Of a DNA stretch of 50,120 nucleotides, positions 1 to 50,120 are shown piece after piece. The notes below the pieces were generated by a model. It saw nothing but the letters and a program-made list of their open reading frames with translations. It was not told the DNA's origin and ran no database searches. The stretch lies in NCBI GenBank assembly GCA_016873835.1, contig VGVY01000007.1:1-50120 (forward strand), in the 5' to 3' direction. The DNA comes from Ignavibacteria bacterium (lineage in GTDB: Bacteria > Bacteroidota > Ignavibacteria > Ignavibacteriales > Melioribacteraceae). Each line of letters starts with the position of its first letter. Position 1 is the stretch's first letter. The position numbers and the translations under genes are program-made.

Positions 1-95
1 CGAAAACCAACCTGAGTTTGTGAAAGCAATATCTTTTGAGATAATATAAAGCAGATTATTAGTATTACTCTTGTTCTATACATTATATAATCCTC

Positions 96-203
96 TCAAT
101 AATAGCTTACTGTTCTAGTTTCCCATGTTGGGTATTTATTAACTAATATCCATTCGCCAGATTAATAGTTTGGGTCACAATCACAAGGGTCTTGGTTTTG
201 GCA
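96..203 (-). pseudogene. C-terminal relic of a second copy of the 778-1914 lipoprotein
   Basis: Reading the minus strand from 203 to 96 gives a peptide starting CQNQDPCDCDPNY, then an in-frame TAA, then SGEWILVNKYPTWETRTV and a stop. It aligns with the last 34 residues of the neighbouring lipoprotein (CSKTNPCDYNQNDLADGW, then VLSNTYATSTTRITTR): the CxxxxPCD spacing, the G-W pair followed by a hydrophobic residue and the TxTR ending are shared. Nothing of the rest of the protein is present. The simplest reading is a remnant of a duplicated gene, left after recombination or decay, with the 208-768 gene between relic and parent. Bases 1-95 show nothing recognisable. Confidence 0.6.
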
Positions 204-207
204 CCGA

Positions 208-768
208 TTAAATTTCCCATTCAAATCCAATGCTTATTTTAATTAAATAATCTAACTCAATTGGATTTAAAGCGATTAGTAATTCATGTCCAATTTTTTT
301 CTTTGTTGGCACGAGGCATTGAATTTCAAAAGGAATTTTATCTGACAAATAAAAACCTATCCCACTGATTAGTAAATAGAATGTATCGTTAATTGGGTGA
401 TTAACATTGGTGGATGATATTTTTCTCCAATTATCATGAACTGTTATTCCACAGATTAGATAAATTTTTTTGTTAAAGAAATATTCACCCGCAATATATA
501 TTTCAAGCCCATTGTATTGAGAATGATCCCAGGTTAGCAAAATACCTGGTCTAATTGTGAAAAATAAATCTCTTGAAATTACACTTGAGTACGATACATA
601 TACACTTGATAAAAAAATTTGATTTCTGGTTCCTGATTCTAAAAAAGTATTTGATATGAATCTTGATTTCATTAAAAAAGGTTCATACTTAATTCCTATT
701 CTAGTTTGACTAAAATTAACAACAGATATTAAAGATAGTATTAGAATAAAATTCATTGTCTTTTTCAT
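208..768 (-). CDS. Small secreted protein, probably an outer-membrane beta-barrel
   Basis: Unrecognised family, 186 aa. The N-terminus is a Sec signal peptide (two lysines, then a hydrophobic stretch ending near VNFSQ). The remainder is made of short alternating segments rich in aromatic and glycine residues, for example around residues 65-80 and 125-140, and ends in a hydrophobic strand finishing EWEI, which fits a small outer-membrane barrel. It starts 9 bases after the stop of the upstream lipoprotein gene with only a weak purine-rich ribosome site, so translational coupling is likely. The barrel assignment is inference from composition; no motif gives a function. Confidence 0.6.
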   Translation of the reverse strand: MKKTMNFILILSLISVVNFSQTRIGIKYEPFLMKSRFISNTFLESGTRNQIFLSSVYVSYSSVISRDLFFTIRPGILLTWDHSQYNGLEIYIAGEYFFNKKIYLICGITVHDNWRKISSTNVNHPINDTFYLLISGIGFYLSDKIPFEIQCLVPTKKKIGHELLIALNPIELDYLIKISIGFEWEI

Positions 769-777
769 AATGATTTC

Positions 778-1914
778 TCATCTGGTAGTAATTCTTGTTG
801 TAGAAGTCGCATAAGTGTTTGATAAGACCCAGCCGTCAGCTAAATCATTTTGATTGTAATCACAAGGATTAGTTTTTGAACATTCGCATGTATAAATCCA
901 CAGTCTCTCAAATTTATTTAACCAACCTTTTTGAAATGCATAACCACAGAATATATCAACCTTGTATAATTCACTTGCACCTCCAGCATATAACCAAATT
1001 AAGCTGTAATTATGGTCATTTGCCACTTCTAACAATCTACCATATTCAACATTCCCTAAATTATGATAATCTTCATCAAGACCAATCCATTGTGTAAATA
1101 CTTTTGTTTGACCGAAATAATTTTTGAAAAAATCCCATACCTCACTTTGATCATTTATATTATTAAAGATTCCGCTTTCATAATCAGAATACATCATACC
1201 AGAATTTGGAGTTAAATTTGCAAATTGTAAGTAATAAGGTAGAGTGCTACCAAATGTTGTATACTGATTATCTGCACTTCCTACTAGAAATTTTGCATCT
1301 GATCTAACACTTAAAATAGCAGCTGAAGCATTTATAAGATCTGTTAGGCTCCAAGTATGTTCTTCAATTTCAAGTGGTTCATCTGTATAATGGTAAAGAA
1401 AATCTTTTATATAATCATATGTTACCCAAAAATTGTATTTGCTGGGAATAATATGCATTAAATCCGAATATCTAGAGAACCCTACTGATTCGCATAATTG
1501 TATCCTATTAATCATTGTCTGTGGATTATTATCTAATGGCCAAACAACTGCAAGATTTGAAAAACTATAGTAATTTTTTATTTTATTTAACCACTCATAA
1601 TTATAAAATTGTTGATTTATCCAAATCCCTATTCTTTTGTTCGGAATTTGTAAATATTTCTCCATTATCCAATATTGTTTGTCCATTACTCCACATACTG
1701 GTGCATTAGGAACAATCCCTCCACCTTTCCCTTTATCCTTATTTTTTTCTTTATCTTTTATTTTAGCTGTATCTGTTTTGGTAGAATCACCAGTAATACT
1801 GAAACTAATTTTATCACCGGCTTCATTAGTTTTTTGCAAAACTGATTTCTCTTTGCTTGTTAATTGTTCAGTTGGCTTTTCTTCCGAACAAAAATTAAAA
1901 AATGTAATTATCAA
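778..1914 (-). CDS. Putative surface lipoprotein, frame interrupted at its signal peptide
   Basis: The open frame gives 378 aa from a TTG at 1914, but that start has no ribosome site and cuts into a hydrophobic signal segment ending FFNFCSEEK (lipobox-like Cys). A better start is the ATG at 1970, preceded by GGAGGGT at 1973-1979. It encodes MKKLINQFTTHSL, then runs into a stop because the two frames differ by one 4-base unit of the TGAG repeat at 1930-1944. One extra unit, or two fewer, would join the frames into a complete lipoprotein signal peptide. The mature part has a charged Lys/Asp/Thr linker (about residues 25-65), then a globular domain rich in Trp and Tyr with sequence such as YHYTDEP and WIGLDEDYH. 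That resembles a carbohydrate-active TIM barrel, but I cannot assign a family. A C-terminal relic of a paralogue lies at 96-203. Confidence 0.6.
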   Translation of the reverse strand: MIITFFNFCSEEKPTEQLTSKEKSVLQKTNEAGDKISFSITGDSTKTDTAKIKDKEKNKDKGKGGGIVPNAPVCGVMDKQYWIMEKYLQIPNKRIGIWINQQFYNYEWLNKIKNYYSFSNLAVVWPLDNNPQTMINRIQLCESVGFSRYSDLMHIIPSKYNFWVTYDYIKDFLYHYTDEPLEIEEHTWSLTDLINASAAILSVRSDAKFLVGSADNQYTTFGSTLPYYLQFANLTPNSGMMYSDYESGIFNNINDQSEVWDFFKNYFGQTKVFTQWIGLDEDYHNLGNVEYGRLLEVANDHNYSLIWLYAGGASELYKVDIFCGYAFQKGWLNKFERLWIYTCECSKTNPCDYNQNDLADGWVLSNTYATSTTRITTR

Positions 1915-1929
1915 TAGTGTTAAAAATAT

Positions 1930-1944
1930 GTGAGTGAGTGAGTG
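1930..1944. repeat. TGAG tetranucleotide repeat in a lipoprotein signal-peptide region
   Basis: About 3.75 units of GTGA/TGAG lie between the best start codon (ATG at 1970, minus strand) and the open frame beginning at 1914. A gain of one unit or loss of two puts the ATG in frame. A second short repeat, ATTG twice, sits beside it at about 1949-1958. Tetranucleotide tracts in signal-peptide regions are classical contingency loci, although this one is short. Confidence 0.55.
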
Positions 1945-2071
1945 GTAAATTGATTGATTAATTTTTTCATATACCCTCCGTTTAATTTAAAGAATTTAAA
2001 CCCCTATTTAAACTGATTAATAATTTTAAAATAAGCAAGTGAAAATTTTGGGTATAATAATTTTGTTTAAT

Positions 2072-2262
2072 TAAAGGCTACGCAAAGTGCAATTATTTTA
2101 TTTGCGATCTTTACGAAATCTTTGCGTTCTTTGCGTGTAAAGCTTTGTATTTTTCCGTGGAATAATATTATAAATTTTCAAACCGCAGAGATTGCAAAAG
2201 TTATTATGGATTAAGATTTCTCATCACGCTGTGCGGGATTCGAATTGACACAATTACTATTT
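2072..2262. repeat. Decayed dispersed-repeat remnants in a gene-poor interval
   Basis: The 1980-2349 interval has no credible gene. It contains several copies of the CGCAAAG/CTTTGCG word in both orientations (near 2080, 2101, 2130 and 2139) and a related CCGCAGAG...GCAAAAG stretch near 2182. It also holds a GATTTCTC...CGAATTGACA segment at about 2215-2248. Words of this kind occur in dispersed intergenic repeats of many environmental bacteria. The copies here are degenerate and no transposase is present. Copy number in the genome cannot be seen from this window. Confidence 0.4.
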
Positions 2263-2313
2263 ACGTGTTACTAATTGGCAAAATAAAGAGTGTAAATTCT
2301 AATTTTACCGGAC

Positions 2314-2344
2314 TTTGCAAATTAATTTGTCCTCTCTATATTTG
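2314..2344 (+). promoter_or_regulatory. Bacteroidota-type promoter of rlmN
   Basis: TTTG at 2314-2317 and TATATTTG at 2337-2344 are separated by exactly 19 bases. This matches the Bacteroidota consensus of -33 TTTG and -7 TAnnTTTG. The rlmN ATG begins at 2350, about where transcription should start, and no ribosome-binding purine tract precedes it, so the mRNA may be leaderless. Confidence 0.6.
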
Positions 2345-2349
2345 TTTTC

Positions 2350-3411
2350 ATGAAAGAAAAAGAAAAAAAATTTGTCCTCAAAGGACTTTCTCTAAATGAG
2401 TTAAATAACTACTTCGAAAGGATAGGCGAGCCAAATTACCGCGGAAATCAGATTTTCAATTGGATATATAATCACATTTCATTCGATTTTAATGAGATGC
2501 TTAACATTCCGAAATCAACTAGACAACACCTTGAAGACGAATGCGATTTAAAAACATTAACTCTAGTTAAAGAACAAAAATCAAATTCAACTGGAACTAC
2601 CAAATTCTTATTTGAAACCTTTGACAGAAAAAAAATAGAATCCGTCTTAATTCCAGAAAAAGAAAGAAATACATTATGCATTTCAACTCAAGTCGGCTGT
2701 CCTTTGGACTGTAAATTCTGCGCAACTGGATTGATGGGTTTTAATAGAAATCTTTCCGCCGGCGAAATTGTTGATCAATATTTGATGATTGCTAAAGAGA
2801 TTGGAAAAGAAAAAATTACAAATATTGTGTATATGGGTATGGGAGAACCTCTTATAAATTACGACCCTACAATTAAATCTGCAGAAATATTCACACATGA
2901 ATTAACAAAAGGTTTGAGCCGTACAAGAATCACAATTTCCACTGCTGGCATTCCTAATAAAATAAAAGAATTATCAGAAAGTAATTTAAGAGTTAAACTT
3001 GCTCTTTCTCTCCATTCTTGTTTTGATGATATCCGTTCGAAAATTATGCCGATAAATAAAAAATATCCTTTACAGCAAAATCTCGATGCAATTAAAATCT
3101 ATGCGAAAAAAACCAAGACACGCATTACTTACGAATACACGATGTTAAAAAATATTAATGACAGAGAGGAAGATGTAAAAGCTCTCATAAAATTATGCAG
3201 ATCAATTCCTTCCAAGATTAATCTCATTCCCTTTAACAGTATTAAACATATGAATCCAGGCGGAATTTCAAACGAACTTGAACCAACTCTACAAAAAAAT
3301 ATTTTAGAGTTTGCAAATAAGCTGAGAGAAAATAATATAACAGTTATGCTAAGGGAAACACAAGGTGATGATATATCTGCAGCATGCGGTCAGCTTGCTG
3401 TAAAGTCTTAA
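2350..3411 (+). CDS. rlmN: 23S rRNA (adenine2503-C2)-methyltransferase RlmN
   Basis: Radical-SAM enzyme that methylates C2 of A2503 in 23S rRNA, and in many bacteria also A37 of certain tRNAs. The CxxxCxxC cluster motif is CPLDCKFC at residues 117-124. The two catalytic cysteines of the family appear as C110 (NTLCIS) and C346 (ISAACGQLA). The GMGEPL motif is at about residue 163. Length (353 aa) is normal. The ATG at 2350 directly follows a Bacteroidota-type promoter, so this is probably a first gene. It stands alone between gene-poor DNA and the secreted paralogue pair. Confidence 0.95.
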   Translation: MKEKEKKFVLKGLSLNELNNYFERIGEPNYRGNQIFNWIYNHISFDFNEMLNIPKSTRQHLEDECDLKTLTLVKEQKSNSTGTTKFLFETFDRKKIESVLIPEKERNTLCISTQVGCPLDCKFCATGLMGFNRNLSAGEIVDQYLMIAKEIGKEKITNIVYMGMGEPLINYDPTIKSAEIFTHELTKGLSRTRITISTAGIPNKIKELSESNLRVKLALSLHSCFDDIRSKIMPINKKYPLQQNLDAIKIYAKKTKTRITYEYTMLKNINDREEDVKALIKLCRSIPSKINLIPFNSIKHMNPGGISNELEPTLQKNILEFANKLRENNITVMLRETQGDDISAACGQLAVKS

Positions 3412-3497
3412 TAAGATGCTGCTATTCTCTTTATTTATTTCTTCCTTTCTATTTGATTAAAAGTTTCCTAATATTCCTAAAAGAAACCGAGGTTAGA

Positions 3498-4037
3498 ATG
3501 AAAGCAGTAATAATTTCATTTATGCTTTTTCTCTGTTTCGCTTTTACTTCAATATCATACTCACAGCCTAAACAAGTTAAGCCAAAGCAGTATTCAGTAG
3601 TTGTATTACCTTTTTATGATGATTTGAATTATCCTTATGGTAATGATCAAGTAAGAGAAGGTTTGATTAGAGCATTTTATAGAAGAGATTACAATGTTGT
3701 AATGGATGATTCCACTTGGTCAATTTTATTGAATCTTGATTACAGATTAGCAAAAATTTTACCGGTTGATGCAGATTCAATTTCTAGATTAATTGATGTT
3801 GATTTAATTGTTTTCGGACAAATTCACAATACTTATAAATCAAGAAGTTCTTTGTTTTTAGATTATTCAATTTCAAATCCAGTTATGGTTTGGGTTTTTG
3901 ATGCAAGAAAAAAAGAAGTTGTCTTGAGAGAGAGATTAAGTTTTACTGAGCGGTGGGGCTTAATTCAAAAAAATTATAATGTTTACGATTTAGGTGATAT
4001 GGTTGTTGATAAACTAATTGTCATGGGATACAAATAA
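3498..4037 (+). CDS. Secreted CsgG/FlgO-like protein, first of a tandem pair
   Basis: 179 aa from the ATG at 3498, chosen because a GAGGTTAG ribosome site precedes it and a signal peptide (MKAVIISFMLFLCFAF, cleavage near SYS-Q) follows at once; the frame is open further upstream but lacks these. The mature part begins with SVVVLPFYDD, then REGLIRAFYRR, VVMDDSTW and IDVDLIVFGQI. This is the pattern of small periplasmic or outer-membrane domains related to CsgG and FlgO, in which an alpha/beta core starts with a V-V-hydrophobic-PF strand and ends with a D-hydrophobic-hydrophobic-GxI strand. The family call rests on these local patterns only. Its paralogue lies 38 bases downstream. Confidence 0.6.
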   Translation: MKAVIISFMLFLCFAFTSISYSQPKQVKPKQYSVVVLPFYDDLNYPYGNDQVREGLIRAFYRRDYNVVMDDSTWSILLNLDYRLAKILPVDADSISRLIDVDLIVFGQIHNTYKSRSSLFLDYSISNPVMVWVFDARKKEVVLRERLSFTERWGLIQKNYNVYDLGDMVVDKLIVMGYK

Positions 4038-4075
4038 AATATTTTGAAAATATTTAAGAAAGGAAGTGAATTAAA

Positions 4076-4627
4076 ATGAAAGTTTATTTTATTTCATTTT
4101 TCCTTTTTGCCGCTGTTAGTTTTACTTATTCACTTTCTGCGCCAAATGATTCTGCAAAATCTAAGCCTCTTTCTGTAATTGTGATGCCATTTATTGAAAA
4201 TCAATTTTATCCCTATGACTACGATACGATAAGAGATTCATTTATTAGAGCATTTCACCGAAAGGGCTTTAACGTAATTGTTGATGACTCAACTTGGTAT
4301 GTTTTGTTAGATACCGGATTACATTTATCACAATTATTCCCTACTGACTTAGATTCCGTGTCCCAAGTTATTGATGTTGATTTGATTGTTTATGGTCATT
4401 TGAATTATACCTATTTCCAGAGAGGTGTATATTCACGCCAAAAAATGATAAAGAATCCAGTCCAAATTCGTGTTTACGATACCAGCAAAAAGGAAATAGT
4501 ACTGCGCGATAATCTTTACCTTTCAGAAAGAAGAGGTTGGGTTTACCACAGCCAAACATCTGAAGAATTAGGCACTTATATTTTAAGACGTCTTAGATTT
4601 TTAGATTATAATACAAACAAAAAATAA
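4076..4627 (+). CDS. Secreted CsgG/FlgO-like protein, second of a tandem pair
   Basis: 183 aa, start fixed by GGAAGTG upstream and by a signal peptide (MKVYFISFFLFAAVSF). It is clearly homologous to the preceding gene over its whole length: SVIVMPFIEN matches SVVVLPFYDD, FIRAFHRKGFNVIVDDSTW matches LIRAFYRRDYNVVMDDSTW, and IDVDLIVYG matches IDVDLIVFG. The two have diverged strongly in the C-terminal third, so the duplication is old. They probably share a transcript and may form a hetero-oligomer or act in parallel. Role unknown. Confidence 0.6.
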   Translation: MKVYFISFFLFAAVSFTYSLSAPNDSAKSKPLSVIVMPFIENQFYPYDYDTIRDSFIRAFHRKGFNVIVDDSTWYVLLDTGLHLSQLFPTDLDSVSQVIDVDLIVYGHLNYTYFQRGVYSRQKMIKNPVQIRVYDTSKKEIVLRDNLYLSERRGWVYHSQTSEELGTYILRRLRFLDYNTNKK

Positions 4628-4734
4628 TTAACCAATAAGCAGCTTCATTTTCAATTTTTAACTCATTAGTTTTACTGCATACTTTATATTTAACTGGAAA
4701 TTTACAGCAACTATTAAACTTCATTAACGTCCAA

Positions 4735-7104
4735 ATGATAAAATTATTTCATCATATGCCAAATTTAGTTTTACTTATTTTTATCGTTGGTTTCCTATCA
4801 TACTTTAACTCATTAGGTCAGGCCACCTCAGAATGTACAATAAATGGATTTGTGTATGATTCATCAAATGGAGAAGCATTAATTGGTGCAAATATTTATT
4901 TGAAGGAATTAAAGATCGGTTCAAGTTCCAATGTAAGCGGATTTTTTGTTATACCAAATGTTAAACCCAGCAATTACACTTTATTGGTTAGTTATGTAGG
5001 TTATAAAACATTTTCTCAGGAAATAACACTCGTAACAAATGAAGTTAAAAGAATTAATGTTTACTTGAATCAGGAGGCAATTTTAGAAAGCGAGGTTGTA
5101 GTAATTGCTGACTCAATAAAAATAATAGATAAACTTTTCAATAAACCCGTTTCAAGGATTGATTTATCGCCAGTTCAAATAAGTAAAGTTCCGCAAGTAA
5201 TTGAATCAGATTTATTACGCACACTACAGTCGCTCCCAGGTATTGTACCCTTATCAGATTTTTCTTCAGCAATTTATGTAAGAGGCGGAACGCCAGACCA
5301 AAATTTATTTTTAGTAGATGGAACAGATGTTTACAATCCCGAGCATGCATTTGGATTGTTTTCAACATTTAACACTGATGCAATAAAAAATGTAGAAGTA
5401 TATAAAGGTGGTTTTGGAGCAGAATATGGGGGAAGACTTTCTTCTGTTATAAACATTACAAATAATGACGGCAACAGAAATAATTTTGAAGGGAAGGCAG
5501 CATTAAGTCTCCTTTCGCTTAACGCTACACTGCAAACTCCAATTGGAAAAATTGGATCACTTTCTGGTTCATTAAGAAGAACTTATATCGATCAAACACT
5601 TGCAAAAATTATAGACGATGTTCCAGATTACTATTTCCTTGATGGAAATGTGAAAGCTTTTTTCGACATTGACCAATCAAATAAACTTAGTATAAGTTAC
5701 TTCGGAAGTTTAGATAATCTCGATTTCGTCCTTGATAAAGATCGTATTGAATCAATTGGATTCGATTATATATGGGGGAACCAAACTGGCAGTATTAATT
5801 GGCGCACAATTTTATCACCAAAAATTTTCGGCAACTTTTGGCTTACTGGAAGCAAGTTCTTCTCGGATTTTGACTTTGATAATTTTGAACTTCGCGAAGA
5901 AAATAAGATCTCTGATGTAACATTAAAAGGAGCAATAGATTATTTCTTCAGCGAAAATCTTGAGTTCAAATTTGGATTTGAACAAAAAAATGTTTCTGGC
6001 AGCTTAAAGCAAAATACATCTGCAGCACGCGTTGATGTCTCCAAACATAGAAAATTATTTTCACTCTACTTTATCTCTTATTGGAAACCAAATCCCCTTT
6101 GGAATATTGAAACCGGAATTCGTGCAGAGTATTTTGATTCTGATAAAGATTACAGAAATATTGATCCTCGTATGACAATAAAATATAAACTAACAGAATC
6201 AAGCAATTTAAAATTTTCTACTGGTTTATTTACTCAATATGCAAATAGAATTCCACGATTGTTTTTTGTTAGCGTTTGGACAAGCGCAGACGAAAATTAT
6301 CAAGGTTCAACAGCTTCACATTTTATTCTTGGATATCAAAAAGCATTGCCATACAAAACTGAGCTTGAAATAGAATTCTATTACAAATCCTACAAAAATA
6401 TCTATTCATATAACCATACTTTTCTTGCTGATGTTTCAACTAATAACTATTCAGAAGATAATCTTCCGCTATTTAATTCCAGTAAAGGATTGTTTAATCG
6501 AGGTAACGGCACATCTCTTGGGCTGGAATTATTATTTCGTAAAGATTCTGGTGCTATAACTGGCTGGGCAGCTTATTCATACGCAAATACAAAATATGAA
6601 CTTGAAATGATAAACAAAGGAATAAGTTTTCCGCCGCGACACGACCGAACTCACACTATTAATATTGTGACTAATATCGACATAAGTAATATTGAAAATG
6701 AATTTCTCGGAAAACCATTTATTAAGCCTGATAAAAACTGGACTCTTGGATTTAGCTTTACATATTATTCGGGACAGCCGATAACACTCCCATCTTCAGT
6801 ATATGTTATTAACTCTTTTCCAGATTGGGTCGGAAATCAAAAAAGCATTGCAATATATCCTTCTAGTATAAATGAATTCAGACTCCCCTATTACGCTAGG
6901 TTAGACTTTAGTTTAACATACAATATACATTATGAAGGCTGGACGCTTTCTCCATATTTACAAATTTTTAATCTCCTCAATAGGAAAAACGTTTGGTTTA
7001 TTGAATATGAAAATGAAATTAAGCTCGGAACGGTTACACAAAAAGTATCGAATGTCTCAATGTTTCCTCTGCTTCCAAGTATTGGTGTTCAATGCAAATT
7101 TTAA
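4735..7104 (+). CDS. TonB-dependent outer-membrane receptor with carboxypeptidase-like N-terminal domain
   Basis: 789 aa. Order: signal segment (residues 1-30), carboxypeptidase-regulatory-like beta-sandwich (about 33-112, with INGFVYDSSNGEALIGANIY), plug domain (about 140-235, with YVRGGTPDQNLFLVDGTDVY and VEVYKGGFGAEYGGRLSSVIN), and a large beta-barrel to the C-terminal phenylalanine (SIGVQCKF). The sequence does not show the substrate. The gene immediately downstream encodes a DUF4249 lipoprotein, a frequent partner of such receptors in Bacteroidota, so the two probably form one uptake or surface-binding unit. No riboswitch or Fur-like site was recognised in the 107 bases upstream. Confidence 0.85.
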   Translation: MIKLFHHMPNLVLLIFIVGFLSYFNSLGQATSECTINGFVYDSSNGEALIGANIYLKELKIGSSSNVSGFFVIPNVKPSNYTLLVSYVGYKTFSQEITLVTNEVKRINVYLNQEAILESEVVVIADSIKIIDKLFNKPVSRIDLSPVQISKVPQVIESDLLRTLQSLPGIVPLSDFSSAIYVRGGTPDQNLFLVDGTDVYNPEHAFGLFSTFNTDAIKNVEVYKGGFGAEYGGRLSSVINITNNDGNRNNFEGKAALSLLSLNATLQTPIGKIGSLSGSLRRTYIDQTLAKIIDDVPDYYFLDGNVKAFFDIDQSNKLSISYFGSLDNLDFVLDKDRIESIGFDYIWGNQTGSINWRTILSPKIFGNFWLTGSKFFSDFDFDNFELREENKISDVTLKGAIDYFFSENLEFKFGFEQKNVSGSLKQNTSAARVDVSKHRKLFSLYFISYWKPNPLWNIETGIRAEYFDSDKDYRNIDPRMTIKYKLTESSNLKFSTGLFTQYANRIPRLFFVSVWTSADENYQGSTASHFILGYQKALPYKTELEIEFYYKSYKNIYSYNHTFLADVSTNNYSEDNLPLFNSSKGLFNRGNGTSLGLELLFRKDSGAITGWAAYSYANTKYELEMINKGISFPPRHDRTHTINIVTNIDISNIENEFLGKPFIKPDKNWTLGFSFTYYSGQPITLPSSVYVINSFPDWVGNQKSIAIYPSSINEFRLPYYARLDFSLTYNIHYEGWTLSPYLQIFNLLNRKNVWFIEYENEIKLGTVTQKVSNVSMFPLLPSIGVQCKF

Positions 7105-7109
7105 TAAAT

Positions 7110-8021
7110 ATGAATTTCTTAAAAAGATTTTACTTATTTCTATTTCTTCCATTACTTTTCGTACTGTTTAGTTGTGGAGAGACTGTTGTTGAAATTGGGC
7201 AAAATACTTACAACCCTAAAATTGTTATTGAAGGTTATCTCCTCCCAGGCAATAAGGTATCAAATATTAGAATTTCTCGAAACATTCCCCTTAATACATA
7301 CATCGATCCAAAAGACGTGATTTTATCTGATGCTAATGTTAAAATAATTGACCTTCAAAACAACAAAGAATATTCTCTCAAATATAACCCAGCCAAATTC
7401 TCATTTGAATACGTAGGAAATGATTTAAAGATAGACCACAACAATTCTTATAAGCTAATTGTAAGTGCTGTAATTGATTCAAAACAACTAACAGCAAGTT
7501 CCATTACTAAAGTTCCAGCAAAGGGTTTTAAATTATTGACGGGTGATTCAATCCTCGATTCACTGAAATACCGCGAGATGAATAGTCAAGGTGATATGAA
7601 AAATTTTAATTTCTCTTTTGCACCTTCGCCCGGTACAAGCTTTTACGGATTTTCATTCATTGCACTGGATGCAGATACATCTTCTTTTATCTTCAATAAC
7701 GCATATGTAAATGTTACAATGAAAGATTTAAGAGAACGATTTGATAATTTTAAGTTTCGGGCGAGATGGCTGCAAAATGTAAATAGTTACAGTGATAAGA
7801 TATCACTAAAGTTAGAGTGGCTTGAAATTTGGTTTTACAGCAGATATAGAGCTATTATTTATGCTGGTGATGAAAATTTTCGATTGTTTTTCCTTACTTT
7901 CAAAACAGTTCAAGAATTTGATGGAAATTTCCATGAGCCGCGTATTAATATTCAGGGAGATGGAATTGGTATATTTGGCTCTGCTATAGCAGATACTGTT
8001 TACTTTAAAGTTCTCAAATAA
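7110..8021 (+). CDS. DUF4249 family lipoprotein, partner of the preceding TonB receptor
   Basis: 303 aa from the ATG at 7110, five bases after the receptor stop. An in-frame ATG at 7092 inside the receptor gene would add six residues that do not belong to a signal peptide. The lipobox ends at Cys22 (LLFVLFSC). The N-terminal region NPKIVIEGYLLPGNKVSNI, the SDANVKI segment and the KLIVSA strand match the Ig-like pattern of DUF4249, a family found mainly beside TonB-dependent receptors in Bacteroidota. It is likely an outer-membrane lipoprotein that caps or assists the receptor. Function in detail is unknown. Confidence 0.7.
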   Translation: MNFLKRFYLFLFLPLLFVLFSCGETVVEIGQNTYNPKIVIEGYLLPGNKVSNIRISRNIPLNTYIDPKDVILSDANVKIIDLQNNKEYSLKYNPAKFSFEYVGNDLKIDHNNSYKLIVSAVIDSKQLTASSITKVPAKGFKLLTGDSILDSLKYREMNSQGDMKNFNFSFAPSPGTSFYGFSFIALDADTSSFIFNNAYVNVTMKDLRERFDNFKFRARWLQNVNSYSDKISLKLEWLEIWFYSRYRAIIYAGDENFRLFFLTFKTVQEFDGNFHEPRINIQGDGIGIFGSAIADTVYFKVLK

Positions 8022-8099
8022 AATTCTTTTGTTTATCTTTATATTGGTTTAGCAAAAGCTAATAGTGTTTGATTCATATTTTTTTTAATTGAGGATATA

Positions 8100-8609
8100 A
8101 TGAAAAAGTTTTTGAAAATTATTTCAGTTTTTTTTCTACTTCTGCTTTTAGTGATTAATTACGGCTGTAGAAAAGATGAGCAGCAACAGTCGGAAGATGT
8201 TTTAACTACACCTTCTACCATTTATTTAGTTGCACTTGAAGGAACAAAATTAACTGGCAAAACTATTGGCTGTAATGATATTTTAATCACAAAAAATATA
8301 AATGTAATAGCTAAAAAAACTTTGTTACAAGCAACACTTGATGAACTACTTCAGTACAAAGAAATTGATGAACTTAAAAATTTTATAAAAGGTCCTGGCT
8401 TAATGCTCGTACAAGTAACAGTCTCCGCTGGAATGGCCGATGTATATTTCAAGGGTGATTTTTTAATTTCTGGTACTTGTGATATACCGAGAATTAAAGA
8501 ACAATTAGTTGAAACAGCAAAAAAGTTCACCGAATACAAGAAGGTGAATTTCTATATTAATAATCAAACTCTTGATGAGTATCTTTCAGTTGCAAATGCA
8601 TCATTCTAA
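8100..8609 (+). CDS. Hypothetical lipoprotein
   Basis: 169 aa. Signal peptide with hydrophobic run LLLLLVINYGC, lipobox Cys23, then a Gln/Glu-rich linker (RKDEQQQSED). The remainder is a small mixed alpha/beta domain with a GTCDIPRIKEQLVETAKKF segment. No family recognised. GAGGATATA before the ATG is a plausible ribosome site. Its stop codon overlaps the start of the SMR transporter (TAATG), so the two are translated together. Confidence 0.7.
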   Translation: MKKFLKIISVFFLLLLLVINYGCRKDEQQQSEDVLTTPSTIYLVALEGTKLTGKTIGCNDILITKNINVIAKKTLLQATLDELLQYKEIDELKNFIKGPGLMLVQVTVSAGMADVYFKGDFLISGTCDIPRIKEQLVETAKKFTEYKKVNFYINNQTLDEYLSVANASF

Positions 8610-8944
8610 TGGCTTGGTTATATATTTTAATTGCATCAATATTTGAAATAAGCTGGGCTGTTGGCTTAAAATATTCTGAAGGCTTCACTCAGTTAATACC
8701 ATCCATCTTTACAATTATTACTATGATATTAAGTTATGTTTTCCTAGCATTGGGAGTAAAGACTCTTCCAATTGGGACAGCATATGCAGTCTGGACTGGA
8801 ATTGGTGCAATTGGAACAGCCGTTTACGGAATTATTTTTTTTGATGAGCCAAAAGACTTTTTAAGAGTGTTTTTTATTTTTTTAATTGTAATTGGCATTA
8901 TCGGATTAAGATTAACTTATAAAAGCGAACCATACATTGGATGA
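8609..8944 (+). CDS. sugE: SMR family exporter, SugE/Gdx type
   Basis: 111 aa with four predicted membrane helices, the normal size for small multidrug resistance proteins. The essential glutamate is E13 (IFEISWAVGLKYSEGF). The WAVGLKYxxGFTxLIPS signature is that of the SugE/Gdx subgroup (guanidinium exporters) rather than EmrE. It overlaps the preceding lipoprotein gene by one base and the following methyltransferase by four (ATGA). No guanidine riboswitch is evident upstream, where the lipoprotein gene lies. Whether it moves guanidinium or quaternary ammonium compounds cannot be decided here. Confidence 0.85.
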   Translation: MAWLYILIASIFEISWAVGLKYSEGFTQLIPSIFTIITMILSYVFLALGVKTLPIGTAYAVWTGIGAIGTAVYGIIFFDEPKDFLRVFFIFLIVIGIIGLRLTYKSEPYIG

Positions 8945-9477
8945 AAAAATTATCCCACGCTGAAATATCACAGAACAGATCAACTATCGATTCACTTCAC
9001 TTAGTAAAAAAATTACCTGTTTATGTTTTACTTAATAGTATTCGCAGCAGTTATAATGTTGGTTCAATTTTTAGAACTTCAGATGGAGCCATGATTCAAA
9101 AATTGTATCTATGCGGTTATACTCCAACTCCTGAAAAGAAAGAAGTTCTTAAAACTGCATTAGGCTCCCAAAATAGTATTGAATGGGAATATGTTAAGAA
9201 TCCAGCAGAAGTAATCCTTTCTTTAAAAGAGAAAGGATTTAAAATATGTTCACTTGAACTAACGGATTCAAGTATACCCTATTATACAGTGCAGAAAAAC
9301 GATTTTCCACTTTGCCTTGTTGTAGGAAATGAAATATCAGGAGTTTCTCAAGAATTAATTGATCTTTGTGACTTTTCTATTGATATCCCACAATTCGGAA
9401 TTAAACAATCACTAAATGTTGCTGTAGCATATGGAATATCGATTTTCGATCTAAGAAGAATTTATGATTCGGTTTGA
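8941..9477 (+). CDS. TrmH/SpoU family RNA 2'-O-methyltransferase
   Basis: 178 aa, single SPOUT domain. Motif 1 is seen as LLNSIRSSYNVGSIFRTSDG (about residues 31-50). Motif 2 is LVVGNEISGVSQELI, and motif 3, which forms the SAM-binding knot, is IDIPQFGIKQSLNVAVAYGI. The protein transfers a methyl group to a ribose 2'-OH of tRNA or rRNA; the site is not predictable from sequence alone. It shares ATGA with the SMR gene, so it is expressed from the same operon. Its stop lies four bases from the end of the convergent AlbA_2 gene, and I see no strong terminator between them. Confidence 0.85.
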   Translation: MKKLSHAEISQNRSTIDSLHLVKKLPVYVLLNSIRSSYNVGSIFRTSDGAMIQKLYLCGYTPTPEKKEVLKTALGSQNSIEWEYVKNPAEVILSLKEKGFKICSLELTDSSIPYYTVQKNDFPLCLVVGNEISGVSQELIDLCDFSIDIPQFGIKQSLNVAVAYGISIFDLRRIYDSV

Positions 9478-9481
9478 TCAA

Positions 9482-10138
9482 TTAACCAGAATATGTAAAA
9501 TAATTTTCACCATTATCTTTTACGTGTATAAGTATAATATTTGCTCTTACTAATTTAATTAAAGTCCTTGATGCTCTTCTTTCGGATATGTTACAATGTT
9601 TTGACAATTCTTTAACTGTAATTAATTCATTCTTATCTAAAAATTCAAAAACTGATTTTTCAATTTTCCCAACATTATAATTAACTAATGATTTTCCAGA
9701 ACTAGTTGTCTGCATTAATTTAATCATCTCTTTACTTGCTAAAACACTTTTATCATTTATGCGTACATAAACTTGTGCAGTATTTAAATCGAGAGTTTTA
9801 TTAAAATCTTGAAGACGATGAGGTTTAATTTTTGATTCTAGTACTTCAACTACTAAAACTTCCTTGTGTTTTATTTCATGAAAAGAAATTCTATAATCTA
9901 TTGGCGGCTCACAATACTTTTCTGCAGTTTCTCTAATTAATTCAGTATCACTTTTTTCACTAGCAATTCCGTACACTGAGGCATCATCATCAATACCAAT
10001 TAAAAGGTATCCTCCGCTGGTATTCGCAAATGCAATTAACTCCTTTGCTATTTTTTCATGCGAAGAGAAACGCTGTTTGAATTCAACGTGAACCCCTTCT
10101 TTTTCCTCTATTAACTCGAGTACTTTTTTGTGGTTCAT
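9482..10138 (-). CDS. AlbA_2 (Schlafen-type ATP-binding) domain protein with winged helix
   Basis: 218 aa. The N-terminal AlbA_2 domain (about residues 10-130) shows HVEFKQRF, ELIAFANTSGGYLLIGIDDDASVYGI and YVRINDKSVLAS, the standard signatures of this family. The C-terminal 65 residues form a winged-helix pattern (ELITVKELSKHCNISERRASRTLIKLVRANIILI). It is probably a transcriptional regulator or nucleotide-sensing DNA-binding protein. It is convergent with the upstream methylase and 19 bases downstream of the TPR lipoprotein on the same strand. AlbA_2 proteins occur in some defence systems, but no partner suggesting that is present. Confidence 0.8.
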   Translation of the reverse strand: MNHKKVLELIEEKEGVHVEFKQRFSSHEKIAKELIAFANTSGGYLLIGIDDDASVYGIASEKSDTELIRETAEKYCEPPIDYRISFHEIKHKEVLVVEVLESKIKPHRLQDFNKTLDLNTAQVYVRINDKSVLASKEMIKLMQTTSSGKSLVNYNVGKIEKSVFEFLDKNELITVKELSKHCNISERRASRTLIKLVRANIILIHVKDNGENYFTYSG

Positions 10139-10157
10139 TTCGAAATGCTGCTTTTAA

Positions 10158-12434
10158 CTAATATTGAATCTTTTTCTTCGAAGTATCGGGTACTGTTGGT
10201 TTTACTTTGTCGTCAATAATTTTTTTAGGAGGATCGTCATTCGTACGTTCTTTATTAATTGGTGCATCATCACTTAAATCTTTTTCAATTTCATCTGGCT
10301 GTAATATTTGTTTGATAGAATCCTTTATTGCAGCAGAATCAACTTTAGTTTTTTGAGCTAAACTATCTTTCATTAATAATGCTTTCTTTTTTTCTTCTTG
10401 CTCTTTTAATTTCTTTTCTTGCTCAAGTTTGTATTCATCATATTTTGCTGTCACCAATTGGCTGAGCGGATTTCCTCGATATTCTTTTGATGATAATATT
10501 CCATAATAAAATGCAGCAGAATCATACTGTTTCATCTCTTCATAAATTAAGCCAACATAGTAAATAGCTTTTGGCGCTAAATTTGAATTTGGATAAGTCA
10601 AATATACATTCTGAAATCCAGCAACTGCTTTTCGATATTCTTTTTTATAGTATTCATTTTCAGAATTCACATATTGCTTCTCAGCCGGATCTTCCATAGT
10701 AGCTGTTTGTTTTTCTTCTTTTTTAATTAAACCTAATTTCTTACCGGCTTCTTGGTAAAGAGTACTTGTTGGATATTTGTCATATACTATTTGATAAAAA
10801 CTATCTGCCTTCTCTTTTTGTTCTAAAGTTTCAAAATAAGTTCCAAGTGCAAAAAAGGTTTTAACTTGAAAAGAACTATCGTTTGAATTTGTTAATACAC
10901 CATTGAAATAATAATAAGCTGAATCTGGCACATCTAATTCTGAAAAAAATAAACTTCCAAGTTCATAATAATTTTTTGCTTTAAGGGAATTAAGTGAATC
11001 AATAGTAATCTTTGGCCGCTCGGGTTTTTTAACTTTACCTTGTGCTATTAATTGCGATAAAGGAATTTCTTCCCCTTCTTTTATTGGCTTTTGTGTTTGA
11101 GATTGCTGTTGTTGTTGCGCTTGTTGCTGCTGTTGCAGCTGCTCTTGCAACTGTTTATCGGTTATTTGTTGAGGAGAAAGTCCCTGGCTTAATGCTTCAG
11201 CTTTTTTTCGACTCTCTTCCATATATTCTTTAAATGCAATATCATAATCAATTGAATCACGTAAAAAACGATCTGGATTTTTCACATAATCAATTTGTAC
11301 ATCAAACTCTCTGATACCTTTTCTCAAATCGAAATATTTGGATATACTTCTGGATCTATCTCCAGCTTCCATTTTTCTTTCTCTTGGAGCCATTGAAGAA
11401 GCAGCTTTAACATAGTATTTATATGAACTATCATAATCACCAAAACTTCGCTCGTATATTTCACCAAGCATTAATTGTGCAAAGCCAGCTGTTGGTTTTA
11501 TTTTATAAGTTGAATCCACATCCTTAAAAATATTGATAGCTTCTTTCTCTTTCCCTTGATCATAAAATAGCAGCCCTATTTCATTTAATATTCTATCCAT
11601 TTGAGCTACAAATTTTCCTTCATCGCGTAATTTCAATAAAATACTTTCACTTTCGTCTAATCTATCAAGTTCTTTTAATAGAATGCCATATTCCAATCTA
11701 CTTTCAAATTCAATTTCAAACGTTGGAGAATGCTGCAAAACAGTTGCAAAAGCTTTAAGAGCATTTTCTTTATCATCTTGGAGCAAATAAATTCTTCCAA
11801 GTTGATAAAGTACAAGAGCTGAGATCTCATCGTCTTGAGACGAGCCAATAAATTCATCACATTCTTTTACTGCAGATTTGTAATCTTCCCTGAATACAAA
11901 AAATCCAATTTTAGTAATGAATGCATTATTAAATAAAGATTCATCTTCATCTTGAAGCGCATCTTTCTTTACTTGTTCTAATAGGATTAATCCTTGTTCA
12001 AAATTTCTTAACTGAAGATAAGATTTTGCTAACCAAAGCTTATTATGATATTTATAATCAGACTCAATTGATGCAAGCTCTAAAAATTTTCTTTGGGCTT
12101 TAGCATATTCTTGCTGATAATAAAATGCTTTTCCGGTCATGAATAGTGCATCATCAAAATATGATGACTCAAGATCGAATTGAAGAATTTTTGAACACTT
12201 TTCAATTACTTTAGTTAAATCTTGGTTTATTTGTTGATTAATTCTTTCACGACGAAATGCAAATACATCAGTTTGCTCCAACAATATTTGTTCTTCAGCG
12301 CGGTCAAATAACGTTTTGGCATTATAGTAGGTATTGAAATAAGTAGTATAGTCTTTCCACACTCCGCAGCTAATTATAAGCATGGAAAAAAAAGAAATGA
12401 ATAAAATTGCATAAAGTTTTTTTGCACTTTTCAT
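10158..12434 (-). CDS. Long TPR-repeat lipoprotein, possibly PorW/SprE-like
   Basis: 758 aa. Lipobox Cys23 (MLIISCGVWKD) is followed by YTTYFNTYYNAKTLFDRAEEQI, reminiscent of the 'HYNxYFNGxxAF' start of the T9SS-associated lipoprotein PorW/SprE. TPR-type helical repeats follow (about residues 90-360 and 480-660, for example YYQQEYAKAQRKFLELA and ALKAFATVLQHSP). A glutamine-rich segment lies at about 430-450, and a Lys/Glu/Asp-rich tail ends the protein. The window contains a T9SS cargo (41.4-44.3 kb), so the system is probably present. The PorW link is a hypothesis based on the N-terminal motif and overall layout; another TPR scaffold of the outer-membrane inner face is possible. Confidence 0.7.
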   Translation of the reverse strand: MKSAKKLYAILFISFFSMLIISCGVWKDYTTYFNTYYNAKTLFDRAEEQILLEQTDVFAFRRERINQQINQDLTKVIEKCSKILQFDLESSYFDDALFMTGKAFYYQQEYAKAQRKFLELASIESDYKYHNKLWLAKSYLQLRNFEQGLILLEQVKKDALQDEDESLFNNAFITKIGFFVFREDYKSAVKECDEFIGSSQDDEISALVLYQLGRIYLLQDDKENALKAFATVLQHSPTFEIEFESRLEYGILLKELDRLDESESILLKLRDEGKFVAQMDRILNEIGLLFYDQGKEKEAINIFKDVDSTYKIKPTAGFAQLMLGEIYERSFGDYDSSYKYYVKAASSMAPRERKMEAGDRSRSISKYFDLRKGIREFDVQIDYVKNPDRFLRDSIDYDIAFKEYMEESRKKAEALSQGLSPQQITDKQLQEQLQQQQQAQQQQQSQTQKPIKEGEEIPLSQLIAQGKVKKPERPKITIDSLNSLKAKNYYELGSLFFSELDVPDSAYYYFNGVLTNSNDSSFQVKTFFALGTYFETLEQKEKADSFYQIVYDKYPTSTLYQEAGKKLGLIKKEEKQTATMEDPAEKQYVNSENEYYKKEYRKAVAGFQNVYLTYPNSNLAPKAIYYVGLIYEEMKQYDSAAFYYGILSSKEYRGNPLSQLVTAKYDEYKLEQEKKLKEQEEKKKALLMKDSLAQKTKVDSAAIKDSIKQILQPDEIEKDLSDDAPINKERTNDDPPKKIIDDKVKPTVPDTSKKKIQY

Positions 12435-12507
12435 TATAATCTCTTTTTAATTGCAAACTTTGTAAAAACTTTTATGCAGTCACCTTAAAATAGTTAATGG
12501 AAATAAA

Positions 12508-15920
<3,413 letters not shown>

Positions 15921-16140
15921 TAATCGCTCCACTTTTTCGGGTTTGAAAATTAAATAAAGGGGTTCTGAAATGCAATGAAACTCCCTTTTTACACTCTTTT
16001 TAGGTCTCCATTTGCTTTATAAAATTATAAATCTTGGATGTTTCGATGATTTAAAAATTTTCTTAATAGTATGACATTCAATTTGTGCGATTTATTTCAT
16101 TAAAAACTATTTTTGATAATCAGACTATAACCTAATCGGA

Positions 16141-18924
16141 TTGAAAAAGAAAATTCGAATATCAAGTAATCTTATTTATGAATTAATTAAGTTATGCGAA
16201 GGGAAAATTTCTTCTGCTAATTTCGAAAAATTAATTAGTGCGCTAAATGGTGAAGCAGCCAAATATTTCTTTACTTCAACTTCAGAAGCTAACTTATTAA
16301 GAATTCTAAACTCGGTTTATGATAAATCTGTTTTCCTATCGGATTTAATAAAGTATCCCCATCATGTTGAAATACTCTTCGCTATAGCTGCAAGCAGTAA
16401 TTACTTAACTGATATTGTCGTCCGCAATCCAGAATATTTATATCAGTTATTTGACCCAAGCTACCTCTCCAGTGAATTATCAGAAGACAAACTTGCATTA
16501 GAAATTACAGAAGGTGCAGATAAATTCAAAAGCCTAAATTCTAAGTGTAATTTCCTAAGACAATTAAAGAAAAGATATATCCTTAAGATTGGATTAAACG
16601 ACATTCTTGGGTTAAATGACCTTATAAGTATTACTAATGAATTATCAATATTAGCTAAAAAAATTAATGAAAAATTATTTGATCTTTGCTTTGATGAAAT
16701 CAATAATAAATATGGAACGAATTGCGATAAAAACAATTTCTGCCTTTGTTCCTTAGGAAAACTTGGCGGAAATGAACTGAATTACAGTTCTGACGTGGAT
16801 TTGATTTTATTCTATAATAATAATTTTGTAATTGAAGAGATAAAAAAAGAATTTCATGATTTCCTAAGCGAGGTTGTTCTACTTTTTATCAAGTGTTCAA
16901 CAGATATAACAGAGAAAGGTTACATTTATAGAGTTGATTTCAGATTAAGACCCGATGGCAGATACTCTCCATTGTGCAAATCATTTGATGATTATATTAG
17001 ATATTACGAAACGCGGGGTGAGGACTGGGAAAGACAAATGTTAATTAAGCTGAATTTTGTTGCTGGTAGTAAATTACTTTACAATAAGTTTTTCGATTAT
17101 TTACAGCCATTCATTTTTCCAACATCGTTTTCAATACCGCTTTTTGATCAAATACGAAAGATGAAACTTAATATTGAGAGACATAATAAGGATATAGAAA
17201 ATATTAAATTATTTATAGGTGGAATAAGGGACATCGAGTTTTCCATTCAAGCTCTTCAATTACTTTATGGTGGTCAATATCCGAAAATTAGATCTGGAAA
17301 TACATTATATGCCATTGACGTATTAAGCAAGATTAATTTATTGAAAGAATCAGAAAAAAATATTTTTTCTGAAGCTTACATACTTTATCGAAAAATAGAA
17401 CACTTTTTGCAGCTAATGAATGATACTCAAACGCATGTTATTCCAACAAAAGGTGAATTACGAGAAAAACTGGTCATTTATCTCGGTTTTACTTCAGAAA
17501 AAATGTTTAAACAAAAACTTAATATGCTTAGATCAAGTGTTAGACAAATTTATGATGAAATTCTTATTTCTGAAAAAGCCAATACATATGAAAATAAAAT
17601 TAATTTTTCAGACCACAAACGAGCAGATTCAAATCTCAAATTCTTACGATTTGGTTCAGGAATATCCGAGCAAAAGAAAATTGATACTAGAACTGCAAAA
17701 CTTTTTCAGCAGATTGAACCTCATTTCTTAAAATATCTATCCCAGACAGATTACCCAGATATAGTACTGGAAAATTTTACAAGAGTTATTCAGTCGGTAA
17801 AATTTCCATCAATTTTGTACAATGAATTTATTGATTCAAATTTTCTTCACAAGTTTTTATCGATTTGTGAAAACAATGCAAAGGGAATTGACTTTTGCAT
17901 TACAGACAAAGATTCTACTGAATTACTTTTATCTCGAAAGGTTTTTGAAAAATTAAGCATGAGTGAATTAATAAGTTATTCAACCAGTCAAGTATTATTT
18001 ATTCTTTCAATTCAATTTACACTTAAGATTATCAAAAGTGAAAAACTCTCATTAATTCTTACAGAATATTTAAAAGCAAAAATTTGCAGCATCGCAGTTA
18101 ACAGCAAGTTAAACTATTCCTATTGCATAATAGGATTAGGTAGTTTTGGAAATAGTACAATGACTTTTTCTTCAGACATTGATTTAGTAATTATTATTGA
18201 TTCCATAGAGAACAAACCTTATGTCCAGAAAGATTTTCAAGTACTATTAAATTCTTTTCAAAAGGAACTGAATCCTTTCAGCGTAGAATTCCGTTTAAGA
18301 CCAGAAGGCAAAAGTTCTCAACTTATATGGGACGTTGAACATTATAAAAAATATATAACAGAAAGAGCGCGGGTATGGGAATTTCAAGCATTTACAAAAC
18401 TTAACTTTATCTATGGCAACATAAATTTATTTGATGTTTTTTTTGAGAGTATTTTAGTTCAGCTAAAAAAATATGAAGCTGAATACATAAAAAAAGAAGT
18501 TATTATGATGCATCGTTCGATTCAAAAAGAATTAATTTCAGTAAGTGAAGTGTCTTTTAATTTAAAAAAGCAAAGAGGCGGTTTGAGTAGTATCGAATTC
18601 TTAATACAAATGATTCTCCTTTCAAATCATAAATTATTCAACACTCTATCTGGAAAAAGCACGATTAAGATAATAATCTATTTGAAAAAATCTATTAATA
18701 AAAATGATTTTGATATTTTGCTACATAATTACAAATTTCTTAGAAGAATAATATTTGCTCAACAAAATTTATTTAATTCGAGAAACTATTTAGTTCCAAC
18801 TTCGCTTGATAAAAGAAAAACACTTGCTAAATATTTAAAATTACCCTCGGTTGAATCATTTAATAAAGAGTTAAATCATCTAATACAATCAACAAACAAA
18901 TTATTTGAAAAATATGTTGGTTAG
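16141..18924 (+). CDS. glnE: Glutamine synthetase adenylyltransferase/adenylyl-removing enzyme
   Basis: 927 aa, near the 946 aa of E. coli GlnE. Two nucleotidyltransferase halves are visible. The N-terminal half has LGKLGGNELNYSSDVDLILF (about residues 202-221) and VDFRLRPDGRYSPL. The C-terminal half has LGSFGNSTMTFSSDIDLVII and EFRLRPEGKSSQL. In E. coli the first half removes AMP from glutamine synthetase and the second adds it, under control of PII and glutamine. The second half here keeps the DxD metal site but has lost the usual GG-x-EL, so it is divergent. The start is a TTG with CGGA nearby, and no ATG is available close by. The end overlaps the DUF2723 gene by 11 bases. Confidence 0.88.
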   Translation: MKKKIRISSNLIYELIKLCEGKISSANFEKLISALNGEAAKYFFTSTSEANLLRILNSVYDKSVFLSDLIKYPHHVEILFAIAASSNYLTDIVVRNPEYLYQLFDPSYLSSELSEDKLALEITEGADKFKSLNSKCNFLRQLKKRYILKIGLNDILGLNDLISITNELSILAKKINEKLFDLCFDEINNKYGTNCDKNNFCLCSLGKLGGNELNYSSDVDLILFYNNNFVIEEIKKEFHDFLSEVVLLFIKCSTDITEKGYIYRVDFRLRPDGRYSPLCKSFDDYIRYYETRGEDWERQMLIKLNFVAGSKLLYNKFFDYLQPFIFPTSFSIPLFDQIRKMKLNIERHNKDIENIKLFIGGIRDIEFSIQALQLLYGGQYPKIRSGNTLYAIDVLSKINLLKESEKNIFSEAYILYRKIEHFLQLMNDTQTHVIPTKGELREKLVIYLGFTSEKMFKQKLNMLRSSVRQIYDEILISEKANTYENKINFSDHKRADSNLKFLRFGSGISEQKKIDTRTAKLFQQIEPHFLKYLSQTDYPDIVLENFTRVIQSVKFPSILYNEFIDSNFLHKFLSICENNAKGIDFCITDKDSTELLLSRKVFEKLSMSELISYSTSQVLFILSIQFTLKIIKSEKLSLILTEYLKAKICSIAVNSKLNYSYCIIGLGSFGNSTMTFSSDIDLVIIIDSIENKPYVQKDFQVLLNSFQKELNPFSVEFRLRPEGKSSQLIWDVEHYKKYITERARVWEFQAFTKLNFIYGNINLFDVFFESILVQLKKYEAEYIKKEVIMMHRSIQKELISVSEVSFNLKKQRGGLSSIEFLIQMILLSNHKLFNTLSGKSTIKIIIYLKKSINKNDFDILLHNYKFLRRIIFAQQNLFNSRNYLVPTSLDKRKTLAKYLKLPSVESFNKELNHLIQSTNKLFEKYVG

Positions 18925-20833
18925 ATTGAAAAATACGGTTATTAATCACTCTGATTGGTTCGTGGGTTTTATCTCCTTTATAGTGTATATATTTACATTA
19001 GCACCCTCTGTTGTGCAAATTGACAGCGGAGAATTAGCTGCTGTGCAGTCAACTCTTGGAATTGCTCATCCAACTGGGTATCCTATTTTCACAATAATCG
19101 GGTATCTTTTTATAAAGATTCCACTGCCATTTACTCAAATCTATAAAGCAAATTTACTGGCAGCTGCATATTGTTCATTAGGGGTCGTCTTTTTTATTAA
19201 ATCCATTCATTACCTACTTTCAGAATTAAATTCAGAATCTTTTACTTTGGAAAGAAAAACCAAAACAAAAAAATTAAAAATTATCCAGCCATCTAATTTG
19301 AACAAAAGTAATCAAATAACTTTATCATCAATTGTTGGAGGATTTTTTCTTGCATTCAATAGAACATATTGGATGCAGTCAACTTCTGCTGAAGTTTATT
19401 CATTACAAATATTTTTGTTTGCACTTATAATTTACTTTGCATTGAAAGCATATTTTTCTAACAAAGATTCTTTTGGTAGGTGGTTAGTTGTAGCAATCAT
19501 ATTTGGATTAGGTTTTTCAAATCACATGACAACACTTCTTCTTGTGCCATACGCTGCAATATTATTTTTTCTTAAAGAAAAAATTTCAAACCTCAGCATA
19601 AAGCAAGTTTTCACATTATCTTCAGCATTTATTGGAACTATTTTTTTAACTTATTCATATTTACCGCTGCGTGCATTATCAAATCCGGAAATTAATTGGG
19701 GAAATCCAATAAATTTTGAAAATATCTTAAGACACATTTCCGGTAAACAATATCAAGTGTGGCTTTTTTCTTCTGCTGAAGCTGCAAAAAAACAATTACT
19801 ATATTACCTCGAAAACTTACCGAGTGAATTTGCATATGTGGGTATCTTTCTAGCAATTCTAGGTCTTTCGGAATTATACAAAAGATCTGTGAAAATTTTT
19901 TGGGTACTTATGTTTACCTATGCTTTTTCAGTTTTATATTCAATTAATTATGATATCTCAGATATTGATTCTTACTTTTTAGTTTCTTACTTGCTAATTG
20001 CTATTTTCATTTCCTTTGGATTCATAACAATCATTACTACATTTAAACCCATTTTGGAATCTCATAGTAAAATAGGCTTTGCTCTTTTTTTAATTGTTAT
20101 TCCCGGATTGGTAAATTTTAGTAAGGTTAATCAAAGCCAGCAGTTTTATTTTGAAGATTATACTAAAGAAATTCTTTCAAGTGTTGAGAAGAATGCTATT
20201 ATTTTTTCTTATCAATGGGATTACTTCATATCCCCTTCTTATTATTTTCAATTTGCAGAAAATTATCGTAAAGATGTTGTTGTAATCGATAAAGAATTAT
20301 TGCGAAGATCATGGTATTACAGACAAATTGAAAGAAATTATCCAGATGTATTGAAGGGAATTAAACAAGAGCTTAATAGTTTCCTTGACGCTCTCAAACC
20401 TTTTGAAAGAGATGAAAAATTCGATCCTAATATTATTGAAAAATATTACCGTGAAATTATGAAAAAGCTTATTTCTGAAAATTCTAATCGGCCTTTTTAT
20501 ATCGGATTTGAACTAATTCAAAACGAAATGAATCGAGGTGAGTTTAGTTTACCAGAAGGATATAAAATTATTCCGTATAAATATTTATTCAAAGTAGTTC
20601 GTTCTAATGATTATGTACAACTTCCATCTGCCGAAATAAAAATTAGAACTGAGGGGCCTACAAATAAATACACTGAAAATATTAAAAGCTTTGTTTCAAA
20701 TATGTATATTAATCGAGCCTATTATGAAATGTCATTTTCTAAAAGAACTGAATTAAAAAATATTCTTGAAGCACTAAAGAAATTTAACCCGGAAATTAAT
20801 TTGCCTGAAAATTTGATGAGTGCAATTCAATAA
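18914..20833 (+). CDS. DUF2723 family membrane protein, probable glycosyltransferase-C type
   Basis: 639 aa from the ATG at 18914, inside the end of glnE; a TTG nine bases earlier is less likely. The family hallmark is in the first 100 residues: FTLAPSVVQIDSGELAAVQSTLGIAHPTGYPIFTI. It has about ten hydrophobic segments in the first 400 residues, including SNHMTTLLLVPYAAILFF, then a soluble C-terminal domain from about 410. DUF2723 proteins are related to GT-C enzymes such as protein O-mannosyltransferases, with an acidic residue in the first loop (here DSGE) as the likely catalytic site. The acceptor and donor are unknown. It is convergent with the DUF4837 gene, four bases apart. Confidence 0.8.
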   Translation: MLVRLKNTVINHSDWFVGFISFIVYIFTLAPSVVQIDSGELAAVQSTLGIAHPTGYPIFTIIGYLFIKIPLPFTQIYKANLLAAAYCSLGVVFFIKSIHYLLSELNSESFTLERKTKTKKLKIIQPSNLNKSNQITLSSIVGGFFLAFNRTYWMQSTSAEVYSLQIFLFALIIYFALKAYFSNKDSFGRWLVVAIIFGLGFSNHMTTLLLVPYAAILFFLKEKISNLSIKQVFTLSSAFIGTIFLTYSYLPLRALSNPEINWGNPINFENILRHISGKQYQVWLFSSAEAAKKQLLYYLENLPSEFAYVGIFLAILGLSELYKRSVKIFWVLMFTYAFSVLYSINYDISDIDSYFLVSYLLIAIFISFGFITIITTFKPILESHSKIGFALFLIVIPGLVNFSKVNQSQQFYFEDYTKEILSSVEKNAIIFSYQWDYFISPSYYFQFAENYRKDVVVIDKELLRRSWYYRQIERNYPDVLKGIKQELNSFLDALKPFERDEKFDPNIIEKYYREIMKKLISENSNRPFYIGFELIQNEMNRGEFSLPEGYKIIPYKYLFKVVRSNDYVQLPSAEIKIRTEGPTNKYTENIKSFVSNMYINRAYYEMSFSKRTELKNILEALKKFNPEINLPENLMSAIQ

Positions 20834-20837
20834 AAAT

Positions 20838-21950
20838 TTATAATTCTTCTAAAATATTTTCTTTTCTATCTGGACTAATTTCTCTTTCAGTGAGAAATGA
20901 TTGTAAAATTACATCGACTTGCTGGATCAATTTCTTCTTATAATACTTAGGAGCATAGATAGAACCATCAAGCATATAAATTCTTTTAGTCGGTTGATCA
21001 TAAAATGTATAATTTACAAATGGACCGCCCATCGATCCATCGTTCATCCTCCACAAACCTTGAGTCATTAAAGCGTATCTATTTAGAAAATTAACTTCTG
21101 TTGTTGATTTATAATCATCAATTATTTCAACATAATTTGAGTCGTTTGAAGTTCTAAAATACTTTTGGGTTAATTTATTTCTTATAGAATATAGTGTGTC
21201 AGAATTCAACATTTCGGGAGAAGCATTGTCTATCCAATGAACAAAAATCCATCTCTCCATATCTGTTCCTGGAGATCTTCTCAGCCAAACAAATTTTTCT
21301 TTAGAATTATTTATTGATAAATAAAAATCGGATTGTACATATAAAATCCAACCGTATTCGTTCAGGAATTTTGCTTCTATGTCTTTTTGCTCATATCGCT
21401 CATTATAAAGGCTGCTATAAAGACGCTCATTTGAAATTTTTTGAAAATAGTGAAGAAGATTTTCATGCTGGTTAATAATATTCTTCTTCAATTTATCCAT
21501 TGAACCTGAAGACAAAATCATAACAAGTTGATTATTAGCCCATAAATCTCTCTTATTAACAACAGTAACCGAATCATCTTCAATGAGTTTTTTAACATCC
21601 TTGTTTAACATTGCATTTATATATTCCCCGGCATCGGTTATAGAATTAATGGGAGAAATTAAAATCAAATTTTTTCGGTTTTTATACTTATCTATTTCAT
21701 TTATATTCTTGCGAGTTAAGAAAAATAAATTTTCTGGTTGCGGTGTATAAATTATTTTCCCAAAAACTGTTAGAAGTGAGTTTTCAAGTTCATAGAATTC
21801 CAAAGAATCTGCGAAAACAATTATCTCATCTTCTTGACCGATAGCTGGTTTCTTTGCATCACCGCAAGAGGTAGCAAAAGAAAAGGTTACTAAAATTGCA
21901 AAAATGAATCCGAGCTTAATTTTTCTTAACCACAGTTCAATTCTTTTCAT
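20838..21950 (-). CDS. DUF4837 family lipoprotein
   Basis: 370 aa. Lipobox Cys29 (FSFATSCGDAKKP). The family pattern is visible throughout: EIIVFADSLEFYELENSLLTVFG near the start, NLILISPINS, DLWANNQLVMILSS, and the C-terminal block GLWRMNDGSMGGPFVNYTFYD followed by DGSIYAPKYYKKKLIQQ. DUF4837 is a Bacteroidota/Chlorobiota family of unknown function, probably anchored in the outer membrane. It is the last gene of the minus-strand run that begins upstream of tilS, 46 bases after the DGK1-like gene. Confidence 0.75.
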   Translation of the reverse strand: MKRIELWLRKIKLGFIFAILVTFSFATSCGDAKKPAIGQEDEIIVFADSLEFYELENSLLTVFGKIIYTPQPENLFFLTRKNINEIDKYKNRKNLILISPINSITDAGEYINAMLNKDVKKLIEDDSVTVVNKRDLWANNQLVMILSSGSMDKLKKNIINQHENLLHYFQKISNERLYSSLYNERYEQKDIEAKFLNEYGWILYVQSDFYLSINNSKEKFVWLRRSPGTDMERWIFVHWIDNASPEMLNSDTLYSIRNKLTQKYFRTSNDSNYVEIIDDYKSTTEVNFLNRYALMTQGLWRMNDGSMGGPFVNYTFYDQPTKRIYMLDGSIYAPKYYKKKLIQQVDVILQSFLTEREISPDRKENILEEL

Positions 21951-21996
21951 AATCTTTTTTGAATTTTATACTTAATAAATAACAATTAGGTTTCAA

Positions 21997-22665
21997 TTAA
22001 TTTGGTACGTTAGCAAGAATTAAAGGCATTTGAGGAAGTAATACAGAGTATAATAACCACATTACAATACAAATTGAAACCGGAACGGTTAAATTATCAT
22101 CCGCCCAACCAATAGAAATATTTTCGGCAATTGCTCCTACAGCAACTGCTAAAATTCCGATTACAAATTCTAGTAAATGCCCTTCAATTTTCGGTGCTAA
22201 TAAAACTACTATGCAAGAAAAAATAAAAAATGCTAATGTCCCCTCTAAACTTTTTACTAAAAAAGGAGTATTACCGTATTTTCTCCCAACTAATGCTGCC
22301 GCAATATCACCTATGATCAAAACAGCAAATGATGTAACTACAAAAACCTTGGGAAATATTAGAATTACAAAAACCGCAGAGATAAGAACATATGTTGCAC
22401 CATTCAAATTTTTCTTTTTTTCATCTCTTTCATGTCTGCGAAGTAAAAAACCAAATATTTTGTAAAATAGATCGCTGATTGGTTTTACATAATACCTGGA
22501 TAGGTCTACCATCAAAGAAAAAACTGCTAAAGGAATTAAAATAGATAAAGCTAATTCTTTAGTAATAAAATAATATACTACCGGAATGGAAAGCGAGCAA
22601 AAGTGAATTGCTTTTCTTAAAACTTCGCTTTGATAATCAATTGTGGCGCGGTCAGTTGCTACCAT
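21997..22665 (-). CDS. SEC59/DGK1/VTE5-like CTP-dependent lipid kinase
   Basis: 222 aa with about six membrane helices. The conserved features of the dolichol kinase/CTP-diacylglycerol kinase group are present: [20 protein letters not shown] in the first helix, [15 protein letters not shown], and [18 protein letters not shown] followed by [10 protein letters not shown], which form the CTP-binding region. It probably phosphorylates a polyprenol, phytol or diacylglycerol using CTP; the substrate is not determinable. Its start overlaps the ftsH end by 14 bases, so it is translationally coupled to the protease gene, a placement that suggests a membrane-maintenance operon. Confidence 0.8.
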
Positions 22666-24736
22666 TTGCCTTTTCGGAATTCTTCTCAGTTTCTCTTTTT
22701 TTCTTATCCTTCAAAAGACTAACTACGTGTTCAGGAAGATTTTTCTGATCTTGCTCAGAATTATCATTCTTTTTAACCGGAGGTAATTCTTTACCACTCA
22801 TTATTAAATCAATTTCTTCTGAATCTAAAATCTCCCTTTCTAAAAGTTCTTTTGAGAGACTATGCAGTAATTGACTATTTTCTTTCAGAATTTTTTCAGC
22901 TCTATTCATACAGTCTACTACAATTTTTTTTATTTCATTATCAATATCTTGAGCAGTTTTTTCGCTATAATCTTTATGCTTTGTAATTTCTCTTCCTAAG
23001 AAAATCTCTTCTTCGCGAGAACCATATGCAAGGGGTCCAAGTTTTTCGCTCATTCCCCACTCGCAAACCATTTTACGCGCAAGATTCGTTGCCTTTTCTA
23101 TATCATTACCGGCACCAGTAGTAAATTTTTTAAAGACAATTTTTTCGGCAGCACGACCGCCTAACGCATAAGTTATCATAGATTCAAGATAGTCTTTTGA
23201 ATAAGTATGTTTTTCATCAACTGGTAAATAAGTTGTTACACCTAGCGCTCTCCCTCTGGGAATAATTGTAACTTTGTGAACTGGGTCAGCTTCAGGAAGC
23301 ATTTTTGCAACAAGAACATGCCCAACTTCATGGTAAGCAGTCATCTTTTTCTCTTCTTCAGATATAATTAAACTTTTGCGTTCCATTCCCATCATTACTT
23401 TGTCTTTTGCTTCTTCAAAATCGTCCATTCCAACATTATTTTTATTTTTTCTTGCCGCCAGTAATGCAGCTTCATTTACTAAGTTAGCTAAGTCGGCTCC
23501 AGCTAATCCTGGAGAACCTTTAGCAAGCACTGCAAGATCAACATCAGGTGCTAATGGAATTTTTCTTGTGTGTACTTTTAAAATTCCTTCTCTTCCTTTA
23601 ACATCTGGTCTATCAACAACCACTTGCCTATCAAATCTGCCTGGCCTTAATAAGGCTGGATCTAAAACGTCAGGTCTATTCGTTGCGGCGATAATTATTA
23701 CACCACTATTTTGCTCGAACCCATCCATTTCAACAAGTAATTGATTTAGTGTTTGTTCACGTTCATCATGTCCTCCACCAAGTCCAGCACCTCTATGTCT
23801 TCCAACAGCATCAATTTCATCGATGAAAATAATACATGGAGCGCTTCTCTTACCTTGCTCAAACAGATCTCTAACTCTACTGGCACCAACACCAACAAAC
23901 ATTTCAACAAAATCAGCTCCAGAAATTGAAAAAAATGGAACACCAGCTTCTCCGGCTACCGCGCGTGCAAGTAATGTTTTGCCAGTTCCAGGAGGTCCTA
24001 ACAAAAGAACTCCGCGAGGAATTTTTCCGCCAAGTTTTTGAAATTTACTTGGCTCCTTTAAAAATTCTATAATTTCTTCTAATTCTAATTTAGCTTCATC
24101 AGCACCGGCAACATCTTTAAAGGTAACTTTTATTGCTGATTCAGAAATTAATTTTGCTTTGCTTTTTCCGAAATTAAAAATACCGCGTGTTCCACCGGCA
24201 CCAGCTTGCATCCGTCTAAAAAACAAAATCCACACAGCAAAAATTATTATCCATGGAAGAAATCCAAGAAGAATTGTCATCCATTCATTGGATTCTTTAA
24301 CAAATGTAAATTTGATATTCTTCTCTTTCCAAATTTTAATATTTTCTTCAAATAGAGATTGATCGAAAACTACATTAAAGTTTTGTACACTGACATCAGT
24401 ATTATTAATAGATACTATTTGCTTTTCACTTAACATACCTTCGAGACGGTAATCATTAATATCCGATTTTACGATTTTCAAATCGATAATTTTATCAGCA
24501 TTTAAAAACTTTTCATAAATATTATATGATACATCAACAGCACCGGAAGTACCAGTACGCATAAATTGCATAATTATCACAGCACCAATGATTACTGCGC
24601 CCCAGCTGAATACAGTTCTAATTATTTTTGACCAATCGAAATCACCATCTGGTTTTTGCGGTCCTCTGCCAAACGGTTTCTTCGATTTTTGATTATCTGA
24701 ATCTGCCATATATAATTTTCTAAATCTGTTGAACAT
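22652..24736 (-). CDS. ftsH: ATP-dependent zinc metalloprotease FtsH
   Basis: 694 aa. Membrane-anchored AAA+ protease that degrades unassembled or damaged membrane proteins. Two membrane helices (about residues 42-58 and 154-173) flank a periplasmic domain. Walker A is GPPGTGKT at 247-254, Walker B is [11 protein letters not shown], the pore motif is [10 protein letters not shown], and the second region of homology is [20 protein letters not shown]. The zinc site is HEVGH at 469-473, with the downstream Asp in [11 protein letters not shown]. The start at 24736 has CGGAGAA upstream; an ATG nine codons later has no ribosome site. The tilS-hpt-ftsH order is shared with many bacteria. Confidence 0.97.
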
Positions 24737-24753
24737 AGATAAATAATTCTCCG

Positions 24754-25314
24754 TTAATCGCTTAGTACATAAATTGAGCTTAAATTCCTATACTTTTGAG
24801 CATAGTCTAACCCGTATCCAATAACAAATTTATTTGGAATTTTGAAGCCAATATAATCAATTTTGATGTCATATTTTAAGCTGTCCGGCTTAAGCAGCAA
24901 TGTAACAACCTTCATGCTTGCCGGTTTATGTTCTTGAATTAATTCTTCAACATATTTTATTGAGAGCCCAGAATCGACAATATCTTCAACAATTATTATG
25001 TGTCTATCTTTGATATCAGCATTAAGATCTTTAACGAGTTTAACTCTGCCAGATGAAATTTTTTCATCTCCGTAACTAGAAAGTTTGAAAAAATCTATTT
25101 CACAATTAATATTTATGTATTTCATTAAGTCGGACATAAACATGAATGATCCATTTAATACACCAATAAATATTGGTAGCTTAGTTTTATATTCTTCAGA
25201 TATTTCCGATGCTAATTCAGATATACGTTTTTGAATTTCATTTTCGGTTAGCATTAGAACAAATTTTTCAGCTCCAACAAGTATCTCTTTTTTTGAATTT
25301 TTTAATTGATCCAT
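24754..25314 (-). CDS. hpt: Hypoxanthine phosphoribosyltransferase
   Basis: 186 aa, typical length. Salvages hypoxanthine and guanine to IMP and GMP using PRPP. The PRPP-binding motif is [17 protein letters not shown] (about residues 109-125), with two adjacent acidic residues in the E/D-D pattern. The flexible-loop region around [16 protein letters not shown] and the C-terminal [24 protein letters not shown], which includes purine-binding residues, are also typical. Its start overlaps the end of tilS by 13 bases, and ftsH follows 17 bases after its stop. Confidence 0.93.
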
Positions 25315-26660
25315 AATTTATAAATCTTCTTTGTTTTTGATGTAATTTTGAATCTATCGTCAATCCTTAAACCAACAACCCATACTATATAGTTCCTATT
25401 AGTAAGAACTAATTGATTTTTTTTAATATCAGCGGATATTTTAGTGTCCGTCAGAAAATCTGATACTTTTCTAAAATTAGACATACCCAAAGGAATAAAC
25501 CGATCCCCACTTTTCCATTTGCGTAAATTGAAATTCCCTTTAATAGTGCTTCCATCAATAAATTCTATTGATTTATTATCGTCCAGATTTACTGCCTTCA
25601 GTGCAATTCTCTCGATTCCAAGTTTATAATCCTTTAGTACTTTAACTTCACCAACGGAAATTGATTCATTTATTTCTTCATTGTCAGTTCGTTTAATAAG
25701 TAAGTAATTATTTTCTTTCAAAACAATTAATCCACCCTTAAGTTGGATTGATTTTCCTTTTTGCTTTTTGGAAAGCGAATTTATTTTAATAAAATCATTA
25801 TAAGTGAATTCATAATTATATTTATCAAAAAGAACTTTACTTAAAATTTCACCACTAAATTTTACATGTTTTGATTCGAAAATCTTTAAGTCAATTTTAA
25901 CCACATTTGGTTTTGAAACAATAAACTTTTTGTAGTACAAGGATATTTTGTTATGAATAATGTTTAATGAATTTTCAATTGTCTTCGAAGATCTAAAAAC
26001 AGCAGAATCCAATGAAGGATTTATCTTATCTCTTAATAGAGGAATAACTTTATTACGTAAGAAATTCCTCTCATAATTATTTTCTTTATTTGAAGAATCA
26101 AGACGATAAGAGATTTTTGCCAATTTCAAATAATTTAATATTTCGTCTTTTGGTAAACATAAAATTGGTCTGATAATTTTATCTCGCTTAATTGGAATCC
26201 CCGAAAAACCTTTTATCCCAGTTCCAGATATTACATTCAATAATACAGTTTCAGTATTATCACATTGGTTATGTGCAGTTACAATTTTATTACATTTAAA
26301 TTCATCAACTAATTCATTAAGATATTTGTAACGTAATTTTCTTGCAGCTTCTTCTATAGATATTTTATCTTCCTTGGCAACCTTTTTAACATCTAAATCC
26401 ACAGTGTAAATCGGCACATTTAGTTTTTCACAAAAATCAATTGTAAATTTTTCATCTTTATCAGATTCAGAATTTCTAAGCTTATGATTGAAATGAACTG
26501 CAAGTAATTCAATTCCATATTTTTTTTTGAATTTATAAAAAAAGTTTAGTGCAAAAACAGAGTCTGGTCCACCGCTTATTGAAATTAATAGTCTATCATT
26601 GAACTTTACTAGCGAATATCTCGCAATGAATTCAATTACTTTCTGTTCAGTCTTTTTCAT
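25302..26660 (-). CDS. tilS: tRNA(Ile)-lysidine synthase TilS
   Basis: 452 aa. Converts C34 of the CAU-anticodon isoleucine tRNA to lysidine so that it reads AUA. The PP-loop SGGPDS is at about residues 28-33. The AVHFNHKLRNSESDKDE segment and the family's TAHNQCDNTETVLLNVISGTGIKG region are present. The C-terminal TilS domain (about 375-450, with LRKWKSGDRFIPLGM and VSDFLTDTKIS) makes this the long form. It lies 58 bases after greA and overlaps hpt. A CAU tRNA occurs at 36.7 kb in this window but looks more like elongator methionine. Confidence 0.94.
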   Translation of the reverse strand: MKKTEQKVIEFIARYSLVKFNDRLLISISGGPDSVFALNFFYKFKKKYGIELLAVHFNHKLRNSESDKDEKFTIDFCEKLNVPIYTVDLDVKKVAKEDKISIEEAARKLRYKYLNELVDEFKCNKIVTAHNQCDNTETVLLNVISGTGIKGFSGIPIKRDKIIRPILCLPKDEILNYLKLAKISYRLDSSNKENNYERNFLRNKVIPLLRDKINPSLDSAVFRSSKTIENSLNIIHNKISLYYKKFIVSKPNVVKIDLKIFESKHVKFSGEILSKVLFDKYNYEFTYNDFIKINSLSKKQKGKSIQLKGGLIVLKENNYLLIKRTDNEEINESISVGEVKVLKDYKLGIERIALKAVNLDDNKSIEFIDGSTIKGNFNLRKWKSGDRFIPLGMSNFRKVSDFLTDTKISADIKKNQLVLTNRNYIVWVVGLRIDDRFKITSKTKKIYKLWIN

Positions 26661-26718
26661 TTAGAATAATTATCTATTCAACAAAATAAAAAGTAGTTTC
26701 TAAGTCACTTAAATATTT

Positions 26719-27195
26719 TCAGTTATTTTCAAGATTAATGATTTCAAATTTTATAATACCGGCTGGAACTTTAGCTTCAACTTTTTGACCATTTTTTGCA
26801 CCCATTAATGCTTGGCCAACTGGAGAACTAATAGCAATTTTTCCCTTTTCAAGATCGGCTTCCTCAGGAGAAACTAAAGTATACTTATAAATTTTTGAAT
26901 TATTTAAATTCTTCACAGTTAATGTGGAAAGGATGTGTGCTTGGTCTTTTGGCATATTTGAAGTATCTATTACTCTTGCGCGTGATAAAAGTTCTTCGAG
27001 TTTGCTAATCTTTAATTCAAGCATTCCTTGTTCTTCTTTAGCAGCATCATATTCCGCATTTTCTGATAAATCACCATGAGAGCGAGCTTCTGCAATCCTT
27101 TCCGCCATCGCTTTACGACCGTTTGATTTCAAATCATTTAGCTCTTTTTCAATCTCTCTTATCCGCTCCTTGCTTAAATAGACGAAATTTGTCAC
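26719..27195 (-). CDS. greA: Transcription elongation factor GreA
   Basis: 158 aa, canonical length. Rescues backtracked RNA polymerase by stimulating transcript cleavage. The N-terminal coiled coil (about residues 8-75, with RIAEARSHGDLSENAEYDAA carrying the two tip acidic residues) and the C-terminal FKBP-like domain (LVSPEEADLEKGKIAISSPVGQALMG) are complete. The start is a GTG at 27195, fixed by AAAGGAG eight bases upstream. A strong minus-strand terminator at 27222-27264 separates it from the nuclease gene, so it has its own promoter in the short gap, which I could not locate. Confidence 0.95.
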   Translation of the reverse strand: MTNFVYLSKERIREIEKELNDLKSNGRKAMAERIAEARSHGDLSENAEYDAAKEEQGMLELKISKLEELLSRARVIDTSNMPKDQAHILSTLTVKNLNNSKIYKYTLVSPEEADLEKGKIAISSPVGQALMGAKNGQKVEAKVPAGIIKFEIINLENN

Positions 27196-27221
27196 TTAAA
27201 AGCTCCTTTTATTGGTAATAT

Positions 27222-27264
27222 AAAAAAAAGTGCCACCTTCCGCCTTTTAAGCGGATTGTGGCAC
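27222..27264 (-). terminator. Intrinsic terminator after the AddB-like nuclease gene
   Basis: GTGCCAC at 27230-27236 pairs with GTGGCAC at 27258-27264. An inner CCGC/GCGG stem sits around a TTTTAA loop. On the minus strand the hairpin is followed by eight U residues (complement of 27222-27229). It sits 47 bases after the nuclease stop and just ahead of greA. Confidence 0.85.
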
Positions 27265-27310
27265 CGAAAAAATAAGAAGTTTGAATCAAGATATCAAGAT
27301 AGGATTCTTC

Positions 27311-30300
27311 TTAGTTTTTCAATTTAATTCTACAGATTGAATGGAATTGACAATAATTACAAACAATTTTGTCTCTATCTTCATGAGGCGAGAGACCAAA
27401 CTTCCCTTGACTTATTTCAGAAACAAATTTCTTTGCATTATTTAAGGAGGCTTGGATAAGGTCGAGATTCGATTTTATTTCACTGTCCTTTTTAATGGAA
27501 ACTTCTTTTTTTAGAAAATCTCTTTCGGAAAATTTCAAAGAATAAATGAACATTTCATTTGCGTTAAATTCCCTATCAAATCTTCTTTTGAGTAACTCAC
27601 CAGCAGAAAATAAATAAATCGGTAACTGAAGGGACGTACCATTTTTCAATTCCTTAACAGTAGGTTTAGTACCAGTTAATTTATAGTCAATAATATTATA
27701 AGTTGAATTACTTTCACAAATATCAATTCTATCAATTTTTCCTCTCAACTTAATTCCATTAGTTTCAATAGGCAATTCACTGCTCAAAATAGGATCTGAT
27801 CCATCCTTTTTTACTGATCCAAAGTTTATTTCAAAAAATGAGGGAATAAATTCGTTTGATTTACGTTCATTTTCTAAAAATTTATAAAGTATAGACTCTT
27901 CTTGATTACCATCAATTCCAAATAATTTTTCTCTATCATAAAATGTAATTGGCGATTTGAATTGTGATACATTTACTACCTTTTGAGCAATATCAAAGAT
28001 TGTTTTTTTCGATTCTTGATATTCAATTTCGCTGCAAGATTTTAGCTGAATTCCCTTTTCCCTTAAACTGGTATAAAATTCAAAAAGTATTAAATGCAGA
28101 ATTCTTCCCATTTCAATTGCTTCTATCTCTTCTGTGGGTTCTTCAATTATTGATAAGCCTAATATTTTTTCTATGAAAAATTTAAAAGGACATTTAGCAT
28201 ATAATTCTAATTGTGAAATGGAATATTGTTTTACCGAAATATTCTTGAATAAATTATTCAGTTCGATTGGAGAATCAGTGGACTGTAAAGTATCAATAAA
28301 TCCATTGTATTCTGATGCTTGCTCATTTAAAGTAGCACGCCATTTTTCAATATCAATTGCTTTTTCAACTTGAACAGTATTAATTAAAGAGCCCATTGAT
28401 TTATAATAATCTGAAAATTCAACTTGACTTATTTGCTGTGCACCAAACAAGACGGCTAGTTCTTCTTTAGAATTAATATAATTTTTATAATTGGATTCAG
28501 TGTAACAATTAATTTCAAACAAATTTTCAACAGCATTAATGAAGGAGGAGATAACTAATTCCCTTCCTTTTTCAGTTCTTGGATATGTAAGATAAAGTCC
28601 TTTTTCCCAAGTGGATAATGCTTGGTAGAATCGATTTCGTTCCTCAATTAAGTGTGAGTTAGACTGTTTTTTAAACTTTCCAGAAAAAAATATTTCTGGT
28701 CTATACCTTGACGGCAGTTCTCCATCACACATGCCGCCAATGAATAAATAATCATAATTCAAACCTCGGATTTCTTCCAGTGTCGTTATTTGAATTCCAT
28801 AATTTGATTTTTCCTTGACATTAAAGCGCGCCCAACTACATACCGTTCTTATTTGATCCATGAAAAAATTCAAGTTAAATTTTTCATCATTGCCTTTTTC
28901 TTCAATAAGTAAATCGAAAAGTTCGTTTATGGTTTCAATAAAGACGGAAAATCCTCTGACATTTTCTTCTTGCTTTCCTTCAATTTCTAATAACTTGTTA
29001 ATTATTCTCGAATCCTTAATAAAATCAAATAATTTTTTCCTAAAGGAGGATAATGACATTTTTCCATTAAATGGCAGCAACATTTTTTCTACTGATACAA
29101 AATCCTCTAATGCTTTTTGGTAAGATTTTATTTTTTGAGTTGTAAATTCAAAGTCATCTTCCAAAGAATTTTTAAGAATAAAGATTGTTTCAGTTATCGA
29201 ATCATGCCAATTTGCTTTTCCGGATACTATTTTTAGTTCTGATGCAACTGAATAGAGGTTAGAATAATCTATTTCGTTCAAGTTTAGATAGCTGCTGCAT
29301 AAAGCTCGAAAAATATTTTTAAAGTAAAAATCTGATTCGGCGATCTCAAGAAAGTTAATTATTGTAATTACTGGAGCTAATGTTTCGAGCCTTATTCTAT
29401 CTGTCAAATTGAATGGAATTCCATTTTTTTCAAAAACATCCCTTAGAATAGTTGAATAATTTTGAATCTGATTAAATGCAACACAAATTTTGTGCGGTTC
29501 AGTTCTTTTTTCTGACAATAGAATTTTAATTTCATTTGTAATTAATTCAATTTCTTTTTCTCTATTAAATCCGCTTAATATTCTAATATTTTCAGCGTAA
29601 TTTATTTTTGTGAGATTTGTATTCTTTGGTTTAAATAAATTATCCTTAATTACTTTTTGAAAATTATCTTCAGATACCAGAATTTTTTCATTTATAGATA
29701 TAAATCCAACTTGTTCTAAATTTTTAAAACAACTTTCTGCCCTACCGAAGATTAGGCTGTTACTTTTGCTATAATCAAAATTAATATACAGATTAATCGA
29801 ATCTATGTTTGACAACTTTTCTAGTAGATTTACTTCTGGACTAACAAATTCATCGAAGCCGGTAACAATAATTAATTTAACTTCAGGATAAAGGCATGGA
29901 AAGATAGATTCAAAATCATTCACATTAAGTTCAAGTAATTTTCTGTAAATATCTCCAATTTCATATGCTTTCACTTTTTCACATTTAATTAAATAATTCT
30001 CATATATGTCTGCTATGTCTAGTGCTTTGCTCTGTTCAGCTGAATCTAATTTTTTTGATTCATCTCTTAAAATATTCGGCGTAATACCATGCCTTTTATA
30101 TTCAGTGATTACATTTTTTATTTTATCTAATGTACCGAATGGAATATCTCTATTGTAATGCACTAAATATCGCGCTTTAATTTCAATAGCACTTTGCCTA
30201 ATTAACACAACCGATAATGCTTCACTCAATTGAAAAAATGGAAGATTATGTTTTAAAAGCTCTATAGAAAGTGTTTTAATAGTCTCAACATTTAACCCAT

Positions 30301-30466
30301 CAGTTGAAGAATTCGGCACATTTGAAATAATTTCTTTTTTAAGAAATCTGGCTTTTCTGTTGGTTGGAACAATGAGTAGAAGCTCACCAATTTTTCCAGA
30401 AGTGATTTTATTTTTAATTAAGCTGTCAATATTTACTTCGACAATTTTTTTCTTAGTCAATATCAT
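27311..30466 (-). CDS. AddB-like PD-(D/E)XK nuclease with helicase-like fold
   Basis: 1051 aa, the size of AddB, which repairs double-strand breaks with AddA/RecB-like helicases. The C-terminal RecB nuclease domain has MGRILHLILFEFY, LRGKIDRIDI and NIIDYKLTG (Asp and Lys of the active site). The four iron-sulfur cysteines are present: one in YAKCPFKFF at about residue 760 and three in CNYCQFHSIC near the end. The N-terminus reads LLLIVPTNRKARFLKKEI where an ATPase would have GxGKT, so the helicase part is probably inactive. No addA gene is adjacent. The start overlaps the CYTH gene by four bases. Confidence 0.8.
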   Translation of the reverse strand: MILTKKKIVEVNIDSLIKNKITSGKIGELLLIVPTNRKARFLKKEIISNVPNSSTDGLNVETIKTLSIELLKHNLPFFQLSEALSVVLIRQSAIEIKARYLVHYNRDIPFGTLDKIKNVITEYKRHGITPNILRDESKKLDSAEQSKALDIADIYENYLIKCEKVKAYEIGDIYRKLLELNVNDFESIFPCLYPEVKLIIVTGFDEFVSPEVNLLEKLSNIDSINLYINFDYSKSNSLIFGRAESCFKNLEQVGFISINEKILVSEDNFQKVIKDNLFKPKNTNLTKINYAENIRILSGFNREKEIELITNEIKILLSEKRTEPHKICVAFNQIQNYSTILRDVFEKNGIPFNLTDRIRLETLAPVITIINFLEIAESDFYFKNIFRALCSSYLNLNEIDYSNLYSVASELKIVSGKANWHDSITETIFILKNSLEDDFEFTTQKIKSYQKALEDFVSVEKMLLPFNGKMSLSSFRKKLFDFIKDSRIINKLLEIEGKQEENVRGFSVFIETINELFDLLIEEKGNDEKFNLNFFMDQIRTVCSWARFNVKEKSNYGIQITTLEEIRGLNYDYLFIGGMCDGELPSRYRPEIFFSGKFKKQSNSHLIEERNRFYQALSTWEKGLYLTYPRTEKGRELVISSFINAVENLFEINCYTESNYKNYINSKEELAVLFGAQQISQVEFSDYYKSMGSLINTVQVEKAIDIEKWRATLNEQASEYNGFIDTLQSTDSPIELNNLFKNISVKQYSISQLELYAKCPFKFFIEKILGLSIIEEPTEEIEAIEMGRILHLILFEFYTSLREKGIQLKSCSEIEYQESKKTIFDIAQKVVNVSQFKSPITFYDREKLFGIDGNQEESILYKFLENERKSNEFIPSFFEINFGSVKKDGSDPILSSELPIETNGIKLRGKIDRIDICESNSTYNIIDYKLTGTKPTVKELKNGTSLQLPIYLFSAGELLKRRFDREFNANEMFIYSLKFSERDFLKKEVSIKKDSEIKSNLDLIQASLNNAKKFVSEISQGKFGLSPHEDRDKIVCNYCQFHSICRIKLKN

Positions 30467-30957
30467 TTTAAGATCAGATTTTTGTAGCTGGTTCTTATTT
30501 GATCTGCTAAATTCAAATCAAGCAGTTTTATTACTTCTCTAAATTCATTTTGAGCAAGTTGCCTATTTTTAACAACTAGAGTTTCTAACTCAATAAATTT
30601 TCCTAATGATTTAACTTCATCCAAATGAATTCTTGTGTTATTATAAGAGTATAATTTTCTTTTCTTTTGAACAATAGCATCAACTGTAAAGATTTCAGAA
30701 AGATAATTTTCAGGCTGTTTCCCTTTTAAATTCAATATTTCATACTTGCTAAATCTTTTCCCCTTTTCATCTCTTAAATACTTAATTAGAAATGAATTTT
30801 TTCCTTCTACTCTTAATTTTAATAACCCATTAGGAAAAGAATAATAAATATCCTTTTGGTATAAAGTTTTTTTGAATAATGCGTTTATTGAATTCAATTT
30901 ATTTATAATTTCTCGATGAGAAATTACTTTTAATTTCAATTCAAGATTTACTGGCAT
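30463..30957 (-). CDS. CYTH domain protein (triphosphatase / class IV adenylate cyclase-like)
   Basis: 164 aa. CYTH proteins form a tunnel of beta strands that binds triphosphates. The strand signature is NLELKLKV at the start, followed by DIYYSFPNGLLKLRVEG, LIKYLRDE and IHLDEVKSLGKFIELETLV, the last providing acidic metal ligands. The start motif is ExKxK rather than the common ExExK, as in a CyaB-like subgroup. The likely activity is hydrolysis of tripolyphosphate or thiamine triphosphate, or cyclic AMP formation; sequence cannot decide. It overlaps the AddB-like gene by four bases, so the two are co-translated. Confidence 0.8.
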   Translation of the reverse strand: MPVNLELKLKVISHREIINKLNSINALFKKTLYQKDIYYSFPNGLLKLRVEGKNSFLIKYLRDEKGKRFSKYEILNLKGKQPENYLSEIFTVDAIVQKKRKLYSYNNTRIHLDEVKSLGKFIELETLVVKNRQLAQNEFREVIKLLDLNLADQIRTSYKNLILK

Positions 30958-31076
30958 ATGTTAAACTTTTTAATTGAATATAATGTTAAATTAGCTATAT
31001 AGTACTTTATAATTCTATTGATTTTTTACATAATATATTTATCTTTCATATTAAGCTTAGCAAAAGGAATTTATAA

Positions 31077-31721
31077 ATGAAAGTGATTTCATTAATTATA
31101 GCTTTAATTTTGTGCAGTAGTTTGTCTTATTCCCAACGACTTGGAGAATTGGCACCCGAGAAACCACCTGAGATTTTTCCTGATAATAGTTGGGGTGCAG
31201 ATCTTATGTTCGGTGAGGGTGGCTTTGGACTTGGAACATTTTATCGACGGCAATTAAGTCAAAATTTAATTGGTTTTGTAGACTTATCAATTTCAGAATC
31301 AAAAGATGAACGAGAAATTGAATACATAGATTTTTGGGGAAATACATTTACTTATAATAAGGTTAATCGAGTTTTTCTTCTGCCTCTTAATCTTGGAATT
31401 CATTACAGATTATTTACTGAGTCATTAACAGAAAATTTACGTCCTTACCTTAATGCCGGAATTGGTCCAACCTTTGTAGTTACCACTCCTTATGATATAG
31501 AATTTTTCAGCGCTTTCGGAAAAGCACATATTAACTATGCAGCTGGCGGTTACATTGGTATTGGAGCAAATTTTGGAACAAGCAAAAATAATTTAGTAGG
31601 GATTAATTTAAGATATTATTTTGTACATCTTTTTGGCGAAGGCGTTGAGAGCCTTAAAGGTAATGTAAGAAAAGATTTTGGGCATTTTTTTCTTACACTA
31701 AATATTGGCATTATGTATTGA
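31077..31721 (+). CDS. Secreted outer-membrane beta-barrel protein
   Basis: 214 aa. Signal peptide MKVISLIIALILCSSLSYSQ, then alternating strands such as GGFGLGTFYRRQLSQNLIGFVDLSI, VFLLPLNLGIHYRLF, LRPYLNAGIGPTFVV and FGHFFLTLNIGIMY at the C-terminus. This is an OmpA-like or OprF-like eight-stranded barrel pattern without a peptidoglycan-binding domain. AAAGGAAT precedes the ATG. The DUF2461 gene starts within its stop codon (TTGA overlap). Specific role unknown. Confidence 0.75.
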   Translation: MKVISLIIALILCSSLSYSQRLGELAPEKPPEIFPDNSWGADLMFGEGGFGLGTFYRRQLSQNLIGFVDLSISESKDEREIEYIDFWGNTFTYNKVNRVFLLPLNLGIHYRLFTESLTENLRPYLNAGIGPTFVVTTPYDIEFFSAFGKAHINYAAGGYIGIGANFGTSKNNLVGINLRYYFVHLFGEGVESLKGNVRKDFGHFFLTLNIGIMY

Positions 31722-32446
31722 AAAATGTAATTCTAGATTTTAAAGGTTTTAGCAAAGAAATTTTTTCATTCCTTACCGATCTAAAAAAAAATAATTCCAT
31801 CTCTTGGTTTCATGAAAATAAAGATCGATATCAAAACTCTTTGGTTGTTCCAAGTAAATCATTTATTTCAGCTGTTGGTCCTTTTTTTACTAGATTAAAT
31901 CCAGCAATACGAACTGAGCCAAAATTTAACCATACAATCATGAGATTGAATAAGGATATGAGATTCAATAAAGGAGAACCATATCGTCCCTTCTTATTAA
32001 TTCATTTTGGTCGTTTTAAACTCGACAGTGAATTTTATCTTTATTTTAATACAAATGGCGCACAAGTTGGTCTTTTCATTAATAATACATCTAGTGAACA
32101 GCTCTACTTCAAAAAAAATCTAGACAAATATCGAAAAGAAATTGAAGATGTTTGTAATCGTTACAAAATAAATAACAATTTCAGTCTGTCAGACTTAGAA
32201 GATGAAGACAATGTCATTTCCCCTAAATTCATTTTTTCAAAACATTTCGAAATAATTAAGAAAACTGAACACATTCTAATTCAACAATCAAAAAAAATTA
32301 AGAGCAATATTCTTTATTCAGATTTGGTTATAGACTATTTTATTAAAATGGTATCCCAATTATATCCGCTTTATTGTTTTACAATTTCACCCCAGCCATT
32401 CAAAGAATTAAAAAAATTTGAAGATAATATTGGTGATATTGTTTAG
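31718..32446 (+). CDS. DUF2461 family protein
   Basis: 242 aa. The family pattern is clear: FLTDLKKNNSISWFHENKDRYQ near residue 16, MRLNKDMRFNKGEPYRPFLLIHFGR, and a C-terminal SPQPFKELKKF. DUF2461 (TIGR02453) proteins are widespread in Bacteroidota and fungi, cytosolic, with no established activity. The start is a TTG overlapping the stop of the barrel-protein gene by four bases; no ATG is near enough, so translation is coupled. The 126 bases after the gene hold no feature I can name apart from an AATAAGAATTATTCCTTATT inverted repeat. Confidence 0.8.
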   Translation: MKNVILDFKGFSKEIFSFLTDLKKNNSISWFHENKDRYQNSLVVPSKSFISAVGPFFTRLNPAIRTEPKFNHTIMRLNKDMRFNKGEPYRPFLLIHFGRFKLDSEFYLYFNTNGAQVGLFINNTSSEQLYFKKNLDKYRKEIEDVCNRYKINNNFSLSDLEDEDNVISPKFIFSKHFEIIKKTEHILIQQSKKIKSNILYSDLVIDYFIKMVSQLYPLYCFTISPQPFKELKKFEDNIGDIV

Positions 32447-32572
32447 TAGCTACACTAACATTTAGTCACTCACCAGCAATGAGAATTAATTCAACTTAAA
32501 ATTTACCTTTTTACAAATAAGAATTATTCCTTATTCGTATATTTTAAATGTAATTTCAATAATGAGGCTCAA

Positions 32573-33982
32573 TTGTTGGATATATCAGAGTTAAAATCAA
32601 TATTTGATAGTTATCTATTATATAAAGATGAATCGCTAAAAACTGATAGAATTATTCACCAAGATATACTAAAGAAAATTAATCGATTGAATAAAGCTTT
32701 TTTTACTATCGAATTATTGGGAAAATCTATAAATGGAAAGGAAATATTCACAATTTCTTGCGGTACTGGAAATATAGAAATACTTATTTGGTCGCAAATG
32801 CACGGTGATGAACCTACTGCAACAGCAGCTATTTTTGACATACTCTCATTCTTTTCAAAATGTGAAAATCATAAAGAATTAATTAGCTTTCTACTCAGTA
32901 ATTTAAAACTTCATTTTATACCAATGTTAAATCCAGATGGTGCAGAAATTCACAAAAGAGAAAATATTTTATCAATTGATATTAATCGGGATGCACAAAA
33001 AAAACTAACACCTGAAGGGTGTATACTTGCGGAATATGTGGAACGCATAAGACCTGAATTTGCATTTAATCTGCATGATCAGAATAGTTATTATACTGCT
33101 GGTAGATCTCGAAATCCTTCAGCAATCTCCTTCTTAGTTCCACCTTTCGATTATGAAAAATCAGTTAATCAAGTCCGTAAGAAAGGAATGCAAATAATCA
33201 GCTTGATAGAAAAACAATTAATCAATTTTCTGCCAGGACAAACTTCGAGATATAAGGATGATTTTGAACCTCGTGCATTTGGTGATTCATTTGTAAAAAA
33301 TAATATCACTTCCATTTTGATTGAATCAGGGTTTCTTAAAGGCGATATTGAAAAAAACGAAATCAGAAAATTAAATTTTATTGCATTGCTTTCAGGTTTT
33401 TATTCAATTGCTACAAAACAATACACATTAGAAGAGCCTAATGATTATTTTAAAATCCCCGAAAATGAGGAATTACTTTTCGATCTTTTGCTTAAAAATG
33501 TGACGCTTCCACATAATGGGAAATTATATAAAGTTGATATTGGAATTAATAGAGAGAAAAATTTTTCAATCAATCATCAAAAGTTTTATTATACTAGTAA
33601 AATAATTGAAATCGGCGATCTTTCAATTTATAATGGAATTGAAGAATATGATTTAAATGGGCTATATGTAGAACCAGCAAAAATCTATACTTCTAAAATA
33701 TCCAGTCTCAAAGAAATTGATTCAATTGATTTAAGTAAGTTACATAAAGATGGATATGCATTTGTTCTAATGGAAAATAATAGCTACGATTTCGAGTTTA
33801 TCAATTATCCAATAAATCTAATAACAACTAATAGAAAATATTTACCTACAATAGCTATAGAATCAAATGCAAATTTGTTAATTAAAAATGAAACCGGAAT
33901 TGAATTTATAGTAATCAATGGTTTCTTGAAACAATTAGGAGTGGATATAAATTCAATTTTAAATGGTGTTTTAATTTCGTAG
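32573..33982 (+). CDS. M14 family zinc carboxypeptidase
   Basis: 469 aa. The zinc ligands are H77 and E80 (MHGDEPT) and H168 (FNLHDQN). Substrate-binding NPDG (120-123) and NRD (138-140) are present, and E251 in SILIESGF is the probable catalytic glutamate. The catalytic domain spans about 45-280; the remaining 190 residues form a beta-rich region of unknown role. No signal peptide is visible, so it is probably cytoplasmic, which suits the M14 subgroup acting on peptidoglycan peptides or modified peptides. The start is TTG (32573 or 32576), with GAGG at 32564. Confidence 0.82.
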   Translation: MLDISELKSIFDSYLLYKDESLKTDRIIHQDILKKINRLNKAFFTIELLGKSINGKEIFTISCGTGNIEILIWSQMHGDEPTATAAIFDILSFFSKCENHKELISFLLSNLKLHFIPMLNPDGAEIHKRENILSIDINRDAQKKLTPEGCILAEYVERIRPEFAFNLHDQNSYYTAGRSRNPSAISFLVPPFDYEKSVNQVRKKGMQIISLIEKQLINFLPGQTSRYKDDFEPRAFGDSFVKNNITSILIESGFLKGDIEKNEIRKLNFIALLSGFYSIATKQYTLEEPNDYFKIPENEELLFDLLLKNVTLPHNGKLYKVDIGINREKNFSINHQKFYYTSKIIEIGDLSIYNGIEEYDLNGLYVEPAKIYTSKISSLKEIDSIDLSKLHKDGYAFVLMENNSYDFEFINYPINLITTNRKYLPTIAIESNANLLIKNETGIEFIVINGFLKQLGVDINSILNGVLIS

Positions 33983-34012
33983 CCTTCATTAGAGTCAGAA
34001 GGCTAAATTTTT
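33981..34012 (+). terminator. Likely intrinsic terminator after the M14 peptidase gene
   Basis: AGCCTTC at 33981-33987 pairs with GAAGGCT at 33998-34004, followed by AAATTTTT. The stem is seven pairs with a ten-base loop and begins within the stop codon of the peptidase gene. It separates that gene from the sigma factor gene 12 bases further on. Confidence 0.55.
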
Positions 34013-34023
34013 ACAATTGAATT

Positions 34024-34629
34024 ATGTTATCATCTGAATCAAATAAAAATAATAAAGAACAAAATCAATTCTATACAGAGTTTGAGAAAGAAACTTTGCC
34101 GCATATGAATGCCTTGTACAATTATGCTCTTAAAATAACCGGAGATGTTGACGATGCAGACGATTTGGTACAAGAAACTTATCTAAAAGCATTTCGATTC
34201 TTCGATAAATATGAAAGAGGAACAAATAGTAAAGCATGGCTTTTCAGAATTTTAAAAAACTCATTTATTAATGAATATCGAAGAGTTAAGAAACAACCTG
34301 ACAAAGTTGATTACGAGGATGTGCAGAATTTTTATGAAAACATTAAATCCAATGAAGTTAATACTACTCATTATGAATTTGATGCATTCAGTAATCTACT
34401 TGATGATGATATTTCTAAAGCATTAAATGATTTACCAGAAGATTTTCGAACTGTTATTATACTAGGTGATATTGAGGGTTTTACTTATGATGAGATAGCA
34501 GACTTTACTGACATTCCAGTTGGGACTGTTCGGTCAAGATTACACCGTGCAAGGAAAATGTTGTATACTTTATTATATGATTATGCAAAAAACAGAGGGT
34601 TTGTTAAAAGAATTCCCCATAAGAAGTGA
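34024..34629 (+). CDS. ECF-type RNA polymerase sigma factor
   Basis: 201 aa. Region 2 (about residues 24-95) carries DADDLVQETYLKAFRFFDKY and SKAWLFRILKNSFINEYRR. Region 4 (about 138-190) carries LNDLPEDFRTVIILGDIEGFTYDEIAD and VGTVRSRLHRARKML, a complete helix-turn-helix. An acidic linker of 45 residues joins them, longer than usual. No anti-sigma gene follows; the next gene encodes a universal stress protein, so control may be by another route. The long basic tail and linker resemble Bacteroidota RpoE-like ECF factors, but the regulon is unknown. Confidence 0.88.
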   Translation: MLSSESNKNNKEQNQFYTEFEKETLPHMNALYNYALKITGDVDDADDLVQETYLKAFRFFDKYERGTNSKAWLFRILKNSFINEYRRVKKQPDKVDYEDVQNFYENIKSNEVNTTHYEFDAFSNLLDDDISKALNDLPEDFRTVIILGDIEGFTYDEIADFTDIPVGTVRSRLHRARKMLYTLLYDYAKNRGFVKRIPHKK

Positions 34630-34651
34630 ATAAAAACAATCCATTTAATTC

Positions 34652-35110
34652 ATGTTTAATATAAAAAATATAGTCGTTCCAACTGATTTCAGTAAACTTT
34701 CATTTTCAGCATTTGAATATGCAAAAGAATTAGCTGAATCAACAAATGCAATAATACACCTCGTATACGTAATGGAAAAAACTCCTCCTTTTTTAGCTTC
34801 AAGATCATTGCATCTATCGGATGAAGAAGTTATTCAATTAATGGAAGTGGAATCAAAGAAGCAGCTCAATGAAATTGTTGCAAATCTTTCTGAAGATACA
34901 AGTAATAAAATTATCGAGGTATTCCGCAAGGGAATCGATTATGAAGAAATTGTAAATTATGCAATAGAGATTAATTGTGAACTTATCATAATCGCAACTC
35001 ACGGAAGATCAGGCATTATGCATTCATTGCTTGGTAGTGTTGCAGAAAAAGTGATTCGATTTGCAAAATCACCAGTTTTAGTAATAAAACCTCAAGATGA
35101 TGAACCTTGA
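34652..35110 (+). CDS. Universal stress protein, UspA family
   Basis: 152 aa, one Usp domain. The N-terminal IVVPTDFSKLSFSAFEYAKELA and the ATP-binding motif THGRSGIMHSLLGSVAEKV (G-2x-G-9x-G-S) are intact, so it is of the ATP-binding class. It starts 22 bases after the sigma factor gene on the same strand and may share its transcript. Stress or growth-arrest induction is typical for the family, but nothing in the sequence shows it here. Confidence 0.88.
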   Translation: MFNIKNIVVPTDFSKLSFSAFEYAKELAESTNAIIHLVYVMEKTPPFLASRSLHLSDEEVIQLMEVESKKQLNEIVANLSEDTSNKIIEVFRKGIDYEEIVNYAIEINCELIIIATHGRSGIMHSLLGSVAEKVIRFAKSPVLVIKPQDDEP

Positions 35111-35176
35111 CAATTGACCCTCATTTCTTTAGTTTTACCCCTCAAAAATAACCACATAGAAGGAAGGTGATATTTA

Positions 35177-35380
35177 GTGGTAGGTATTACCGTTCAAGAG
35201 AACGAGAATATTGATAAGGCTCTAAAGCGATTTAAGAAAAAATACGAAAGGTCTGGAGTTCTTAAAGAGTTCAAAAAAAGGACTTTCTTTGTTAAACCGT
35301 CAATTGAGAAAAGAATGGATTTAATTAAGGCGAAACGAAGAGCTCATAGAGAACAAACTTTAAAAGACAGAAAAGTTTGA
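35177..35380 (+). CDS. rpsU: 30S ribosomal protein S21
   Basis: 67 aa. The sequence VGITVQENENIDKALKRFKKKYERSG, with a basic tail (KAKRRAHREQTLKDRKV), matches S21, which lies near the anti-Shine-Dalgarno end of 16S rRNA and helps initiation. The start is GTG at 35177 with AAGGAAGGTG just upstream. This strong ribosome site is notable because S21 abundance is linked to Shine-Dalgarno use in Bacteroidota. It is followed by a strong hairpin terminator at 35385-35411. Confidence 0.92.
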   Translation: MVGITVQENENIDKALKRFKKKYERSGVLKEFKKRTFFVKPSIEKRMDLIKAKRRAHREQTLKDRKV

Positions 35381-35384
35381 CAAT

Positions 35385-35411
35385 AAAAAATCCCGCTTAG
35401 CGGGATTTTTT
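35385..35411. terminator. Bidirectional intrinsic terminator between rpsU and the LOG gene
   Basis: A 12-base-pair perfect inverted repeat (AAAAAATCCCGC / GCGGGATTTTTT) has a TTA loop at 35397-35399. The loop is also the stop codon of the minus-strand LOG gene. A-runs on the left and T-runs on the right let it act in both directions. Confidence 0.85.
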
Positions 35412-36227
35412 ATTTTTATTATTCAAATAATACTTTTTGAAATACGAAGTTATTTTTTCGAATGCCTCTTCAACACTATCAGCAAAATCAAAAAGTTTCA
35501 TATCACTTTTACTTATAGTTCCATGCTCAATTAATGCATCAAAATTTAGAATTTCTTTCCAATAACTTTCACCATACAAAATCACCTTAACTTTCTTAGT
35601 AACTTTCTTAGTCTGAATTAGAGTTAATACTTCCATCATTTCGTCCATTGTTCCAAAACCGCCAGGGAATACTACCAAAGCTTTTGCTAAATAAATAAAC
35701 CAAAGTTTTCTCATGAAAAAATAATGGAATTCAAAAGCAAGTTCGGGATCAACATATTTATTTACAAATTGTTCATAAGGGATACTAATATTCAATCCAA
35801 TAGAATGACCCCCAGCAAACTTGGCACCTTTGTTTGCAGCTTCCATTATTCCTGGTCCGCCGCCACTACAGACAATGAATCTATTTTTTTCTTGCTTTAG
35901 AGATTTTGACCAAGTGGTTATTTCTTTCGAAAGCTCAACAGCCTCTTCATAGTATTTGGACATTTTAAGAAGCTTTACCGCTTTATCAAAATTTTTCTTT
36001 TTAGAAGAAGCCTTTTCTTTTTTAGCAATGTTGATCAGTTTCATCGCTTCGGTTCTTGAAATAATTCTTGCAGAACCAAAAAAAACAACAGTATCAACTA
36101 TTTTATTTTTAGAGAATCGAGCTTTTGGTTCATAATATTCGGATAGAATTCTTATAGTACGCGCATCAGGTGAATTCAAGAAGTTTGAATTTTTATATGC
36201 TTTATCTGGCGGAATAAGTTTAGACAT
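35397..36227 (-). CDS. LOG family protein (TIGR00730), nucleotide 5'-monophosphate phosphoribohydrolase-like
   Basis: 276 aa. The LOG fold is seen as VVFFGSARI (about residue 47), VCSGGGPGIMEAANKGAKFAGG and the active-site motif PGGFGTMDEMMEVLTLIQ. Family members release the free base from nucleoside monophosphates; older annotations call them lysine decarboxylases, but the PGGxGTxxE motif supports the hydrolase. It is longer than the common 180-230 aa form because of an N-terminal extension and a helical insert (about 65-110, rich in Lys). Its stop codon forms the loop of the shared terminator with rpsU. Confidence 0.83.
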   Translation of the reverse strand: MSKLIPPDKAYKNSNFLNSPDARTIRILSEYYEPKARFSKNKIVDTVVFFGSARIISRTEAMKLINIAKKEKASSKKKNFDKAVKLLKMSKYYEEAVELSKEITTWSKSLKQEKNRFIVCSGGGPGIMEAANKGAKFAGGHSIGLNISIPYEQFVNKYVDPELAFEFHYFFMRKLWFIYLAKALVVFPGGFGTMDEMMEVLTLIQTKKVTKKVKVILYGESYWKEILNFDALIEHGTISKSDMKLFDFADSVEEAFEKITSYFKKYYLNNKNKKSR

Positions 36228-36277
36228 GCAACACCAAATTAATTAATAATCTAATGGTAGGTTCCATAATAAAACTT

Positions 36278-36302
36278 TTGCCTCTACATTTTGAAGAGGC
36301 AA
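36278..36302 (-). terminator. Probable terminator after secG
   Basis: TTGCCTCT at 36278-36285 pairs with AGAGGCAA at 36295-36302, eight base pairs with a nine-base loop, just after the secG stop on the minus strand. The trailing tract is AAAGTTTTATT, so termination is plausible but the U-run is not ideal. Confidence 0.55.
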
Positions 36303-36307
36303 GAAAA

Positions 36308-36655
36308 TTATTTTTGCGTTGGCGGATTATTTGACTGCTGTTGAGGAAGTGCGGGTGAGGGTGGAACTGTTTGCTGCCTTCCACTTTGAATTATGCTCTC
36401 TCGCTGATCACTAGTAGTTTGCCCTGGCAAAAAGAATAAATTTATTACTATAGCAAGAATAAGTAACATTGCACCAAGCCACCATGTAGCTTTGCTCAAA
36501 AAATCTGCTGTTCTTCTAGTTCCAAATACAGCTCCAAATTGACCAGTTCCGCCAAAGGAACCAGCTAATCCTCCACCTTTACTCGATTGGAGAAGAACTA
36601 CAACAACTAATAGAAATGAAATAACTAACGATAATGTGATTAATAATGTATACAT
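36308..36655 (-). CDS. secG: Preprotein translocase subunit SecG
   Basis: 115 aa. Two membrane helices (about residues 2-22 and 52-72) flank the family signature LLQSSKGGGLAGSFGGTGQFGAVFGTRRTADFL. The C-terminal tail is rich in Gln and Pro. SecG assists SecYEG during SecA-driven export; secA itself is at 12.9-15.9 kb. The gene starts 20 bases after the tRNA on the same strand, so it is probably transcribed together with it. Confidence 0.93.
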   Translation of the reverse strand: MYTLLITLSLVISFLLVVVVLLQSSKGGGLAGSFGGTGQFGAVFGTRRTADFLSKATWWLGAMLLILAIVINLFFLPGQTTSDQRESIIQSGRQQTVPPSPALPQQQSNNPPTQK

Positions 36656-36675
36656 TTTTTACTCCAAAAATAAAG

Positions 36676-36749
36676 TAGCGAGGGAGGGATTCGAACCCCC
36701 GACACGTGGATTATGATTCCACTGCTCTAACCTACTGAGCTACCTCGCC
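36676..36749 (-). tRNA. tRNA with CAU anticodon, probably elongator tRNA-Met
   Basis: A 74-base cloverleaf. The acceptor stem is GGCGAGG against CCTCGCT, with a G1-U72 wobble. The D-arm is GCTCAGTAGGTTAGAGC, the anticodon stem GTGGA/TCCAC with loop ATCATAA (anticodon at 36713-36715), and the T-arm contains GGTTCGAATCC. The discriminator is A and CCA is not encoded. It lacks the three G-C pairs of the initiator anticodon stem, so it is not tRNA-fMet. Elongator methionine is most likely; the lysidine-modified isoleucine tRNA shares the CAU anticodon and cannot be fully excluded. Confidence 0.92.
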
Positions 36750-36770
36750 AATTTTCATAAAACAAGGGTT

Positions 36771-36801
36771 CAAATATAAAGAGACAGCCTCCAAACATCA
36801 A
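36771..36801 (-). promoter_or_regulatory. Bacteroidota-type promoter for the tRNA-secG unit
   Basis: On the minus strand TATATTTG (complement of 36771-36778) matches the -7 consensus TAnnTTTG exactly. TTGA lies 19 bases further upstream at 36798-36801, a partial match to the -33 TTTG. The predicted start falls about 15 bases before the mature tRNA 5' end at 36749. Confidence 0.5.
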
Positions 36802-36822
36802 GAAATGTTTTCAAGAAATCCT

Positions 36823-37653
36823 TTATTTGAGTTTATTTTTGATGTTTTTTTGATATTCTTCTCTATAAATATCCGCATCTGAAGACTTATAATTTTTTAT
36901 TACGATTCCTTGAGCGGCCAAACGATCATTAGTAGATTTTATTCTTGAAACTGGATCTGGATGGGTAGATAAAAAAGTAGCTAATCCTTCCCCACCTTTC
37001 GAAACTTTTCCATCATCACGCAGTTTCTCAAAAAAGAATTTAACACTGCCTGGGTAATACTTTGTATCCTTCAAATATCTAATTGAATAATTATCACTTT
37101 CGTCTTCATTGGCACGACTGTTTGCAAGCAATGTTAAGCCAGTGAATAAATTAGCAACAATCTCTGAAATTTGAGAAGGATTATTACCCAATGCTAGACT
37201 AACGACTATTGATAATCCATATGCGGATGTAATCCGCTGAGTTGTATGTCTTCGTTCCACATGAGCAATTTCATGGCCAATCACTCCAGCTAATGCAGCT
37301 TCAGAATCAAGGTACTTTATCAATCCAGTATAAAGATAGACATACCCTCCTGGTACAGCAAATGCATTTAGCGTTGTATCGTTCTGAATTATTTCCAATT
37401 GATAGTTATATACTGACTCTTTTATTACTTCTGGAGAATTTACAATTGGATTAAAAATGTTCTCTAAAATATAAGATTTAACAAAAGGATCGCCATTGTA
37501 AATTGGATATTCTTCCAGTTTACTTCTTATTTCTTGATCGAATTGTTTTCCAAGTGAGAGTTCATCATTATCGGTGAATAGATTTATTCCGGTTGAACAA
37601 GCTGTAATAATCGAAAATACAATAATAAATATTTTTATTTTTTTTGATTTCAT
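36823..37653 (-). CDS. M48 family periplasmic metalloprotease lipoprotein
   Basis: 276 aa. Lipobox Cys19 (SIITACSTG). The zinc motif HEIAH is at residues 127-131, within GVIGHEIAHVERRHT, and the third ligand is in ANEDESDNYSIRYL near residue 185. It resembles the BepA/LoiP group without the C-terminal TPR domain. Such enzymes clear misassembled outer-membrane proteins in the periplasm. It lies 13 bases after the permease gene on the same strand, and its 3' end is 73 bases from the tRNA. Confidence 0.87.
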   Translation of the reverse strand: MKSKKIKIFIIVFSIITACSTGINLFTDNDELSLGKQFDQEIRSKLEEYPIYNGDPFVKSYILENIFNPIVNSPEVIKESVYNYQLEIIQNDTTLNAFAVPGGYVYLYTGLIKYLDSEAALAGVIGHEIAHVERRHTTQRITSAYGLSIVVSLALGNNPSQISEIVANLFTGLTLLANSRANEDESDNYSIRYLKDTKYYPGSVKFFFEKLRDDGKVSKGGEGLATFLSTHPDPVSRIKSTNDRLAAQGIVIKNYKSSDADIYREEYQKNIKNKLK

Positions 37654-37666
37654 GTTTGAACTCGAT

Positions 37667-39642
<1,976 letters not shown>

Positions 39643-39647
39643 TTAGT

Positions 39648-41258
39648 TTACGTGCGGTTGAAATATTCTGAAATGATTTTTCTAAATGATTCAGCTTCTT
39701 TTGAATCTTTCTTAATATTATGATTTTTAAGTGCCTGGTTTATTATTACATGTGCATCTTCTAATAATTGACAGTTTGAAATTTCATCTAACGTACTTGC
39801 AAATTCTTCAATATCATAATCAAAAATTACCTCTATTATGCGAGTCATATCTTTGTGTTCAAGAAGTTCAGCAATATCAATTTTTTGTTCTTCATCCTTT
39901 TGATAAACTATTTTTTCTTCACCTGATTCTTCGCTTAATTCTTCATCTTTACTTTTTAAGATGGTTTCGAGCATGCTTTCATCTTCTGGTTCTACTTCAT
40001 CTAATTCTGATTCAATATCCTCATCATACTTTTCATCATCTTCGTCTTTTATTATTGGAGAAGTTTCTGATTGTGCCTCTTCAAAACTCTCTAATTGACT
40101 TTCATTTGCTTCAATAGATTCTTCATAGACTGTTTCTTTCTCATATACATTTTCTATAACTGGTTCGATTTTATTTTCATCGTTAATCTTAATTCGAAGT
40201 TTTCTTGGTTTCTCTTGAACAGAATCAACTATTTGAGCACTTTCATCTAATTCAACTTCTTGATTAATTTCCAATTCAACATCAGTAAACTTAAATTCCT
40301 CTTTTAGTTCTTCTAAATCATCCGATTCATCATCTTCAACAGAAACTTTTTCACTTTCTGTTATTTCAGTGTTTATTTCAGTGTCAATATTAGTATCATC
40401 CATTAATTCTTCTTTTATACTCTCTGTTTTTTCAATTGGTTTAATTGGTTCTTCTATAACTTCTTGCTTAGGTTCTTCTTCCTCGATAATTTCATGTTTT
40501 TCAATCATAACTTCATCTAAAACTTTTTGATAGTCATGAACAAAAAACTTTTGGCTGGTTTCTTCTTTAAAATGCTGTTTAAGTTTTTTTACATGTTTTA
40601 ATAATTTTTTTTCTTCAAAAAACAATTCAACTGCAGCTAGAGGAATTTTATTTTTCTGTACTTCACCAATATTAAAAAAATCTGCCATGGATTTTAGAGT
40701 ATTTGCAATGATACTTTGCAAATATGTTTCTTTTCCTAATTCTTCAACTTTATCAAATAATTCAGAAAATTCATTTGAATTCATTGAAAGAATTTTCTTT
40801 GAATTGATATACGATACTATGATTTTCTTAAGGTATTGGTAATAATAAATATAGTTTAAGATTTGTTTTATTTCTAATGTAGTTTTATGATCTCCTTCAT
40901 CATAAACAAATTTTTGAAGCGTCCACTTCGGACGAGCAAGAAAGTTAATATTAAATGATGAAGCATGTAGTATAAGCTTTGCAATATACTCTTGTGAAAA
41001 TCTTTTTGACCTTTTTACTTCTTCGCTGATTTGAGAGAAAAAATTTGAAATCTTCTCGCCCGAATAATCGAACATCGAATTTTTAAGTAGGTTCTGTCTA
41101 TCCTCAAAAATTAGATAATCAATTTCGGCTGAAATATAATTTAGAATTGCCGGATGAATTTCGGTTGATGTTAATTGCTCGAAGGTAAAGTATGGACCAA
41201 GCCGGTTTACCTTGTTCAGGTTAAAATCGTATATGAACTTTATCTCTCTTTCGAACAT
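39648..41258 (-). CDS. Large acidic protein of unknown function upstream of obgE
   Basis: 536 aa from the ATG at 41258, chosen because AAGGGA precedes it; the frame is open to a TTG at 41279. No family recognised. The first 250 residues are a helical globular region (for example FTFEQLTSTEIHPAILNYISAEIDYLIFEDRQ and a KLILHASSFNINFLARPKW segment). The next 220 residues are low-complexity and very rich in Glu, Asp, Ser and Ile, probably disordered. A short helical C-terminal domain (about 470-536, MTRIIEVIFDYDIEEFASTL) follows. No signal peptide or membrane segment, so cytosolic. It is five bases from obgE, suggesting a link to ribosome or DNA metabolism, but this is context only. Confidence 0.7.
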   Translation of the reverse strand: MFEREIKFIYDFNLNKVNRLGPYFTFEQLTSTEIHPAILNYISAEIDYLIFEDRQNLLKNSMFDYSGEKISNFFSQISEEVKRSKRFSQEYIAKLILHASSFNINFLARPKWTLQKFVYDEGDHKTTLEIKQILNYIYYYQYLKKIIVSYINSKKILSMNSNEFSELFDKVEELGKETYLQSIIANTLKSMADFFNIGEVQKNKIPLAAVELFFEEKKLLKHVKKLKQHFKEETSQKFFVHDYQKVLDEVMIEKHEIIEEEEPKQEVIEEPIKPIEKTESIKEELMDDTNIDTEINTEITESEKVSVEDDESDDLEELKEEFKFTDVELEINQEVELDESAQIVDSVQEKPRKLRIKINDENKIEPVIENVYEKETVYEESIEANESQLESFEEAQSETSPIIKDEDDEKYDEDIESELDEVEPEDESMLETILKSKDEELSEESGEEKIVYQKDEEQKIDIAELLEHKDMTRIIEVIFDYDIEEFASTLDEISNCQLLEDAHVIINQALKNHNIKKDSKEAESFRKIISEYFNRT

Positions 41259-41307
41259 TATTCCCTTAAAGTGTTCCAATCATAATACTATAATACCAAA
41301 ACCAAAT

Positions 41308-41339
41308 AAAAAAATCCCGACTTTATTTGCCGGGATTTT
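41308..41339 (-). terminator. Intrinsic terminator after the T9SS protease gene
   Basis: AAAATCCCG at 41311-41319 pairs with CGGGATTTT at 41331-41339. The minus-strand transcript ends in a U-run from the A-run at 41308-41314. The hairpin lies 25 bases past the protease stop. A stretch of about 30 bases, loop included, is identical to the terminator at 46022-46052. Confidence 0.8.
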
Positions 41340-41363
41340 GAAATTCCGCCTCTATCAAATTAT

Positions 41364-44333
41364 TTATTTCAACAACATCATCTTGCCGGTGAGTCTCTGT
41401 TTACCATGGTTTATTGAGTAAAAATAAATTCCGGAGGGTAATTCACTTCCGTTGAACTTTACTTCATGTGTGCCGACTGACTTCCTCTCATTTACTAATG
41501 TTGTGATTTCTTTACCAAGCATGTCATACACTTTTATTGTTACTAATCCCGTTTCTGGAATGCTATATTTTATTTTTGTCTCCGGATTAAATGGATTTGG
41601 GTAATTCCTTATCTCTATTTCTTTTGAAATTTCACTCGAAAGTAATTTGTTACTTCTAAATTCTTCTCCAAACGCCTCCAATTCTGCTCTTGAAAATACG
41701 GCTGCTACATGTTCTGAATCCATTCTTATTACTTTCTCGAACATCTCTTTTGCTTTCTCTTCATCTTTAAGATAATACTTATAAACCAATCCTTTGTAGT
41801 ATATCATTTCAATTACTGATGCGTCATTTGGATACTTACTGATAATTTGATCAGTCAGCTCTATTGCATGTGTAAATTTTTTTTGGTTTATGTATGATAG
41901 AACTAATGCTCGTAGTACATAATACCTCAGTGATTCTTTTTGTGAATCATTTATTATTTCATTTGCAAAATTTTCCAACATCTCGTACTCATCCAACATT
42001 CTATAAATTGATGCTATGTGTCCAATAGACGATTTTGCTTCATTACTTACTGGTTTGTTTCTTATTATACTTCTGAATCCTTCTATTACTTTTGTAAATG
42101 CCTCTTTGTAATTCTTAAGGTCTAAATCTATTTCTGTTTTTCTTCTCTTTCGAATTTCTTCCATTAGTATTGCATATTTCTTTAATTCTTTTTCATAATC
42201 AGGTGATGTATTTAATGTACCGGATAACTTACCCAATATCATTGAGAATGATCCGCCGCAGTAATTCCAATAATCCCACGTTACGTTCCCTTGAACTGAA
42301 GCACCCTCTGTTGAACTGCTGAAACTGCACTCCGTTGCACTTACCGAGCCACTCTCGAATCCAGCTAAGATATCTCGTGTGTTTTCACAGAAATTAACTG
42401 AATTTGTATAACCCGATGTACTATAATCAACTATTAGCGCATTATACTTATTTGTTAAACTACCAAGTCCCATTGTAAACAACGATGCATTGTTTACCCA
42501 AATACTATAGCTTTGACTGTAATCTGAATTGAAATTATTTACATATGCGCTTGGACCGGTGACATCTAGATAACAACTGCTGCTTCCGGCTGTTATATCG
42601 CTTAATGTTACTCCGCTTGAATTTGATAGTATTGTTATTTTGTTATTGACCGTACAGTTCGTTAGTGAAGCATAACTGTCATTATCAAATGTTACTGTTC
42701 CATTTATTGTTGTTGTACCTGGGCCTGATCCATTTACTGTTACACCAGATTTCATGTTCAAGCTTTCGATGTAAGTTCCTGGTACAAGATTTATACTCCA
42801 GCCTGAAGAAGATAAATTTATGAGTTGTTGTATAGTGTATGAAAGTGGATAAACCCCCATTACACTGCTCGGAGTGCTAACAATTGCTCGATGACCTATT
42901 ATATTAACGCCTGGTTCAATTGTAATGGTTCCTCCTGTTGAAACTATATAATGGCCATTTAGATTTATTGTTGCACCGTTTTTAATAGTTAATGTAATGC
43001 CAGCCGGAACATAAATATTGCCCGTTAAAGAATTGTAATACCATGTTTCGTTACCTGAAAGTGTTCCTGAACTTGTAGCGGGTACACGGAAATTTGCAAC
43101 ATCATTTGCTGTTTCATCAAGAACCCTTGCATTGTCTTCATACTGTTCAGTCCCCATTGCAACATTATTATATGTTTTATCAGGATTTGACCAGTATTGT
43201 ATACGCGTGCAGCCAGAACAATAAGTTGCATATGCCATTATAGTTCGCCAGTAACCCGAAGGATAAATAAAACCATGACCATATCTGAAAGGAGTTTCAT
43301 TTGGGTCAACACCTCTATCGTGCCTTGCTCCTTGCAAATGTCCGATTTCGTGTGCAAATGAGTAGTAACCAGTTGCGCAATCATAATGAACTACACAAAA
43401 TGCTGTTGTTTCTACAGCTTTTATAGCTGCTGCTAGTCCACAATAATCATCATTATTAATGATTAAGACACAAACATCAGCGGAATATTGATTACGTAAC
43501 GAATGAATATTATCCATATACCCATCTGAAGGATTCATGAATCTATCTCTGTCGGTATAAAAATCACCGGATTCAATATAATCTACCAGAACAGTATGAA
43601 CTAAATTTAAGTTTATCGATACATCACTATTTGAATATGATTGATTTGATTCTGCAACAGCTAATTGAATCAGTCCAGAAATATTCCCACTTGCATTTGC
43701 TGCAGATTGCGTATAAGCAACAAGCATAGTAATTGTTGTAGTGGTATTGACTTTGTACAACTTGTTAATATTACTATCTAATTCAAGTTTGTTCTCTCCG
43801 TTTGAATCTAAGGTGTCAGAGAATTCATTTTCAAAATTTTTAGGATGTTCCGGCGGTAATTTCGTTTCATCAAATTTAATCAAAACATGAATTCCTCCTC
43901 CTAGCGGTTCTATTTTAAATTTTTCATTTTGTATAGTAATTGAGCCGATGATATCCACTCCAGTAAAAACTAGTATAATATGATTTCCATTATTTTCACC
44001 TGTCCATATAGTAGTATTTTCGTTAGCCTTTTCTATGTTTTTGCTTTTAAACTTAATTACACCTTTATCGAAAATTTCAACGCCTATTTCATTTAGCGAT
44101 TTAATTTTGTTGATTTCCTCACTTTTAATCAATGTAACCCTATCACTTGAAGCGCGCTTCTTTATACTATTAAAAAGATTTGATTGTTTAGTATTAAACT
44201 GAATATTGACTTTGGATGTGTCAACAAGAAATATTTCTTGTGGAAAAAGATTTTGAACAATAATAAAGTTCAAACAAAGAACAAGTATTAAAGTTTTAAT
44301 TTTTACTTTCCCTTTTGTTTTTTTTAATAACAA
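41364..44333 (-). CDS. Secreted metzincin protease with beta-helix, TPR repeats and T9SS sorting domain
   Basis: 989 aa. After a signal peptide and propeptide (to about 195), a reprolysin-like (M12B) catalytic domain carries HEIGHLQGARHD: zinc ligands H328, H332, H338 and catalytic E329, with a Met-turn at MAYATYC. Residues about 430-700 look like a beta-helix (GVTVNGSGPGTTTINGTVTF), 715-880 like TPR helices (KGLVYKYYLKDEEKAKEMFE), and 910-989 form a type-A T9SS sorting domain (NYPNPFNPETKIKYSIPETG, ending GKMMLLK). It is therefore exported across the outer membrane and attached to the surface or released. The start is uncertain: the first possible codon is TTG at 44333, and no ATG is near. 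Two lipoprotein genes precede it. Confidence 0.85.
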   Translation of the reverse strand: MLLKKTKGKVKIKTLILVLCLNFIIVQNLFPQEIFLVDTSKVNIQFNTKQSNLFNSIKKRASSDRVTLIKSEEINKIKSLNEIGVEIFDKGVIKFKSKNIEKANENTTIWTGENNGNHIILVFTGVDIIGSITIQNEKFKIEPLGGGIHVLIKFDETKLPPEHPKNFENEFSDTLDSNGENKLELDSNINKLYKVNTTTTITMLVAYTQSAANASGNISGLIQLAVAESNQSYSNSDVSINLNLVHTVLVDYIESGDFYTDRDRFMNPSDGYMDNIHSLRNQYSADVCVLIINNDDYCGLAAAIKAVETTAFCVVHYDCATGYYSFAHEIGHLQGARHDRGVDPNETPFRYGHGFIYPSGYWRTIMAYATYCSGCTRIQYWSNPDKTYNNVAMGTEQYEDNARVLDETANDVANFRVPATSSGTLSGNETWYYNSLTGNIYVPAGITLTIKNGATINLNGHYIVSTGGTITIEPGVNIIGHRAIVSTPSSVMGVYPLSYTIQQLINLSSSGWSINLVPGTYIESLNMKSGVTVNGSGPGTTTINGTVTFDNDSYASLTNCTVNNKITILSNSSGVTLSDITAGSSSCYLDVTGPSAYVNNFNSDYSQSYSIWVNNASLFTMGLGSLTNKYNALIVDYSTSGYTNSVNFCENTRDILAGFESGSVSATECSFSSSTEGASVQGNVTWDYWNYCGGSFSMILGKLSGTLNTSPDYEKELKKYAILMEEIRKRRKTEIDLDLKNYKEAFTKVIEGFRSIIRNKPVSNEAKSSIGHIASIYRMLDEYEMLENFANEIINDSQKESLRYYVLRALVLSYINQKKFTHAIELTDQIISKYPNDASVIEMIYYKGLVYKYYLKDEEKAKEMFEKVIRMDSEHVAAVFSRAELEAFGEEFRSNKLLSSEISKEIEIRNYPNPFNPETKIKYSIPETGLVTIKVYDMLGKEITTLVNERKSVGTHEVKFNGSELPSGIYFYSINHGKQRLTGKMMLLK

Positions 44334-44352
44334 ATAACGATTAGTTTCTTAC

Positions 44353-45054
44353 TTATTTTATATTATAATCTACAAGGACAATTTTATATTTGAGATCATT
44401 TACTAAGTCACCTCTTATTTCAACTCCGATAAGACCTACCCCAGGTGAATAATAGAGATAATAATCCCAATTCTCAGCCACATCTTCCTCTGGTTTTTGT
44501 CTAAAATGATAGACAAGACACCTAAATTCACCAATTTCAGTATTGATTCTTTCATTTGTAGCTTTACAAGTGTATCTTAAAGTACTGCTAGGCTTAAATT
44601 CAAATCTTTGATTTATTAAATGATAATACATATATGGGACTTCCCATATCTCACCTTGACTAACTGGATATTTCAGATATAGGAATTTCTGGAAGATTGT
44701 ATCTTTTTCCGAAATTCCACCTAAGTAATATAATCCATTATTTAAATTACCATAAATCCATCTGGCTTTAGCATAAGTATTTTCACCAAATCTCCTTGTT
44801 TGTACTCCCCCCCTGTAATTCTTTCCTTCAATGTTAACTAATATTTCCTCATCAATGGTCATTACAAGGGAATCGGTTAAACCCGGAAGTATTTCACCTC
44901 TTGACGAATAAGTATAACTTATATATTTCCAGGAATTGCCTATTGAAATGGGGTATAATACAGGTTTATCAACTACTTCTACTGGATTTTCACATGAACA
45001 AATGAGAAGAATCAACAATATTAATCTATTCGGCATTTTTTTATTTTCAATCAT
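44353..45054 (-). CDS. Hypothetical lipoprotein, first neighbour of the T9SS protease
   Basis: 233 aa from the ATG at 45054, chosen because AAAAGGAG lies eight bases upstream and a lipoprotein signal (LILLILLICSC, Cys21) follows; the frame is open further upstream but with no signal. The mature part begins YPISIGNSWKYISYTY, then beta-rich sequence. That YP-hydrophobic-x-x-G-x-x-W-x-Y start recurs in the next lipoprotein gene (FFPLRAGQKWTYKMI), so both belong to the same family of small beta-barrel lipoproteins. Function unknown. It ends 19 bases before the protease gene. Confidence 0.68.
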   Translation of the reverse strand: MIENKKMPNRLILLILLICSCENPVEVVDKPVLYPISIGNSWKYISYTYSSRGEILPGLTDSLVMTIDEEILVNIEGKNYRGGVQTRRFGENTYAKARWIYGNLNNGLYYLGGISEKDTIFQKFLYLKYPVSQGEIWEVPYMYYHLINQRFEFKPSSTLRYTCKATNERINTEIGEFRCLVYHFRQKPEEDVAENWDYYLYYSPGVGLIGVEIRGDLVNDLKYKIVLVDYNIK

Positions 45055-45134
45055 GTGCGGATCTCCTTTTATAATTATAGAGATTCTAACATTATTTACT
45101 ATTACAACATTTGTATCCTGGTAATTTTTACTTA

Positions 45135-45173
45135 TTAACTCACCGTACGCAAAAGGTTGAATATAGTTTTCAT
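45135..45173 (-). other. 12-codon open frame with strong ribosome site, possible gene relic or leader
   Basis: AGGAGG (complement of 45182-45187) precedes an ATG at 45173 encoding MKTIFNLLRTVS and a stop. It looks like the beginning of a signal peptide that has lost its frame. It lies in the 184-base gap between the two lipoprotein genes, which otherwise shows nothing. It could be a decayed gene start, a short leader peptide, or chance. Confidence 0.3.
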
Positions 45174-45238
45174 GGCATATTCCTCCTATGTTAATGGTTA
45201 AAAAAAATGTACTTCCCACAAATAGAGTAATTGCCCCA

Positions 45239-45859
45239 TTATTGTGTGTTTTCTAATTCCCATGCAATTTTGCCGTAAACTTGAGATACTGAAACTATTT
45301 CGGTTCTTCCAAGTCCCCGTTTAAATGTCTCGCCCCAACCAGCCTCTGTTCTACCAGGTAGGTAAGGTGGATGAAAAGGATAGCCATTTAAATCCCAAGA
45401 AATTGCTGCAGTACTATTGCTATATACAAGAATTGCCTTGCGTGATTCGAATGTAGTAGGATTTACATACATCGGAGTACTCCATGTTGTATCAGGTGGT
45501 GAAAAGGAATAAAAAAGATGCTCTTCCTGTTCAGAATCAAAATGGGTGAAAACATGATTTCCAGCATTGCGCACAAGTACTGTGTCGGGAAGTGTATTAC
45601 CAGGGACAAAGTAATTTGTCATAAGGAAATATCTTTTATCTGCAATAGTTACTTCACCAACAACAGACACAGTAAATTGTTTCGGAAAAACGATTCTGCT
45701 CGTATCCATATCAGATCCAATCATTTTATAGGTCCACTTCTGCCCAGCTCTTAACGGGAAGAATTCATCTCCAACTAAACCATCACTAGGGTTATTAATG
45801 CAAGAAATTATTATGAGTAAAAATCCAAAGTACACTAAAACAATACTCTTTCTTATCAT
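45239..45859 (-). CDS. Hypothetical lipoprotein, second neighbour of the T9SS protease
   Basis: 206 aa. Lipobox Cys20 (FLLIIISCINNPSD), start fixed by GAGGAGGAG. The mature domain starts FFPLRAGQKWTYKMIGSD and continues as beta strands ending with VYGKIAWELENTQ. The initial block matches the neighbouring lipoprotein (YPISIGNSWKY), which suggests common ancestry. Outer-membrane or surface location is likely. No enzymatic motif is visible. About 180 bases of AT-rich DNA separate it from the sdhB terminator. Confidence 0.68.
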   Translation of the reverse strand: MIRKSIVLVYFGFLLIIISCINNPSDGLVGDEFFPLRAGQKWTYKMIGSDMDTSRIVFPKQFTVSVVGEVTIADKRYFLMTNYFVPGNTLPDTVLVRNAGNHVFTHFDSEQEEHLFYSFSPPDTTWSTPMYVNPTTFESRKAILVYSNSTAAISWDLNGYPFHPPYLPGRTEAGWGETFKRGLGRTEIVSVSQVYGKIAWELENTQ

Positions 45860-46021
45860 TTTCTCCTCCTCTCATAGTTTTTAGATAATTAGTCAAAATT
45901 TATCTGCACCAATATTTCCAAGTGGTATTAAAAAAAATTTTTTACATCGGTATCAAATAGCGTAATAATTCTAAATAATTTTTTTCAATAGTTCAAGTCA
46001 AAAAAAGAAGGAAATAAAAAC

Positions 46022-46052
46022 AAAAAAAATCCCGACTTTATTTGCCGGGATT
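46022..46052 (-). terminator. Intrinsic terminator downstream of sdhB
   Basis: AATCCCG at 46028-46034 pairs with CGGGATT at 46046-46052; on the minus strand it is followed by U8 (complement of 46022-46029). It ends the sdhCAB transcript about 57 bases after the sdhB stop. Stem and loop are identical to the terminator after the T9SS protease gene. Confidence 0.75.
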
Positions 46053-46059
46053 GTAAATA

Positions 46060-46108
46060 CGGCCAGACGGGCCGCCTCCAAAAATTAAGACGATGCTGCG
46101 CATCGTCT
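46060..46108. repeat. Two palindromes adjoining the sdhB stop codon
   Basis: AGACGATGC at 46088-46096 and GCATCGTCT at 46100-46108 form a nine-base-pair stem with a TGC loop. CGGCC/GGCCG at 46060-46074 forms a second hairpin. The first one begins directly after the sdhB stop (minus-strand TAG at 46109-46111), reading TAGAGACG, a start often seen in dispersed palindromic repeats of Bacteroidota and cyanobacteria. Their GC content is well above that of the neighbourhood. Confidence 0.55.
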
Positions 46109-46879
46109 CTACATTTCGACATTCTCAGATTTGATTTTCGACATAAAATAATCTCTATTCATTCGCGCAATATTTCTAATTGAAATCCCTTTTGGGCATT
46201 CGGCTTCGCAAGCATAAGTATTTGTGCAGCTTCCAAAACCAAGTTCGTCCATTCTCTTAACCATTGCTTCAACACGCAAATAGCGTTCGGGCTGCCCTTG
46301 TGGTAGCACAGCAAATTGTGATACTTTAGCACTTACGAATAACATTGCAGAGGCATTTTTACAAGCAGCTACACAAGCCCCGCAGCCTATACAAGCTGCA
46401 GCATCAGTTGCAGTTTCAATAGATTCTTTGGAAATCAATATTGCATTTGCATCGGGAACACCGCCCGTATCAACTGATACAAATCCGCCGGCTTGAATTA
46501 TTTTATCAAATGATGTTCTATCAACAATTAAATCTTTTATAACCGGAAAAGCTTTTGCACGCCAAGGTTCAATCCAAATAATATCGCCATCTTTAAAATG
46601 CCTCATATGAAGCTGACAAGTAGTAATTTTATCAAGAGGGCCATGAGGTCTTCCATTAATAACTAAACTACAAGCACCGCATATTCCTTCACGGCAATCG
46701 TGCTCAAAAGCCACTGGTTCAACTCCCTTTAATTCTAATTCTTCATTTAGGATGTCCAGCATTTCTAAAAATGAACTATCGAGAGAAATATTTTTTACGT
46801 TGAAGGTCTCAAATCCTCCAACAGCATTAGCGTTTTTTTGACGCCAAATTTTCAGAGTTAAATTCATATTTCCGCTCAT
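46109..46879 (-). CDS. sdhB: Succinate dehydrogenase/fumarate reductase iron-sulfur subunit
   Basis: 256 aa. The [2Fe-2S] site is [16 protein letters not shown] (about residues 61-76). The [4Fe-4S] and [3Fe-4S] sites are [15 protein letters not shown] and [16 protein letters not shown], so the full electron relay from FAD to the quinone is present. The type-B complex has a single membrane subunit, matching the one sdhC gene. sdhA overlaps its start by four bases. The final codon and stop abut a palindromic repeat, so the last residues may have been altered by it; the usual C-terminal helix is otherwise intact. Confidence 0.95.
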
Positions 46880-48789
46880 TTGTAACTCCTTACTGTTGGT
46901 TTCAAAAATTCAAAGTTGAGTGACTCTTTAATCAACTTCCAATCCCCAGCTTTTTTGTATTCCCAGGCTGAAACGTATGCATATTTTTTATCATTCCTTT
47001 TAGCTTCACCATCTTCATATTGATATTCTTCACGGAAGTGACCTCCGCAAGATTCGTTTCGATCTAATCCATCAACAGCCATTAATTCACCGAGTTCAAG
47101 AAAATCAGCAACTCTTCCAGCTTTTTCTAATGATATGTTTAAATCCTCACCTGAACCGGGTACGTTTACATTCTGCCAAAACTCTTCCCTTAAATCTCGT
47201 ATCTCTTTAATTGCATCCTTAAGACCTTTTTCATTTCTAGCCATTCCAACTTTATTCCACATAATTCTGCCCAGTTGACGATGAATATCATCTGTAGTTC
47301 TTTTTCCTTTGATTGATAATAATTTCTTTGTCAGGTCATTTATATTATCAACTTCTTTTTTGAATTCTGGATTATCGTTTTTAACAGTTCCGAATTTTGT
47401 TCCAGCAAGATAGTCTCCAATCGTATAAGGAATAACAAAATAACCATCCGCTAATCCTTGCATGAGTGCACTTGCCCCTAATCTGTTGGCGCCGTGATCA
47501 GAAAAATTTGCTTCTCCTAAAACAAATAAACCCGGAATCGAACTCATCAAATTGTAATCGACCCAGATACCACCCATTGTATAATGAGGTGCGGGATAAA
47601 TTCTCATTGGAACTTCCCAAGGATTTTCTGCCGTTATTAATTCATACATTTCAAATAGATTACCATAACGTTCGTCAATTACTTTTTTGCCAAGTCGTTT
47701 TATTGAATCTGCGAAATCAAGATAAACAGCTTGTCCAGTATCTCCAACTCCTTTTCCTTCATCACAAGCTTCTTTGGCTGCTCTTGAAGAAATATCCCGT
47801 GGTGCCAAATTTCCATAAGTCGGATATTTTCTCTCAAGTATATAATCTCTCTCTCGTTCGGGAATATCTTTCGGTTTTCTCTTATCCCCTGGTTTTAACG
47901 GAACCCAAACTCTTCCATCATTTCGTAAGCTTTCGCTCATTAAAGTTAATTTTGATTGTTGATCACCATGCAAAGGTAAACAAGTTGGGTGAATTTGAGT
48001 AAAACATGGATTTGCAAACACAGCACCTTTTTTGTGAGCACGCCATGCTGCTGTGGCATTGCAGTACATTGCATTTGTCGAAAGATAAAATACTCGTGAA
48101 TAACCGCCCGTGGCTAAACAAACTGCATGAGCAGAATAATTTTCTATTTCTCCAGTTACTAGATTTCTTGCTACTACTCCTCTCGCAGTTCCATCAACAA
48201 CTACAACTTCAAGCATTTCACGGCGAGTAAACATTTTAATTTTTCCAAGCCCAACTTGCCGAGAAAGAGCACTATATGCACCAAGTAATAATTGTTGCCC
48301 GGTAATACTTCTTGAATAGAATGTTCTAGAAACAAGAGCACCGCCAAAGGATCTATTATCAAGATGGCCGCCGTATTCTCTTGCAAATGGAACACCTTGC
48401 GCAACGCATTGGTCAATGATATTATTACTTACCTCAGCCAGTCTGTAAACATTTGCTTCGCGAGAGCGATAATCTCCGCCTTTTAATGTATCATAAAATA
48501 ATCTGTATATACTGTCTCCATCATTTGGATAATTCTTTGCAGCATTTACTCCTCCTTGAGCAGCAATGCTATGCGCTCGTCTCGGAGAATCATGATAAGT
48601 AAGAACTGTTACATTATATCCAAGTTCTGCAAGGGATGCAGCAGCAGATGCACCAGCTAAACCAGTTCCAACAACAATTATATCATATTTTCTTTTATTA
48701 GCTGGATTAACCAACTTCATGTTGAATTTGTGATTTGTCCATTTCTCCTGAATTTGTCCAGGAGGTATTTTTGAATCTAATTTTATCAT
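46876..48789 (-). CDS. sdhA: Succinate dehydrogenase/fumarate reductase flavoprotein subunit
   Basis: 637 aa. FAD-binding [17 protein letters not shown] lies at about residues 41-57. The flavin-linking histidine motif is [20 protein letters not shown]. Substrate-site sequences are [18 protein letters not shown] and the C-terminal [11 protein letters not shown]. The [18 protein letters not shown] block is typical of type-B enzymes. It oxidises succinate to fumarate in the TCA cycle, or the reverse. It overlaps sdhC and sdhB by four bases each, making a tightly coupled operon. Confidence 0.96.
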
Positions 48790-49457
48790 ACGTTACCTCC
48801 GTAGAAAAAGAAAAAGTAAATCGGAATTGAAGCAAATCCAATTATCATTATTACTGTGTAAATCAATCCTAATTTTTTAATCAGTGGAAAAAACTTTTTG
48901 TTATTCCAACCAAAAGTCTGGAATGCACTTTGAAAACCATGATATAAATGATATCCTAATAAAATTAATGCAACAAGGTAAAGCCCAGTATAAATTGGAC
49001 TTGAAAAAGCTTCCACCAGAATATCAAAGTATTCATGAGTAACAGCTTTAGGATGACCAAAATTAAAAGCTACCCATAAAGTTCTTAAATGAATTACCAA
49101 AAAAATAAAAATGATACTTCCACTTACAAACATCGTTCTAGAAAAAATATCTGAATTTTTTGATGACCCATTAATTTTGTAATTAACTGGTCGTGCTTTT
49201 TTGTTTTCTATCCACAATCGGATTGCATTTGTAATATGAAATACAAAAATTAGTGCGAGTATTACCTCAATTACTCTAACGAGCGGTTTAATTGTTTCTA
49301 GGTTTTTAACTACATTGTTAAATAGCTCTGGCCCCCCAAACAAAGTCAAGTTATTAACTAAATGAATAATTAGAAATAATAACAAACAGACTCCGGTAAT
49401 AGCCATTACAAATTTTTTGCCGATCGAGGAGTTTAATGCTCTAAAGAACCAGCCCAT
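48786..49457 (-). CDS. sdhC: Succinate dehydrogenase cytochrome b subunit (type B, single anchor)
   Basis: 223 aa with five membrane helices (near residues 14-35, 52-74, 105-128, 150-172, 195-218). Histidines that can bind the two haems are seen in [37 protein letters not shown] and [12 protein letters not shown]. This layout matches the B. subtilis and Wolinella type-B anchors and explains the absence of an sdhD gene. The ATG has AGGAGAAAATT upstream. It is the first gene of sdhCAB; the 217 bases between it and the cobalamin riboswitch must hold its promoter, which I could not place. Confidence 0.92.
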
Positions 49458-49624
49458 TAATTTTCTCCTATTAATAATATTTCATTGAATTGAATTTTGT
49501 TATTTAAAGTGGTGATTTTTGTAAGGTATTTAATAGAATGCACTATTTTATCAGAATTTTATTAACTCACATATTAAGATAAGTCATTCGAGTATTTTTA
49601 TCAAAAAAAGAATCTCTTAATAAC

Positions 49625-49655
49625 TTTGTACACTTTTCTAATTTCCTTATATTAG
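49625..49655 (+). promoter_or_regulatory. Bacteroidota-type promoter of the cobalamin riboswitch
   Basis: TTTG at 49625-49628 and TATATTAG at 49648-49655 are 19 bases apart, the same spacing as at rlmN; the -7 element has one mismatch to TAnnTTTG. The riboswitch begins about 18 bases later, which fits. Confidence 0.5.
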
Positions 49656-49672
49656 TAGCGAGTTCTTTAAGT

Positions 49673-49845
49673 ATTTACGGTGTCCAATTGGACTTAAAAG
49701 GGAAACCGGTGTAAAACCGGTGCTGTCCCGCAACTGTGAATCCAACTTACAAAATGTCGAAGCTTCAGCGAAAATGTCACTGGTCTGTTTATCGGATTGG
49801 GAAGGCTGCTGCAAGCTGGATGAGCCAGGAGACCTACCGTAGACA
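49673..49845 (+). ncRNA. Cobalamin riboswitch
   Basis: The core is clear. ACGGT at 49677-49681 pairs with ACCGT at 49836-49840 to close the aptamer. AAAGGGAAACCGGTG and GGTGCTGTCCCGCAACTGTG form the conserved J and P regions, and TGAGCCAGGAGACCTACCG is the 3' signature with the B12-box-like GCCAGGAGACC. It controls the receptor gene that follows, reducing its expression when corrinoid is plentiful. The variable central arm (about 49741-49800) is moderate in length. Confidence 0.93.
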
Positions 49846-49883
49846 ATCAATTATTAATCAACCTTCGAGGGTAAAGGATTTGG

Positions 49884-49923
49884 TTAACGAAATAAATAAT
49901 ATTTTCATTTCGTTAAAATTTTT
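49884..49923 (+). terminator. Terminator-like hairpin between riboswitch and receptor start
   Basis: TTAACGAAAT at 49884-49893 pairs with ATTTCGTTAA at 49907-49916, followed by AATTTTT. It is the probable expression platform, implying transcriptional control. The stem is AT-rich, so it may instead be a structured leader only. Confidence 0.45.
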
Positions 49924-49968
49924 CTCCCGCGAAGTTACATCTAACTGAAAAAAATAGGAGTAACTTCA

Positions 49969-50120
49969 ATGAAAATTTTTAAACTTTCTGTTATTTTTTT
50001 TCTAGTTCCAATAATTTTATCTGCTCAAACAGATACATTGGAAACAACTCTTAAAGATGTTGTTATCATAGCAACAAAAACTGAAACACCTTATTATGCA
50101 ATTGCAAGCTCAATTTCTGT
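49969..50120 (+). CDS. TonB-dependent receptor, BtuB-like, cut off by the window edge
   Basis: Only the first 50 codons lie in the window. Signal peptide MKIFKLSVIFFLVPIILSAQ, then TDTLETTLKDVVIIATKTETPYYAIASSISV, which is the TonB-box region and the beginning of a plug domain (DVVIIATKTETP). ATAGGAG is eight bases before the ATG at 49969. The cobalamin riboswitch upstream makes a corrinoid the most likely substrate, so BtuB is a reasonable expectation, but the barrel is not visible. Confidence 0.82.
   Translation, partial: MKIFKLSVIFFLVPIILSAQTDTLETTLKDVVIIATKTETPYYAIASSIS

Follow-up and report, generated by a model that had tools for sequence, protein, structure and literature searches.

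In this study, we have identified what is very probably a family of lipoproteins switched by short repeats at the 5' ends of their genes. The analysis started from one gene on the minus strand of a 50,120-nucleotide stretch of an Ignavibacteria bacterium genome (contig VGVY01000007.1; the whole stretch is referred to below as the window). This gene is probably a contingency locus that still takes part in the switched family. The window copy is assembled OFF, with its start and its body in different frames, and it is presumably OFF in most cells. The weight of the case lies in the place of the repeat array within the gene and in what relatives of the gene carry at that place.

Results

The start and the body of the window gene

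The gene has a good start, an ATG at 1970-1968 (minus strand) with the Shine-Dalgarno sequence GGAGGG (1979-1974) 5' of it; purine-rich sites likewise precede the starts of its relatives. As assembled, the frame of this ATG (1970-1920) gives an OFF product of 16 codons, MKKLINQFTTHSLTYF, and then meets a TAA codon (1922-1920). The body lies in another frame, which is open for 402 codons (1986-781, minus strand; translation ...HSLTHIFLTLLIITFFNFCSEEK), ends with a stop codon at 780-778 and has its first listed start at TTG 1914. This frame holds the hydrophobic core of a signal peptide and a lipobox-like Cys (1929-1888, minus strand, with the Cys codon at 1890-1888; ...IFLTLLIITFFNFC). From TTG 1914, the predicted lipoprotein body runs for 378 codons (1914-778, minus strand) through a KDKDK-rich linker and then a conserved domain of approximately 300 amino acids. 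The n-region and the core with its Cys, which together would make up a signal peptide, are split over two frames. The Cys codon lies 80 nt from the ATG, or 2 mod 3; therefore, the start does not share the frame of the body, in agreement with the 56-base offset between the ATG and the TTG.

Between the start and the hydrophobic core lies a perfect tetranucleotide array of 15 bp (1930-1944), which reads (GTGA)3.75 on the plus strand and CTCA (CACTCACTCACTCAC) on the coding strand, where it codes for THSLT. An ATTG/AATC repeat of 11 bp adjoins it at about 1949-1959; this repeat was found by eye and is under the tandem-repeat threshold. An AATC repeat likewise adjoins a TTCA array in genome G057. 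A first-pass annotation of the window had described the Shine-Dalgarno-led ATG and the signal-peptide-like frame that it opens and that runs into a stop, the TTG in the middle of a hydrophobic segment ahead of the lipobox-like Cys, the 56-base offset, and the 3.75-unit repeat with its ATTG neighbor, and the sequence bore out each of these elements. We propose, in line with that annotation, that the array at 1930-1944 is a slippage switch.

Taken alone, the window array is just mildly unusual, since the 650 kb sampled from the source genome (about a quarter of it) contained 3 perfect tetranucleotide arrays with lengths from 15 bp upward, where an order-2 Markov model predicts approximately 0.6. 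Its shortness (3.75 units) and the two other arrays of similar length in the 650 kb count against a switch. The same 650 kb contains a single G/C run of at least 7 nucleotides, at window positions 44807-44813, which falls within an intact lipoprotein-like open reading frame (ORF).

Downstream of the lipoprotein gene is a 186-amino-acid gene (208-768, minus strand) for a predicted secreted, outer-membrane-like protein, which is also found beside the lipoprotein gene in the G027, G016, and G001 copies; the two genes may form a functional pair. Directly behind it lies a C-terminal remnant of a second member of the lipoprotein family (102-206, minus strand; E value, 1.1e-6), and short C-terminal pieces of this kind are present in other genomes too.

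The protein family

The window protein had no family match in Pfam and NCBIfam and no solved relative in a PDB profile search, and no protein-level relatives were found in the genome contig collection; AlphaFold, given the single sequence, returned a mean pLDDT of 36, and this model was set aside. When a profile of 13 relatives was run against 79 genomes of the same bacterial family, it found members of the lipoprotein family in 33, and one genome often had several. The N-terminal Cys is invariant in all 13 aligned members, each of which has the C-terminal domain of approximately 300 amino acids, and several of which have a KDKDK-type linker. A positively charged n-region, a hydrophobic core, and a Cys approximately 20 to 40 residues from the start are present in the in-frame relatives G027, G030:C17, G067b, and G064. 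The canonical lipobox, [LVI][ASTVI][GAS]C, is absent from the window copy, which has F-N-F-C at this position; several relatives have LTSC, LLSC, or LISC. From these sequence features, the window protein is predicted to be a lipoprotein, and it is presumably located at the cell surface.

The closest relative, the G027 copy (57% identity), has an equivalent upstream ATG, an intact in-frame signal peptide, and no array. Since G027 starts at the upstream ATG, TTG is not the start of the family; the first-pass annotation had proposed orthologue starts as a check on its reading, and they do not fall at the TTG. It is accordingly scarcely credible that the window gene is an ordinary gene read from TTG 1914, with the repeat as chance 5' sequence. 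An ORF of 378 codons does follow this TTG; however, the codon has no Shine-Dalgarno sequence and sits in the middle of a hydrophobic segment, just 8 residues before the Cys, and the relatives use an upstream, Shine-Dalgarno-led start and carry arrays at the place in question.

Arrays in relatives

We surveyed family members for arrays in the zone between the start and the lipobox-like Cys. The G001 copy carries (CTCA)8.75, with the same unit and position as in the window, and the G018 copy carries (TTCA)5.5; both are out of frame. Three paralogues in G030 have poly-C tracts instead, C8 (OFF), C9 (ON), and C7 (OFF), and the G006 copy has six copies of the octamer ACCGCAAT (OFF). TTCA arrays of 34 bp (ON) and 26 bp (OFF) are found in two G067 paralogues on one contig, and one of 10 bp, or 2.5 units (ON), is found in the G064 copy. 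In total, 3 of the 10 array-bearing members, the window copy included, are ON and 7 are OFF, which is compatible with one frame in three, as for an unselected phase. The offset of the body frame takes all three values, 0, 1, and 2 mod 3, among the members.

These frames bear on two other readings of the window copy. The first, that the full protein is made from the assembled sequence by programmed ribosomal frameshifting or transcriptional slippage at the repeat, is very improbable. The homopolymer C tracts in G030 could permit slippage, but the offsets and repeat units differ from member to member, so that no one programmed shift fits them all, and programmed frameshifting was rejected; moreover, we know of no slippery heptamer in CTCA or TTCA. 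The second, an assembly or consensus error in the repeat of a genome that is truly in frame, is improbable, if somewhat less so. The source assembly consists of 187 contigs, and arrays are prone to length errors; however, any read easily spans a 15-bp array, the arrays of the relatives are both ON and OFF with differing offsets, and a mixed population would look alike and would itself favor switching.

Repeat number was compared between close copies. The G067 copy with the 26-bp array and the G064 copy with the 10-bp array are orthologues from congeneric species, and their bodies are nearly identical. They have 6.5 and 2.5 TTCA units, respectively, a difference of 16 bp, or 4 units, and they are OFF and ON, respectively. 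From 52 bp upstream of the start onward, the 1.3-kb alignment is broken by no gap other than that in the array; identity is 95.6% over the full alignment, a figure that includes poorly matching far-upstream sequence. The ON copy in G064 opens with TTG, not ATG. Likewise, the two G067 paralogues have 8.5 and 6.5 units (an 8-bp difference) and are ON and OFF, respectively, and apart from the array they are almost identical from approximately 50 bp before the start to approximately 230 bp after it. This variation was seen between species and between paralogues, not inside one population. Repeat counts in related genomes, which had been put forward as a further check, thus do differ, and the arrays and ON/OFF pairs of the relatives support the phase-variable reading of the first-pass annotation; by extension, the window copy would switch in the same way.

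In a tree of the family, the window copy groups with the array-free G027 copy and the G001 copy groups with that of G049. The two CTCA-bearing copies are therefore not sisters, and the array either arose on two occasions, arose and was later lost, or was transferred by recombination; this placement and the lack of an array in G027 count against the switch reading. In G049, the upstream region of a family member has a C9 tract (L189 7701-7709) just after TTGACA, and the next gene, which is also secreted, is preceded by a nearly identical region with a C10 tract (L189 9989-9998); judged by its position, this poly-C may perhaps be a promoter switch.

Members of the family do decay, as is evident from two further in-frame stops in the body of the G001 copy and from a stop within the signal peptide of the G016 copy. 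It is therefore possible, although unlikely, that the window gene is a relic: its family is or was phase variable, but the array in this copy has shrunk out of frame, to 3.75 units, and has left a stable pseudogene that has begun to decay. The shortness of the array, the decayed members, and the remnant of another copy nearby are in keeping with a relic. However, the body retains 378 stop-free codons, and it is under purifying selection, with a strong synonymous excess (pN, 0.28; pS, 0.76; window copy versus G027). Moreover, four-unit pentanucleotide tracts in Haemophilus switch at a high rate (PMC2651432), and a short tract therefore need not be dead. We continue to regard the window gene as probably a switched member of the family.

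Genomic distribution of the repeats

Arrays of these kinds are rare. An exact scan of the 79 related genomes (267 Mb) found TTCA arrays of at least 18 bp in 4 places, 3 of which are at the 5' ends of lipoprotein family genes; CTCA arrays, searched in a 15-bp register, were found in 3 places, 1 of them at such a 5' end. Together, 4 of the 7 places are at family 5' ends. Under uniform placement, P is about 1e-17, a rough guide and not a test of a fixed hypothesis, since the zone (50 members by 120 bp) is our own generous estimate and TTCA was chosen after one member had been found to carry it. In G030, 2 of 5 tracts of C8 or longer sit at family 5' ends; poly-C as a general switch in the surveyed genomes was rejected, because most tracts are away from gene starts. 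In G009, a C10 tract (L221, G009:C45:12865-12874) lies a few codons past the ATG of a long ORF, which codes for a hydrophobic segment further on, and is a candidate switch.

At the class level, a search of 391 genomes for (CTCA)5 gave one match, in an unrelated G046 gene. This secreted gene (L032, G046:C56:17209-17255) has 11.75 CTCA units between the ATG and the signal-peptide core, out of frame. A scan of genome contigs found at least 119 loci with long CTCA arrays. Among the matches listed, 12 of 123 CTCA arrays directly precede a hydrophobic core at the head of a long ORF, and an ATG lies close upstream in 11 of the 12. Five of these 12 come from paralogues of a single RCC1-like family, carried by a Phycisphaerae metagenome-assembled genome (MAG), and two are from Saprospiraceae. 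The same module is present in unrelated secreted genes of G046 and G057 and in genes of Phycisphaerae, Saprospiraceae, and Anaerolinea. The five RCC1-like secreted paralogues (L098, L136 [two], L150, and L171; Phycisphaerae MAG-56, JAEUIZ01) have 7.5 to 20.5 CTCA units just after the ATG, with frames both ON and OFF, and they look like a second, larger switched family.

Discussion

Three features of a contingency locus were found in this family. A perfect short repeat, with a unit that is not a multiple of 3, lies in the 5' coding region; the number of units sets the frame between start and body, as computed for the 10 array-bearing members; and in the G067/G064 pair and the G067 paralogues, the repeat number varies while the flanks are conserved. 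We postulate that 4-bp units are gained or lost through slipped-strand mispairing at replication and that the frame thereby shifts reversibly, so that the lipoprotein would be made solely when the number of units puts the start in frame with the body, that is, for one unit number in three. The CTCA and TTCA units are free of stops in every frame of the coding strand and code for LTHS and FIHS cycles, respectively. Such cycles suit the region between the n-region and the hydrophobic core, and every in-frame unit number would therefore yield a usable signal peptide. Out-of-frame unit numbers lead to a dead end of 10 to 36 amino acids.

Most known cases of repeat-based phase variation come from host-adapted bacteria. 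We consider it an even chance that the present observations reflect an overlooked general design for secreted proteins of free-living bacteria, in which the lipoprotein family repeatedly gained varied 5' switches (CTCA, TTCA, poly-C, an octamer, and perhaps a promoter poly-C) and the stop-free CTCA/TTCA module arose separately in Planctomycetota, Bacteroidota, and Chloroflexota. A family that reinvents repeat switches in this way points to strong, fluctuating selection acting on a surface protein, for which phage attack would be the obvious suspect. Mixed repeat lengths would be visible directly in metagenomes and could serve as a marker. Gene callers will start such genes at the wrong place or drop them, given that the frame is OFF in most assembled copies.

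The kind of system is known, whereas the family has no Pfam or NCBIfam match, and we found no paper on such switching in this lineage: a review of phase variation (PMC11868660) and our literature searches, with many subscription papers outside their reach, contained nothing on it. Searches that joined Ignavibacteri- with phase variation found no papers, and those with "phase variable" found unrelated matter only; for LTHS or FIHS repeat peptides, the literature found was yeast work only. Among known designs, homopolymer switches in the promoter spacer control porA and opc in Neisseria. The C9 tract after TTGACA in G049 is similar to these by sequence resemblance only, and no tract of this kind is present in the window gene.

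The family has several points in common with Haemophilus influenzae, where lic (CAAT) and hgp (CCAA) carry tetranucleotide units at the 5' ends of surface genes and paralogues have independent unit numbers, and where relatives of one gene (hmw and YadA-like genes) can carry different repeat classes (PMC2651432). In that species, three tetranucleotide units are already rated a repeat locus, the mutation rate of tetranucleotide arrays is about 1e-4 per generation, and four pentamer units suffice for switching at the speed of far longer tetranucleotide arrays (PMC2651432). Unlike the arrays described here, which have 2.5 to 8.75 units and lie in signal peptides, those of H. influenzae are for the most part longer, and the peptides they encode are chiefly hydrophilic.

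The closest known design is that of the Neisseria opa genes, which carry CTCTT pentamers in the region coding for the leader peptide (PMC3960869). In both systems, an out-of-frame repeat lies in the signal-peptide region of a surface protein, and several copies per genome each have their own repeat number. Opa, however, is a beta-barrel adhesin in the outer membrane of host-bound bacteria and has one kind of repeat unit, whereas the lipoprotein family has a different, unassigned domain and several kinds of unit and occurs in uncultured bacteria without a known host; the window protein has no homology to the Opa family in Pfam and NCBIfam. In conclusion, the best reading of this lipoprotein family is a further case of translational phase variation, brought about by slipped-strand mispairing in the manner of the opa leader peptides.
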